From: an uncultured Caulobacterales bacterium
GTDB taxonomy: Bacteria > Pseudomonadota > Alphaproteobacteria > Caulobacterales > Caulobacteraceae
DNA length: 64,000 nucleotides
NCBI GenBank assembly: GCA_903858685.1
Contig: CAIOJR010000101.1
Coordinates: 30,763 to 94,762, forward strand
Reading direction: 5' to 3'
The notes under the pieces are model-generated. The model saw only the letters and a program-made list of their open reading frames with translations, was not told the origin of the DNA and searched no databases. Shown piece after piece: positions 1 to 64,000 of this stretch. The position numbers were made by a program, and so were the translations under genes. Numbering within the stretch: position 1 is the stretch's first letter; each line of letters opens with the position of its first letter.

Positions 1-1
1 A

Positions 2-979
2 GGCCTGCGATTCGGGGTCTATTATTCCGGCGGAATCGACTGGAGCTTCAATCCGGAGCCGCTGTCGACCCTTGCCGACTTCATGGGCTCCGTTCCCGGC
101 GGGGCCTATCCGGCCTATGCTGAGGCGCAGGTGCGCGAGCTGGTGGCGCGATATGAGCCGGACCTGTTATGGAATGATATTTCCTGGCCGCAGGGGCAGG
201 CGGCCATCACCCGGCTGTTCAGCGACTATTACAAGGCCGTGCCGCAAGGCGTGGTGAATGATCGCTGGACGGCGGCCACTTTCGCGTCGCGCCTGCTGCG
301 GTTCCGCCTGATGCGTCGCCTGGTGGATGGCCGGATCAAGCGTCACCTGAAGGCCCATCCTGACGCCGTGGAGGGGGTTATTCCGCCGGTGGTCCCGCAT
401 AGCGACTTCCGAACGCCGGAATATACGCGCTTCCCGACCATCCAGAGCAAGAAATGGGAAGCCACGCGCGGCATGAGCCATTCTTTCGGCTTTAATCGCA
501 ATGATCGCGAAAGCGACTATGCCAGCCCGCAGACTCTGCTGGCGGATTTCATCGACGGCGTATCCAAGGGCGGAAACCTGCTTCTCAATGTCGGTCCGAT
601 GGCGGACGGAACGATCCCGCAGCCTCAGCTGGAGCGCTTGCAGGCCTTCGGCGCCTGGTTGCGGGTCAATGGGGCGGCCATCTATGGGGCGAGCCCCTGG
701 CGGGAAGCCGATGTCCGGACCGAGGCTGGCGCGCCGGTCAGGTTCACCTGTCGCGACGGGCGGCTGCATATCATTGTTCTGGGCGCGCCTGAGGGCGTTG
801 AGCTGCGTCTGGATGATCGCCTGCCCTTGGACGAGGTGGGCCAGACCGGGCATCTGTTGTCGAACGCCTCGCCCGTGACGGCGGCGCTGGAGGGGGGGCA
901 GACGGTATTGAGGTTCACCCACCCGCTCAGCGGTGAATTCGCGCCTGTCATTTCACTGACGCGGGAGGCCGCAGGGTAG
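2..979 (+). CDS. Alpha-L-fucosidase (GH29), C-terminal part; 5' end cut by window
   Basis: Frame open from base 2 (GLRFGVYYSGGIDWSFNPEPL...LLWNDISWP...GVVNDRW...SKGGNLLLNVGPMADGTIP), typical GH29 motifs; stop TAG at 977-979. Confidence 0.9.
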   Translation, partial: GLRFGVYYSGGIDWSFNPEPLSTLADFMGSVPGGAYPAYAEAQVRELVARYEPDLLWNDISWPQGQAAITRLFSDYYKAVPQGVVNDRWTAATFASRLLRFRLMRRLVDGRIKRHLKAHPDAVEGVIPPVVPHSDFRTPEYTRFPTIQSKKWEATRGMSHSFGFNRNDRESDYASPQTLLADFIDGVSKGGNLLLNVGPMADGTIPQPQLERLQAFGAWLRVNGAAIYGASPWREADVRTEAGAPVRFTCRDGRLHIIVLGAPEGVELRLDDRLPLDEVGQTGHLLSNASPVTAALEGGQTVLRFTHPLSGEFAPVISLTREAAG

Positions 980-1364
980 CTTCCGGCCGCTTCGCTCGTC
1001 GGCTGTCGATTTCGATCACATTTTGTTGCATGGAGTTGCATTGAAATATGATCAGTGAAATGATGGTTTTCGGCTGACGTATTAGTCGTCTTTAATCGTT
1101 CGCATCGTACTGATATATTCTTTTCCTGTAATGATTGAATTTCATAATATTAAAACCCGTCTCACCTGCGAGGGGTGTGGTTTTATATTCCAATTTGATT
1201 GACGGTTCGCAATCAATACTAATTATTTGCGATTTATTTTGCGGATTTGTAGATTTTAAACTTAATAATGCTCATTGACGATCTTCGGTTTTTGTATTCA
1301 CTCTAATTTTCAATCTCCATGTCGGGGCATGACTGTTTTCAGTTCCCTGTGTCTGGGTGGTGTG

Positions 1365-2039
1365 ATGACTGAAAACAAGTCAGACCGGAGCCGCGAAGAA
1401 ATTGTCGCCCCGACCCGCACCGATCCCGCGCGACGGCGCACGCCATTGCAGGCGCGTGGACAGGCCACCGTTGAGACGATTCTGGAGGTGACGGCGCGAC
1501 TGGTGGACGAGGTCGGTCATGAGGCGGTGAATACGAACCTGATCGCATCCACGGCCGGCATAAATGTCGCGACGCTTTATCAGTATTTCTCCAACAAACA
1601 GGCGATTTTGCTGGCGCTTTTCGAGAGGCAAACCGCCGTGCGTGTGAAGGTTCTGGAGCAGAACTTCACCAATATTGGTATCGATCTGCCGTGGCGCGAG
1701 ATGATTTATCGGTCTATCGACGCCATGGCGGACATGCGCATGGAGCAGCCGGGATCAGTGGGGATCCGGCTGGCGGTGCTGGCGACGCCAGAACTGGTTG
1801 GTTTCGCTCAGAGGGCCAACAAGAGCGCGTCCGAGGCGCTGGCGCGGTCTCTGGTGCGTATGTGCGGGATCCCTCTGGAGCGCGCTCAACTGGTCTCCGC
1901 CGTCTGTACAGAGTTTGGAATTGCGCTGATGGATTTGTGGATCCAGCGCGACCCCCGTCATGACCGGTCGGTGCTTGAAGAGATGAAAAGGGTCTATGTG
2001 GCCTATCTGGCGACCTATCTGGAGCCCGGCGGCGCCTAG
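1365..2039 (+). CDS. TetR/AcrR family transcriptional regulator
   Basis: N-terminal HTH 'VNTNLIASTAGINVATLYQYFSNKQAILLALF'; ORF can extend to TTG at 1275, ATG at 1365 preferred. Confidence 0.88.
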   Translation: MTENKSDRSREEIVAPTRTDPARRRTPLQARGQATVETILEVTARLVDEVGHEAVNTNLIASTAGINVATLYQYFSNKQAILLALFERQTAVRVKVLEQNFTNIGIDLPWREMIYRSIDAMADMRMEQPGSVGIRLAVLATPELVGFAQRANKSASEALARSLVRMCGIPLERAQLVSAVCTEFGIALMDLWIQRDPRHDRSVLEEMKRVYVAYLATYLEPGGA

Positions 2040-2134
2040 AGCCAACACCGACGAAGCGGACACCGGCTCGTCGCAGAAATTGCTCTGATTATATAGGGTT
2101 ATGAGCAAAATCCTATCCAATCGGATCGGATACT

Positions 2135-3484
2135 CTAGGCTTGAGCCTTGCGACGGCTGAGCCAGGCATAGACGGGCGCGGATGCGACCATGAGCAGGGC
2201 GGCGTAGAGGGCGGATCTGTGGTCCTCTGCGATGGTCAGTCCCAGAAAGATGACTGAGCCTGCGAGCACAACGCCGGTCGAGACCGGATACCCCCAGGCC
2301 CGAAAAGGACGCCGCGCCTCTGGCTCTTTGAAGCGCAGCACGAACAGGGCGACATAGGTCGAGACATAGTTCAGCACGAAGATCACCGCCGCCACGGCGA
2401 CCAGCTGCTGCAAGGTGCCGCTCATGACCAGCGCGCAGGCGCACAGGGCGGTCAGGGACAGCGCAAGGCGCGGCGTGCCGGCGGCGCCGATCTCTGTCGC
2501 GCGATCGGTGAAAAGTCCGTCGCGCCCGGCCGCATACAGAATGCGCGGCGCGACCAGCAGGATCGCATTCACCAGCCCCAGCAGGGTCAGGATGGAGACG
2601 ATGGTTACAAATTGCGCCCCGCCGCCCGGAATGATCAGCCCGGCGATGTCTGCGGCGGGTTGGGTCGAGCGGGCGAGTTCGGCGAAGGGCAGGGCGTGCA
2701 GAAACCCCAGATTGATCAGCGTATAGAGCGCAGTGACCAGCACAGCGCAACCGATCATGGCGCGCGGAATGGTGCGGGGTGCGTCCAGCGTCTCCTCCGC
2801 CATATAGATGGCGCCGTACCAGCCGTCATAGGTCACGATGACCGAACGCAGGGCCGTGGTCACGCCCGCAACCAGTCCTACCGACAGCGCCAGGGCATGT
2901 CCGCTCGACAGGGCCCCGGCTGCGACAGGCCTGGGCTGAATAGCAGGATGGATGACGAAGCAGGCGACGGTCAGGGCGATCAACAGCACGCCCACCGCGG
3001 CGCTGATGCTGTTCTGCAAGAGCCCGCCAATGCGAATGCCGATCCATTGCAGTCCTGCAAACAGGGCTATGATCGCCACCGCCGAAACGGGGCGCCAAAT
3101 GACGGGGGCATGGGTGAGGTCGGTCAGGAACTCCGCCCCGGTCAAGGCGACATAGGCGATGGTGATGCAGTTCTGGATCCAGTCGTTCCAGCCGATGGCG
3201 AAGCCGAAACCCCGACCGAAAGCGCGTCGGGCATAGACATAGAATCCCCCCGCCGTCGGCGACATGGCGGCCAGTTCAGATACTGAAATAGCGCCCAGCG
3301 TGGCGTAGAGCCCGCCAAGGATCCAGATCGGCGCCACGAGCGCAGGGCCGCCCAGAGCCGCGGCCACGGTTCCGGGCAGGCGTAATATGCCCACGCCCAC
3401 CGTATTGCCAAAGGCCAGCGCAATGGTGAAACCGACGCCGAATATCCGGCGCAGCGAGCGACTGGCGGTCCCTGACGCGGTCAC
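2135..3484 (-). CDS. APC family amino acid permease
   Basis: 449 aa, about 12 hydrophobic segments, 'GFTIALAFGNTVGVGILRLPGTVAAALGG...ELAAMSPTAGGFYVYARRAFG'. Confidence 0.88.
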   Translation of the reverse strand: MTASGTASRSLRRIFGVGFTIALAFGNTVGVGILRLPGTVAAALGGPALVAPIWILGGLYATLGAISVSELAAMSPTAGGFYVYARRAFGRGFGFAIGWNDWIQNCITIAYVALTGAEFLTDLTHAPVIWRPVSAVAIIALFAGLQWIGIRIGGLLQNSISAAVGVLLIALTVACFVIHPAIQPRPVAAGALSSGHALALSVGLVAGVTTALRSVIVTYDGWYGAIYMAEETLDAPRTIPRAMIGCAVLVTALYTLINLGFLHALPFAELARSTQPAADIAGLIIPGGGAQFVTIVSILTLLGLVNAILLVAPRILYAAGRDGLFTDRATEIGAAGTPRLALSLTALCACALVMSGTLQQLVAVAAVIFVLNYVSTYVALFVLRFKEPEARRPFRAWGYPVSTGVVLAGSVIFLGLTIAEDHRSALYAALLMVASAPVYAWLSRRKAQA

Positions 3485-3497
3485 CGGCGTAGCGTGG

Positions 3498-4304
3498 TCA
3501 GAAGCGCAAGGACAGACAGCTCAGGCCGCCGTCCATCTTGCGAAACTCGCTCATCTCCAGCGCCAGGGTGTGATAGCCCAGACGCTCCAGTTCAGCGGCG
3601 AACTTGGGATAGCCGCAGGCGATGATCACCCGGTCATTCACCCGGATGCAGTTGGCCGCATAGCCTTCTTCCGGCGCCAGTCTGACCAGCTCAAAGCGTT
3701 CAAATGCGGGTAGAAGCGGCACGTCATGGGCGATGGCCATACGGTTGTCGCCCAGATACGAAATGCCAGTCTTGAGATGTAACAGGCTGTCTATGCTGCG
3801 GATGTCGACGATTTCCGAAGCATAGCCCATGCCTTCCAGGATGGCGGACAACTGGCGCGCGCCCTCTTCGTTGGTGCGGGCGGTGACGCCGATCAGCACC
3901 ACGCTGTCGGTCTCGCAGATGTCGCCGCCATCCAGCGTGCCGGGCGCCTCGATCCGGTGCAAGCTGTCGTACATTGCGCTCAGGGTCGCGCCAATGGCGG
4001 CGATCTCCCCGCGGCGACTATCGGCGCCCGGGCGGGTGATGACTGCGCCTCTGGCGGTGATGACGGCGGCGTCCTCCACAAAGGTGGAGTCAGGATAGGC
4101 CTCGTCCGCTGGCAGGATAGATATGGACAGACCGATGTCTCGCAACGCCTGGGCATAGGCGGCGTGCTGGGCCAGCGCCCTGGCGACGTCCGGGCGGCCC
4201 TCTGTGCTTGTGGTCACGCCGTCAGCAAAATTGCTGCTGGGCTGGCGAAGAACGGCGCGGGTGAACTGGGTGGACAAGGGCGCAAATCCTGAGGCTGTGA
4301 TCAC
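3498..4304 (-). CDS. Dimethylarginine dimethylaminohydrolase / amidinotransferase-superfamily hydrolase
   Basis: 'DSTFVEDAAVI', 'GTLDGGDICETDSVVLIGVTARTNEEGARQL', 'LHLKTG', 'MDGGLSCLSLRF' match DDAH pattern with catalytic Cys near C-terminus. Confidence 0.87.
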   Translation of the reverse strand: MITASGFAPLSTQFTRAVLRQPSSNFADGVTTSTEGRPDVARALAQHAAYAQALRDIGLSISILPADEAYPDSTFVEDAAVITARGAVITRPGADSRRGEIAAIGATLSAMYDSLHRIEAPGTLDGGDICETDSVVLIGVTARTNEEGARQLSAILEGMGYASEIVDIRSIDSLLHLKTGISYLGDNRMAIAHDVPLLPAFERFELVRLAPEEGYAANCIRVNDRVIIACGYPKFAAELERLGYHTLALEMSEFRKMDGGLSCLSLRF

Positions 4305-4376
4305 TCATGGGTAAGGCGCCGTTGCGCGGCTGTCGATCCTTTAACCGCGTTGCGCCCCGACAGGGTCTGAATACAA

Positions 4377-4415
4377 AAAGGGCGGACACAGTCGATCCGA
4401 CCGCGCCCGCCCTTT
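4377..4415 (-). terminator. Rho-independent terminator downstream of thiolase gene
   Basis: Inverted repeat AAAGGGCGG (4377-4385)/CCGCCCTTT (4407-4415), T-run on minus strand. Confidence 0.7.
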
Positions 4416-4435
4416 CTTCAAGGCCTGACTGGAGA

Positions 4436-5608
4436 TCAGTTATAGATTTCGAACAGACCAGCGCCGCCCTGACCGCCGCCGATGCACATGGTCACCACGC
4501 CCCATTTGGCGCCGCGACGACGGCCTTCCTGCAGCAGGTGGCCGGTGCAGCGCGCGCCGGTCATGCCAAAGGGGTGGCCGATGGCGATGGAGCCGCCATT
4601 GACATTGTACTTGGCGGGATCGATGCCCAGCTTGTCACGGCTATACAGGCACTGGCTGGCGAAGGCTTCGTTGAGTTCCCAGATGTCGATGTCGTCGACG
4701 GTCAGGCCCTGACGCTTCAACAGCTTGGGCACGGCGAAGACCGGGCCGATGCCCATCTCGTCCGGCTCGCAGCCCGCCGCCGCCCATGACACGAACCGCC
4801 CCAGGGGTTGAAGCCCGCGGCGCTCCGCCTCCTTGGCCTCCATCAGCACGACCGCGGCCGCGCCGTCCGAAAGCTGGCTGGCGTTTCCTGCGGTGATGAA
4901 CTTGCCGGGCCCCTTCACCGGTTGCAGGCTGGCCAGACCTTCAAGCGTGGTTTCGGGGCGATTGCACTCGTCGCGATCAACCACATAGTCGACCAGCGAT
5001 TCTTCCTTGGTCTCCTTGTTGACGACCTTCATCCTGGTCGCCATCGGGACGATCTCGTCCTTGAACAGGCCAGCCTTCTGGGCGGCGGCCATGCGGCGTT
5101 GGGATTCGAGAGAATATTCGTCCTGATATTCGCGGCTTAGCCCATAGCGTTCAGCCACAATATCGGCGGTGTCGATCATGGCCATGAAGATGGCCGGCGC
5201 GATGTTCAGAAGCTCCGGGTCAACCGATTCCTTTGGCACGCCGCCGCCGGGGACGGAGATGCTCTCCACGCCGCCTGCGACCACGCAGTCGGCATTGTCG
5301 CCGCGAATATGGTTGGCCGCCATGGCGATGGCCTGAAGCCCGGAAGAGCAGAAACGGTTGATGGAGACCCCGCCCGTGGTCTTGGGCATACCCGCCAGCA
5401 AGGCCGCCAGTCGTGCGATATTGGGCGCGGCGTGAGCGTTGTTGCCCAGATAGCAGTCCTCGACGAAATCAGCCTCCACGCCCGACTTGGCGACGGCGTG
5501 TTTGATGGCGTGAGCCGCCATGGACATGGGCGGCGTCACATTGAATCCGCCCCGGCCCGCCTTGGCCAGGCCCGTACGGGCATAGGAAACGATAACAGCC
5601 TCGCGCAT
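4436..5608 (-). CDS. Acetyl-CoA acetyltransferase / thiolase
   Basis: 390 aa; 'SINRFCSSGLQAIAMAANHI', 'NVNGGSIAIGHPFGMTGARCTGHLL', 'CIGGGQGGAGLFE'. Confidence 0.93.
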   Translation of the reverse strand: MREAVIVSYARTGLAKAGRGGFNVTPPMSMAAHAIKHAVAKSGVEADFVEDCYLGNNAHAAPNIARLAALLAGMPKTTGGVSINRFCSSGLQAIAMAANHIRGDNADCVVAGGVESISVPGGGVPKESVDPELLNIAPAIFMAMIDTADIVAERYGLSREYQDEYSLESQRRMAAAQKAGLFKDEIVPMATRMKVVNKETKEESLVDYVVDRDECNRPETTLEGLASLQPVKGPGKFITAGNASQLSDGAAAVVLMEAKEAERRGLQPLGRFVSWAAAGCEPDEMGIGPVFAVPKLLKRQGLTVDDIDIWELNEAFASQCLYSRDKLGIDPAKYNVNGGSIAIGHPFGMTGARCTGHLLQEGRRRGAKWGVVTMCIGGGQGGAGLFEIYN

Positions 5609-5704
5609 ATGGTCTTCTCCCTTTGTTGGTTAGGAGAAGTATGGCGGGCGAAATCGTCGCTGACAAACCCCTTGCTGAACTGGGCGTCATTTTCGTCGTC
5701 TTTT

Positions 5705-6649
5705 TCAGACCACGCGATGAAACAAGGGCGCGCCCTGCATGATGCGCCGACAGTTTTCCAGGGCGATGGTCAGGCTGCGTTGCAGGGTCTCCGGCGTCAG
5801 CCAGGCCACATGCGGCGCCAGAACGACATTGGGCAGGGCGAAGATCGGATTGTCCGCAGGCGTCGGCTCGGCGGCGAACACATCCAGACCCGCGCCTCGC
5901 AGACGGCCTGCGGACAGGGCGCTGAACAGCGCCGCCTCGTCCACCAATTCGCCCCGCGCAGTATTGATCAGCACAGCGCCGGGCTTCATGCGGTCCAGGG
6001 CGTCTGCATCGATCATGCCGCGCGTTTCGTTCGTGGCGGGAGCGTGCAGCGACACAATATCGGACCGCTCCAACAGTTCAGGTAGCGGGGCAAATGGATA
6101 GGGCGCATCGGCGTGCGCACGTCGCGCCGTATAGATCACCCGGGCGCCCAGCGCGGACAGAACCGGCGCAAGCCTTTGAGCAGACTGACCAAAGCCGACC
6201 AGCCCGACCGTTCGACCGCCGATCTCGCCGACCTGATCCAGCCGGGCTGCGTCCGGCCGCCAGCCCTGGCCACGGCGTGTGAGGGCGTCCAGATAAAGGG
6301 TCTGGCGCAGGACGGCGAACATCAGGGACAGGGCCTTTTCCGCAACGGCCTGACTGTTGGAGCCGGGCATGTTGCAAACCGCGACGCCAGCGGCCTGCGC
6401 CGCATCCAGCGCGATCGTGTTCACGCCCACGCCGATCTTCTGGATCAACTTCAGCCGCGGCGCAGCTCTGATGACCTCTGGCGTGACGGGCTTGAGCACA
6501 TGCAACAGCGCGTCGGCGTCAACCATCTCTTTGGCAAAAGCGGCTTCGTCCGCTTCGTCGATCACGATTACGGCGTCATCTGCGCCAAACACGTCAGCGA
6601 TTTGGCGGCGAAAGCCGGGGCTGGCCTTGTATTGCAGGACAATCTTCAT
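5705..6649 (-). CDS. D-2-hydroxyacid dehydrogenase (NAD-binding)
   Basis: 'GRTVGLVGFGQSAQRLAPVLSALGARVIYTARR', 'LINTARGELVDEAALFSAL', 'LAPHVAWLT'; start chosen at MKIVLQYKASP. Confidence 0.88.
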   Translation of the reverse strand: MKIVLQYKASPGFRRQIADVFGADDAVIVIDEADEAAFAKEMVDADALLHVLKPVTPEVIRAAPRLKLIQKIGVGVNTIALDAAQAAGVAVCNMPGSNSQAVAEKALSLMFAVLRQTLYLDALTRRGQGWRPDAARLDQVGEIGGRTVGLVGFGQSAQRLAPVLSALGARVIYTARRAHADAPYPFAPLPELLERSDIVSLHAPATNETRGMIDADALDRMKPGAVLINTARGELVDEAALFSALSAGRLRGAGLDVFAAEPTPADNPIFALPNVVLAPHVAWLTPETLQRSLTIALENCRRIMQGAPLFHRVV

Positions 6650-6826
6650 CTGAACCCAGTGTGCTGGCCAGGGAAAGCGCAGGCAAGACCTGCCCGCCGG
6701 GAAACCGAAAATCATCCGGATTCAGCGCCGCCGGATCAAGATTATGCCTTGTGCCCCTAGCACGGCCCACGCCTTGCCGTGCTAGCATTGGGCAGAACAA
6801 CACCCCGGCAGAGGGCGAAGGGCGCA

Positions 6827-8359
6827 ATGGCGTTGCAGCAGGACATCGATAATCGGATTCCGATCACCTGCGCGCTGATGCTGGCGACCCTGATGAACAC
6901 GCTGGACGGCACGATCGCCAATGTCGCTCTGCCGCATATTCAGGGCAGCGTTTCGGCGGCTCAGGATCAGGTGACCTGGGTGCTCACCTCCTACATCATC
7001 GCCACCGCCATCATGATGCCTTTGTCCGGCTGGCTATCCCAGAAGTTCGGACGCAAGCGCATGTTCATCCTGTCCATCGGCGGCTTCACCCTGGCCTCCA
7101 TGGCTTGCGGGCTGGCCACCAACCTTCCTGAAATCGTGATCTTCCGCATCATTCAGGGGCTGGCGGGCGCGTCGCTCATGCCCCTGTCGCAGACCGTCAT
7201 GTTGGACCTGTTCCCGCTCAAGCTCCTTCCGCGGGTCATGAGCATCTGGAGTGCAGCGATCATGCTGGGGCCGATTGCCGGTCCCACGCTTGGCGGCTGG
7301 CTGACGGAAAATCTTTCATGGCGCTGGGTGTTCTTCATCAACCTGCCCATTGGCGTCGGCGCGCTGGTGGTCCTGAACATGTTCATGGCGCGCGACGACG
7401 GCGGTCGGCAGAGACCCTTTGATTTTCTGGGTTTTGGCGCGCTCAGCCTGTTCGTCGGCGCCTTTCAGCTGATGCTTGACCGTGGGCCGTCGCAGGACTG
7501 GTTCGCTTCGCCGGAAATCATGATCGAGGCGGCGCTGGCCTTGCTGGGCCTCTATCTGTTCATCATCCAGACCGTGTCGGTGGAGCATCCCTTCTTTCCG
7601 CGCGAACTGGCGCGGGACGGCAATTTTGTCGGCGGCATCGTGGTCAGCTTCTTCGTCGGGGTGCTGCTCTTCTCCACCAGCGCCATCCTGCCATCCTTCA
7701 TGCAGAACCTGCTGGGCTATTCGGCCTTGCAAAGCGGTTATGCGAGCGTGACGCGCGGGTTCGGCTCTCTGTTCGCGTTCATACTGGTGCCGTCAATGAT
7801 CGCCAGACTGGGCGCCAAACCGACCTTGACCCTCGGCGTCCTGTTCAGCGGGGCCTCGCTTTTCCAGATGTCATGGTTCGACCTGTCCATGTCCACGGAC
7901 CTGATCCTGCTCTCAGGCTTTATTCAGGGGATCGGCGTGGGGCTGATGTTTGCACCGCTCAGCACGCTGACCTTCGCCACCCTGTCGCCGGTGTGGCGGC
8001 CAGATGGCACCATCTTGTCGAGCATGTTGCGCAGTCTGGGCTCCAGTGTCGGCATCTCCGTCGTGCAGGCGACCTTGACCAGCCAGAGCGCCGTCAGCTT
8101 CTCGCGACTGGCGGAGCATGTGACGGCGGGTAATCCAGCCCTTGCAGGCGCCCTTCCACGCGGCCTGTCGGCGGACTCGTCGGCTGGCATGCTGGCCCTG
8201 CGTGGTATGGTGACGCGCCAAGGCGCCATGCTGGCCTATGATTACATTTTCGCCTGGATGGCGCTGTTTGTGCTTTTGTTGCTGCCCCTTGTCCTGCTTC
8301 TGAAACGCCCGAATCCGACCGCCGCTCCACCGTCAGCGGCTGAATCGGTCAGTGAATAA
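6827..8359 (+). CDS. DHA2 family (EmrB/QacA-like) MFS drug transporter
   Basis: 14-TM-like; 'LMNTLDGTIANVALPHIQGSVSAAQDQVTWVLTSYIIATAIMMPLSGWLSQKFGRKRMF'. Confidence 0.92.
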   Translation: MALQQDIDNRIPITCALMLATLMNTLDGTIANVALPHIQGSVSAAQDQVTWVLTSYIIATAIMMPLSGWLSQKFGRKRMFILSIGGFTLASMACGLATNLPEIVIFRIIQGLAGASLMPLSQTVMLDLFPLKLLPRVMSIWSAAIMLGPIAGPTLGGWLTENLSWRWVFFINLPIGVGALVVLNMFMARDDGGRQRPFDFLGFGALSLFVGAFQLMLDRGPSQDWFASPEIMIEAALALLGLYLFIIQTVSVEHPFFPRELARDGNFVGGIVVSFFVGVLLFSTSAILPSFMQNLLGYSALQSGYASVTRGFGSLFAFILVPSMIARLGAKPTLTLGVLFSGASLFQMSWFDLSMSTDLILLSGFIQGIGVGLMFAPLSTLTFATLSPVWRPDGTILSSMLRSLGSSVGISVVQATLTSQSAVSFSRLAEHVTAGNPALAGALPRGLSADSSAGMLALRGMVTRQGAMLAYDYIFAWMALFVLLLLPLVLLLKRPNPTAAPPSAAESVSE

Positions 8360-8390
8360 CCCCTGATCTGAAGCGCCCGTGGAGGTCTGA

Positions 8391-9056
8391 ATGTCCGATT
8401 TCGTTCTGCATAGCGTGCCCGGCAGCCCCTATGGCCGCCAGGTTCTGATCACCCTGGAGGAGGTGGGCGCGACCTATCGGTTTGCGCCGATCGCGCCCGG
8501 CGCTTCGCAGTCGCCGCAGTATCGCCAGCTGCATCCCTTCGGGAAGATTCCCGCCCTGACCCACGGCGACTTCCACCTTTATGAGACCCAGGCCATCATT
8601 CGCTATATCGACCGGGTTGCGGGCGCTGGCGCTCTGACTCCGGCCGACCCCAAGGCCGCCGCCCGAATGGATCAGGCCTTGAACATTTCCGACTGCTATC
8701 TGTTCCAGGGGGTGGGAAATGTGATCGGATTCCAGCGCATTGTGGGCCCGATCCTGCTGGGGCTGACCACGGATGAGGCGGCCGTGGCGGCGGCCATGCC
8801 CCAGGCCCATACGGTGTTCAATGAACTGGGACGTCTATTGGGCGACCAGCGCTTTTTCACGGGCGAGGCTGTGAGCCTGGCCGATATTTCCCTGATCAGC
8901 CAGATGGACTTCCTGGCCGCGACGCCGGAATGGCGGGACCTGACCGGCGCCAACCCAAATCTGGCGAAGTGGCTGGAGCGCATGAACGCCCGGCCCAGCC
9001 TGTTGGCGACGACCTGGGAAAAGGTCGCCGCCATGGCTGCGGCGCCTCAGGCCTGA
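8391..9056 (+). CDS. Glutathione S-transferase family protein
   Basis: 'FVLHSVPGSPYGRQVLITLEEVGATYRFAPI...HPFGKIPALTHGDFHLYETQAIIRYID'. Confidence 0.92.
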   Translation: MSDFVLHSVPGSPYGRQVLITLEEVGATYRFAPIAPGASQSPQYRQLHPFGKIPALTHGDFHLYETQAIIRYIDRVAGAGALTPADPKAAARMDQALNISDCYLFQGVGNVIGFQRIVGPILLGLTTDEAAVAAAMPQAHTVFNELGRLLGDQRFFTGEAVSLADISLISQMDFLAATPEWRDLTGANPNLAKWLERMNARPSLLATTWEKVAAMAAAPQA

Positions 9057-9961
9057 TCGGCGTATCCGGCGTAGGAGTGCTTCAAGGACGCGTGGTTCAG
9101 CAGCATTTCAGCCTTCTGGACCTTGCCCGCCGCATCGAAAATCCGGGTCCTGACCCAGAAGCTTTCGGTGCGGCGGCTCTCCGCCAGGGCCACGACCTCT
9201 CGGCGGATAAGATAGTCCTCGCCCACGAAGAGCGGGCCGTCGAGCATGCGGATTTCCTGATCGGCGAACAGACCGACAGCCGGGCCCTTGACCGGAAAGG
9301 CGGCCTCCCGGCTGGAATATTCAGCCAGCACGCTGACCATCTCCAGCGGAATGATCGCCCGGCCCCAGGGCGTGCTGCCGGCGTCTGAATACCAGGGCGA
9401 GGTCTCGGTGATGGCCGAAAGCTTCTGGTTCAGCGAAAAGGGATAGAGCAGGCCCATATTCTGGTCCGGGTCCATCCGCACAGGCTCATCCTTCGCGCCG
9501 GTCATGCCCAGATGCAGGTCGGCAAGGATCAAAAGGCGCCCGGGTGGACGTAGGGCCGCCATGCGTTCTTCCAGCAAGGTCGCGCCGAAGTCGGGGCCAA
9601 GGCTGGCGCTGGCCTCCAGAACCGGCGTGCCGTCGGCCTTCTGCGCCCAGACGCGGGTTTGGGTGACGCCCGGTTTGGGGACTTCAGCAAAGGCGCGCAC
9701 CTCTTCACCCTCGACCACCATGTTCTGATAGTGCGCGCTGATGCAGCCCCGCTCGAACCAGGCCTCGCCCCAGATCTGGTGCAGAAGCGGCGGGAAGAGG
9801 CTGAAATGGGTCGGGCCTTCGATCGGACCGGCGCGGAAGCCAAGCTTTTCCGCCATGGCGTCGTCGTGGATGGATGCGTGGCCGCCATATTCCTGATCCG
9901 CCAGCATCTGCCGGGGCTGGCGCAATGGCCCTTCAAGGATCAGGGGGGTGTCGAAACTCAT
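9047..9961 (-). CDS. MaoC/hotdog-like protein of unknown substrate
   Basis: 304 aa; 'YGGHASIHDDAMAEKLGFRAGPIEGPTHFSLFPPLL' resembles (R)-hydratase/MaoC-like double hotdog. Confidence 0.6.
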   Translation of the reverse strand: MSFDTPLILEGPLRQPRQMLADQEYGGHASIHDDAMAEKLGFRAGPIEGPTHFSLFPPLLHQIWGEAWFERGCISAHYQNMVVEGEEVRAFAEVPKPGVTQTRVWAQKADGTPVLEASASLGPDFGATLLEERMAALRPPGRLLILADLHLGMTGAKDEPVRMDPDQNMGLLYPFSLNQKLSAITETSPWYSDAGSTPWGRAIIPLEMVSVLAEYSSREAAFPVKGPAVGLFADQEIRMLDGPLFVGEDYLIRREVVALAESRRTESFWVRTRIFDAAGKVQKAEMLLNHASLKHSYAGYADQA

Positions 9962-10143
9962 CTGGCGCGCTCCCGCATGTTGATTGAGCCCAGCTTAGCC
10001 TCATTGGCCGCTGATGGAGAAGGGGCGAGGCGAGGAAGGCGCGTGATGCGTTGTGTATTGACGCTTTAACTGCCACTATTTGCCGACAGGTGCGATGCGG
10101 GCCCGGTCCGACAGATCGCGCATTGTCAGGAGGGAGAGGACCC

Positions 10144-11445
10144 ATGTCTCTCAAGTCGCTGCTGGTTCCCAATCTTGTCGCACTCATGACAAGCGAACGA
10201 CGTCTGACGGCGGCGCGCCGGAAGGCGGAGAAAGCACGCAAAGCGGCGGGTGGCGCTCATCTGGCGTCCTATTTTCATCAACTTGATGATCCCTATTCGC
10301 ACTTGGCGGCTCAGGCGCTGAATCTGCTGTGCGCGCGATATCAGATCGAGCTGTCGCCCTATATCGTTCCACCGCCTCACGACTGGGCCGCGCCGGAGCG
10401 GGAGAGATTGAAGGCCTATGCCCGAATCGACTGCGAGAGGCTGGCGGGCCGCGCGGGGCTGTCATTCCATCACCACGGGCTGCAACCGGCGGATGCTGAT
10501 CTGACGGCGGCGCAGGCTGTTCTGGGCGTGTGCAAGGACGAGCGATTCCTCGATACGGCCGTGGCGCTGGGCGAGGCGCTGTGGTCTGGCGAACCGGTGG
10601 GACGGGTTGGACCAGAAGATGTGACGGCGGGCGAGGCGGCCGTCGCTCAAGGCGAGCAGCGGCGCGAGGCGCTGGGCCATTTCATGAGCGCCATGATCCA
10701 TTATGGCGGGGAATGGTACTGGGGACTGGACCGTCTGCACTATCTGGAGCAGCGATTGAGCGCGCTGGGCCTGCGTAAGGCGGACGCTCCCGAAGGGTTT
10801 ATATTCGCACCGCCGCAGACGCCCTCGGGCGACGCATCCGTCGCGGGCGCCTCGACCGCCGTGTTGCATTATTACCTGTCGTTTCGCAGCCCTTACACCT
10901 ACATCGCCGCCCAAAGGGCCAAGGCGCTGGCGGACAAATACGGGGCGGAGCTGCGGTTGAGGTTCGTTCTGCCCATGGTCATGCGCGGTCTGCCCGTGCC
11001 GCCGATGAAGAGCCGCTATTTCACCCTCGATACGGCACGCGAAGCCAGGCGTCTGGCCGTGCCCTTCGGGCGCATCTGCGACCCGGTAGGTCGCCCGGTG
11101 GAGCGGGGCTACAGCCTCCTGCCGTGGGCCATGGCGCAGGGGCGGGGCTATGAGTTCTGCCTGTCCTTCATGCGTCACGTCTGGTCATTGGGTGTGGATG
11201 CGGGTGACGATGCGGGCCTGAAGCGGATCGTGACGGCGGCAGGACTGGACTGGTCGCAGGCCAGGCCGCTGGTGGGCAATGACGACTGGCGCGCCGAGGC
11301 CGAGCGCAATCGGCTGGAGCTTCTGGAGCTTGGCCACTGGGGCGTGCCCTGTTTTCGCGTGGGAGATGTCGTGGTCTGGGGGCAGGACCGGCTATGGGTC
11401 ATCGAAGACGCATTGCGCGCCCTGACACGAACGGAGGCGTCCTAG
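10144..11445 (+). CDS. Tandem DsbA/2-hydroxychromene-2-carboxylate isomerase-like protein
   Basis: Two DSBA-like halves: 'ASYFHQLDDPYSHLAAQALNLL' and 'HYYLSFRSPYTYIAAQRAKAL...WGVPCFRVGDVVVWGQDRLWVIEDAL'. Confidence 0.72.
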   Translation: MSLKSLLVPNLVALMTSERRLTAARRKAEKARKAAGGAHLASYFHQLDDPYSHLAAQALNLLCARYQIELSPYIVPPPHDWAAPERERLKAYARIDCERLAGRAGLSFHHHGLQPADADLTAAQAVLGVCKDERFLDTAVALGEALWSGEPVGRVGPEDVTAGEAAVAQGEQRREALGHFMSAMIHYGGEWYWGLDRLHYLEQRLSALGLRKADAPEGFIFAPPQTPSGDASVAGASTAVLHYYLSFRSPYTYIAAQRAKALADKYGAELRLRFVLPMVMRGLPVPPMKSRYFTLDTAREARRLAVPFGRICDPVGRPVERGYSLLPWAMAQGRGYEFCLSFMRHVWSLGVDAGDDAGLKRIVTAAGLDWSQARPLVGNDDWRAEAERNRLELLELGHWGVPCFRVGDVVVWGQDRLWVIEDALRALTRTEAS

Positions 11446-11559
11446 ACCAACGGAGAGATTGACGTCTGCGGCGGCAGTGAGCGTAAGAATGGCGTCAAGG
11501 TCGAGCGCCCGACGCGCGCCAGTTTCGGCGCCCAGACTCGACAGTGATGAGGATACGCC

Positions 11560-13179
<1,620 letters not shown>

Positions 13180-13213
13180 TTCTGGCCCGGCGCCAAGGCT
13201 CGGGAGGCGATTA

Positions 13214-13951
13214 ATGCGACTGAGACAGGTGGCCCTGGCCTCGTATCGGCTGGACGAACGGGTGGAAGCATTCTCCGAGGCCTTCGACCTCGAGGTCGCC
13301 TATCGCGATCCTCACATTCACGTTTACGGTCTGCGCAACGCCGTCCTGCCGGCTGGAGGCGGCTTTATCGAGATTGTCGAGCCGGTGCGGGAGGACGCGT
13401 CTGCGGCCAGGTTCCTGAACCGGCGCGGCGGGGATGCGGGCTATATGGTCATACTGCAGGTGGCGGACGCGACGGCTGAGCGCGACCGCATCGCAGCCCT
13501 TGGCGTGAGGGTGGTTGAGAACATCTCCATGGCCGACTATCGCGCGGCTCACTTCCATCCAGCCGATTTTGGCGGCGTGCTGGTTTCGGTTGATCAGCAA
13601 CTGAGCGCACCCGACCATCTGGCGCCGGACGCAGACTGGACTCCCGCCGGGCCGGACTGGCGGGCCGCGAAGGGCGAGGTGGCCCTGGATCTGGCGGGCG
13701 TGGTGATAGAGGGGCCGGATCCGGACGCCCTGGCTGCGCGATGGTCACAGCTTCTGGCCCGCCCCCTGTCTGGACCCGATGGGCGCCGGTTGAAGCTGGA
13801 TCGCGGAGAAATCCGGTTTGCCCTGTCAGTTTCAGGCGCATCCACCTCCATTTCCAAAATCTTGCTTAGCGGAGATGTCGAACCGGCGACGATTGGCGGG
13901 GTCCGGTTTGTCCCGATGGAGATGGAGTCAGACCAGTCGATCCAGTCTTAA
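13214..13951 (+). CDS. VOC family (glyoxalase-like) protein
   Basis: 'MRLRQVALASYRLDERVEAFSEAFDLEVAYRDPHIHVYGLRNAVLPAGGGFIEIVEPV'. Confidence 0.78.
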   Translation: MRLRQVALASYRLDERVEAFSEAFDLEVAYRDPHIHVYGLRNAVLPAGGGFIEIVEPVREDASAARFLNRRGGDAGYMVILQVADATAERDRIAALGVRVVENISMADYRAAHFHPADFGGVLVSVDQQLSAPDHLAPDADWTPAGPDWRAAKGEVALDLAGVVIEGPDPDALAARWSQLLARPLSGPDGRRLKLDRGEIRFALSVSGASTSISKILLSGDVEPATIGGVRFVPMEMESDQSIQS

Positions 13952-14722
13952 GCGCTGTCGGGGATCGCTCAGACGCGCCAGAGCCAGATAGGCCACGGAC
14001 AGCGCCACCACGCCGCTGGCGCCGGCGAGAAGGAACATCAGTAATATTTGATACTTGATGGCCTCCAAAGGGTCGACGCCAGCCAGGATCTGACCCGTCA
14101 TGATGCCGGGCAGGGTGATCAGCCCCGCAGCAGACATCTGGTTGATGATCGGCAGAAGGCCGCGTCGCACGGCCTCGCGCAGGACCGGCAGGGTAGCGCT
14201 GTGAAACGCCGCTCCCAGACCAAGCTGGGCTTCGATGCTCGACTTTTCGCGCCATACCCCGCTGACCACGCCGTCCAGGGTGATGCTTCCCGCATTGAGG
14301 ACCGAGCCCAGGATGATGCCGACCAGCGAGACCGCATATTTGGGATCGTACCAGGGAACCGGACGGATAGCCGAGGTGAGCGCAAGACCCGCCGTAACGG
14401 TAGTGGCCAGCAGCACCGCCCCGCTGGCGACCGTCAGCCCGGCCAGTCCCTTGAACCTTCGCCCCGGGCGCGCCGCCATTTCGCGCGCCGCCACCGCCGC
14501 CATGACCAGAATAATCATCAGGGTGGCCAGCGGATTATTCAGCGCGAAGACGAAACGCAGCACAAAGCCAATGGCGCTCAGTTGCACGATCATGCGCACC
14601 GCCGCCCAGACCAACTGGCGGTGAAGCTGAAGCCGAAGCAGGATCGAGGCTGCGGCGTCCACCGCCATCAGGCTCGCCGCCATCGCCAGATCAAACGGGG
14701 TGAGCGAGATCATGTCATGCAT
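13928..14722 (-). CDS. fetB: FetB-type ABC transporter permease (UPF0014 iron export)
   Basis: 'GSVLNAGSITLDGVVSGVWREKSSIEAQLGLGAAFHSATLPVLREAVRRGLLPIINQMSAAGLITLPGIMTGQILAG'. Confidence 0.88.
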   Translation of the reverse strand: MHDMISLTPFDLAMAASLMAVDAAASILLRLQLHRQLVWAAVRMIVQLSAIGFVLRFVFALNNPLATLMIILVMAAVAAREMAARPGRRFKGLAGLTVASGAVLLATTVTAGLALTSAIRPVPWYDPKYAVSLVGIILGSVLNAGSITLDGVVSGVWREKSSIEAQLGLGAAFHSATLPVLREAVRRGLLPIINQMSAAGLITLPGIMTGQILAGVDPLEAIKYQILLMFLLAGASGVVALSVAYLALARLSDPRQRLRLDRLV

Positions 14723-15338
14723 GATCGACCAGTCGCCGGTTGCTCATGATCAGTCTTCGCGCTTTCATCCGCTCGCCCTGGGCCGGATCGTGGGAGGCCA
14801 TCAGGATCACCGCGCCCGCCGCGGCGCGCTGCGCCAATACCGTTTCCACCTGCTGCGCCGATGCGGGATCGAGCGGACCTGTCGGCTCGTCGAGCAGCAC
14901 GGCCGGACTGTCAAGGACCAGAGCACGCACAAGGGCCAGTCGTTGTCGCTCGCCCGTGGACAGCCGCTCGACCGGACTGTCGAACAGGGTCGCAGCGACG
15001 CCGAGCCTTTGCGCCAGGGCCTTGGCGGCCGCGAGGCCGGAGGGCGGGACATGATCCGCCGCCGTGGCCGCCCACCAGCCGGACTCTGCCGCCACATAGG
15101 GGATGCTGGCGCGCCAATGATGCGCGGGCATGGCGGCGCGATCCCGTCCGTTCAGAACGACAGAGCCCTCATTGGGGTCCAGATCGGCGATCATCCGCAG
15201 AAACAGGCTCTTGCCCGAACCTGATGCGCCACTGATGCAGATAATCTCGCCGCCCGGCGCATCCAGATCGAATGGACCCGCCAGGGCGCTTTTCAGACCT
15301 GATATGTGAAGGCCGGTGGGCAGGAGGCAGGCTTTCAA
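14715..15338 (-). CDS. fetA: FetA-type ABC transporter ATP-binding protein
   Basis: Walker A 'GASGSGKSLFLR', signature 'RLSTGERQRLALVRALVLDSPAVLLDEPTGPLD'; overlaps fetB start. Confidence 0.88.
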   Translation of the reverse strand: MKACLLPTGLHISGLKSALAGPFDLDAPGGEIICISGASGSGKSLFLRMIADLDPNEGSVVLNGRDRAAMPAHHWRASIPYVAAESGWWAATAADHVPPSGLAAAKALAQRLGVAATLFDSPVERLSTGERQRLALVRALVLDSPAVLLDEPTGPLDPASAQQVETVLAQRAAAGAVILMASHDPAQGERMKARRLIMSNRRLVDHA

Positions 15339-15548
15339 AAATGGAGGGGCGCAGGCGTGGGCCGGGCCATCAGATCCTAGGCCCGCTGTCAGCTCTTGAG
15401 CAACCGGATGAAGCGACCAAATATTTCAGGCCTCCGCCGCCAAATCGGCTGAACTTGCGGCTATGCAGCCTTTTTGTTGCGGGGCTGTATTGTGCGCGCC
15501 GATGATGATCAAGACGAAACCCACCCCATGCGCCGAGCCAAGCCAATG

Positions 15549-16691
15549 ATGAAAATCGTTCAGTTTCTGCGCATTGTGGCGGTTTCGATGGCGGCGGGCG
15601 TTCTGCTGACCGGCTGTGCGACCTTGCCGCGCGATTCGTTTTCGCTGTCCGAGGACGCGATCGCATCGCCCGCGGGCTTCGCCAATGTCCGGTTTACGGA
15701 AAACTCGCCCGCCCTCACGGCGGCGATGGAAAAGGCGCTGACGCCTGACGCCCATGGCGATGTGAACGCACTGGCCCTGTCGGGGGGCGGCGCCAACGGA
15801 GCCTATGGGGCTGGTCTTGTGTATGGCTGGGGCAAAAGCGGCGCCATGCCGAAGTTCCAGCTTGTGACGGGGGTCAGCACCGGCGCCCTGACCGCGCCCT
15901 TCGCCTTTCTGGGCCGGGACTGGAGCGAGCAACTGCGAAAATCCTATCTGGAGGGCAAGGTCTATGTGTTGCTCAAGGGGCGCGGCCTGCTCAGCCTGAT
16001 CACACCCGGCCTCTTTAGTCGCGCGCCGCTGGATGATCTGGTGCGCGGCTATGTGACGGACGATCTGTTGCGCGCCGTGGCGGCAGAGCACGCCAGGGGA
16101 CGGCGCCTGCTGGTGGCGACCACCAATCTGGATACGGAACAGCTCATCGTGTGGGACATGGGGGCTATAGCGACGCGCGGCGGCGCACCGGCGCGTGAGC
16201 TGTTTGCCCAGGTTCTGGTGGCCTCGGCCAGCGTGCCCGGCGTCTTTCCGCCCAGCCTGATACAGGTGGAGAGCAACGGGCGCCGTTTTGAAGAAATGCA
16301 TGTCGACGGCCAGACCGAAAGCGCCTTTTTCGCCGTGCCGCCGCGCCTTCTTCTGACCAACGCCGCTTCGGCGCAGCCGGGGCGCGTACAATTCTATATT
16401 GTCGTCAACGGGCGTATGGACAGCCTGTTCGCCGTCACGCCGCGCTCGTCCTTGCCGATCCTGGGCCGCAGCTTCGATGTCGCAGCCCGGGCCTCAGTGC
16501 GCCAGATGCTGATTTCGACCGCGGAATTCTGCCGCCGGTCTGGCTGCGCCTTGCATGTTTCGGCCATGCCGGTTGAGCAGAAGGACGATCCGCTCGATTT
16601 TCGCGCCAAGCATATCCGGAGCCTTTTCGCGGGCGGCCAGGCCAGTCTGGACGCTGACAAGGCGTGGCAGGATGTGTCGCAACTGCCCTGA
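15549..16691 (+). CDS. Patatin-like phospholipase, probable lipoprotein
   Basis: Lipobox 'VLLTGCATL'; 'LSGGGANGAYGAGLVYG', nucleophile 'GVSTG'; alternative starts at 15474, 15528 and 15546. Confidence 0.87.
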   Translation: MKIVQFLRIVAVSMAAGVLLTGCATLPRDSFSLSEDAIASPAGFANVRFTENSPALTAAMEKALTPDAHGDVNALALSGGGANGAYGAGLVYGWGKSGAMPKFQLVTGVSTGALTAPFAFLGRDWSEQLRKSYLEGKVYVLLKGRGLLSLITPGLFSRAPLDDLVRGYVTDDLLRAVAAEHARGRRLLVATTNLDTEQLIVWDMGAIATRGGAPARELFAQVLVASASVPGVFPPSLIQVESNGRRFEEMHVDGQTESAFFAVPPRLLLTNAASAQPGRVQFYIVVNGRMDSLFAVTPRSSLPILGRSFDVAARASVRQMLISTAEFCRRSGCALHVSAMPVEQKDDPLDFRAKHIRSLFAGGQASLDADKAWQDVSQLP

Positions 16692-16851
16692 GCCGGTCCT
16701 CATCCGGGCTCATCGCCTGCAAATTAGGCAGACTGACACGACTTGCAGCCTCACGGGCGATTGCACTCCGGGGGCTGGCGTGGTGCATGGACAGGGTGAG
16801 GCCGGGTGAGTAGCTCAGCCCTTAAAGGACGCTTGTCGCAAGGAGACGCAC

Positions 16852-19800
16852 CTGTCGGTCATCGCCGCCCTGCATCATGTCACCCGCTATAGATATGATC
16901 GCCTCGTCCAGCTGGGCCCGCAGGTGGTGCGCCTGCGTCCCGCCCCCCATTGCCCGACCCTGATTCCCAGCTATTCGCTGAAGATCGAGCCCGCCAACCA
17001 CTTCATCAACTGGCAGCAGGACCCGCACGGCAACTGGCTGGCGCGGCTGGTCTTTCCAGAACAGACGCGTGAGTTCAGCATCACGGTGGACCTGACGGCC
17101 GAGATGAAGGTCGTCAATCCATTCGACTTCTTTGTGGAACCCTATGCAGAGGTCATGCCCTTTGCCTATGGCGATGACCTGAAGTCCGATCTGGTGGCCT
17201 TCCTACAGGTCGATGAGGGCGGTCCGGCGCTGGATGAACTGGTGGCGGGGCTGAAGACGGACGGCGCGCCGACGGTCAATTTCCTCGTCGATCTCAATGC
17301 GCGCCTGCAGAGCGAAATCCGCTATCTGGTGCGGATGGAGCCGGGCGTGCAGACGCCGGATCAGACCCTGACGCTGAAATCAGGCTCCTGTCGCGACAGC
17401 GCGTGGCTCCTGGTGCAGATCCTGCGCAAGCTGGGTTTTGCGGCGCGGTTCGTCTCGGGCTATCTGATCCAGCTCAAGGCCGATATCGACCCGATCGAGG
17501 GGCCCCAAGGCACGCGCACCGACTTTACCGACCTGCACGCCTGGGCGGAGGCCTATATTCCCGGCGCGGGCTGGATCGGCTTTGACGTGACCTCTGGCCT
17601 GTTGTGCGGGGAGGGGCATCTGCCTCTGGCGGCGGCGGCGCATTATCGTTCGGCAGCGCCAATCTCGGGGGTGGCCAGCTACGCCGAGACCGAGTTCAGC
17701 TTCGAGATGGCTGTGACGCGGCTGGTTGAACCGATCCGCATCACCAGGCCGTTTGAGGATGCGGAATGGCAGGCTCTGGACGCGCTGGGCGACCGGGTGG
17801 ACGCCGACCTCGTCAAGGGCGACGTGCGCCTGACCATGGGGGGCGAGCCGACCTTCGTCTCCATTGATGATTTCCAGTCGGCGGAATGGAACACCGCAGC
17901 TCTGGGCGACACCAAGCTCGTCATGGCCAGCCAGTTGATCGAGCGACTGCGCGAGCGGTTCGGCAAGGGCGGGATGCTGCACCACGGCCAGGGCAAATGG
18001 TATCCTGGCGAGCCCCTGCCGCGCTGGGCGCTGGGCCTGTTCTGGCGCAAGGATGGACAGCCCGTCTGGCGCGGTCTGGCCGATCACGCCGCGCGCCATA
18101 CGCCGCGCACGCCGGATGCGGGCGCCTTCCTGACCCGGCTGGCGGCGCGCCTGATGCTGGATCCGGCCCATGTGTCGGCGGCGCGTGAAGACCCGCTGCA
18201 CTGGATCCGCACCGAGGCCGATCTGCCGCCTGGCGTCGCGCTGGACGAGGCCGAGCTGGACGGCGCCCTGACCCGCGACACCCTGCGCCGGGCGATGGAA
18301 GGCGGGCTGTCCAAGGCGGTGGGCTATGTCTTGCCCTTGCGCCGCGCCCTCTATGCGCACGAGGGCGATGGTTGGGTCAGCGAGGCGTGGACCTTCGCCC
18401 GCGAGCATCTGTTTCTGATTCCCGGGGATTCGCCGGTCGGGCTGCGTCTGCCCTTGGCGGGCCTGCCGACGGTGGCGCCGGACGACTATCCCTATATTGT
18501 CTCGCCCGACCCGTTCGAGGACCGTGGCCCTCTGCCGGACCTGTCGGCCATTTACGCCCTGACGACGTCCAAGACGGCCATGCCCGCAAAGAAGAGCGCG
18601 AAGGCCAAGCCCTCCATCGTTCGCACGGCCCTGTCGGCTGAGGTGCGAGACGACCACCTCTATGTCTTCATGCCGCCGGTCGCCACGGTTGAGGATTATT
18701 TCGAACTTCTGGCCCATATCGAGGTGGCGGCGCAGGACCTGCCCCTGCGGATCGAGGGATATGCCCCGCCGGACGATGCGCGCGTCGGCGTGTTGAAAGT
18801 GACGCCAGATCCCGGCGTGATCGAGGTCAATGTCCACCCGGCGGCCAGCTGGCGTGAGGCGGTGGAGATCACGACCGGCGTCTATGACGATGCGCGCGCC
18901 GGACGGCTGGGCGCGGACAAGTTCATGATCGACGGGCGCCACACCGGCACGGGCGGCGGCGCGCATGTGGTGATGGGGGCGGCGAGCCCGGCGGACTCGC
19001 CCTTTCTTCGGCGGCCCGACCTGTTGAAGAGCATGCTGGTCTACTGGCAGCGTCATCCGGCCCTGTCCTACCTGTTCTCCGGCCTGTTCGTCGGTCCCAC
19101 CAGTCAGGCGCCGCGGGTGGACGAGGCGCGCCACGATGCCCTTTATGAGCTGGATATCGCCCTGGATTTTGTGCCGCTGCCGGGGGAGGGCGAGCCGCCC
19201 GCGCCCTGGCTGGTCGACCGTCTCCTGCGCAATCTGCTGACCGATGTGGCGGGAAATACTCACCGCAGCGAGATCTGCATCGACAAGCTCTATTCGCCCG
19301 ACGGCTCCGCCGGCCGGTTGGGCCTGCTGGAGATGCGCGGCTTTGAGATGCCGCCGGATGCGCGGATGAATCTGGCGCAGCAACTCCTGATCCGCGCCCT
19401 GATCGCCTGGTTCTGGCGCGAGCCGCAACAGGGGCCTCTGGTGCGGTGGGGAACTGCGCTTCATGACCGGTTCATGCTGCCCCACTTTGTCTGGAGCGAC
19501 TTTCTGGACGTGTTACGGGACCTTAAGAGTGCGGGCTACGCCTTTGATCCCAAATGGTTTGAGGCCCAGCGCGCGTTTCGCTTCCCTGTCCATGGAGAGG
19601 TGCAGTATGGCGGCGTGTCGCTGGAGCTTCGACACGCGCTGGAGCCTTGGCATGTCATGGGCGAGGAGAATACGGGCGGCGGCACGGTGCGCTTTGTCGA
19701 CTCCTCGGTGGAGCGGCTTCAGGTGCTGGCGACCGGCTTCAACCCGGCGCGCCACATCATCACCTGCAATGGCCGCGCCCTGCCCATGACCCCCACGGGC

Positions 19801-20124
19801 GCCTCGCTGCAGGCGGTGGCGGGCGTGCGCTACAAGGCCTGGAAGCTGCCAAGCGGTCTGCATCCGACCCTGCCGGTCGATGCGCCCCTGACCTTCGATA
19901 TTGTGGACAGGGCGAATGGGCGCTCTCTCGGCGGCTGCGTATACAATGTCGCCCATCCGGGCGGACGCAGCTATGACACCTTCCCGATCAACGCCTATGA
20001 GGCCGAGGCCCGCCGCAAGGCGCGGTTCCAGAGCCACGGCCACAGCCCCGGCGATCTGGCGCCCGCGCCGCCGGAGCTGTCCTGGGAGTTTCCAACCACG
20101 CTGGATCTGCGGCGCAAGGGCTGA
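16852..20124 (+). CDS. Transglutaminase-like + DUF2126 protein
   Basis: '[27 protein letters not shown]', '[29 protein letters not shown]', long DUF2126 C-terminus. Frame has no ATG/GTG/TTG between stop at 16807 and GTG 16924; CTG at 16852 has AAGGAG 6 nt upstream. Confidence 0.88.
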
Positions 20125-20151
20125 GCGTCATCCGCTCAGCTCGAAACCGCC

Positions 20152-21360
20152 TCAGGTCAGGGCCTCGCCCGCCGCGTCAAGGCCGAGTTCCGCCAGCACT
20201 TCTGCGGTGTGTTCGCCAATGCGGGGCGGGTCGCGGCGGATAGTGGCGGGCGTGCGCTCGAACCGCAGTCCGGGCTTCATCGCCTTGTAGGCGCCTTCGC
20301 TGTCCAGATGGCGTTCTTCAAAGAGGGTCTGGCTGAGTTGCGGATCGTTGAAGATGTCCATCGGCCGGTTGGCGCGCATGGCTGGCACGGAGTGCTCGCG
20401 GCACAGCGCCATCCATTCCTCATTGGTATAGGCGCCCGCCGCCTCCTCCATCATGGCGTAATATTCGGCGACGCGTTCCTTGCCCGATGCTTTTGAGGTG
20501 AAGCGCTCGCTCTCATAGGCGTCTGGCAGGCCGCCCAACTCCATGAATTTGGCCGATTGGACGGGCGTCGCCGGATAGATGCAGATATAGCCGTCCTTGG
20601 ACTTGTAGGGGCGGCGATAGGGGGTGAGCGAGGTGGTGAAGCCGAAATTGCCCGTGGGGGGTGTATAGGTCTGGTTGTACAGATGCTCGGCCATGATGAA
20701 GCCGGTGAAGGTTTCCAGCATGGGCACAGCGACATATTGCCCCTCTCCGGTATGTTCCTTGTGACGAAGGGCCGCCAGGGTCGCGATGGTTGCGAACAGG
20801 CCGCAGGTCTTGTCTGCGATGACTGAGGGCAGGGGACGGAAGGCGGCGGTCGGGTCGCCCAGTTGATCGAGCCCGCCGGAGCCGCTGGCCGACTGGATCA
20901 GGTCGTCAAACGCCTGAAGCCCTGCATAGGGACCGGCGGCGTCATAGCCCATGGCCTCGACATAGATGATGTCCGGCTTGATGGCGGCCACGTCGGCATA
21001 GGCGAAGCCCATCCGGGCCAGAGCCTGGGGCCGCATATTGTGAATGAAGATGTCGGCGGTCGCGATCAGCTTGCGAAGCGCGCGCTTGCCCGGCTCCGAC
21101 TTCAGGTCCAGGGCAACCGAGCGCTTGTTGCGATTAAAGGCGATGAAGGTGGGGCCCAATTCTTTGGAATTGGGGGGCTTTCCGTTGCGCCTCTGGCGGT
21201 CGCCAGAGGGCTCCTCGATCTTGATCACATCGGCGCCCAGATCGCCCAGGGTCTGGGTCGCATAGGGACCGAGCACGTACTGGGTCAGGTCGACGACGCG
21301 CACGCCGTTCAGCGCACCCTTGGGCAGGGCCTTGTTCGATGGATCGGTCGGGTTCGTCAT
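20152..21360 (-). CDS. CaiB/BaiF CoA-transferase family protein
   Basis: 'LNGVRVVDLTQYVLGPYATQTLGDLGADVIKIEEPSGDRQRR...NKRSVALDLK'. Confidence 0.94.
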   Translation of the reverse strand: MTNPTDPSNKALPKGALNGVRVVDLTQYVLGPYATQTLGDLGADVIKIEEPSGDRQRRNGKPPNSKELGPTFIAFNRNKRSVALDLKSEPGKRALRKLIATADIFIHNMRPQALARMGFAYADVAAIKPDIIYVEAMGYDAAGPYAGLQAFDDLIQSASGSGGLDQLGDPTAAFRPLPSVIADKTCGLFATIATLAALRHKEHTGEGQYVAVPMLETFTGFIMAEHLYNQTYTPPTGNFGFTTSLTPYRRPYKSKDGYICIYPATPVQSAKFMELGGLPDAYESERFTSKASGKERVAEYYAMMEEAAGAYTNEEWMALCREHSVPAMRANRPMDIFNDPQLSQTLFEERHLDSEGAYKAMKPGLRFERTPATIRRDPPRIGEHTAEVLAELGLDAAGEALT

Positions 21361-21544
21361 GCGTGTCTACTCCCAAAGGCTCGGCTCGGCCTGTTTGTCG
21401 GCCCGTTCATGCGCCCAATCAGACCCGTTTTCGGCGCACAAGAAAAGTCTGTGTTTGCAGTCTGCGCGGTCGGCGGCTCTGGACATGGGGCTGCGCCTGC
21501 CGCAATGCGTCTGTCTTGCGTCAGGTGACGGCGCGGAAGGATAG

Positions 21545-22465
21545 ATGGATTTGACCCAGAGCCCCGCCGCCTGCGTTTTTGGCGCCCCGCCGCACGGACT
21601 GCCCGTGGCCCGGATCGGGGCGGTGCAGGTCTCTCCGCTCACGCCCGGTTCGGTGGCGCTTGAGGATCTGGCGGCGGACAGTCTGGAAGATGCCGTGATC
21701 TGCGCCCCGCCGGGTACGGTGGAGCGTCGTTATGTGCTGGCCCTGACGCTCAGGGCTCTGAAGCCCGGCGCGTCGATGACGGTGATGGCGCCCAAGGACA
21801 AGGGCGGCTCAAGGCTTGGCAGGGAACTGGCCGATTTCGGCTGCGAAGTGGACGAAAACGGGCGCCGCCATCAGCGGATATGCGCGACGACGCGCCCTGC
21901 GACGCCGGTCGGGGTCGAGGCCGCGATCGAGGCGGGACGCCCAAGGATTGTCGAGCGGCTCGGCCTCTGGAGCCAACCGGGCCTGTTCAGTTGGGATCGA
22001 CCCGATCCCGGTACAGAGCTTCTTCTGTCCGTGCTGCCCGCCCTGTCCGGCAAGGGCGCCGATCTGGGCTGTGGCGTCGGCCTGATCGCACGCGCCCTCC
22101 TGGTCAATCTGGCCGTGACAGGACTTGATCTGGTGGATGTGGATCGGCGCGCCATAGCTGCTGCGGAACATAATGTGCTCGACGCCCGCGCCCGCTTTCA
22201 CTGGAGCGACGTCAGGGCGGCGCCGGACTTGTCCGGCCTCGATTTTGTCGTGATGAACCCCCCGTTCCATGATGGCGGCGCGGAGGACAAGGCCTTGGGG
22301 CAGGCCTTTATCCGACGCGGCCGCGACATGCTGCGCAAGGGCGGGGCGATGTGGCTGGTCGCCAATCGGCACTTGCCCTATGAGGCTGTCCTGAATGAAC
22401 AGTTCTCGGCCGTGACGCCGCGCGCCGACAAGGCGGGTTTCAAGGTCTATGAGGCGCGCCGATGA
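21545..22465 (+). CDS. Class I SAM-dependent methyltransferase, RsmC-like
   Basis: 'LSGKGADLGCGVGLIARALL', 'FVVMNPPFHDGG' (NPPF motif of rRNA N2-G methyltransferases). Confidence 0.82.
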   Translation: MDLTQSPAACVFGAPPHGLPVARIGAVQVSPLTPGSVALEDLAADSLEDAVICAPPGTVERRYVLALTLRALKPGASMTVMAPKDKGGSRLGRELADFGCEVDENGRRHQRICATTRPATPVGVEAAIEAGRPRIVERLGLWSQPGLFSWDRPDPGTELLLSVLPALSGKGADLGCGVGLIARALLVNLAVTGLDLVDVDRRAIAAAEHNVLDARARFHWSDVRAAPDLSGLDFVVMNPPFHDGGAEDKALGQAFIRRGRDMLRKGGAMWLVANRHLPYEAVLNEQFSAVTPRADKAGFKVYEARR

Positions 22466-23214
22466 GCGTGGCCACGCGTCTTGACCGGCTTCTGGCCAAT
22501 ATGGGCTATGGATCTCGGCGTGAGATGCAGCAGCTGGTCAAGCAGGGCGGCGTGACGCTGGACGGGGCGCCCGTCAAGGTCGCCGACATGAAGGTCGATG
22601 TCGGACTGGACCTGTCCGACCGGTTAAAGATCCGCGGCGCACGCCTCGATCCGCCGCCGGGTCTGGTGCTGATGATGCACAAGCCTGTGGGCGTGACCTG
22701 TTCGCACAAGGATGCAGGCGTGCTGGTCTATTCCCTGCTGCCCAACCGCTGGCGCGCGCGGGAGCCGGCGATTTCCACCGTCGGGCGGCTCGACAAGGAG
22801 ACCTCGGGCCTTTTGCTGCTGACCGATGACGGGGACCTTCTGCACCGGATCATCTCGCCCCGCAAACAGGTGGCCAAACGTTACCTGGCCAGGCTCGCCC
22901 GTCCGCTTGACGGCGGCGAGGCGGCCCTGTTTGCCGCGGGCGGGCTGATACTGGAGGGCGACGACAAGCCGGTCGCGCCTGCGCTGCTGGAACCCATTTC
23001 GCCCAATCAGGCCTATCTGACGGTGACGGAGGGGCGGTATCATCAGGTTCGGCGCATGTTCGCCGCCGTCGGCAATCACGTGGAGGCGCTTCATCGCGAC
23101 CGGATAGGCGCGCTGGAATTGCCAACCGATCTGGAACCGGGGCGCTACCGCCTGATGACCCCGGACGAGATCAATGCGATCTTCGCCCCCGGCGCCAGTG
23201 AGAGCGCCGCCTGA
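22462..23214 (+). CDS. rsuA: 16S rRNA pseudouridine synthase, RsuA-like
   Basis: S4 domain N-term; 'AISTVGRLDKETSGLLLLTDDGDLLH', 'TEGRYHQVRRMFAAVGNHVEALHRDRIG'; ATGA overlap with preceding gene. Confidence 0.87.
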   Translation: MSVATRLDRLLANMGYGSRREMQQLVKQGGVTLDGAPVKVADMKVDVGLDLSDRLKIRGARLDPPPGLVLMMHKPVGVTCSHKDAGVLVYSLLPNRWRAREPAISTVGRLDKETSGLLLLTDDGDLLHRIISPRKQVAKRYLARLARPLDGGEAALFAAGGLILEGDDKPVAPALLEPISPNQAYLTVTEGRYHQVRRMFAAVGNHVEALHRDRIGALELPTDLEPGRYRLMTPDEINAIFAPGASESAA

Positions 23215-23237
23215 ACTGACTCTGGAGTTTTCCGCCG

Positions 23238-24386
23238 ATGAACGCCGCCGCGCCGCCGACCGCTAAGGACCCGGACGAATATCTGGGCCTGCCCGGCTGG
23301 GTCTATTCCAATGCGGCCTTCTATGAGCAGGAACAGCGAAAGGTGCTGGCGCCGTCCTGGCAGGTGGTCTGCCACCTGAACGACATCCCCAAGGCGGGCG
23401 ACTATCACACCTTTGATTTCATTGGCGAAAGCATCATCGTCGTGCGGGGGCAAGATGGCCATCCGCGCGCTTTCAATAATGTTTGCCTGCACCGCGCCGC
23501 GCGTCTTCTGGACGGGCCCAGCGGGCATTGCGGGCGCGTGGTCTGCCCCTACCACGCCTGGACCTATGACCTGCAAGGCCAGTTGATCGGCGTGCCCTTT
23601 CGCGACACCTATCCCGATCTGCGCATCACTGAGCGCAAACTTCCGCCGGTTGATCTGGAAGTCTTCATGGGCTTCATCTTTGTGCGGCTGGAGGGCGGCG
23701 GGCCGAGCGTGGCTGAGATGATGTCGCCCTATGCAGCCGAAATGGCGCCTTACCGTTTCGAGGACTTGCAGCCCTTTGGCCGCGTGACGCTTCGCCCCCG
23801 TAATGTGAACTGGAAGAATATTGGCGACAACTATTCTGATGGTTTGCACATCAATGTGGCCCATCCCGGCCTGACCCGTCTGTTCGGCAAGGGCTATGGG
23901 GTGGAGGCCTCGTCCTGGGCGGACAAGATGTGGGGTCAGCTTCTCGACGAGCCTTCGGACAACATTTCGGAGCGGGCCTATCAGGCGATCCTGCCCGATG
24001 TCGATTATCTGCCGTCGGAGCGCAAACGGCTGTGGACCTATTTCAAGCTCTGGCCAAATGTCGCCTTCGATATCTATCCCGATCAGATCGACTTCATGCA
24101 GTGGATCCCGGTCTCTCCGACTGAAACCTTAATCCGCGAGATCGCTTATGCCGTGCCGGACCAGCGGCGCGAGATGAAGGCGGCGCGCTATCTCAACTGG
24201 CGCATCAATCGTCAGGTCAACGCCGAAGACACGATCCTTGTGCAGCGGGTCCAGGAGGGCATGGCCTCGCGTCGGTTCGAGCCCGGTCCGCTGAGCGAGC
24301 AGGAGGTCAGCCTGCGCAGCTTTGGCCGCCGCCTGCGCAGTCTGATCCCCGAGGCGCGAAACCGCCAGCCGCCGCCGGGCTGGTGA
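23238..24386 (+). CDS. Rieske [2Fe-2S] aromatic ring-hydroxylating oxygenase, alpha subunit
   Basis: 'CLHRAARLLDGPSGHCGRVVCPYHAWTYDLQG' Rieske motif; 'NIGDNYSDGLHINVAHPGL' mononuclear iron site. Confidence 0.92.
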   Translation: MNAAAPPTAKDPDEYLGLPGWVYSNAAFYEQEQRKVLAPSWQVVCHLNDIPKAGDYHTFDFIGESIIVVRGQDGHPRAFNNVCLHRAARLLDGPSGHCGRVVCPYHAWTYDLQGQLIGVPFRDTYPDLRITERKLPPVDLEVFMGFIFVRLEGGGPSVAEMMSPYAAEMAPYRFEDLQPFGRVTLRPRNVNWKNIGDNYSDGLHINVAHPGLTRLFGKGYGVEASSWADKMWGQLLDEPSDNISERAYQAILPDVDYLPSERKRLWTYFKLWPNVAFDIYPDQIDFMQWIPVSPTETLIREIAYAVPDQRREMKAARYLNWRINRQVNAEDTILVQRVQEGMASRRFEPGPLSEQEVSLRSFGRRLRSLIPEARNRQPPPGW

Positions 24387-24522
24387 CCAACGGATCAATG
24401 TAAAGGAATGCAGCGGCCCAACTTGCCAAGGGGCGAGGGTGAGCTAAGCTGGCGTCAAGAACAGGGCTGTTGAGGCGCCATGATGCGCGGGCACAGGCCC
24501 GAAATCGCCATAGGGGAACATT

Positions 24523-25734
24523 ATGGATCTGAGTTTCAAGCCTGAACACGCCGCCTTCCGCCTCGAAGTGCGGGCCTGGATTGAAGCCCATTTCCCTCAG
24601 GCGATCCGCGACAAGCAGGCCACGGGCGAGCACCTGAACAAGGAAGAGATCCTGTCCTGGCACAAGATTCTTCACCAGCATGGTCGCCTGACCCCGTCCT
24701 GGCCCAAGGAATGGGGCGGCAATGACTGGGATGCCGTGCAGCGCTATATCTGGTCTGAAGAACTGGCGCGCGCCAATACCAGCCAACCCTCGTTCGGTCT
24801 CGGCATGATCGGGCCGGTGCTCTACACGTTTGGCACGCCGGAGCAGAAGGAAAACCTGCTGAAGCCGACCCTCGCGGGCGATATCTGGTGGTGCCAGGGC
24901 TATTCGGAGCCGGGCGCCGGGTCTGATCTGGCGGGACTTTCGACTCGCGCGGAACGCTTCACCGGCGATGATGGCAAGGACTATTACCGGGTCAACGGCC
25001 AGAAGACCTGGACCACCCAGGGTCACTTCGCCGACTGGGGCTTTTTCCTTGTTCGCACCAATCCCGACGCCAAGAAGCAGGAAGGCATCAGCTTCCTGCT
25101 GATCGACATGAAGTCGCCGGGCATCACGGTCCGCCCGATCATCACCATCGATGGCGGTCACGAGGTCAATGACACCTTCCTGGATAATGTGATCGTGCCG
25201 GTCGAGAACCGGATCGGCGAGGAGAACAAGGGCTGGACGGTCGCCAAATATCTGCTGGGCCATGAGCGCACGGGGATAGCCGGGGTCGCGCGCTCAAAGC
25301 GCGGAATTGAGCGTCTGCGCGAAGTCGCCGCCAAGGCGCCTGCCGATAATGGCGCGCCCCTGATCCGGGACCCCGATTTCCGTCGCAAGATCGCGGAACT
25401 GGAGATCGACCTCAGCGCGCTCGAATATACCGAACTGCGCACCCTGGCCGCCGAAAGCAGCGGTCGCGGACCAGGGCCGGAAGCCTCCATGCTCAAGGTC
25501 AAGGGCACCGAAATCGGGCAGCGCCTGACCGAACTGACTCTGGAAGCGGCGGGCAATCAGGCGCAGCCCTATTTCCGCGGATTCCCGCAGGACGGGGGCA
25601 ATGCCGAGCCGATCGCCCCGGACTTCGCCTTCAAGTCGGCGCCCGTCTATTTCAACATGCGCAAAACCTCCATTTTTGGCGGCTCCAACGAGATCCAGCG
25701 CAACATCATGGCCAAGGCCGTTCTGGGTCTGTGA
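24523..25734 (+). CDS. Acyl-CoA dehydrogenase
   Basis: 'YSEPGAGSDLAGLSTRAERFTGDDGKDYYRVNGQKTWTT', 'FGGSNEIQRNIMAKAVLGL'. Confidence 0.94.
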   Translation: MDLSFKPEHAAFRLEVRAWIEAHFPQAIRDKQATGEHLNKEEILSWHKILHQHGRLTPSWPKEWGGNDWDAVQRYIWSEELARANTSQPSFGLGMIGPVLYTFGTPEQKENLLKPTLAGDIWWCQGYSEPGAGSDLAGLSTRAERFTGDDGKDYYRVNGQKTWTTQGHFADWGFFLVRTNPDAKKQEGISFLLIDMKSPGITVRPIITIDGGHEVNDTFLDNVIVPVENRIGEENKGWTVAKYLLGHERTGIAGVARSKRGIERLREVAAKAPADNGAPLIRDPDFRRKIAELEIDLSALEYTELRTLAAESSGRGPGPEASMLKVKGTEIGQRLTELTLEAAGNQAQPYFRGFPQDGGNAEPIAPDFAFKSAPVYFNMRKTSIFGGSNEIQRNIMAKAVLGL

Positions 25735-27119
25735 GCGCTGTCCATTCGGAGGATGCGACGCCATATGGCGGCATAGGTGCGCGGCTGGACGCCTTGCCGG
25801 CGGATTGGCGCGTCTGGCGGCTGATTGTTCTGGTCTCGCTCGGCGGATGCTTCGAGTTCTATGACCTGATGATGACGGCCTATATCTCGCCGGGACTTGT
25901 CCATGCGGGGCTGTTCCGCGAAGGCGCCGCAGGGCTGTTTGGCCAGAGCGATCAGGCCATGTTCGCCGCCGCAACCTTTATGGGCCTGTTCATCGGAACA
26001 GTGGCCTTTTCGCGTGTCGCAGACCGGTTCGGGCGGCGTGCGATCTTCACCGCTTCGCTGATCTGGTACGCTGTGGCGACGCTGGCTATGTCCGCTTCCC
26101 AGAGCGACGCGCAGATCATTCTCTGGCGGCTGATTTCCGGCGTCGGGATCGGTGTTGAGCTTGTGACCATAGACGCCTATGTGTCCGAAATCGCGCCCGC
26201 AAGGCTTCGGGGCCGCGCGTTCGCCCTCAACCAGTCGATCCAGTTCGTCGCTGTGCCGGTGGTGGCGTTCGCCTGCTGGCGGTTGTTGCCCTTAAGCCCT
26301 TTGGGCGTCGCGGGCTGGCGGTGGGTGATGCTGCTGGGCGCAAGCGGGGCGGTGCTCGTCTGGTTCATTCGGGCGGGTCTGCCAGAATCGCCGCGCTGGC
26401 TGGAGCGTAACGGCCGCCTTGCCGAGGCGGACCTCATTCTGCGCCGACTGGAAGGGCGAAGCGCGTCGCCGCCGATGGCCGAACCGACGCCGACGCCTGC
26501 GCCGCATCCGGTCGGTCGGCTGGCTGAGGCGTTCAGCCCAGCCTATCGCCGTCGCACGGTCATGCTCGTCCTGTTCAACATCTTTCAGGCCATCGGCTTC
26601 TATGGTTTTGGCAACTGGGCGCCGTCCCTGATTGCGGCGCGCGGTCATTCTGTGACGCACAGCCTGGGCTATTCTTTCGCCATAGCCGTCGCCTATCCGG
26701 TCGGGCCGCTCATCTGTTCGTTTTTTGCGGATCGATTTGAGCGCAAGACCCAGATCATCGCCGCCGCCTTGACCACCGCCGTTCTGGGCCTGACCTTTGC
26801 CAGCCAGAGTGCGCCTCTTGCGCTGATCGCGCTTGGGATTGGCGTGACCTTTTCCAACAACCTTATGTCCTACGCCTATCACGCCTATCAGGCGGAACTT
26901 TATCCCACGCGATTTCGAGCCTCGGCTGTGGGCTTTGTCTATGCGTGGAGCCGGCTGTCCACCGTGGCGTCCAGCTTCATCATCGCCGGGCTTTTGAAAG
27001 GTTTTGGCGCGCCCGGCGTGTTCACCTTCATCGCGCTCGCCATGGGGGTGGTGGTGGCGTCGGTCGGGCTGCTCGGGCCCAAGACCTCGAAACTTGGTCT
27101 GGAAAATCTCTCGACCTGA
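25731..27119 (+). CDS. MFS transporter (metabolite:H+ symporter type)
   Basis: 'VADRFGRRAIF...', 'VLWFIRAGLPESPRWL'-type motif, about 12 TM; GTGA overlap with upstream stop. Confidence 0.9.
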   Translation: MSAVHSEDATPYGGIGARLDALPADWRVWRLIVLVSLGGCFEFYDLMMTAYISPGLVHAGLFREGAAGLFGQSDQAMFAAATFMGLFIGTVAFSRVADRFGRRAIFTASLIWYAVATLAMSASQSDAQIILWRLISGVGIGVELVTIDAYVSEIAPARLRGRAFALNQSIQFVAVPVVAFACWRLLPLSPLGVAGWRWVMLLGASGAVLVWFIRAGLPESPRWLERNGRLAEADLILRRLEGRSASPPMAEPTPTPAPHPVGRLAEAFSPAYRRRTVMLVLFNIFQAIGFYGFGNWAPSLIAARGHSVTHSLGYSFAIAVAYPVGPLICSFFADRFERKTQIIAAALTTAVLGLTFASQSAPLALIALGIGVTFSNNLMSYAYHAYQAELYPTRFRASAVGFVYAWSRLSTVASSFIIAGLLKGFGAPGVFTFIALAMGVVVASVGLLGPKTSKLGLENLST

Positions 27120-27128
27120 CGTCAAGCC

Positions 27129-28232
27129 CTATTTGACAAAGGACAGGCCGTCTTCAAAGTCGAGGAACATGTCCATCAATTCGTCCGGCGTGACGATCCG
27201 CTTCTCGCCGTGCGGGAAGCGATAGCGCCAGAAGCTGATAATGTGCTGCATGGACCCCAACTGCTCGCCCAGATCATAGAACATGGCGGGCGCATTGAGC
27301 AGGAAGTTGCGGAACTCCATCGGCTGGTTCTTTTGCGTCAGGCCGATATAGGCGCTGTCATAGATGGCGATCATCCGGCGCACATTTTCTGATGTGCTCA
27401 TCAGGGCGCGCTGGATCTTTTTCCGGGCTTCAGGAATGTAGGCGGAGGCTTCAGCATTGCGCGGACCGCGGGGATGGGTGTCGTCGATCTCGCCCATGAC
27501 TTCGGCCATGGGCTTGAGCAGGTCGCCCAGCACCCATTTGTAGTACAGAAAGCCGCGCCAGGAGAACATGCCGTCGCTATATTCCTGCTCGGTCAGCTTC
27601 AGCGTGTCTTTGAGCGGTTCAAAGCCGGCGTCCGGCGAGTTGGACAGCAGTTTTTCCACCATGCGCGAGGCATAGGCCACAGACCCCGCGCCGGATCCGG
27701 CGGACAGGGTGACCAGCGCCATGACTTCCTGCCGTACGAAATCGAACATGCGTTGCAGATCGCCTTCCGAGATCGCAAAATAGGGGCGTGCGGGCTCGAT
27801 GTCGCTGCGCTTCAGATATTCGCGCAGCAGGAAGGGGTCCAGGGTTGGCAGACTGGTGATCAGGTCGATGACCATGCGGTCCCGGGTGCCTGCCTTAAGG
27901 TCATCGCCAAAGTTGTCTTTCAGCAGTTTTTCGTAGTCATTCTGCCCGACGAAGAAGGACTGGGCGCCGAAGCGCAGATCCGACCCATCTATCGGGATGA
28001 GAACCTTGGTGACGATGGCCGGCGGCGCTTTGAAATTGAAATGCTCATGAGCCCGCAGCCGATGCTTCAGAATCAGACAGCGATCGAGCGTTTTGTTCTT
28101 GAAAAACGGAGCTTTGCGGATTTCGGGGTCGTCGGGGAACTTGCGGTGCGTCTGCAGCAGGTTCAGCACCCGCGAGGTGGAGGCCGACTCCTGTAGCGCA
28201 GTGAGACGTCTGATTGTTCTGTCAATTGCCAT
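27129..28232 (-). CDS. Uncharacterised protein (367 aa)
   Basis: Full-length ORF isolated by convergent/divergent neighbours; no family motif recognised. Confidence 0.75.
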   Translation of the reverse strand: MAIDRTIRRLTALQESASTSRVLNLLQTHRKFPDDPEIRKAPFFKNKTLDRCLILKHRLRAHEHFNFKAPPAIVTKVLIPIDGSDLRFGAQSFFVGQNDYEKLLKDNFGDDLKAGTRDRMVIDLITSLPTLDPFLLREYLKRSDIEPARPYFAISEGDLQRMFDFVRQEVMALVTLSAGSGAGSVAYASRMVEKLLSNSPDAGFEPLKDTLKLTEQEYSDGMFSWRGFLYYKWVLGDLLKPMAEVMGEIDDTHPRGPRNAEASAYIPEARKKIQRALMSTSENVRRMIAIYDSAYIGLTQKNQPMEFRNFLLNAPAMFYDLGEQLGSMQHIISFWRYRFPHGEKRIVTPDELMDMFLDFEDGLSFVK

Positions 28233-28445
28233 TTGAGGGGTAGGCTCACTTCACACGCGCAATATGAATCCTGTTTAGGCGCCAAACATTAAGAAGATTG
28301 ATCTCAGCTCAAAAAGGGCGGTCTTGCTGACGAGAATTCGCCGTATCCACGCGCTTTTCGCTGTCCGGTTGCGCAGCGTGGATCAGGCGGTTACGGATGA
28401 TGACTTGAGCGGGCGTTCAATGGCGTCGCCACCGGATAGGCCTTT

Positions 28446-29402
28446 TTGATGCGTCGATCCCTCGACCGGCTGTTGAAATTTCGCCAGCTGCGCATGGTGG
28501 AGGCGCTTGTCCGTCACCAGACCCTGACACGCGCCGCCTCTGAACTTGGCCTGACGCAGCCCGCCCTGACCAAGGCGGTGCGCGAGCTTGAAGAGGTGAT
28601 CGGCGAGCCCCTGTTCGAGCGCCACGCCCGTGGCGTGCGTCCCACCGCCGCAGGCCAGGGTCTGGCTCAATTCGCCCGCGCGAGCCTTGCCGACCTTCGC
28701 AGGCTGGAAGAGTCTCTGGACCTGCGCGGCGAGGCGCAGCAGGCCAGCGTCGTGGCGGGCGCCCTGCCTGTGGCCGCAGTCGGCCTCTTGCCTGCGGTGA
28801 TGCGACGCGTGCGCACTGATCAGGCCGGACTGCGCATTCGCCTTGTGGAGGCGCGGACTGAAGCCCTGCTTGGCCAGTTGGAGGCGGGCGAGGTGGATTT
28901 GGTGGTCGGGCGCCTCTATGCCCCGCCAACGCCGGACGGGTTGGAGCGCGAAGCGCTCTATGCCGAGCCGATCAGCATCATGGCCCGCTCCGGCCATCCG
29001 CTTCACCGCCTGCGCCGCCCCACGGCGCGCGATGTGGCGGCCTATGATCTGGTCCTGCCGGAGTTCAGCCAGCGAATCGCCCACGATATCGAGCACTTTA
29101 TGGCCAGTATCGAGCTGGCGGCGTCGCCTGGCTCGATCCGCTCCACCTCGCGCGGCTTTATTCGGGAGATGGTTCTGGGCTCGGACATGGTGACCGTCAT
29201 GCCGCGCATGGTGATGGGCGGCGATCTGCTGCGCGGTCAGGTCCGGCTGGTGCCCCTGTCGGCGCCCCTGATGGCGCGCCCGGCCGGGGTCATCACCAAC
29301 CCCCGGCGCGGCGTGTCGCCCGGCGCCCGCTTGCTGATCGGACTGATCCGCCAAACCATAGCCCAACTGGCTATGTCCGGAGATGTAGACATAACCAGAT
29401 AG
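28446..29402 (+). CDS. LysR-type transcriptional regulator (LigR/PcaQ-like) of PCA 4,5-cleavage genes
   Basis: 'LKFRQLRMVEALVRHQTLTRAASELGLTQPALTKAVRELEEVIGEPLFERHARGVRPTAAG'; directly upstream of lig operon; starts TTG-ATG. Confidence 0.87.
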   Translation: MMRRSLDRLLKFRQLRMVEALVRHQTLTRAASELGLTQPALTKAVRELEEVIGEPLFERHARGVRPTAAGQGLAQFARASLADLRRLEESLDLRGEAQQASVVAGALPVAAVGLLPAVMRRVRTDQAGLRIRLVEARTEALLGQLEAGEVDLVVGRLYAPPTPDGLEREALYAEPISIMARSGHPLHRLRRPTARDVAAYDLVLPEFSQRIAHDIEHFMASIELAASPGSIRSTSRGFIREMVLGSDMVTVMPRMVMGGDLLRGQVRLVPLSAPLMARPAGVITNPRRGVSPGARLLIGLIRQTIAQLAMSGDVDITR

Positions 29403-29503
29403 AATGGCCCTCGCCGCAATTGCAATGAGCCCGCCAGGCGCTCTTGCGCTACGAATTGGGCGGGCGAGCCGTGTCGCTAAGGTTCCATAGGGTTGAGGCG
29501 CAG

Positions 29504-30445
29504 ATGAAGATTGTCATGGCCGGACAGGGCGCCTTCGGGATCAAGCATCTTGAGGCGATCCAGAAGATTGACGGCGTGGAAGTGGCCTCGCTGGTGGGCG
29601 GCAGTCCCGACACGACCAGGGCCGTGGCGGAGCGCTTCAATATTCCCCACTGGACGCTCGACCTGGCCGAAGGTCTGGCTCAGCCGGGCGTAGAGGCCGC
29701 CATTCTGGCCACACCGACCCAGATGCATGCGGCCCAGTCCATCCAGTGTCTTGAAGCCGGCAAGCATGTGCAGGTCGAGATTCCCATGGCGGACAACCTG
29801 AGCGATGCGGTCCGTCTGGACGCCGCCCAGAAGCGGTCCGGAAAGATCGCCATGGCCGGGCATACCCGCCGCTTCAACCCCAGCCATCAGTGGATTCACA
29901 ACCGGATCCAGGCGGGCGAGCTGAATGTCCAGCAGATGGACGTCCAGACCTATTTCTTCCGCCGGACCAATATGAACGCTCTGGGCCAGCCGCGCAGCTG
30001 GACCGATCACCTGCTCTGGCACCATGCCTGCCACACGGTCGACCTGTTCCAGTATCAGACGGGCGAGACCGCCAGCATCGCGCGCGGTGTCCAGGGGCCC
30101 GCCCACCCACAGTTGGGCATCGCCATGGACATGTCGATCCAGATGAAGACCCCCGGGGGCGCGGTCTGCACCCTGTCCCTGTCGTTCAACAATGACGGGC
30201 CGCTGGGCACCTTCTTCCGCTATATCTGCGACAATGGCACCTATCTCGCCCGGTATGACGACCTGTTTGACGGCAAGGAAAACCAGATCGACGTGTCCAA
30301 GGTGGACGTTTCGATGAACGGCATCGAGCTTCAGGACCGTGAATTCTTCGCCGCGATCCGCGAGGGGCGGGAGCCGAACGCCTCGGTCGCCCAGTGCCTG
30401 CCCGCCATGCAGACCCTCGACGCCATCGAAAAGAGCCTTGTCTAG
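29504..30445 (+). CDS. ligC: 4-carboxy-2-hydroxymuconate-6-semialdehyde dehydrogenase (Gfo/Idh/MocA)
   Basis: 'GHTRRFNPSHQWIHNRIQAGELNVQQMDVQTYFFRRTNMNALGQPRSWTDHLLWHHACHTVDLFQYQ' closely resembles LigC as recalled. Confidence 0.93.
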   Translation: MKIVMAGQGAFGIKHLEAIQKIDGVEVASLVGGSPDTTRAVAERFNIPHWTLDLAEGLAQPGVEAAILATPTQMHAAQSIQCLEAGKHVQVEIPMADNLSDAVRLDAAQKRSGKIAMAGHTRRFNPSHQWIHNRIQAGELNVQQMDVQTYFFRRTNMNALGQPRSWTDHLLWHHACHTVDLFQYQTGETASIARGVQGPAHPQLGIAMDMSIQMKTPGGAVCTLSLSFNNDGPLGTFFRYICDNGTYLARYDDLFDGKENQIDVSKVDVSMNGIELQDREFFAAIREGREPNASVAQCLPAMQTLDAIEKSLV

Positions 30446-30515
30446 GCCATAGCCCCTTCAGCCTGCGCCGCCGCGGCAAAAGCGAGCGCGGGACCTGAGA
30501 TGACTGGAGACCTCC

Positions 30516-31196
30516 ATGAACCTCGTCGTTCGAAACATTCCCCGCGCTGACGCCGAGGTGATCGATGCGCTGGCCCAATTCGGCGTGGCCACGGTGCACG
30601 AGGCGCAAGGCCGCAAGGGACTTCTGGCGCCCTATATGCGGCCCATCTATCGGCCTGCCAGGATTGCGGGCTCAGCTGTGACCTGCGAGGTCGCACCGGG
30701 CGACAACTGGATGATCCATGTGGCCGCAGAGCAGTGCAAGCCGGGCGACATCCTGGTCGTGGCGCCGACCAGCCCCTGCGATGACGGCTATTTCGGGGAT
30801 CTTCTGGCGACGTCGCTACAGGCGCGCGGCGTGCGCGGCCTGATCATGGATGCGGGCGTGCGCGACGTGGCGGAACTGACCGATATGAAGTTCCCCGTCT
30901 GGTCCAAGGCGGTCTTTGCGCAAGGCACGGTCAAGGAGACCTTGGGCAATGTGAATCTGCCCCTGGTCTGTGCAGGCGCCCTCATCCATCCGGGCGATGT
31001 GATTGTGGCGGACGATGACGGCGTCTGCGTCGTGCGCAGGGCCGACGCGGCGGCAGTCGCCGAAAAGGCTCGCGCGCGTGAAGCCAACGAGGCCGACAAA
31101 CGCGCCAGGCTGGCTGCGGGTGAACTGGGTCTGGACATCTACACGATGCGAGAGCGCCTGGCCGAAAAGGGCCTGCGCTGGGTCGACGAGGCTTAA
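30516..31196 (+). CDS. ligK: 4-carboxy-4-hydroxy-2-oxoadipate aldolase/oxaloacetate decarboxylase
   Basis: RraA-like fold sequence '[45 protein letters not shown]'; context. Confidence 0.93.
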
Positions 31197-31201
31197 GGCT
31201 C

Positions 31202-32293
31202 ATGCAAACGGCCATCCCCTGCACGGTCATGCGCGGCGGCACCTCCAAGGGGCTGTATTTTCTGAGCGGCGATCTGCCCTCGGATGCGCCGACGCGTGAT
31301 GCGGTCCTGGTGGCCGCCATGGGCTCGCCCGACCTGCGCCAGATTGACGGCATGGGCGGCGCTCATCCCCTGACCAGCAAGGTCGCGGTCGTGTCCGCTT
31401 CAAGCCGACCCGATGCCGATGTGGACTATCTGTTCCTCCAGGTGGTGGTGAACGCGCCACGCGTGGACGCCGGTCAGAACTGCGGCAATATTCTTGCGGG
31501 CGTCGGTCCCTTCGCCATCGAAAAGGGTCTGGTGGCGACGACGGGGGATGTGACCGATGTGCGCATCCACATGGTCAATACCGGCGCCATTGCCGTCGCA
31601 GCGGTGCAGACGCCCGGCGGCGTGGTCGCCTATCATGGCGACGCCCGGATCGACGGCGTGCCGGGAACAGCGGCGCCCATTCCGACGGATTTTCTGGACG
31701 TGGCGGGCTCCAGCTGCGGCGCGCTCCTGCCCACGGGACATGCGCGCGATGTCGTCAACGGGGTCGAGGTGACCGCCATCGACAACGGCATGCCCGTGGT
31801 GATCATGCGCGCCAGCGATTTTGGCAAGACCGGCTATGAGACGCCCGAAGCGCTTGAATCCGATCTGGAGCTGAAGGCCAGGATAGAGGCGATCCGGCTG
31901 GCCATAGGCCCCCTCATGAACCTTGGCGATGTGACGAAGAAGACGGTGCCGAAGATGTGTCTGGTCGCGCCGCCGCAAGGGACGGGCGTGATCTGCACCC
32001 GCAATTTCATCCCCCATCGGGTGCACGAGGCGATCGGCGTGCTGGGGGCCGTCAGCGTCGCCACTGCCTGCGTCACGCCGGGGTCTGTCGCCGCGGAGGT
32101 AGCGGGCGTCGCCGATGTGGAAGCGGTCAAGACGCTGGAGGTGGAGCATCCCACCGGCTTCTTCACCGTGGCCATGGATGTGACCTTGGAGAACGGGGCG
32201 ATCCGCGTGCGTCGCTCCGCCCTGCTTCGCACTGCGCGCAAGCTGATGTCGGGCGAGGTCTATGTGGCCCAAAGCCTGTGGGCAGGTAAATGA
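31202..32293 (+). CDS. ligU: 4-oxalomesaconate tautomerase (PrpF family)
   Basis: 'TAIPCTVMRGGTSKGLYFLSGDLPSD', 'QNCGNILAGVGPFAIEKGLV'; position in PCA cluster. Confidence 0.9.
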   Translation: MQTAIPCTVMRGGTSKGLYFLSGDLPSDAPTRDAVLVAAMGSPDLRQIDGMGGAHPLTSKVAVVSASSRPDADVDYLFLQVVVNAPRVDAGQNCGNILAGVGPFAIEKGLVATTGDVTDVRIHMVNTGAIAVAAVQTPGGVVAYHGDARIDGVPGTAAPIPTDFLDVAGSSCGALLPTGHARDVVNGVEVTAIDNGMPVVIMRASDFGKTGYETPEALESDLELKARIEAIRLAIGPLMNLGDVTKKTVPKMCLVAPPQGTGVICTRNFIPHRVHEAIGVLGAVSVATACVTPGSVAAEVAGVADVEAVKTLEVEHPTGFFTVAMDVTLENGAIRVRRSALLRTARKLMSGEVYVAQSLWAGK

Positions 32294-33177
32294 GCGCCAC
32301 GACACGCATCGCCCTGATCGGCTTTGGCGAGGTTGGCCAGACCCTGGCGGAGGACCTCGCAGGCGCTGGTGTGACTGACCTCGTCGCGTTTGACGTGAAG
32401 TTTTCAGATCCCGAGAGCCCGCCGTCCCGCGCTCTGGCGCAACACCTTGATGTGCGCGTTGCGGCAACGGCGGGGCAGGCCTCGGCGGACGCCGATCTGG
32501 TGATCTGCGCCGTCACAGCGGCGCAGGATGTGGCGGCCGCGCGGGCAGTGGCGGCGGGCGGTTTGGGCAAGGGCGGATTCTTCCTGGACCTCAACTCCGC
32601 CTCACCCGGCATGAAACTGGCTTCGGCGGCGCTGATCGAGGCGGCTGGCGGCCTTTATGTCGAAGCCGCTGTGATGAGCCCGATCGGACCGAAGCGCATC
32701 GCCTCGCCCATGTTGCTTGGCGGCCCGCACATGGCGGCCTTTCTTGAACTGGCCGCGCCGCTCGGCTTTAGCGGCGCAAGGCCGTTTTCTGAAGTGCTCG
32801 GCAAGGCGTCGGCGGCCAAGATGTGTCGCAGCGTGATGGTCAAGGGGATCGAGGCCCTGTTGACGGAGTCCCTGTTGGCGGCGCGCCACTATGATGTGCT
32901 GGATACGGTGGTCGGCTCGCTCAGCGATCTGTTTCCTCTGCCCAACTGGCCGCAATTGTCGCGCTACATGATCTCGCGCTCGGTCGAACACGGGGTGCGG
33001 CGGGCGGAGGAAATGCGCGAAGCGGCCCGCACGGTGGAAGAGGCGGGCGTCGCGCCCTTGCTGACCCGCATGATTTCCGAACGTCAGGACGCCTCGGCCC
33101 ATTACCGTTCCGCACTCGCCGAAGACGATCTCGCAGCGATGCTGGACGCCATCATCAGGGAGACGAAACCGTCATGA
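32290..33177 (+). CDS. NAD(P)-dependent dehydrogenase, DUF1932 C-terminal type (beta-hydroxyacid DH-like), function unassigned
   Basis: 'TRIALIGFGEVGQTLAEDLAGAG', 'SPIGPKRIASPMLLGG', 'AAKMCRSVMVKGIEALLTESLLAA'; ATGA overlaps both sides. Confidence 0.85.
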   Translation: MSATTRIALIGFGEVGQTLAEDLAGAGVTDLVAFDVKFSDPESPPSRALAQHLDVRVAATAGQASADADLVICAVTAAQDVAAARAVAAGGLGKGGFFLDLNSASPGMKLASAALIEAAGGLYVEAAVMSPIGPKRIASPMLLGGPHMAAFLELAAPLGFSGARPFSEVLGKASAAKMCRSVMVKGIEALLTESLLAARHYDVLDTVVGSLSDLFPLPNWPQLSRYMISRSVEHGVRRAEEMREAARTVEEAGVAPLLTRMISERQDASAHYRSALAEDDLAAMLDAIIRETKPS

Positions 33178-34196
33178 TCATCGACTGTCACGGCCACTAC
33201 ACCACTGCGCCCAAGGCCCATGATGACTGGCGCGACGCCCAGAAGGCCGACTTCAAATCGGGGGGCGATGTCGATCCGGCCTATCCGGCCATTTCCGACG
33301 ACGAGATCCGCGAAAGCATCGAAAAGAACCAGCTGCGCCTGTTGAAGGAACGCGGCGCGGACATGACGATCTTTTCGCCGCGCGCTTCCACCATGGCCCA
33401 CCATGTGGGCGACGAGGCGGTGTCGCAGGCCTGGACCCGGCGCTGCAATGATCTGATCCGGCGGGTGGTCGATCTCTATCCCCAGACCTTCATCAGCGTC
33501 TGCCAGCTGCCCCAGTCGCCGGGCGTGTCGGTCGCGCACTCGATTGCGGAGCTGGAGCGGTGCGTCAATGAACTGGGCTTTGTCGGCTGCAACCTGAACC
33601 CTGACCCGTCAGGCGGCCACTGGACCGCGCCGCCCCTGACCGACCGCGCCTGGTATCCCTTCTTTGAAAGGATGGTGGAGCTGGACGTTCCGGCCATGGT
33701 CCACGTGTCTGGCTCGTGCAACGCCAATTTCCACGCCACGGGCGCCCACTACATCAATGCCGACACCACAGCCTTCATGCAATTTCTGGAAGGCGATCTG
33801 TTCAAGGATTTCCCGACGCTTCGCTTCATCATTCCCCACGGCGGCGGGGCGGTTCCCTATCACTGGGGCCGGTATCGCGGTCTGGCCGACATGTTGAAAA
33901 AGCCGCCCCTGCGCGAGCATGTGATGCGCAACGTCTATTTCGACACCTGCGTCTATCACCAGCCGGGCATAGACCTGCTGTTCAAGGTGATCGACGTCGA
34001 GAACATCCTGTTCGGCTCTGAAATGGTGGGCGCGGTGCGCGGCATCGATCCGGAAACCGGGCACTATTTCGACGACACCAAGCGCTATATCGACGCCCTG
34101 CCGATCAGCGCCGCCGACAAGGCCAAGATATTTTCGGGCAATGCGCGCCGGGTCTATCCACGTCTGGACGCCAGCCTGACAGCGCGAGGCCTGTGA
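33174..34196 (+). CDS. ligJ: 4-oxalomesaconate hydratase (amidohydrolase family)
   Basis: 'MIIDCHGHYTTAPKAHDDWRDAQ...', 'NLNPDPSGGHWTAPPLTD', 'FGSEMVGAVRGIDPETGHYFDDTKRYID'. Confidence 0.94.
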   Translation: MIIDCHGHYTTAPKAHDDWRDAQKADFKSGGDVDPAYPAISDDEIRESIEKNQLRLLKERGADMTIFSPRASTMAHHVGDEAVSQAWTRRCNDLIRRVVDLYPQTFISVCQLPQSPGVSVAHSIAELERCVNELGFVGCNLNPDPSGGHWTAPPLTDRAWYPFFERMVELDVPAMVHVSGSCNANFHATGAHYINADTTAFMQFLEGDLFKDFPTLRFIIPHGGGAVPYHWGRYRGLADMLKKPPLREHVMRNVYFDTCVYHQPGIDLLFKVIDVENILFGSEMVGAVRGIDPETGHYFDDTKRYIDALPISAADKAKIFSGNARRVYPRLDASLTARGL

Positions 34197-35092
34197 TGGC
34201 GGATTTCGTGATGGATTTTGGCTGGCGGGTCTGGCACCCGTCGCCGTCCAGTCCAGCCTTTGCGGCGCCGGCGGGCGCGGTGGACGCCCACTGCCACGTC
34301 TTTGGGCCGGGCGATGTCTTTCCCTATGCGCCCAGCCGCAAATATACGCCCTGCGACGGGACCAAGGACCAGCTCTGGGCGCTGCGCAAGCATCTGGGCT
34401 TCAGCCGCTCCGTCATTGTTCAGGCCACCTGCCACGGCGCCGACAATCGCGCCCTGATCGACGCCATCGCCCATTCCGGGGGCACGGCGCGCGGCGTGGC
34501 GACCGTCACGCGCGACATCACGGATGAGCAACTGCATGCGCTTCATGCCGCCGGTGTCCGCGGCGTGCGCTTCAACTTCGTCAAGCGGCTGGTGGATTCG
34601 CTGCCCCATGACGAGCTGAAGGAGATCGCCGCCCGGATCGCGCCTCTGGGGTGGCACATCGTGATCTATTTTGTGGCCGATGAGCTTGAGGAGCTGTCTG
34701 ACTTCTTCCTCAGCCTGCCTGCGCCTCTGGTTGTGGATCATATGGGAACGCCTGATGTGTCCAGGCCGGTCGACGGTGCGGACTTCAACCGGTTTGTGGA
34801 CTTCATGGCCGCGCGTGACGATATCTGGTGCAAGGTCACGTGTCCGGAGCGGCTGTCGAAACAGACCCCGCCCTTCTATGGGGACGTGATCCCGTTTGGC
34901 CGTCGCATTGTAGAGACCTATCCCGACCGTGTCCTTTGGGGCACCGACTGGCCGCATCCGAACCTGAAGACCCATACGCCCGATGAGGGCCAGCTGGTGG
35001 ACTTCATCCCTCAGATCGCGCCGACCGCGGCGCTTCAGCAAAAGCTGCTGGTGGACAATCCCATGCGTCTCTATTGGCCCGAAGAGGTCTGA
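34193..35092 (+). CDS. ligI: 2-pyrone-4,6-dicarboxylate lactonase
   Basis: 'GAVDAHCHVFGPGDVFPYAPSRKYTPCDGTKDQLWALRKHLGFSRSVIVQATCHGADNRALIDAI', 'WGTDWPHPN'. Confidence 0.95.
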   Translation: MMADFVMDFGWRVWHPSPSSPAFAAPAGAVDAHCHVFGPGDVFPYAPSRKYTPCDGTKDQLWALRKHLGFSRSVIVQATCHGADNRALIDAIAHSGGTARGVATVTRDITDEQLHALHAAGVRGVRFNFVKRLVDSLPHDELKEIAARIAPLGWHIVIYFVADELEELSDFFLSLPAPLVVDHMGTPDVSRPVDGADFNRFVDFMAARDDIWCKVTCPERLSKQTPPFYGDVIPFGRRIVETYPDRVLWGTDWPHPNLKTHTPDEGQLVDFIPQIAPTAALQQKLLVDNPMRLYWPEEV

Positions 35093-35093
35093 C

Positions 35094-35468
35094 ATGAGCC
35101 AAAAACCCTATCACGACATTCCCGGAACCATCCTGTTCGATGCAGAGCAGTCGCGCGCCGGGTTTCATCTGAACCAGTTCTGCATGTCCCTGATGAAGGC
35201 TGACAATCGCGCAGCATTCAAGGCGGACGAGCGAGGCTATCTTGACCAGTGGCCGATGACAGAGGCGCAGAAGCAGTCGGTGCTGAGGCGGGACTGGAAC
35301 GGCATGCTGGCTCTGGGCGGAAACATCTATTTCACGTCCAAGATCGCGGCGACAGACGGCCTGTCTTTCCAGCAGATCGCCGCGATCATGAGCGGCGTCA
35401 CCCAGCCGGAATATGCCGCCATGATGCTGGCGGGCGGTCGCTCCATCGAAGGCAACCGATATAAATAG
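35094..35468 (+). CDS. ligA: Protocatechuate 4,5-dioxygenase alpha subunit
   Basis: 'MSQKPYHDIPGTILFDAEQSRAGFHLNQFCMSLMKADNRAAFKADERGYLDQWPMTEAQKQSVLRRDWNGMLALGGNIYFTSKI'. Confidence 0.95.
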   Translation: MSQKPYHDIPGTILFDAEQSRAGFHLNQFCMSLMKADNRAAFKADERGYLDQWPMTEAQKQSVLRRDWNGMLALGGNIYFTSKIAATDGLSFQQIAAIMSGVTQPEYAAMMLAGGRSIEGNRYK

Positions 35469-35473
35469 CCACT

Positions 35474-36355
<882 letters not shown>

Positions 36356-36368
36356 AGCCCTTATCCCG

Positions 36369-37220
36369 TCAGGCGGGACTGGGGACGGCCTCATTCTCGA
36401 TCACCAGAAGGGCTGCTGCGGTGTTGGAGATCGGGATGTGATAGTGGCTGTGGATGTGACGCCGCCTGCCCGTCAGGGCGGCGGACATGGCGATCCACAT
36501 CAGGACCTCCACCCCTTGCGACCCGGACAAGGCCACCAGTTCGCGCGTGGTGTAGCCGGTCAGGGCCTTGGGGTCGTTGACCAGCCTGTCCAGACATAAC
36601 AGGTCGAATTCCTTGTTGATGAAGCCCGCGCGCTCGCCGTCGAGCTGGTGCGACAGACCGCCGGTGGCGATGACCGCCACGCGCTTGTCTTCCGGCCAGG
36701 ATTCGATAGCCCGTCCGAGCGCCTGTCCCAGCTTGTAGCTGCGAAGCGCGGAGGGGAGGGGGTGCTGAACCGTATTGAAACAGATCGGCACGGCGGGCGG
36801 CATGTCTCCATTCGGCCAGAACAGCTCCATCGGAATGCAGAAGGCGTGATCCACCAGCAATTCCTGACATGTGACGAGGTCGAACTCCTCCTCCACCAGA
36901 TGCTCGATCACGTGCCAGCTCAGGTCAGGGTCGCCCTTGAACGGATGCCGGACAGGCAGGCCCCAGCCTTCGTCGGCATTGCTGTATTGCGCCGCCGCGC
37001 CGACCGAGAATGTCGGCATCTTGTCGAGGAAAAAGTTCAGCCCGTGGTCGTTGTAGAGCACCACCACCACTTCTGGCCGGACCTTGGCCAGCCAGTCATG
37101 CGCCGGTCCAAATCCGTCGAAGAAGGGTTTCCAATAGGCGTCCTGCTGTTTGTGGTCGGCGATGGCGCGACCAATGGCGGGAACGTGAGAGACGGCGAGG
37201 CCGCCAACGAGCTTGGCCAT
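36369..37220 (-). CDS. Second LigB-type extradiol dioxygenase beta subunit
   Basis: 'MAKLVGGLAVSHVPAIG', 'LYNDHGLNFFLDKMPTFSVG', 'VIATGGLSHQLDGERAGFINKEFD'; His/His/Glu ligands present. Confidence 0.92.
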   Translation of the reverse strand: MAKLVGGLAVSHVPAIGRAIADHKQQDAYWKPFFDGFGPAHDWLAKVRPEVVVVLYNDHGLNFFLDKMPTFSVGAAAQYSNADEGWGLPVRHPFKGDPDLSWHVIEHLVEEEFDLVTCQELLVDHAFCIPMELFWPNGDMPPAVPICFNTVQHPLPSALRSYKLGQALGRAIESWPEDKRVAVIATGGLSHQLDGERAGFINKEFDLLCLDRLVNDPKALTGYTTRELVALSGSQGVEVLMWIAMSAALTGRRRHIHSHYHIPISNTAAALLVIENEAVPSPA

Positions 37221-37224
37221 GATC

Positions 37225-37578
37225 TCAACCTTGCGCTGATGCTTGAAGTTTGGCCTTGAAGGCCTCGACGCTCATGCCGGTCTGCTGGGCGCCAAGATCC
37301 TGCACATTCAGGCCGAGGATTCCGGCGAGCTTGGCCAGATAGTAGATGTTGCCGCCCGCCGCGATGAGCTGAAGCACATTGCGGCTTGCAACCGCAGCGC
37401 GCTGCTCCGGAGTCAGGCCGTAGCGGTCGCAATAGGCGGCCTCGTCAACCACAAAGGCCGCGCGATTGGCGGCGTCGTTGAATGAAAAGCACATGCGGTT
37501 GAGCGCATAGCCCTTCTGCGCTTCAGCGCCGTCAAAGACGGTTGTGCCAGGTATGGGCGCAGGGGCTGAACGCGTCAT
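37225..37578 (-). CDS. Second LigA-type dioxygenase alpha subunit
   Basis: 'PGTTVFDGAEAQKGYALNRMCFSFNDAANRAAFVVDEAAYCDRYGLTPEQRAAVASRNVLQLIAAGGNIYYLAKLAGI'. Confidence 0.92.
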   Translation of the reverse strand: MTRSAPAPIPGTTVFDGAEAQKGYALNRMCFSFNDAANRAAFVVDEAAYCDRYGLTPEQRAAVASRNVLQLIAAGGNIYYLAKLAGILGLNVQDLGAQQTGMSVEAFKAKLQASAQG

Positions 37579-37609
37579 GACTTAGTCTCCTCTTGATCGC
37601 GGCGCTGGA

Positions 37610-38788
37610 TTACAGCGTCAGCGGCAGGCCCACATAGTTTTCCGCCAGCATGGACTGTGCGGCGCGGGACGAGCGGATATAGGCCAGCTCAGCGGCCTGC
37701 AACTTGCGGTCGATGCTGCTGGTGTCGGGAAAACGGTGCGTGAGGGAGGTGAACCACCAGGAGAACCTCTCCGCCTTCCACACCCGCGCCAGGGCGCGCT
37801 GTGAATAGTGGTCGATCCCGGCCTTGCCAGCGCCGCTGTAGACGTCGCTCAAAGCTTCGCTCAGCATGATCACGTCGGTGGCGGCGAGGTTGAGGCCCTT
37901 GGCGCCCGTGGGCGGCACGATGTGGGCCGCGTCGCCCGCCAGGAACAGACGCCCCCAGCGCATCGGTTCGGCGACAAAGCTGCGTAGGGGCGCGATGCTC
38001 TTCTCAAATGACGGGCCTCGCACGACCTCGGCGCCTGAGTTTGCGCCAAGCCTGAGGCAGAGCTCGTCCCAGAAACGGTCGTCGGACCAGTCCTCGATCC
38101 GGTCGTCGAGCGAGCACTGCACATAGTAGCGGCTGCGGGTCTGGGAGCGCATGCTGGCCAGGGCAAAGCCGCGCTCGTGGCTGGCATAGATCAGTTCGTG
38201 ATTGCAGGGCGGCACCTCGGCCAGGATGCCCAGCCAGCCAAAGGGGTAAACCTTTTCAAAGGTCTGCAGGACATTAGGGGGGATGCTGGCGCGACTGATC
38301 CCGTGATAGCCGTCGCAGCCCGCCACGAAATCGCAGTCGATGCGGGCGGCCTCGCCGTTTTCGGTGAAGGTCACATAGGGATGGTTGGTGTCCAGATCGT
38401 GCAGGGCGACATGCTCAGCCTGATAGCGCACATCGAGACCGCGCGAGACGGCGGCGGCGTTCAGGTCCGCCATGACTTCGGACTGGCCATAGACAACCAC
38501 GCTCGCGCCGCCGGTCAGGTCCGCAAAATCCACGCGGAAGACCTCGTCGTCGCACGAAATGTTGGCGCCCGTGTGGACCAGGCCCTCGGCGCGCAGGCGC
38601 TGATCAAGGCCAAGCCGCGCCAACAGATCGACGGTCACCTGTTCCAGTACGCCCGCCCGGACGCGACCGGCCACATAGTCCTGACTGCGCTGTTCCAGAA
38701 CCGTGCAGGCGATCCCCTCCTGATGCAGCAGATGCGCCAGCAACAATCCGGCCGGGCCCGCGCCCACAATCACGACCTTTGTCCGCAA
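37610..38788 (-). CDS. pobA: 4-hydroxybenzoate 3-monooxygenase
   Basis: 'RTKVVIVGAGPAGLLLAHLLHQEGIACTVLEQRSQDYVAGRVRAGVLEQVTVDLLARLG', 'FLAGDAAHIVPPTGAKGLNLAATDV'; likely TTG start at 38788 (GGGAGGA upstream). Confidence 0.95.
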   Translation of the reverse strand: MRTKVVIVGAGPAGLLLAHLLHQEGIACTVLEQRSQDYVAGRVRAGVLEQVTVDLLARLGLDQRLRAEGLVHTGANISCDDEVFRVDFADLTGGASVVVYGQSEVMADLNAAAVSRGLDVRYQAEHVALHDLDTNHPYVTFTENGEAARIDCDFVAGCDGYHGISRASIPPNVLQTFEKVYPFGWLGILAEVPPCNHELIYASHERGFALASMRSQTRSRYYVQCSLDDRIEDWSDDRFWDELCLRLGANSGAEVVRGPSFEKSIAPLRSFVAEPMRWGRLFLAGDAAHIVPPTGAKGLNLAATDVIMLSEALSDVYSGAGKAGIDHYSQRALARVWKAERFSWWFTSLTHRFPDTSSIDRKLQAAELAYIRSSRAAQSMLAENYVGLPLTL

Positions 38789-38925
38789 AACGGATGTCCT
38801 CCCGCGCCACATGTTGAGCCCAGACTGACGACATCCGGGCTTGCGGGCGATGGAGAAGGCGGCCAATTACTTGGATTTTTTGACCGGCCGGGCTAGGCTG
38901 ACAATCCTGCCGGAGAAGGGCCCCC

Positions 38926-39837
38926 ATGGTCGATCAGGACGTCCGCTTACCCGTTCCACACTATGCCCTGTATGGCGAAGCGCCGGAGCAGACCGACGCC
39001 CGTTTCCTCCACCTTGAAACGCTGGAAGCGCGCAGTCGTCCCAGCGATTGGAAAATCCGACCGCATCTGCATCGCGACCTGCATCAGGTCTTTGTCATCT
39101 CCTCAGGTCTGGGCGACATATCGGTGGAGACCGAACGCTTCAGGCTGGAAGCGCCGTTCGTGCTGGTCGCGCCCGCCGGGTTGGTGCACGCCTTTGTCTG
39201 GCCGACCGGGGCGGAGGGGCATGTGCTGACCCTGGCTGACAGCTATGTGCGTGAAGCTACGGCAAGATTTCCGGAGCTATCGGCATTGTTTGGGCAAGCG
39301 CTGTGGCTGCACATGGACGCCGACGCGGAGCTGGAAGCCGCCATGTCCGGCGCGCTCTCCCAGCTGGCGCGGGAGGCCATCTGGGACGGACCCTGTCGCG
39401 AGGCGGCTATCGAGGCGCATCTGCTGGCCTTTCTGGTGGCGCTGCATCGGTTGCGGCTGATCTCGCGTCAGTCAGCCCTGTCGCTGAGCCGTCAGGCGGA
39501 CATCGCCGCGCGCTTTCGGGCCTTGGTGGAGCGCCGGTTTCGCACGCCGCGCACCATCGCCGCCTATTCAGCTGAATTGGGCATTACGGAGAAACAGCTT
39601 CGCAGCGCCTGTCTGAAGGCGGTGGGGCAATCGCCCTTGCAGCAGCTTCGTCGGCGTCGGGTGCTGGAGGCCAAGCGCCTCCTGACCTATTCGACCATGA
39701 CCGTGGCCGAGGTCGCCTATTCCCTAGGCTTTGACGATCCGGCCTATTTTTCGCGCGTGTTCAGCGAGGAGACGGGCGCCGCCCCCAGCGCTTTCCGAGC
39801 CGAGCGGGGTTTGATCCTGTCCATTTCGCCCGTGTGA
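38926..39837 (+). CDS. AraC family transcriptional regulator (PobR-like)
   Basis: C-terminal double HTH 'LGITEKQLRSACLKAVGQSPLQQLRRRRVLEAKRLLTYSTMTVAEVAYSLGFDDPAYFSRVFSEETGAAPSAFR'; divergent to pobA. Confidence 0.93.
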   Translation: MVDQDVRLPVPHYALYGEAPEQTDARFLHLETLEARSRPSDWKIRPHLHRDLHQVFVISSGLGDISVETERFRLEAPFVLVAPAGLVHAFVWPTGAEGHVLTLADSYVREATARFPELSALFGQALWLHMDADAELEAAMSGALSQLAREAIWDGPCREAAIEAHLLAFLVALHRLRLISRQSALSLSRQADIAARFRALVERRFRTPRTIAAYSAELGITEKQLRSACLKAVGQSPLQQLRRRRVLEAKRLLTYSTMTVAEVAYSLGFDDPAYFSRVFSEETGAAPSAFRAERGLILSISPV

Positions 39838-39849
39838 GCGGACACCATG

Positions 39850-40284
39850 TCAGTCCCGTCCCGTCCAGATGGATCGGAGTAGTTTTCGCGCCGCCACGCG
39901 CTCTGACTCTGTCATCCGGGCCATGATCAACTCTTCATTTTCATGCACGGCCTGATTGAGCTTCTCGATCAGCGCTTCACCCTGGGATGACAGGCGCAAG
40001 CCCTGTGATCGGCCGTCGATGGGCGCCCTTTCAATCAAGCCGCGATTGACCAGACCGCCGGTCAGGGGCGCCATGTTTGCGCTCTTGATCGCCAGCATCC
40101 GGCCAATTTCGCTCTGAGTGATCAGCGGATTTTGCGCGATGACCAGCAGGGTCGACATCTCTACAATCGTCACATTCAGCGCCGCGATGCGATTATTGAG
40201 GTCAGCTTGCATGGCCGCTGTGGCGCGCCGAAGTTGATAGCCGAGATAGCCTTCAAGCGGGTGGGTCGGGGCTGAAGCGTTCAT
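39850..40284 (-). CDS. MarR family transcriptional regulator (FerC/CouR-like)
   Basis: 'NPLITQSEIGRMLAIKSANMAPLTGGLVNRGLIERAPIDGRSQGLRLSSQGEALIEKL'; divergent from ferulate genes. Confidence 0.9.
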   Translation of the reverse strand: MNASAPTHPLEGYLGYQLRRATAAMQADLNNRIAALNVTIVEMSTLLVIAQNPLITQSEIGRMLAIKSANMAPLTGGLVNRGLIERAPIDGRSQGLRLSSQGEALIEKLNQAVHENEELIMARMTESERVAARKLLRSIWTGRD

Positions 40285-40328
40285 GCGTCCCTTATGACAA
40301 TCCCTATTGCCGACCGCAACAATTACAA

Positions 40329-40341
40329 CTATGCTTCATAG
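40329..40341. promoter_or_regulatory. Candidate MarR operator upstream of vdh
   Basis: CTATG-CTT-CATAG inverted repeat in the divergent MarR/vdh intergenic. Confidence 0.4.
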
Positions 40342-40364
40342 CAATTAAGTGGGAGGATTCAAAT

Positions 40365-41816
40365 ATGACGCATCCTGTTGTCGATCTGGTGATCAACGGC
40401 GCCCAGACCAAGGCCGCTGCGACCTTCGACCGGCTGAACCCCATTACCGGCGACATCGCCACGCGCGCCGCTGCGGCCTCAATCGCAGACGCCAGCGCCG
40501 CGGTTGACGCCGCCGCTGCGGCCTTGCCGATCTGGTCCGCGATGGGGCCGAATGCTCGCCGCGCGGTGCTGAACAAGGCCGCCGCCGCCCTGGAGGCGAA
40601 AGCGCCGCACTTTGTCGACGCCATGATGAACGAGGTGGGCGCGACAGAAGGCTGGGCGCGGTTCAATCTGATGCTGGCGGCCGGCATGATCCGCGAGGCG
40701 GGCGCCATCACCACTCAGATCAGCGGAGACGTCATTCCATCTGACAAGCCCGGCTGCATGGCCTTGGCGCTGCGCGAGCCTGCGGGCGTCGTGGTCGGCA
40801 TCGCGCCGTGGAATGCGCCAATCATTTTGGGCGTGCGGGCCATCGCCGTCCCCCTGGCCTGTGGCAATACGGTCGTGTTCAAGGCCTCCGAGCAGTGCCC
40901 GCGCACCCACGCCCTGATTGTCGAAGCCTTCCTTGAAGCGGGCTTTCCGGCCGGTGCGGTCAATCTGATCACCAATGCGCCCGCAGACGCCGCCGAGGTC
41001 GTTGGCGCGCTGATTGACCACAGGGCGGTGCGCCGCATCAATTTCACGGGCTCCACTGCTGTGGGGCGGATCATCGCCAAACGGGCGGCGGAGCATTTGA
41101 AGCCGGTCCTGTTGGAGCTGGGCGGAAAGGCGCCTCTGCTGGTGCTGCATGACGCCGACCTAGACGAGGCCGTCAAGGCGGCGGCCTTCGGCGCCTTCAT
41201 GAACCAGGGCCAGATCTGCATGTCGACCGAGCGGATCATTGTGGTGGACGCCGTGGCGGACGCCTTCGTCGCCAGGTTCAAGGCCAAGGTCGCCTCCATG
41301 CCCGTTGGCGACCCGCGCGAGGGCAAGACCCCGCTCGGCGCGGTCGTCGACCTGAAGACGGTCAGACATGTTGAAGGCCTGGTGGCGGACGCCGTGGCGG
41401 CTGGCGCGGTTCAGGTCAATGGCGGCGCGGCGGACGGCGTTCTGATGCCCGCCACCGTAGTGGACGGCGTGACGCCCGCCATGCGCCTCTTCCGGGAGGA
41501 AAGCTTCGGTCCCGTGGTGGCGGTGATCCGCGCCCGGGACGAGGAAGAGGCCATTCTTCTGGCCAATGACACCGAATACGGCCTGTCTGCGTCGGTCTTC
41601 ACCCGTGACATCGCGCGCGGGTTGAAGGTGGCGCGGCGCATTCAGTCCGGCATCTGCCATGTCAACGGCCCCACCGTTCATGATGAGGCCCAGATGCCGT
41701 TCGGCGGCGTCAAGGGCTCCGGCTATGGCCGCTTTGGCGGCAAGGCGGGGATTGATGCCTTTACCGAACTGCGCTGGATCACGGTCGAGACCGAAGCTGG
41801 CCATTATCCAATCTGA
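40365..41816 (+). CDS. vdh: Aldehyde dehydrogenase, probable vanillin dehydrogenase
   Basis: 'GVVVGIAPWNAPIILGVRAIAVPLACGNTVVFKASE', 'LELGGKAPLLVLHDADLDEAV', 'NQGQICMSTERI'; clustered with hydroxycinnamoyl-CoA hydratase. Confidence 0.9.
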   Translation: MTHPVVDLVINGAQTKAAATFDRLNPITGDIATRAAAASIADASAAVDAAAAALPIWSAMGPNARRAVLNKAAAALEAKAPHFVDAMMNEVGATEGWARFNLMLAAGMIREAGAITTQISGDVIPSDKPGCMALALREPAGVVVGIAPWNAPIILGVRAIAVPLACGNTVVFKASEQCPRTHALIVEAFLEAGFPAGAVNLITNAPADAAEVVGALIDHRAVRRINFTGSTAVGRIIAKRAAEHLKPVLLELGGKAPLLVLHDADLDEAVKAAAFGAFMNQGQICMSTERIIVVDAVADAFVARFKAKVASMPVGDPREGKTPLGAVVDLKTVRHVEGLVADAVAAGAVQVNGGAADGVLMPATVVDGVTPAMRLFREESFGPVVAVIRARDEEEAILLANDTEYGLSASVFTRDIARGLKVARRIQSGICHVNGPTVHDEAQMPFGGVKGSGYGRFGGKAGIDAFTELRWITVETEAGHYPI

Positions 41817-41862
41817 TCTGCGCCGCCCACGCCTGTACCCATTCTCACAAGGACATTGACCC

Positions 41863-42696
41863 ATGGCTGACGATCCGACCGTCGCAAAATACCATGTCGA
41901 AAACGGCATCGCCTGGCTGAGCTTCAACCGCCCGGACAAGCGCAACTGCATGAGCCCCAATCTGAACCGCCGCATGGGCGAGCTTCTGGACGAGATCGAG
42001 TTTCGTGACGATGTGGGCGTGCTGGTCCTGAAGGGCGAAGGCGCAGCCTGGTCTGCGGGCATGGACCTGAAGGAATATTTCCGTGAGACGGAAGCCAAGG
42101 GCCTGGGCGCCACCCGTCAGGCGCAACGCGAGGCCTATGGCTGGTGGCGGCGGTTGCGCTGGTTTCAGAAGCCGACCATCGCCATGGTCAATGGCTGGTG
42201 CTTTGGCGGCGGCTATGGCCCGCTCTATTCATGCGATCTGGCGATTGCGGCGGATGAGGCGCAATTCGCCCTGTCGGAGATCAACTGGGGCATTTTGCCC
42301 GGCGGCGGGGCGACCAAGGTCGTGGTCGACCTGATGCCCCTTCGCGACGCCATGTACCACGCCATGACCGGGGAACTGATCGATGGCAAGAAGGCCGCCG
42401 ACTGGCGTCTGGTCAATGAGAGCGTGCCTCTGGCTGATCTGGAAGCCCGCGTCACGGCGCTGGCCAATGTGCTCTTGCAAAAGAACCCCGTGGCGCTGAA
42501 GGCGACCAAGGACGCCATCCGTCGCGTCAAGGAAATGTCCTACGACAACGCCGAAGACTATCTGGTCCGGGCGCAGGAAGCGGCCAATTCCTACGACAAT
42601 GACGGTCGCAAGGAAGGCATCAAGCAGTTCATCGACGACAAGACCTACAAGCCGGGTCTGGGCGTCTATGACCGCTCCAAGCAGATCAAGGCCTGA
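41863..42696 (+). CDS. ech: p-hydroxycinnamoyl(feruloyl)-CoA hydratase/lyase
   Basis: 'NGIAWLSFNRPDKRNCMSPNLNRRMGELLDEIEFRDDVGVLVLKGEGAAWSAGMDLKEYFRE', 'WCFGGGYGPLYSCDLAIAADEAQFALSEINWGILPGGG'. Confidence 0.95.
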   Translation: MADDPTVAKYHVENGIAWLSFNRPDKRNCMSPNLNRRMGELLDEIEFRDDVGVLVLKGEGAAWSAGMDLKEYFRETEAKGLGATRQAQREAYGWWRRLRWFQKPTIAMVNGWCFGGGYGPLYSCDLAIAADEAQFALSEINWGILPGGGATKVVVDLMPLRDAMYHAMTGELIDGKKAADWRLVNESVPLADLEARVTALANVLLQKNPVALKATKDAIRRVKEMSYDNAEDYLVRAQEAANSYDNDGRKEGIKQFIDDKTYKPGLGVYDRSKQIKA

Positions 42697-42710
42697 AGGA
42701 GCCGCGCCCG

Positions 42711-44210
42711 ATGACCGGTCTGGCGGATCATGTCGCCTTCCATGCGAAATTGCGGCCGGACCGGCTGGCGGCGGTGGACCTCGTTACTGACCGGCGGTGG
42801 AGCTATGCAGAGCTCCACCGCGCCATAGACCGGTGCGCAAATGTTCTGATGCAACGTCACGCTTGCCATACAGGCGACCGAGTGGCGTGCTTGTCGCGCA
42901 ACCGGGTGGAGTTCATCATCCTCCACCTGGCCTGCGCGCGGGCGGGACTGATCTTCGTCCCGCTGAACTGGCGATTGAGCTCCGCCGAGATCCGCGACCA
43001 GCTTGAGGATGCGTCGCCGCGCCTTCTGGTGGGCGATGCGGACTTGGCCCAGCATGGGCTTGCGGGCGTGACCTTCGATGTTCTGAATGCTCAGATCAAT
43101 GACGATCAACTCACCTTCCTCGCCACGTCCGATCCTGATCGACCCAGCCTGATCCTCTATACGTCCGGCACATCCGGCCGGCCCAAGGGCGCGATGCTGA
43201 GCGAGCGCAATCTGGCCCAGACGGCCATCAATTTTGGGCTTCTGGGCGAGGTTTCACCGGACTCGGTCTTCCTGGTCGACTCCCCCATGTTCCACATCAT
43301 CGGACTGGTCACCTCGGTTCGTCCGCCCTTGATGTTTGGCGGCGCCATACTGGTGTCGGATGGATTTCAGCCCGCCCGCACCCTGGCCCGGATGGGAGAC
43401 CCTGCTCTGGGCGTCACCCACTATTTCTGCGTCCCGCAAATGGCGATCGCGCTACGCCGGGAGCCGAGCTTCAACCCCGACGCCCTGAGCGGCATGAAGG
43501 CCATCTTCACCGGCGGCGCGCCTCACCCGGCGGAGGACATCAAGGCCTATCTCGATCTGGGCGTGTCCATTGTCGACGGCTTTGGCATGAGCGAGGCGGG
43601 CACGGTGTTCGGCATGCCGCTGGCGCCCAACCTGATCGCGGCCAAGGCGGGCTGCGTAGGTGTGGCGACGCCCGCCATTGCGGCGCGGATCGTGGATGTG
43701 AACGATGAGGACTGCGCCATCGGCGTGGCGGGCGAGCTTCTGCTCAGGGGCGAGAATATCTTTTCCGGCTATTGGCGCAGACCCGACGAGACGCGCGCCG
43801 CCTTTACAGATGACGGCTGGTTCCGCACCGGCGACATCGCGGTCTGCGACCAAGACGGCTATTACAAGCTGGTCGACCGCAAGAAGGACATGTTCATTTC
43901 CGGCGGCGAAAACGTCTATCCAGCGGAGATCGAAAGCGTCCTGACCGGCGCGCCAGGCCTGCTGGAATGCGCGGTGGTGGGCGTGGCGGACGACATGTGG
44001 GGCGAGGTGGGCGTCTGCTGTTTCGTGACCCATCCCGACCACGACCTCACCGCCGAGATGCTGCATGCCCGGCTGGCCGGGCGCATCGCGCGATACAAGC
44101 TGCCCAGATCCTATCTGGCGCTGGACCAGCTTCCGCGCACGGGCTCTGGCAAGGTGATCAAGAGCCGTCTGAGGGACCTGATCCTCGCGGCCGCGTCGCA
44201 AACCACATAA
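42711..44210 (+). CDS. AMP-forming acyl/aryl-CoA ligase, probable hydroxycinnamate-CoA ligase
   Basis: 'LILYTSGTSGRPKGAMLSERN', 'GFGMSEAGTVFGMP', 'LVDRKKDMFISGGENVYPAEIESVL', 'TGSGKVIKSRLRD'. Confidence 0.9.
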   Translation: MTGLADHVAFHAKLRPDRLAAVDLVTDRRWSYAELHRAIDRCANVLMQRHACHTGDRVACLSRNRVEFIILHLACARAGLIFVPLNWRLSSAEIRDQLEDASPRLLVGDADLAQHGLAGVTFDVLNAQINDDQLTFLATSDPDRPSLILYTSGTSGRPKGAMLSERNLAQTAINFGLLGEVSPDSVFLVDSPMFHIIGLVTSVRPPLMFGGAILVSDGFQPARTLARMGDPALGVTHYFCVPQMAIALRREPSFNPDALSGMKAIFTGGAPHPAEDIKAYLDLGVSIVDGFGMSEAGTVFGMPLAPNLIAAKAGCVGVATPAIAARIVDVNDEDCAIGVAGELLLRGENIFSGYWRRPDETRAAFTDDGWFRTGDIAVCDQDGYYKLVDRKKDMFISGGENVYPAEIESVLTGAPGLLECAVVGVADDMWGEVGVCCFVTHPDHDLTAEMLHARLAGRIARYKLPRSYLALDQLPRTGSGKVIKSRLRDLILAAASQTT

Positions 44211-44249
44211 GATGCGCAATAGGCGCAATCATCGGGAAGGAACGTCTGG

Positions 44250-45458
44250 ATGAACAGCTTGATCGCCAAGAACCGGTCAGGAATCACGATCCTGTTGTGC
44301 TTCCTGACGGCGCTGTTCGAGGGTGTCGACCTCCAGGCGGCGGGTGTCGCCGCGCCGCATCTGATCCCCCTGATGAAGCTCAATCCGGCTCAGGCGGGCC
44401 AGTTCTTCAGCGCCAGCACGCTTGGGCTTCTGATCGGCGCCCCCGTTGGCGGATGGCTGGCCGACAGGTTCGGGCGCAAGATCATGCTGATCACCTCCAT
44501 CGTCATTTTCGGCGTCTTCGCCCTGGCGACCTCTCTGGCGGGCGACTTTCAAAGTCTGGTGGCGGTGCGACTGGCGACCGGCGTGGGCCTTGGCGGCGCC
44601 TTGCCCAACATGATCGCTCTGGCCTCGGAAAACACCAGGGCGGAGCGGCGCGGGCTGGCGGTCGGCCTGATGTATTGCGGCATGCCGCTGGGCGGGGCTC
44701 TGGCCAGTCTGATCAGCCTGACCGGCGGAGCGGACTGGAAGTCCATCTTTTATATTGGCGGCGGCGCGCCCTTGCTGCTGGCGCCCGTGATCGCACTGAC
44801 CCTGTCAGAATCCATGCGCCGGCTGCGGGTCGCAGGCGCGCCCCATCCGGGCCTCAAGGCGTTTCTGGGGGCCTTGTTTGGCGCGGATCGCGCGGTTCGG
44901 ACCCTGCTCCTGTGGACAGGGTTCGGCTTTACCTTGTTGATCCTGTATCTGCTGCTGAACTGGTTGCCGTCACTCCTGATCGGGCGCGGCTTTTCAAAGC
45001 CGGTGGCGGCCATGGTGCAGATCGCCTTCAATCTCGGCGGCGTGGCGGGCAGTATCGGCGTGGGCTGGCTGATCGACGGCAAGCAGCGTGGCGTGGTGAC
45101 AATCGTCAGCTTCGCCCTGACCATCGCCTTTCTGACGGCGCTTGCCGTCATGCCCGCCCAACCCCTGATCGCCATCGCCATTGGCGGGGCCCTGGGGGTG
45201 GGCATCATGTCCAATCAGGCGATCCTCTACGCCATAGCGCCGTGGTGCTATCCCATGTCGGTGCGTGGAGCGGGGATAGGCGCCGCCGTGGCCGTGGGGC
45301 GCCTGGGCTCCCTGATCGGACCACTCGTTGCGGGTCAGCTTGTCGGTTCCGGACACAGCGCCAGTCAGGTGCTGCTCAATGTCGTGCCCATACTGGTGAT
45401 CGGTGCGGCAGCCGCCCTGACGCTGAGCTTCCGGCTCAGAGGCGAAGCGCCCCACTGA
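44250..45458 (+). CDS. AAHS family aromatic acid:H+ symporter (MFS)
   Basis: 'TALFEGVDLQAAGVAAPHLIPLMKLNPAQAGQFFSASTLGLLIGAPVGGWLADRFGRKIML', 12-TM pattern. Confidence 0.9.
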   Translation: MNSLIAKNRSGITILLCFLTALFEGVDLQAAGVAAPHLIPLMKLNPAQAGQFFSASTLGLLIGAPVGGWLADRFGRKIMLITSIVIFGVFALATSLAGDFQSLVAVRLATGVGLGGALPNMIALASENTRAERRGLAVGLMYCGMPLGGALASLISLTGGADWKSIFYIGGGAPLLLAPVIALTLSESMRRLRVAGAPHPGLKAFLGALFGADRAVRTLLLWTGFGFTLLILYLLLNWLPSLLIGRGFSKPVAAMVQIAFNLGGVAGSIGVGWLIDGKQRGVVTIVSFALTIAFLTALAVMPAQPLIAIAIGGALGVGIMSNQAILYAIAPWCYPMSVRGAGIGAAVAVGRLGSLIGPLVAGQLVGSGHSASQVLLNVVPILVIGAAAALTLSFRLRGEAPH

Positions 45459-45473
45459 GGCGCGACGTTCACC

Positions 45474-47516
45474 TCAATGCGCAGAGGCCGGTTCCGGCGC
45501 CGCATAGACCTTTGCGCCTCGGAACCACGTCTCCACCACACGGGTCATGGCGATGTCTGCGGCCTTGCCCTGTTCGGCCAGGCTCAGCACGTCCTGATCC
45601 ACCAGAATGAAGTCCGCTGACTTGCCCACTTCCAGTGATCCGAAGTCAGAGGCCCTGCCCATGGCGCGCGCGCCATTGATCGTATAGGCGTCCAGCATGT
45701 CGGCGATGGTCAGGCTTTCCTGCGGATTGGCGGGCGGGAAGCCCCGCTCCGCTCGGGTGAGGCCAGTCGCGATGTTCACAAAGGGCTGCGGATCGCGGGT
45801 ATTGACCGGGGCGTCAGAGCCCGCGACCAGGATGGCGCCCGCCAGCTTGGTGGACCGAGCCGGATAGAACTGGCGCTCATAATAGCTGTCCGGTTTGTGC
45901 ATCGCCTTGAAATCATTGCCTGACACTGTTTCGAAGAAGGGCACGACATTGATGTCGTAGGCTGGAACGGCCGTCATCCACGAATAGGTGTAGGCCAGGT
46001 ACAGATGGTCCCTGCCGATGCGCGCCACGTCCTGCGGCGCAACCACTTGCAGATGAGCGATCGTATCAGGCGTGGTCGCGACGCCATCGGCGGCGCGCGC
46101 GCCCTCTATGGCGTCGACGGCAGTGGCCACCGCAGCGTCGCCTATGGCGTGGATGTGCAGCGTAAAGCCCGCCAGATGGGCGCGGCGGGCATAGTCGAGG
46201 ATCACTTGCCGGTTATGCTGGAGCTTGCCTGACGAGATGGCGCATTGATCCGGATGGTGCCCGTGCGCTTTCATGAAGTCCGCCACGGCCTGCGGCGTCT
46301 CATAGGCTTGCGGGTCGGCGCGCTCGGCAGCGCAATAGGCCGATTGCAGGTCGACATAGCCCGCCACCGAAGGCTTGCCAGCCGCGTCAAGGCTAAAGAT
46401 CGGTTGCAGATAGGGCTTCAGCGAAGGTGAATCCGGCAAGGTCGGCGGGATGGCGTAGGGATTGCCCTCCAACACGCCGTCGGCGAAAATCTTGACGGCG
46501 TCGGCGCGGATCAGGTCATTGCCCGCATATCTGGCGCGAAGCTCGGCGGCGCCCTTCAGCAGGCGGTCATAGTCGATCACGCCGTCGGCTCCGGCATAGG
46601 CCTCCGGCTCATGGAACTGCATCATGTTGACGCGAAAGGTCAGCTGGTTGCGCGCCGCAAGCGTGTCGTACAGGATGGCTGCCGCGGGCGGCGCATAGGC
46701 GTCCTGCACGGCCGTGATCCCCACGCTATTGAGGCGTTGCGGCGCCAGCTCGGGCGTCTTCATCAGCTTGACGAAATCCGAGATCAGCATGTCCGGCGCC
46801 CCGACCAGATCGCGCGCATCCTCGTTCACTGCGCCATTGGGCTCGCCCGTCTGATCCACGCCGATCAGCTTGCGATAGGCGTGGAACACCTCTTTCAGCG
46901 TCTGTCGTGAAAGGCCGACAGGCGCCTGACGGGGCAGGGCGGCCTTGGCTAAGGCGGCGCTGTTGAAGGCGCCATGGTGGCCGTCATTGCCCAGAAGCGC
47001 CACGGGGCGGTCCCCGGCCGCACGGTCCAGAGCCGCGCGCAGTGTGGGATTGGCGGCGCTGGGCTGGTTGCCTTCGGTAAAGCTCCACTGCTCGACCGCG
47101 AGCCACTGGCCGGGCGCGACATTGTATTTCCGGATGCAGGCCTGAACGAAAGGAACCAGCGCATCGAGCGAGACCGGCGCGCTATCCAGCGTACAGACAT
47201 CCAGATCCGCTATGGCGGAGGGATGGATATGGGCGTCCACCAGTCCAGGCAGAACCAGTCGGCCATGTCCCCGCTCGACAACCGTTTTCGGCCCGATCAG
47301 AGCGCGGGCGTCCCTGGCGGCGCCCACAAAGACCAGCTTGCTGTCACGCACCGCCAGGGCCTGAGCCGTTGAATGGGCTGCATCCTCGGTATAGATTTTC
47401 GCATCGGTCAGAACAAAGTCGGCCGGGGCCGGGGATGCGCTGGCCGCGCCAGCGAACAGGCTGGCGGCCAGCACAGCGACGGCGCAGCACCGTCGATTGC
47501 TCACAAACAATGTCAT
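45474..47516 (-). CDS. Exported amidohydrolase (YtcJ-like, amidohydrolase 3)
   Basis: Signal peptide 'CCAVAVLAASLFAGAASASPA'; 'LVLPGLVDAHIHPS'; 'LVAGSDAPVNTRDPQPFVNIATGLTR'. Confidence 0.88.
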   Translation of the reverse strand: MTLFVSNRRCCAVAVLAASLFAGAASASPAPADFVLTDAKIYTEDAAHSTAQALAVRDSKLVFVGAARDARALIGPKTVVERGHGRLVLPGLVDAHIHPSAIADLDVCTLDSAPVSLDALVPFVQACIRKYNVAPGQWLAVEQWSFTEGNQPSAANPTLRAALDRAAGDRPVALLGNDGHHGAFNSAALAKAALPRQAPVGLSRQTLKEVFHAYRKLIGVDQTGEPNGAVNEDARDLVGAPDMLISDFVKLMKTPELAPQRLNSVGITAVQDAYAPPAAAILYDTLAARNQLTFRVNMMQFHEPEAYAGADGVIDYDRLLKGAAELRARYAGNDLIRADAVKIFADGVLEGNPYAIPPTLPDSPSLKPYLQPIFSLDAAGKPSVAGYVDLQSAYCAAERADPQAYETPQAVADFMKAHGHHPDQCAISSGKLQHNRQVILDYARRAHLAGFTLHIHAIGDAAVATAVDAIEGARAADGVATTPDTIAHLQVVAPQDVARIGRDHLYLAYTYSWMTAVPAYDINVVPFFETVSGNDFKAMHKPDSYYERQFYPARSTKLAGAILVAGSDAPVNTRDPQPFVNIATGLTRAERGFPPANPQESLTIADMLDAYTINGARAMGRASDFGSLEVGKSADFILVDQDVLSLAEQGKAADIAMTRVVETWFRGAKVYAAPEPASAH

Positions 47517-47669
47517 GCCCTCAGGCTCCCCGGATCAGTTTGGGAAACCATAGTCGGGGCCTGAGCCGGTGGAAAGCAGCCGAGGCTTGACTTCCCTAGA
47601 GGAGGGGCGGCCAGCTTTTGCCCAACAACGACCGGAACAGGTCGCCACGGATCGGGACGGAGCGCCGCC

Positions 47670-48452
47670 ATGAAACTTGATTCCTCGATTTCCGCCGTCA
47701 TCACGGGCGGCGCCTCCGGCCTAGGCGCCGCGACCGCGCGCCTTCTGGCGTCCCAAGGGGTCAAGGTCGGCGTTTTTGATCTGAATGCGGACCTGGGCGA
47801 AGCGCTGGCCAGGGAAATCGGCGGCGTCTATTGCCAGGTCAATGTGACCTCCAGCGCCGAGGTGGACGCAGCCTTCGCCAAGTCGCGCGCCGCCATCGGT
47901 CAGGAGCGTATTCTGGTCAATTGCGCCGGCGTCGGCGGCTCGGTCAAAACCGTCTCGCGCGACAAGCAGACGGGCGAGATCAAGGAATATCCGCTCGATA
48001 ATTTCGAGCGGATCATTCAGGTCAATCTGATCGGCACGTTCCGCTGCATCACCAAGAGCGCAGCGGGCATGCTGACCCTGCCTGTGCTGGAGGACGGAGA
48101 GCGCGGCGCGATCGTCAATACCGCCTCGGTCGCGGCCGAGGACGGTCAGATCGGCCAGGCGGCCTATACGGCCTCCAAGGCCGGCATTGTCGGTCTGACC
48201 CTGACCGTCGCGCGGGATCTGTCCAGCGAGGCGATCCGGGTCAACACCATCCTGCCGGGCATTTTCGACACGCCGCTTTTGCAACGGGCGTCGGAAGCGG
48301 TGAAGGCGGGGCTGGCGGCTCAGGTCCCATTCCCCAAGCGCCTGGGCCAGCCGGAGGAATATGCGCATCTGGCGCACACCATGATCACGAACGGCTATTT
48401 CAATGGCGAAGACGTCCGTCTCGACGGCGCCATCCGCATGGCTCCGCGCTGA
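47670..48452 (+). CDS. SDR oxidoreductase, 3-hydroxyacyl-CoA dehydrogenase type
   Basis: 'AVITGGASGLGAATARLLASQGVKVGVFDLN', 'AAYTASKAGIVGLTL', 'RVNTILPGIFDTPLL'. Confidence 0.92.
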   Translation: MKLDSSISAVITGGASGLGAATARLLASQGVKVGVFDLNADLGEALAREIGGVYCQVNVTSSAEVDAAFAKSRAAIGQERILVNCAGVGGSVKTVSRDKQTGEIKEYPLDNFERIIQVNLIGTFRCITKSAAGMLTLPVLEDGERGAIVNTASVAAEDGQIGQAAYTASKAGIVGLTLTVARDLSSEAIRVNTILPGIFDTPLLQRASEAVKAGLAAQVPFPKRLGQPEEYAHLAHTMITNGYFNGEDVRLDGAIRMAPR

Positions 48453-48482
48453 TCAGCGCGTCCACCAACCGGGAGGATACCC

Positions 48483-49721
48483 ATGTCTGAAGCCTGGATC
48501 ATTGACGCCTGCCGCACGCCGCGCGGCATTGGCAAATACCCCAAGGGCGCCCTGTCCGAAATTCATCCGCAACAACTGGGCGCGACGGTTCTGAAGGCGC
48601 TGGCGGCGCGCAACGGGATAGACACGGCCGATGTGGACGACGTGATCTGGGGAACCAGCGCCCAGATCGGCAAGCAGGGCGGAGATCTGGGCCGCATGTC
48701 GGCGCTGGATGCGGGCTATGATGTGCGTTCCAGCGGCGTGACGCTCGACCGGTACTGCGGGTCCGGCATTACTGCGGTGAATTTCGCCGCCTCGACCATC
48801 ATGTCCGGCATGTCCGATCTGGTGGTCGCAGGCGGGGCTGAGATGATGTCCATGCCCAATCGCCGCAGCGCCGATGACGGCCCGCCGACCATGGACCGGG
48901 GCAATCTTCGCCTGCGCGCCCTGCATCCCCAGACCAATCAGGGCATCTGCGCCGACGCTATCGCAACGCTGGAGGGCATCAGCCGCCGAGCGACCGATGA
49001 ACTGGCGGTGGAAAGCCAGAAGCGCGCGGCCCACGCCATCGCCAACGGCCATTTCTCGAAAAGCCTGATTCCCGTCTATCGCGAGGACGGCACGCTGGCT
49101 CTGGAACAGGAGGAGTTTCCACGTCCGCAGACGACTCTGGATGGCCTCGCAGCGCTGAAGCCGTCTTTCGAGGCGCTGGCCGATGTCGAGATCGACGATC
49201 AGGGAACGACCTATCGCAGCCTGATCCTGCAAAAGTTTCCGGGGCTGGATATCAGGTTCATCCACCATCCCGGCAATTCGTCTGGCGTCGTGGACGGTGC
49301 GGCGGCGGTTCTGCTTGCCTCGCCCGACTATGCGCGCAAGCACGGATTGAAGCCGCGCGCGCGGGTGGTGGCCATGGCCAATATGGGCGATGATCCGACC
49401 CTGATGCTCAATGCGCCCGTTCCCGCCGCCAGGCGCGTTCTGGCCAAGGCAGGCTTAGGCCTGGCGGATATCGACCTTTTCGAGATCAACGAGGCCTTTG
49501 CCGTGGTGGCGGAAAAGTTCATCCGCGACCTGAAACTCGACCGTGACAAGGTCAATGTGAATGGAGGCGCCATGGCGCTCGGCCATCCGATCGGCGCGAC
49601 CGGCTCCATGCTGATCGGCACGGTGCTGGATGAACTGGAGCGTCGAGACCTGAAGCGTGGACTGGTCACCATGTGTGCGGGCGGCGGCATGGCCCCTGCC
49701 ATCATCATCGAGCGCATTTGA
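48483..49721 (+). CDS. Acetyl-CoA C-acyltransferase (thiolase)
   Basis: 'LDRYCGSGITAVNFAASTIMSGMSDLVVAGG', 'NVNGGAMALGHPIGATGSMLIGTVLDELERR', 'CAGGGMAPAIIIER'. Confidence 0.94.
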   Translation: MSEAWIIDACRTPRGIGKYPKGALSEIHPQQLGATVLKALAARNGIDTADVDDVIWGTSAQIGKQGGDLGRMSALDAGYDVRSSGVTLDRYCGSGITAVNFAASTIMSGMSDLVVAGGAEMMSMPNRRSADDGPPTMDRGNLRLRALHPQTNQGICADAIATLEGISRRATDELAVESQKRAAHAIANGHFSKSLIPVYREDGTLALEQEEFPRPQTTLDGLAALKPSFEALADVEIDDQGTTYRSLILQKFPGLDIRFIHHPGNSSGVVDGAAAVLLASPDYARKHGLKPRARVVAMANMGDDPTLMLNAPVPAARRVLAKAGLGLADIDLFEINEAFAVVAEKFIRDLKLDRDKVNVNGGAMALGHPIGATGSMLIGTVLDELERRDLKRGLVTMCAGGGMAPAIIIERI

Positions 49722-49744
49722 CAGAAGGGCGCGGTGCGGCGGCC

Positions 49745-50635
49745 TTAAAGGCCCCGCACCAGTTTCTCTCGCCAGACGATATAGACGCCGCTGGCCGCGA
49801 TCACGGCGGCGCCGGCGATGATCCAGCCGTCCAGCCGTTCGCCCCAGACGAAATAGCCAAGGCCGGTCGCCCAGATCAGCTGGGTATAGTCGAACGGCGC
49901 CAGGATCGGCAGGGGCGCCAGCCGGGCCGCGGCGGTCAAAAGCAGCTGGGCGATTCCGCCGATCAGGCCTGTGCCGACCATGACCACCAGCATTTGCGGT
50001 CCAGGCGTGATCCAGCCGAACGGCGCACTGGCCAGACCGACCACGGAGCAGGACAGGGTGAAATAGAAGACGATGGTCGGGCCGGACTCGCTGCGCGGCA
50101 TGCTCCGGATCGAGGTCATGGCGGAGGCGGCCCCCATGGCGCCCATAAGGCCAAAGAAGACGCCGAGCGGAGAGCCGTGCATGTCGCCTGGCCGCATGGC
50201 GATCACCACGCCCGCAAAGCCCACGAACACCGCCAGCCAGCGATGCCAGCCCACCCGCTCCTTTAGCAGCACGACCGACAATATGGTCATGAACAGAGGG
50301 GCGGAAAAGGCGAGCGTCACCGCCTGAACCAGAGGCAGATAGGCCACCGACAGGAAGCTGCCCGACATGCCCATCAGCCCGACGGCGGAGCGTGTCAGGT
50401 GACGCCAGGGCCGCTGCGTTTTCAGGGCGCCAAAGCCCACGGTGCTGCGGATGTGCAGAAGTATGGGAATGAAGGCGAAAAAGCTGCGGCAGAAGATGAT
50501 CTGCAACAGGGGCGCCCCGCCCGCAGCCATCCACTTGGCCCCCGCCGAGACACAGGCCACGCAAAACACCGCCGCGAGCCGCGCGAGGACGCCAAGCATA
50601 ATATCGCGCTGCAAGGGCGTGTGGGCGGTGGGCAA
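49745..50635 (-). CDS. DMT superfamily transporter (EamA)
   Basis: About 10 TM; duplicated EamA pattern 'FSAPLFMTILSVVLLKERVGWHRWLAVFVGFAGVVI'. Confidence 0.9.
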   Translation of the reverse strand: MPTAHTPLQRDIMLGVLARLAAVFCVACVSAGAKWMAAGGAPLLQIIFCRSFFAFIPILLHIRSTVGFGALKTQRPWRHLTRSAVGLMGMSGSFLSVAYLPLVQAVTLAFSAPLFMTILSVVLLKERVGWHRWLAVFVGFAGVVIAMRPGDMHGSPLGVFFGLMGAMGAASAMTSIRSMPRSESGPTIVFYFTLSCSVVGLASAPFGWITPGPQMLVVMVGTGLIGGIAQLLLTAAARLAPLPILAPFDYTQLIWATGLGYFVWGERLDGWIIAGAAVIAASGVYIVWREKLVRGL

Positions 50636-50815
50636 GGTTTCGGTTCCTCCGGGTGCGGATCAGGGCTGAGCGCAGTCCCCGCGCGCACCGGGCTATCCTA
50701 AAGCCACCCCGCCTCCAAGCGGGTTGGACGTTTCGTCCCCTTTTCAACCCTGCCAAGCAGCGATAGCGTTCCGCAAGGATCGAAACGGGTCAATAATTCG
50801 CGGGAGGGAGAGGCC

Positions 50816-52369
50816 ATGCCCAGGGCCTATAATGCACGCGCCGGACAGCGCGCCGTCTTTGACGCCCTGATCGACGCGCGGCGGACCTATGGCGCCGACA
50901 AGCCGATTCTGGAAGATCAGGAGCGCAATCCGATCAGCTATACCGACCTGATCCGCGCCGCCTTCGCCCTGGGGCGCCGGATCGCGGCGGTCACCGAGAA
51001 GGGCGAGCGGGTGGGGGTGCTCCTGCCGTCCAGCGCGGGCGGTGCGGTCACCTTCTTTGCGCTTCTGGCCTTTGGCCGGGTTCCGACCATGCTCAATTTC
51101 ACCGCGGGCATCCGCAATCTCAAGGGCGCGTGCCGCGTGGCGGGCGTGAAGCGGGTTCTGACGTCCCAGCGTTTCATCGATCAGGGCAAGCTGGAGGATC
51201 TGATCGACGCCCTTCAGGAGACCTGCGCCATCACCTATCTGGAGGCGGTGCGCAAGGAAATCGGGCTCGCGGACAAGGCGTTCGCCGCCATCGCAGCCCT
51301 GGCGCCCCGGCGCTTTCGCGCACCGGCCGCGCCGGGTGATCCAGGTGTGATCCTGTTTACCTCGGGCAGTTTTGGAACGCCGCGCGGCGTCGTGCTCAGC
51401 CAGGGCAATCTGTGTGCAAATGTGGAACAGGTGGCCGCCCATATTGATCTTCAGCCGCACTGGGTGATGTTCAATCCCTTGCCGATCTTCCATTGTCTTG
51501 GCCTGACGGGCGGGGTGCTGCTGCCGATCCTCACCGGCATGAAGGCGTTTCAATATCCCTCTCCCCTTCATGTGAAGCAGATCCCCCCGCTGATCCGCGA
51601 TTGCGGCGCGTCCATCCTTCTGTCGACCGACACCTTCGTGAACCAGTATGCGCGGGCGAGCGACGCGGGCGACCTGTCCAGCCTGCTATTTGTGGTCTGC
51701 GGCGCAGAACGGGTGCGCGAGGAGACCCATAATCTGTTCGCGGAGCGTTTCAGCGGGGTGGAGCTGCTGGAAGGCTATGGCGCGACCGAGGGCTCGCCCG
51801 TCATCGCGGTCAATCGCCCCGGAGATTACAAGCGCGGCACGGTGGGGCCGCTGGTTCCTGGTCTGGAGGTGCGGCTCGAAAAGGTGGCCGGCATCGACGC
51901 AGGCGAGCGCATGTGGGTCCGCGGCCCCAATATCATGTCGGGCTATCTGAACGAGCACGGCGTGCTGGAGCCTCCCGCCGGGGGCTGGCACGACACCGGC
52001 GACGTGGTGGAGCTGGACGCAGACGGCCATGTGGTGATCAAGGGACGCGTGAAACGTTTCGCCAAGATCGGCGGCGAAATGGTGTCTCTGGCGGTGGCTG
52101 AGGATATAGCCTCCGGCGTCTGGCCTGACGCCCGTCACGCCGTGATCTCCCTGCCTGACGCGCGCAAGGGCGAGCGGTTGGTGCTGGTCACGGATCGGCT
52201 GGATGCGTCGGTCGCCAGCCTGGTCTCGCACGCCCAGTCCATCGGCGCGCCTGAATTGTCGGTGCCGCGCAAGATTGTCCGTGTACCGGAACTCCCCGTG
52301 CTGGGCAGCGGCAAGACGGACTATGTGGCGATTCAGCGGATGGCGGAGACCGACTCCAAGGCCGCATGA
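50816..52369 (+). CDS. Acyl-CoA/ACP synthetase (AMP-binding, Aas-like stand-alone)
   Basis: 'GVILFTSGSFGTPRGVVLSQGNL', 'LLEGYGATEGSPVIAVN', 'VIKGRVKRFAKIGGEMVSLAVAED', 'GSGKTDYVAIQ'. Confidence 0.88.
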   Translation: MPRAYNARAGQRAVFDALIDARRTYGADKPILEDQERNPISYTDLIRAAFALGRRIAAVTEKGERVGVLLPSSAGGAVTFFALLAFGRVPTMLNFTAGIRNLKGACRVAGVKRVLTSQRFIDQGKLEDLIDALQETCAITYLEAVRKEIGLADKAFAAIAALAPRRFRAPAAPGDPGVILFTSGSFGTPRGVVLSQGNLCANVEQVAAHIDLQPHWVMFNPLPIFHCLGLTGGVLLPILTGMKAFQYPSPLHVKQIPPLIRDCGASILLSTDTFVNQYARASDAGDLSSLLFVVCGAERVREETHNLFAERFSGVELLEGYGATEGSPVIAVNRPGDYKRGTVGPLVPGLEVRLEKVAGIDAGERMWVRGPNIMSGYLNEHGVLEPPAGGWHDTGDVVELDADGHVVIKGRVKRFAKIGGEMVSLAVAEDIASGVWPDARHAVISLPDARKGERLVLVTDRLDASVASLVSHAQSIGAPELSVPRKIVRVPELPVLGSGKTDYVAIQRMAETDSKAA

Positions 52370-52375
52370 GCCGCC

Positions 52376-53278
52376 TTATGGCGTCTGGTCCGGGTGATTG
52401 ATCACGGCGCTTGCCGTCAGGACCGCTCCGAAAGAGGCCGCGATGATGGCGCTGATGCCCAAAAGCTGCGCCGGGCCCAGATGTTCGCCAAGAAACACAA
52501 AGCCGGACAGGGCCGCCAGCGCCGGTTCAGCGCTCATGCAGATGCCGAAAGTGCGTGCGGGCAGCCGCCGAAGCGCAATCATTTCCAGCGAATAGGGCAG
52601 GGCGCTGGACATGACCGCAACGCCGATTCCCAAGGGCAGAAGGCTTGGATCCAACAGTCTGACCCCGGCGTGAGCCACGCCGAAGGGCACGGCGACCGCG
52701 GCGGCTATGAGGCTGCCGACCGCCACGGTCTGCCCGCCGTGCTGGTCGCCGGCCTTCGCGCCGAACAGGATATAAAGCGCCCAGCAACCCCCTGCCGCCA
52801 GCGCAAAGCCTGCGCCGGCCACATCCAGTGACGCGCTGAGCGGCGATACAGGCGACAACACCACCACGCCGGCCGCCGCCAGTCCGACCCAGACGAAATC
52901 CCGCGCCTTTCGCGATGTGGCGACCGCCACGCCCAAAGGCCCCAGGAACTCCAGCGCCACGGCGACACCCAGGGGAACGGTACGTAACGCCATGTAAAAA
53001 CAGAGGTTCATGACGCCGAGCGACAGGCCGTAGAGCAGCAGCGGAACCGTATTGCTGCGAGAAAGCCGCACCCGCCATGGCTTTCCGACCACGGTCATGA
53101 CCAGGGCGGAAAAGGCCAGTCTCAGGGCGGTCGCGCCCTGTGCGCCCACAAACGGGAACAGACCCTTGGCCAGAGACGCCCCGATCTGGATCGACACCAT
53201 GGCCACCAGCAAAACCGCCAGCGATCCGGCGATCGGCGAGCGCAAGGAAGACAGCCGCAACTTTCCGGGGGTGTTCAA
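52376..53278 (-). CDS. DMT/EamA exporter (RhtA-like)
   Basis: 'GPLGVAVATSRKARDFVWVGLAAAGVVVL', 'SSALPYSLEMIALRRLPARTFGICMSAEPALAALSGFVFLGEHL'. Confidence 0.9.
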   Translation of the reverse strand: MNTPGKLRLSSLRSPIAGSLAVLLVAMVSIQIGASLAKGLFPFVGAQGATALRLAFSALVMTVVGKPWRVRLSRSNTVPLLLYGLSLGVMNLCFYMALRTVPLGVAVALEFLGPLGVAVATSRKARDFVWVGLAAAGVVVLSPVSPLSASLDVAGAGFALAAGGCWALYILFGAKAGDQHGGQTVAVGSLIAAAVAVPFGVAHAGVRLLDPSLLPLGIGVAVMSSALPYSLEMIALRRLPARTFGICMSAEPALAALSGFVFLGEHLGPAQLLGISAIIAASFGAVLTASAVINHPDQTP

Positions 53279-53412
53279 GCGAGCGGACCCGGTCTGTTCG
53301 GCGTGTGGCGGGGTTCTGTCATATCGGGCCTTTGCGCATGAAGAGCGCAGACGACACTAAACGCGTTCGGCGGGGGGGCAAGGCATGGCGGACGCCGCCC
53401 GATTCGTGGGAT

Positions 53413-53432
53413 TTCATCCGTCGTCGGATGAA
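53413..53432. promoter_or_regulatory. Hairpin upstream of TonB-dependent receptor
   Basis: TTCATCCG-TCGT-CGGATGAA, perfect 8-bp stem. Confidence 0.45.
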
Positions 53433-53674
53433 GACATATGCTCCAAGCCGGGGCGCCCCGGTCCTCGTGATCAGGACTCGGGCATTTTTGCCACAAGGCG
53501 CGGTAAATTGTGGCGAAAAGCGGCGCATATCCATCTTTGTGACGGTCCGCGCCTTTCATGTTGCGAAGTTGTCATGAAAAACGCGTCCTACACGTCAGCA
53601 GTTGAAGCAACGATTTGAACGAAGGATGGCCGGCCCAGCGCTGCTGGAGGCCTCGTTTCACCGGGGGTAATATC

Positions 53675-56287
53675 ATGACTTTCATCAGGAGCGCGGACAC
53701 TGCGTCTGCGGCTATCATGTCGTCGCGGATGCATCGCGGCGCCGCCGTGCTGGCTCTGGCGGGCAGCCTGTTCGCCTATTCGGCGGCCCAGGCTCAGTCG
53801 ACAGCATCGCAGACGGTCGAGCAGGTTGTCGTGACGGCCAAGACCTCGGTTGCGACCGATGGTCTGGCGACCTTGTCCAAGGCGGCCAAGGATCAGGCCA
53901 TTGTGACACAGGCCTATATCGAGCATCAGGTCGGCAGCTCGAACTTCGCCCAGTTGATCAATCTTCTCCCCGGCGTGAACTATTCGACAGAAGACCCGAC
54001 GGGCGTCCTGTCCAGCGACTTCCGGATGCACGGCTTTGACGGCGCCCACGTTTCCTTCACCCTGGACGGCACGCCGCTGAACGACACCGGCAACTACGCC
54101 ATCTATCCGGGCGAATATTCGCCGGGCGAAACCACGGGCTCGATCACGGTCAATATGGGCCAGACCGAAGTCGACAGCCCCACGGCGTCGGCCATCGGCG
54201 GCACGGTCAACATCCTGACCAAGCTTCCCTCCGAAACGCCGCAAACCCTGGTTAACCTGACCGCCGGCAGCTACGGCTACGGCCGCGCCTATGGCGAGTT
54301 CGACACAGGCGAGATCGGGCCTTTCAAGACCCGCTCCTTCCTGGCGGTGAACTATGTGGATGCTGACAAGACCAAGGGCGAAGGCACAATCACGCGCTGG
54401 GGTCTTGATGGTCGCGTTTATCAACCGCTGAAGGGCGACGACTTCCTCAGCGTCGGCTTCACCTATGCTTCGGACCGTCCCTACTTCTATCAGTCGAGCT
54501 CACCGGCCCAGTACGCGCAATTTGGCCGCAGCATCGACTACAACACCCAATGGGCGGCGCCGACAGCAATCGCGGGCAAGGCGGACGGCATCGCCGGCGC
54601 CACCGCTGCGCCCGGCTTCGAGCAGGGCAACGACTCCAACTTCTGGAAACTGCATCCCAATCCGGTCGATTTCGGCGACATCCGCGGTCAATCGCGCTTT
54701 TCGGTTGGCAAGGGACTGACCCTGACGGTCGACCCTTATTTCTTCTATACGCTGGCCAATGGCGGCGGCACGACGAACCTGAGCGAGTCTGACCCGCGTC
54801 TGGCGGGTTCCAAGACCTTCTCGACCTGCGCGGGCGGCGGAAAGGGCGTGGACCTGAACGGCGATGGCGACTGCCTGGACACGGTTCTGGTCTATTCTCC
54901 CAGCAACACCCAGACCCATCGCTATGGCGTAAACTCCTCGTTGATCTATGATTTCAACGAAAATAATCGTGTCCAGCTGTCCTATAGCTTCGACTACGGC
55001 CGTCACCGCCAGACCGGCGAATACACCACGATCGATCAGGCCACGGGCACGCCGAACAACGTGTTCGGCGGCGGCAACGGTAATGGCACGCCTATTCTGG
55101 CGCTCGACGGAACGCCACTGCGCAAGCGCGACCGCTTCTCCATCGCCGAGCTCAACCAGATTTCCGCTAACTATGTGGGCAAGTTCTTCGACGACAAGCT
55201 GCATGTCAGCATCGGCGTGCGCGACCCGTTCTTTGAGCGTCAGCTGAACCAGTTCTGCTATACCTATAACGGCAGCAGCGCGATCTGTGACAGCGCGCCC
55301 CAGTCGGCGGTCGCAGCCGCCCTGGCTCTCGACAACGCCAAGGTCGGCGCTGTGGCCGGGTCCAAGGCGACCAACCTGTCGACCCTGCTCGGCACGACCG
55401 TCAGCTATGGCCCCAACGGCCAGGCCAATTTCCGTCTGCCGTTCTCGCAGACCTATAATTTCAACAAGCCTCTCCCGAGCCTGAACGCCAGCTACCAGTT
55501 CGACGACCACAGCAGCGTCTACGCCACTCTGTCCAAGGGCTTCTCCGCTCCGAAGACAGACAACCTGTACACCAGCAGCCAAGAGTTCGTGGCGCCGGAG
55601 TCCAGCGACCAGTATGGCGTGGGTTATCGCTACCATGCGCCAACCCTGACCTTCACGGCGAACCTGTGGGATTCGAAGTGGAACAACCACATCGTCACCT
55701 CCTATGACCCGCTCGACCCGACCCTCAGCGTCGACCGCAATGTCGGCGGCGTGGATATCTACGGTCTGGACGCCGAACTGGGCTGGTCGGCTACGCACGA
55801 GCTGAAGTTCTACCTGTCCGGCAACCTGACCAAGAGCAAGCTGGACGCCAACTATCAGGTGACGGTGGCCAGCGGACCTGACGCCGGCAAGTCCATCGCC
55901 CTGCCCGTGAAGGGCAAGGAGTTGGTGCTGACTCCTGAGCAAACCTTCTCGGCGCGCAGCGAATACAAGCTTGGCGACCTGACCCTGGGCCTGCAAGGCA
56001 AGTATACGGGCAAGCGCTACGTCTCGGACATGAATGATGTCAGCCTGCCGGGCTACTTTGTTTGGGACTTCGACGCTGAATACAAGTTCTCCCCTTTGGG
56101 ACATCCTTCGAGCCTGAACCTGCAGGTCTATAACTTGCTGGGCGAGAACTATTATGTTCGTCCGTCGACCGTCTCCAACGTCAATGCGATCACCTTCGCT
56201 AACGGGGACAAGATCAACGGCAGCACGTCCTACTACTATACGGGTGCGCCGACGACGGTTTACCTGACCCTGAAGACCAAGTTCTGA
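53675..56287 (+). CDS. TonB-dependent receptor
   Basis: Signal 'AAVLALAGSLFAYSAAQAQ', 'EQVVVTAKTSV', plug 'INLLPGVNYSTEDPTGVLSSDFRMHGFDGAHVSFTLDGTPLNDTG', C-terminal ...TVYLTLKTKF. Confidence 0.94.
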   Translation: MTFIRSADTASAAIMSSRMHRGAAVLALAGSLFAYSAAQAQSTASQTVEQVVVTAKTSVATDGLATLSKAAKDQAIVTQAYIEHQVGSSNFAQLINLLPGVNYSTEDPTGVLSSDFRMHGFDGAHVSFTLDGTPLNDTGNYAIYPGEYSPGETTGSITVNMGQTEVDSPTASAIGGTVNILTKLPSETPQTLVNLTAGSYGYGRAYGEFDTGEIGPFKTRSFLAVNYVDADKTKGEGTITRWGLDGRVYQPLKGDDFLSVGFTYASDRPYFYQSSSPAQYAQFGRSIDYNTQWAAPTAIAGKADGIAGATAAPGFEQGNDSNFWKLHPNPVDFGDIRGQSRFSVGKGLTLTVDPYFFYTLANGGGTTNLSESDPRLAGSKTFSTCAGGGKGVDLNGDGDCLDTVLVYSPSNTQTHRYGVNSSLIYDFNENNRVQLSYSFDYGRHRQTGEYTTIDQATGTPNNVFGGGNGNGTPILALDGTPLRKRDRFSIAELNQISANYVGKFFDDKLHVSIGVRDPFFERQLNQFCYTYNGSSAICDSAPQSAVAAALALDNAKVGAVAGSKATNLSTLLGTTVSYGPNGQANFRLPFSQTYNFNKPLPSLNASYQFDDHSSVYATLSKGFSAPKTDNLYTSSQEFVAPESSDQYGVGYRYHAPTLTFTANLWDSKWNNHIVTSYDPLDPTLSVDRNVGGVDIYGLDAELGWSATHELKFYLSGNLTKSKLDANYQVTVASGPDAGKSIALPVKGKELVLTPEQTFSARSEYKLGDLTLGLQGKYTGKRYVSDMNDVSLPGYFVWDFDAEYKFSPLGHPSSLNLQVYNLLGENYYVRPSTVSNVNAITFANGDKINGSTSYYYTGAPTTVYLTLKTKF

Positions 56288-56309
56288 TCCACGTCACAGT
56301 GAGCAGACG

Positions 56310-56339
56310 AAAAGGGGCGGTGCATGCACCGCCCCTTTT
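56310..56339. terminator. Bidirectional terminator between convergent TonB receptor and glcB
   Basis: Perfect 30-bp palindrome AAAAGGGGCGGTGCATGCACCGCCCCTTTT with flanking T/A tract. Confidence 0.9.
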
Positions 56340-56390
56340 TTGTGGCTGACAGTTGGTGTTTTCGGGTCAGGCTGGAACCGCAGCGACGTT

Positions 56391-58535
56391 CTACGACAGA
56401 GCCGACTTCAATTCCCGTCTGCGGCGATGCAGGATGAACTCGGTATAGCCGTTGGGCTGCTCCCGTCCCTGAAACACCAGGTCAAGAGCGGCCTGATAGG
56501 CGATGCTGCCCTCATAGTCCGGGGCCATGGGACGATAGGCGGTGTCGGCTGAATTTTGGCGATCCACCACCAAAGCCATTCGCCTGAAAGTCTCCCGCAC
56601 CTGGGCCTCGGTGCACACGCCGTGGTGCAGCCAGTTGGCGATGTGCTGGCTGGAGATGCGCAAGGTCGCACGGTCTTCCATCAGGCCCACGTCAAAGATG
56701 TCGGGCACTTTGGAGCAGCCGACGCCCTGATCCACCCAGCGGACGACGTAGCCGAGCAGGCCCTGGATATTGTTGTCCAGTTCTTCCTGCACCTCGGCGG
56801 GGTTCCAGTTCGAGGCGCTTACCGGGGCGCTCAGCAGGTCCGCCAGACGCGCATCCGGGTGTCGCGGCATGGCGGCGCGCACGGCGGCGACATCCACCTG
56901 ATGATAGTGCAGAGCGTGCAGGGTGGCGGCGGTGGGGGAGGGAACCCATGCCGTGCTGGCGCCCGTCCGGGGATGGCCGATCTTGTCTCGCAGCATGGCC
57001 GCCATCTGATCGGGCGCCGCCCACATGCCCTTGCCGATCTGGGCGCGGTCGTTGAAGCCGGTCGCAAGGCCGATGTCGACATTGCGCTTCTCATAGGCGT
57101 CCAGCCAGATCTGCCCCTTCATGGCCGCCTTGCGCACCATGGGGCCAAGCTCCATGTCGGTGTGGATCTCGTCGCCCGTCCGGTCGAGGAAGCCGGTATT
57201 GATGAAGACCACCCGTTCGCGTGCGGCGTGGATGCAGGCTTTCAGGTTGACGCTGGTGCGGCGCTCTTCGTCCATGATGCCCAGCTTGACGGTGTTGCGG
57301 GCCAGACCCAGTGCGTCTTCCACCTGGTCGAAAAGGCTGACGGCGAGCGCGACCTCGGCAGGGCCGTGCAGCTTGGGTTTGACCACATAGATGGCGCCCG
57401 CCGCACTATTGGCGCGCCCGCCGTTCAGGTCGTGCAGAGCGCTCGCGACGGTCACCATGGCGTCGATCACGGTTTCATAGACCGCGCGGCCATCCAGCGT
57501 CACCGCATCGCTGATCATGTGATGGCCGACATTGCGCACCAGCAGGACCGCGCGACCACGCAGACGCAACGTCGCACCCTCCGGCGTCGTGAAGTTGCGA
57601 TCCGGGTCCAGACGGCGCGTCTCGGTGCGGCCGCCCTTGGCGAATGTCGCGCTGAGATCGCCCTTCATCAGGCCGAGCCAGGTGCGATAGACCTCGACCT
57701 TTTCCTCGGCGTCGACAGCCGCGACCGAATCCTCGCAGTCCTGAATGGCGGTCAGGGCCGATTCCAGCTGCACGTCGCACACGCCGGCGGGGTCGTCCCG
57801 GCCAATCGGATGGCTGGGGTCGATGATGATTTCAGCGTGCAGGCCATTGTGCTTGAGAAGCACGCCTGTGGGCGCGTCGGCTTCACCGCGCCAGCCGGCC
57901 AACTGTTGCGGATCGGCCAGGTCGGCGGTTTCGCCGTTGACGAGGCGGACCTGCAAGGCGCCGCCCACTATCTGGTAGCGGACGGCCTGTGCGTGACCGC
58001 CTTTGGCCAGGGGCGCCATCTTGTCCAGCATATCGCGCGCAAAGGCGATGACGCCCGCGCCGCGCACGGCGTTGTATGGGCCGGGAGGCAGGGGCGGCGC
58101 CAGCGCATCCGTGCCATAGAGCGCGTCATAAAGGCTGCCCCAGCGCGCATTAGCCGCGTTGAGCGCATAGCGTGGGTTCGACAGCGGCACGACCAGTTGC
58201 GGCCCGGCCAGGGTGGAAATTTCGGGATCAACGCCTTCTGTGCTGATCTCGAAGTCCGCCGGTTCTGTCGTGAGATAGCCGATTTCCATCAGAAAACGGA
58301 TCTGGGCGTCGACATCCGCCGACGCGCCGCGACGGTCGCGATTCCAGGCGTCAATTTCCTTCTGGAGCCTATTGCGCGTCTCCATCAGTTCCGCGTTTTT
58401 CGGGCCGAAATCGGTCAGGATCCGTTCCAGCCCGGTCCAGAAGCGGTTAGCGCTGAGGCCTGTTCCCGGCAGCACTTCGTTTTCCACGAAGGCGCGCAGC
58501 ACGGCTTCCACATGAAGGCGATCTGATGAGCTCAT
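56391..58535 (-). CDS. glcB: Malate synthase G
   Basis: '[83 protein letters not shown]'. Confidence 0.97.
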
Positions 58536-58570
58536 AGAGGCATTAAACCTGTCTTGGGTAAAAAGGAAAA

Positions 58571-58600
58571 CGCGGCCTGAGCTGGCGATCTCAGGCCGCG
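58571..58600 (-). terminator. Terminator/attenuator-like hairpin between aceA and glcB
   Basis: CGCGGCCTGAG-CTGGCGAT-CTCAGGCCGCG, 11-bp perfect stem, followed on minus strand by TTTTCCTTTTT. Confidence 0.8.
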
Positions 58601-58631
58601 CAAGGTGTGCGCTTACAATCGATCCCGTCGC

Positions 58632-60224
58632 TTAGGCGAACTGGTTCATCGTATTGTGAGCGCCGCCAGCCTTGAGGGCTGCTTCTCCCGCAAAGTATTC
58701 CTTGTGGTCGTCGCCAATGTCGGAACCCGACATGTTCTGATGCTTCACGCAGGCGATACCCTGGCGGATTTCCTGACGTTGGACGTTCAGCACGTAACCC
58801 AACATCCCCTGGGAGCCGAAATACTCCCTGGCCAGATTGTCAGTCGACAGGGCCGCCGTGTGGTAGGTCGGCAGGGTGATCAGGTGATGGAAGACGCCCG
58901 CGCGCCGGGCCGCGTCCGACTGGAAGGTACGGATGCACTCATCGGCTTCCCTGGCGAGGTCTGTGGCGTCATAGTCGGCGCTCATCAGGCCCTTGCGGTC
59001 ATAGGCCGCCACGTCCTTGCCCGCCGCGACCCAGGCGTCATAGACCTGTTGGCGGAAGTTCAGGGTCCAGTTGAAGGACGGCGAATTGTTGTAGACCAGC
59101 TTGGCGGAGGGAACGACTTCGCGGATGCGGTCCACCATGTCGGCGATCTGGGCGATGTGCGGCTTTTCCGTCTCGATCCACAGCAGGTCCGCGCCATTCT
59201 GCAGGGCGGTGATGCAGTCCAGCACGCAGCGGTCTTCGCCCGTCCCGGGCAGGAACTGGAACAGGTTGGAGGGCAGGCGCTTGGGACGCAGCAGCTTGCC
59301 GTTCCGGTTGATCACCACATCGCCATTGGCGCTATTTTCCGGGGTGATTTCTTCGCAGTCGAGGAAGCTGTTATAGAGGTCGCCAATATCGCCGGGCTGA
59401 CGGCTATAGGCGATCTGCTTGGTCAGGCCCGCGCCCAGGCTGTCCGTGCGGGCGACAATGATCCCGTCCTCCACGCCCAGTTCCAGGAAGGCGTAGCGGC
59501 AGGCGCGCACCTTGGCCAGAAAGTCTTCATGCGGGACCGTGACCTTGCCGTCCTGGTGGCCGCACTGCTTTTCGTCCGAGACCTGATTCTCAATCTGCAG
59601 GGCGCAGGCGCCCGCCTCGATCATCTTCTTGGCCAGAAGATAGGTCGCCTCGGCATTGCCAAAGCCCGCGTCAATGTCGGCGATGATGGGCACGACGTGG
59701 GTCTGGTAGTTCTCAACCGCTGTGAGCAGGGCGGTTTCACGGGCAGCGTCGCCCGCGGCGCGGGCGGCGTCGACGTCGCGGAACATCAGGCTCAGTTCAC
59801 GCGCATCGGCCTGACGCAGGAAGGTGTAGAGCTCTTCGATCAGGGCCGGGACCGAGGTCTTTTCATGCATGGACTGGTCGGGCAGGGGACCGAAATCCGA
59901 GCGCAGAGCCGCCACCATCCAGCCGGACAGATAAAGATAACGCCGGTCGGTCGCGCCGAAATGTTTCTTGATGGAGATCATCTTCTGCTGGCCGATGAAG
60001 CCGTGCCAGCAGCCGAGCGACTGGGTGTAATTGGACGGATCGGCGTCATAGGCCGCCATGTCCTTGCGCATGATCGCGGCGGTGTAGCGCGCAATATCCA
60101 GGCCGGTCTTGAAGCGGTTCTGAAGGCGCATCCGGGTCACGGACTCGGCGTTGATGCTGTTCCACGACCCGTTCTTGCTTTTGATCAGGTTGTCGAAATG
60201 GCTGATATGCTCGTGATAAGACAT
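58632..60224 (-). CDS. aceA: Isocitrate lyase (long, about 530 aa form)
   Basis: 'MIEAGACALQIENQVSDEKQCGHQDGKVTVPHEDFLAKVRACRYAFLELGVEDGIIVARTDSLGAGLTKQI', 'YNNSPSFNWTLNF'. Confidence 0.97.
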   Translation of the reverse strand: MSYHEHISHFDNLIKSKNGSWNSINAESVTRMRLQNRFKTGLDIARYTAAIMRKDMAAYDADPSNYTQSLGCWHGFIGQQKMISIKKHFGATDRRYLYLSGWMVAALRSDFGPLPDQSMHEKTSVPALIEELYTFLRQADARELSLMFRDVDAARAAGDAARETALLTAVENYQTHVVPIIADIDAGFGNAEATYLLAKKMIEAGACALQIENQVSDEKQCGHQDGKVTVPHEDFLAKVRACRYAFLELGVEDGIIVARTDSLGAGLTKQIAYSRQPGDIGDLYNSFLDCEEITPENSANGDVVINRNGKLLRPKRLPSNLFQFLPGTGEDRCVLDCITALQNGADLLWIETEKPHIAQIADMVDRIREVVPSAKLVYNNSPSFNWTLNFRQQVYDAWVAAGKDVAAYDRKGLMSADYDATDLAREADECIRTFQSDAARRAGVFHHLITLPTYHTAALSTDNLAREYFGSQGMLGYVLNVQRQEIRQGIACVKHQNMSGSDIGDDHKEYFAGEAALKAGGAHNTMNQFA

Positions 60225-60290
60225 GGCTATCCTCAGGCGCCGATCTTGGGGCGCCATCTGCTTTTCTGAATGAGTGGGGTGCTTTTGCGA

Positions 60291-60506
60291 TCAGGCTCGG
60301 AGTGCGACGCTGATCTGTTCAGCGGCGATGCCGAAGCGCACGGTGGCCTTGCTGGAATGCTCGGCCGAGCGGCGTTTCCATTCAGCGCGGGCCTGATCGC
60401 GGGTTGCGAATGGACCGAACACCTGTTGAGCGCCGTCCTTCACATTGCTGAACGACAGGCACTCATATTCGCCGCCGATTACCCAATAGCGTTCTGTCGT
60501 TCCCAT
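60291..60506 (-). CDS. Small DUF4170-like protein
   Basis: 'YWVIGGEYECLSFSNVKDGAQQVFGPFATRDQARAEWKRRSAEHSSKATVRFGIAAE'. Confidence 0.75.
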   Translation of the reverse strand: MGTTERYWVIGGEYECLSFSNVKDGAQQVFGPFATRDQARAEWKRRSAEHSSKATVRFGIAAEQISVALRA

Positions 60507-60606
60507 GGTCTGATCTCTCTTTGGGGAGCTCATTGATGAGCGTGTGAGAAGACCCTAGCCACGCCAGACCCGTTCAGCGAACGAATTGAAGCGGAAATGT
60601 CATATA

Positions 60607-60637
60607 ACAACAGCTGTTGTGTTGTAATGTTTTTACA
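60607..60637. promoter_or_regulatory. Paired palindromes, candidate operator for DUF4170-aceA-glcB transcription unit
   Basis: ACAACAGCTGTTGT (60607-60620) and TGTAATGTTTTTACA (60623-60637). Confidence 0.5.
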
Positions 60638-60651
60638 TCATGACAGGAAGG

Positions 60652-61596
60652 CTAGTCCGCCGCCCGTCCAGCGCCTCCGGTCAGGTTGGGCAGGGCGGGG
60701 GACTCCAAGCCCTCAAGCGCGGGGCTGGCGTCGGCCTGATCAAAGCCTTGCATGATCCGGGCGAAACGATCCTGCACGGTGACGCGCATATTGGGATGGG
60801 TGAAGATATAGAGTTGGTTGGCGCGCACCGCCTCCAATACGCGCAAGGCTACGCGTTCGGGGTCGATTCCAGCCTGAACCAGACCCGAAGTCGTGATTCC
60901 CTCCGATGCTTCAGGCCCCCCGAAACGATCCGGGCGATTGCGGGTCGACTTGTCGATATTGGTGCGCACAAAGCCAGGGCAAAGCACGCTGACCCCGATA
61001 TTGTCCGCCGCCAGCTGTCCCGCCCAGCCTTCGGACATGGCCACAACGGCGAACTTGGTGGCGCAATAGGGCTCCATCCCCGGGGGCGAGATCATGCCTG
61101 CCATGGAGGCCGTATTGACCACATGGCCGCCGTCGCCATGCGCGCGAAGATGGGGCAGAAACGCCTCCAGCCCATAGATGACGCCCATCAGATTGACCTG
61201 GATGACCCAGTCCCAGTCCGCAGGTCGCACCTGATCGATCGGACCGCCTGCGCCCACACCGGCGTTGTTGCACACCAGATGGACCTTGCCGAAGGTCGCC
61301 ACCGTCTTTTCGGCAGCCGCTTTCAGGGCCGCGCGGTCGGTGACGTCGCAGATCAGTCCGGCGGCTTGGACCTGACGCTCCTCAAGGGCGCTGACCGCAG
61401 CCGCCAGCGGCGCTTCTTCGATGTCGGCCAGCATGACATTCATGCCCGCCGCGCCAAAGGCGTGGGCCATGGCCAGACCTATGCCGCTGGCGCCGCCGGT
61501 GATGAAGGCCGTCTTGCCGCTGAGATCGATCATCTGTATTTCCCCCGCCTCTTGTCCTTGTGAGGCCAGTGTCCCTCGCACGGGCGCCCCTGGCAA
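60652..61596 (-). CDS. SDR family oxidoreductase
   Basis: 'LSGKTAFITGGASGIGLAMAHAFGAAGMNVMLADIE', 'NNAGVGAGG', 'YCATKFAVVAMSEG'; ORF may start internally at MIDLSGK. Confidence 0.93.
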   Translation of the reverse strand: MPGAPVRGTLASQGQEAGEIQMIDLSGKTAFITGGASGIGLAMAHAFGAAGMNVMLADIEEAPLAAAVSALEERQVQAAGLICDVTDRAALKAAAEKTVATFGKVHLVCNNAGVGAGGPIDQVRPADWDWVIQVNLMGVIYGLEAFLPHLRAHGDGGHVVNTASMAGMISPPGMEPYCATKFAVVAMSEGWAGQLAADNIGVSVLCPGFVRTNIDKSTRNRPDRFGGPEASEGITTSGLVQAGIDPERVALRVLEAVRANQLYIFTHPNMRVTVQDRFARIMQGFDQADASPALEGLESPALPNLTGGAGRAAD

Positions 61597-61611
61597 GCGG
61601 ACGGCGACGCC

Positions 61612-62325
61612 TCAGCTTGACGGCGTGGCGCGCCGTTTCAGTTCGCGCTGGGCGTTCCAGACAGCGTCAGCGTCCATATCCGTCTGGCGCGACATCCATT
61701 GCAGATAGTCCAGCGGCGCCTCGCTCCAGGCGCTGCCGCGATGTTTGCCGAAAGGCACGGTCGGCATGAGTTTGGGCTCCTTGGTCCAGAGGATCATGTC
61801 CTCAACCGAGGCGCGTTTCAGAAGCTCCACCAGAACATAGGCCGTCACCCATGCGTCCGGCCCGGCCCGGTGCGGCGGCATGGCCAGCGCATTGTCCAGC
61901 TTCAGGCCCAGCCAGTAGCGCAGAACCTGATTGGTGTGGCGCGGCGCCTCCGGCCAGACTCTCAAGGCGCTCTTGTAGGTGCAGATCCAGGGCAGCTGTT
62001 CGGTCGCAGCCTCGGTCACGAATTGTTGCTCAAAGGCGCTGTTATGGGCCACCAGCACGTCCGGCGCCGGTCCTCCCCAGACGGCCTGATGCAGGCGCTC
62101 CGGCGTGCAGACCGGCGAGTCTGAGGTGAAGTCGTCTTCTGTGATGTGATGAACGGCCATGGTTTCAGGCGGGATGCCGTTCAGCGGGCGATAGAGGCGC
62201 GCCATCGGGCGTTCCACCTCATAGTCGCCGCCGGACGGCACGACGTCGGCGCGCCCGAACTCGATGATCTCCGCAGGCGGCTCAACACCGGTGGTTTCCA
62301 GGTCAATTACACGAAAACGGGTCAC
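61612..62325 (-). CDS. DEDD 3'-5' exonuclease (ExoX/DnaQ-like)
   Basis: 'FRVIDLETTGVEPPAEIIEFG', 'DVLVAHNSAFEQQFV', C-terminal 'VPFGKHRGSAWSEAPLDYLQWM'; GTG start chosen. Confidence 0.85.
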   Translation of the reverse strand: MTRFRVIDLETTGVEPPAEIIEFGRADVVPSGGDYEVERPMARLYRPLNGIPPETMAVHHITEDDFTSDSPVCTPERLHQAVWGGPAPDVLVAHNSAFEQQFVTEAATEQLPWICTYKSALRVWPEAPRHTNQVLRYWLGLKLDNALAMPPHRAGPDAWVTAYVLVELLKRASVEDMILWTKEPKLMPTVPFGKHRGSAWSEAPLDYLQWMSRQTDMDADAVWNAQRELKRRATPSS

Positions 62326-62523
62326 ACATGCGCCTTTGCCATCCCATGCTGAAGCATGTTGCGACCAGCTTGGCGCCATCGGTCGCCACACTCAACCCTG
62401 GCGTTGCCTAATGGCAATTCGTCGCGATAGTAGAGTGTCTGGCCAGGTGGAAAGAACTGGACGGGGCGCGTAAAGCCAAGATTATGAAGGCCGAAACGAT
62501 CGCGCTTCATCCCATGGGGTCAA

Positions 62524-63702
62524 ATGAGTCGGTTTACATCAGACCCCAAGACCTTTGTGGCTGGAGGCTTTGCGGCCCTCAGACGCGGTGCGCCGCAAGA
62601 AGCGATCGGGGCGTTTCGCCGTGCGATTTCAGCGGGGCTGGGCGACGCAGATGTCTGGTTTGGCCTTGCAGGCGCGCAGCGGAGTCTGGGCGCGAGAGAT
62701 GAAGAGCTGGCGGCGCTGGATCAGGCGCTGAATCGCGACACCCGCCACATGCCCTCCCTGATCGCCAAGGGCGACTGGTATGCTCGGGCGGGAGATGTCC
62801 GCGCCGCTGATTCCTACTATGCCGCCGCACTGAAGTTGGGGGCTCTGATCAACGCGCCGCCGCCGGAGCTTCGCCGGCAACTGGAACGGATCGAGGCGGC
62901 CCGGCAGCAATACAGGCAGGACTATGAGGCCCATCTGACCTCGGCCCTCACTCGGGAAGGGCTCGGCGCCCCTGGCGCGGAGCGCTTCGCCCATGCTCTG
63001 GACCTGTTGCTCGGGCGCCGCGAAGTCTTCGTCCAGCAGCCGCGACATTTCTATTTTCCCGAACTGCCTCAGGTGCAGTTCTATGAGCGTGAACGCTTTG
63101 ACTGGGCGCCCGCGCTGGAAAGCGCGACACCGGATATTGTCGAGGAATTGAGAGCCGTCGTCGCCAATCCCGCGGGTGTTGCGCCCTATATGGAGACCAC
63201 GCCCGACCGACCTCGCTTCAACACCAACGGTCTGGAGAACAATCCGGACTGGAGCGCCTTTTTTCTGATCAAGAATGGCGTCGAGGTGGAGGAGAACACA
63301 AGGCGCTGCCCGCGCACCATGGCGGCGCTGCGTCATGTTCCGCTCTGCCGGATTGATGGTCGAACGCCGTCGGTCCTGTTTTCACTGCTCAAGCCCGGAA
63401 CGAAGATCCCGCCGCACAACGGCTTCATGAATGCGCGTCTGATCTGCCATCTGCCGCTGATCGTGCCGCCGGACTGCGCGTTACGGGTAGGCAATGAGAC
63501 CCGCACCTGGACAGAAGGGCGGGTGGTCAGTTTCGATGACAGTATCGAGCATGAGGCCTGGAACTATAGTTCCGAACTGCGGAGCGTTCTCATCTTTGAT
63601 GTGTGGAAGCCGGAACTGACGGAGCAGGAGCGCCGTCTGGTCTCCACCATGCTGTCCGCCATCAATGACTATCAGGGGCGGGGCGGGGAGTGGGTGGAAT
63701 AG
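62524..63702 (+). CDS. TPR-containing aspartyl/asparaginyl beta-hydroxylase family protein
   Basis: N-terminal TPR-like repeats; 'GTKIPPHNGFMNARLICHLPLIVPPDCALRVGNETRTWTEGRVVSFDDSIEHEAWNYSSELRSVLIFDVWKPEL'. Confidence 0.9.
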   Translation: MSRFTSDPKTFVAGGFAALRRGAPQEAIGAFRRAISAGLGDADVWFGLAGAQRSLGARDEELAALDQALNRDTRHMPSLIAKGDWYARAGDVRAADSYYAAALKLGALINAPPPELRRQLERIEAARQQYRQDYEAHLTSALTREGLGAPGAERFAHALDLLLGRREVFVQQPRHFYFPELPQVQFYERERFDWAPALESATPDIVEELRAVVANPAGVAPYMETTPDRPRFNTNGLENNPDWSAFFLIKNGVEVEENTRRCPRTMAALRHVPLCRIDGRTPSVLFSLLKPGTKIPPHNGFMNARLICHLPLIVPPDCALRVGNETRTWTEGRVVSFDDSIEHEAWNYSSELRSVLIFDVWKPELTEQERRLVSTMLSAINDYQGRGGEWVE

Positions 63703-63730
63703 CGCCCCCAACGCCGCTTCACCCACAGCA

Positions 63731-64000
63731 TCATCTGGGTTGAGACCAGCCTGGCGGCGGCGGCGGCGGCGGCGGCGGCGCTTCATCGCCGGGACCCAGA
63801 TTGCCGAAGTTGCGCAGGCACTGGCGATAGACGCCTTGATAACGCGCCTCGCTACCTTCAGTGGCGCCGCGCTGCCCGGCATTGGCGCCAAGCTCGGCGC
63901 CTGCAATCGCGCCGGCGCCCGCCCCGATCAGGGCGCCCGTGCGGTGACCGACGGCGGCGCCGAGGTTCGCTCCGACCACCAGACCCGCCAGGGCGCCGCC
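63731..64000 (-). CDS. Glycine-zipper protein, 5' end cut by window
   Basis: 'GANLGAAVGHRTGALIGAGAGAIAGAELGANAGQRG...' then polyproline C-terminus; frame open to window end. Confidence 0.75.
   Translation of the reverse strand, partial: GGALAGLVVGANLGAAVGHRTGALIGAGAGAIAGAELGANAGQRGATEGSEARYQGVYRQCLRNFGNLGPGDEAPPPPPPPPPGWSQPR
63753..63780. repeat. (GGC)n trinucleotide microsatellite
   Basis: 28 nt of uninterrupted GGC repeat, encoding a run of 9 Pro on the minus strand. Confidence 0.95.

Follow-up and report, generated by a model that had tools for sequence, protein, structure and literature searches.

CTG is a known rarity among bacterial start codons. In Caulobacter crescentus, starts mapped by ribosome profiling and LC-MS are ATG, GTG, TTG, and CTG in 74.3%, 14.5%, 10.3%, and 0.7% of cases, respectively, and just 24.6% of the genes carry a Shine-Dalgarno sequence (PMC4117421). 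For bacteria at large, CUG is quoted as 0.024% of start codons, and its output in E. coli as 0.86% of that of AUG, both values being cited from other work in PMC11497404. Switches to CUG among close genomes amount to 2 of 61,358 ancestral AUG starts (PMC5622118).

The stretch of DNA analysed here (the window, 64,000 nucleotides) is part of G000, a draft genome of 3.87 Mb from an uncultured Caulobacterales bacterium. One of its genes encodes a protein with the same domain set as transglutaminase-like/DUF2126 proteins (PF08379, PF01841, and PF09899). It is very probable (roughly 0.93) that CTG 16852–16854 is the real start of this gene. What is new is a CTG start that is held across a radiation of genera.

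Reading frame, encoded enzyme, and gene neighbourhood

An earlier note, made from the letters of this DNA, had proposed that no ATG, GTG, or TTG occurs between the in-frame stop and GTG 16924, and reading the codons gives zero in that interval. The frame is open for 14 codons above CTG 16852 in the window. ORF calling with ATG, GTG, and TTG only sets the start at 16924 and returns 1066 residues instead of the 1090 read from CTG; the loss of about 24 residues anticipated by the note is exactly 24. The AAGGAG motif and 6-nt spacer that it described ahead of the CTG are present (Table 1), and pairing with the anti-Shine-Dalgarno sequence at this position reaches −7.1 kcal/mol over a 6-base match, as compared with −2.4 kcal/mol and no Shine-Dalgarno 4-mer ahead of GTG 16924.

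Table 1. Features of the transglutaminase/DUF2126 gene and its probable start site (window coordinates)
Feature	Coordinates	Strand	Basis
In-frame TGA, upstream bound of the reading frame	16807..16809	+	sequence reading
Shine-Dalgarno AAGGAG, 6-nt spacer (ACGCAC) to CTG	16840..16845	+	sequence, anti-SD pairing, clade GGAG-like motif at −10 to −7
Probable CTG start codon, shared by all 26 genomes sampled from one clade	16852..16854	+	orthologue comparison, tree, pairing
CDS including the stop codon, transglutaminase/DUF2126 amidoligase-like protein of 1090 aa	16852..20124	+	
Bact_transglu_N (PF08379), residues 7–84, begins upstream of the first GTG	16870..17103	+	Pfam
First canonical start codon of the frame, GTG, read as internal Val-25, no Shine-Dalgarno	16924..16926	+	
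Transglut_core (PF01841), residues 141–245	17272..17586	+	Pfam
DUF2126 putative amidoligase (PF09899), residues 278–1087	17683..20112	+	Pfam

All three Pfam matches exceed their curated cut-offs (59.6 bits for PF01841 and 1234.7 bits for PF09899), and a search of NCBIfam gave no match. The score of Bact_transglu_N depends on the start: 86.9 bits with CTG, where the match runs from residue 7, and 55.2 bits with GTG, where it enters at profile position 22. Residues H9, T11, Y13, and Y15, all of which precede GTG 16924, are invariant among 41 homologues. In the AlphaFold model of residues 1–300 (pLDDT 90), the first strand comprises residues 2–26, and the match of the model to 3isr, a transglutaminase-like protein and the nearest solved structure, covers almost the entire length (E 6.9e-18). 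On the basis of the Pfam gain, the four invariant residues, and the first strand of the model, the 24 residues before the GTG are part of the protein, in line with the conserved N-terminus that the note had placed upstream of GTG 16924.

These observations bear on the alternative that translation begins at GTG 16924 and that the conserved stretch upstream is untranslated. GTG 16924 is the first canonical codon, and the clade of relatives that carry the CTG often has GTG at codon 24 or 25; these clade GTGs display some anti-Shine-Dalgarno pairing (mean −4.9, a value obtained without spacing control). However, codons 24 and 25 also encode Val, Ile, or Thr and are not always NTG, several relatives have no canonical codon at all near the position of GTG 16924, and GTG 16924 itself is without a Shine-Dalgarno sequence and is preceded by family-invariant residues and the first strand. 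A start at the GTG is therefore very improbable.

C180, H229, and D245 are invariant and would constitute the Cys-His-Asp catalytic triad of a transglutaminase. From the family literature, the enzyme likely makes or modifies a peptide via amide bonds, a putative function; DUF2126 is not mentioned in the literature searched.

In G004 (L175, contig C2), two genes come after the transglutaminase/DUF2126 gene, one ATP-grasp/alpha-E-like and the other a second transglutaminase gene, the ATP-grasp/alpha-E-like label being assigned by sequence reading and a known gene association (PMC5666114) rather than by a family search. The corresponding pair in G000 is located on contig C96 (L174), apart from the CTG gene, which in the window is followed instead by a CoA-transferase gene on the opposite strand. 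A patatin-like gene (window 15474–16691) lies just upstream of the CTG gene, while in G004 it is found on the far side of the operon (L175:211–1467), indicating that the neighbourhood has been rearranged.

The start codon among relatives and its origin

The named relatives closest by this gene comprise Caulobacteraceae/Caulobacterales metagenome genomes as well as Phenylobacterium and Caulobacter. Within the family, 390 genomes were considered, and 63 of them carry a close orthologue. In these orthologues and in loci from farther genomes, we read which codon aligns with the window CTG. CTG occupies the exact codon in 26 Caulobacteraceae genomes, window included, which are separate assemblies belonging to genera g1, g7, g14, g20, and g21 as well as one metagenome genome labelled Polymorphobacter (L034). 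The remaining family members harbor TTG (as in the Caulobacter relative L042), GTG, or ATG at this codon or start one codon later, and farther Alphaproteobacteria have ATG, GTG, or TTG at the codon or ATG one codon downstream. Sphingobium C100 (L104) also shows a CTG, but this is coincidental, the real start being the ATG one codon later. In genus g22 of the sister clade, three loci (L146, L147, and L157) have an apparent start one codon later, which is GTG or TTG.

For the tree, 400 alignment columns from the N-terminal part were used and residue 1 was excluded. The 26 CTG rows form one clade with nothing else inside, both in a quick tree and in a careful one (for the latter, bootstrap 100, SH-aLRT 99, and 200 of 200 bootstrap trees), and no reversal occurs within it. 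The sister clade starts mostly with TTG, in addition to GTG and an ATG subgroup. Since TTG predominates there, one TTG-to-CTG transition explains the codons most simply, and CTG probably arose once, in the ancestor of this Caulobacteraceae branch, the direction of the change being deduced from the codons of the sister clade.

Retained in all 26 sampled members, the CTG is thus a start of long standing that has been maintained, and neither a sequencing error nor a fresh mutation. The earlier note had left the choice between a genuine CTG start, which is now strongly supported, and a recent ATG-to-CTG mutation, which does not fit the same CTG in 26 genomes. That the window sequence is a draft in 279 contigs and that distant relatives carry ATG at the start codon would favour either such a mutation or else a mistake at 16852 in sequencing or assembly; however, the identical codon in 25 other genomes of one clade, each assembled separately, leaves these explanations a negligible share of the probability. 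The separate assemblies of the relatives likewise contradict the correction to ATG that the note had envisaged from resequencing. As to its question whether orthologues have ATG at this codon, ATG orthologues exist, yet solely outside the CTG clade.

Start codon versus internal leucine

Among the 31 columns of the clade in which Leu is fixed, the start column alone is 100% CTG, the mean being 69%. In an alignment of 82 homologues with 1,097 codon columns, column 0 alone contains ATG, GTG, TTG, and CTG and no other codon; the 82 rows were picked for NTG at column 0, so what counts in this test is the mixture of all four codons, together with the clade result. Upstream of the CTG, conservation in the clade drops off, the main exception being a GGAG-like block at −10 to −7. 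The mean anti-Shine-Dalgarno ΔG before the clade CTG is −6.45 versus −2.97 in shuffled sequences, and 85% of the clade passes −4.4 versus 23% of the shuffles. Four of the 26 members have a weak Shine-Dalgarno sequence (−2.4 to −3.2). Since this element occurs in just about one in four C. crescentus genes (PMC4117421), its presence is supportive and not required. The 3′ end of the 16S rRNA was not found in the draft genome G000, and other families of the order carry the usual CCTCC.

A further alternative holds that the CTG is an internal Leu codon and that translation starts at an upstream non-canonical codon or enters the frame by frameshift, as the 14 open codons above the CTG in the window would permit. 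This is highly unlikely: four relatives (L115, L119, L126, and L134) have an in-frame stop just 4–6 codons upstream of the CTG, the sequence above it is not conserved except for the Shine-Dalgarno block, and an internal Leu codon would vary to CTC or CTT, as the other Leu columns do. ATC at codon 4 and GTC at codon 3 were considered as near-cognate starts and rejected, neither being conserved in the clade. No start-hiding hairpin was found in the five members folded, the predicted folding being no stronger than that of shuffles (z +0.4 to +1.2).

Two relatives, L134 (G062) and L129 (G061), have in-frame stops 5 and 12 codons upstream of their CTG, respectively. The next ATG, GTG, or TTG is reached at codon 65 or 66, counted from 0, by which point most of the N-domain has been passed. 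A minority of the clade (e.g., L034, L126, and L117) has an in-frame ATG, GTG, or TTG somewhat upstream; thus, some genomes would not be compelled to use CTG. Of the 39 window genes that have same-genus relatives and were surveyed, with the less clear cases judged by eye, this gene alone had no canonical start ahead of its conserved part.

Probable initiation at CTG, its retention, and known near-cognate starts

From the position of the codon, its conservation, the Shine-Dalgarno sequence, and the single clade, all of which are read directly in the DNA, we infer initiation at CTG and a low yield. The AAGGAG would position the ribosome, allowing the initiator fMet-tRNA, whose anticodon mismatches CTG at the first base only, to initiate there. 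Because it is this tRNA that would read the codon, the protein would begin with Met despite the CTG. If little enzyme is needed, a weak start of this kind could be tolerated or favoured.

The initiator tRNA of G000 (L222:215–291, contig C75) retains the C1xA72 mismatch and has A29-U41 where E. coli has G29-C41. The same anticodon stem (TCAGG-CTCATAA-CCTGA) is found in 16 of 21 genomes searched, including L223, L224, and other Caulobacterales. In E. coli, the G29-C41 pair is gripped by G1338 of 16S rRNA, and swapping the neighbouring G30-C40 pair lowers discrimination against CUG in vitro (PMC11497404). It may be speculated that, with the A29-U41 initiator, a CUG start carries a lower cost than it does in E. 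coli; however, the variant is order-wide and cannot account for CTG in this gene.

Why CTG was kept is a separate matter. The start may be real and CTG retained passively, with high G+C disfavouring T and A at the first base and so holding C there, and with weak initiation not itself being selected, an explanation that is compatible with a genuine CTG start, concerns only the reason for its retention, and has about an even chance of being correct. TTG is rare in the Leu columns (42 TTG versus 391 CTG) and is also absent from 5 of 24 other Leu columns, both of which agree with passive retention. On the other hand, C. crescentus starts are mostly ATG despite high G+C (PMC4117421), and sister lineages use TTG or GTG at similar GC3 (0.82–0.95 versus a mean of 0.88), which favours selection over passive retention. 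The rate of start-codon change argues in the same direction: 10 changes are needed outside the clade, stem included, over 8.0 tree-length units and 0 inside over 4.0, whereas about 5 would be expected inside (P ~0.006 in a crude Poisson comparison that treats parsimony counts as events and is only indicative). The conservation of CTG across the radiation thus hints at selection for weak initiation, with G+C bias as a confounder. It is possible, although less probable than passive retention, that CUG is a selected throttle for an enzyme needed at low or conditionally raised levels, with changes to ATG, GTG, or TTG being purged.

A CUG start retained over several genera lends itself naturally to testing whether weak initiation is under selection. 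It also has a practical side: where only ATG, GTG, and TTG are admitted as starts, the enzyme would be called 24 residues too short here and about 65 too short in two relatives, which would lose most of the first domain. Among known systems, infC keeps the near-cognate start AUU in bacteria, where it serves autoregulation by IF3. The CTG gene resembles infC in that a weak start has been retained over long evolution; to our knowledge, no feedback of the infC/IF3 type has been described for the transglutaminase/DUF2126 enzyme. The mapped CTG starts of C. crescentus come from the same bacterial family, and there, too, N-termini needed correction (PMC4117421). Those data are from a single species, whereas here the CTG of one gene is followed through a whole clade.
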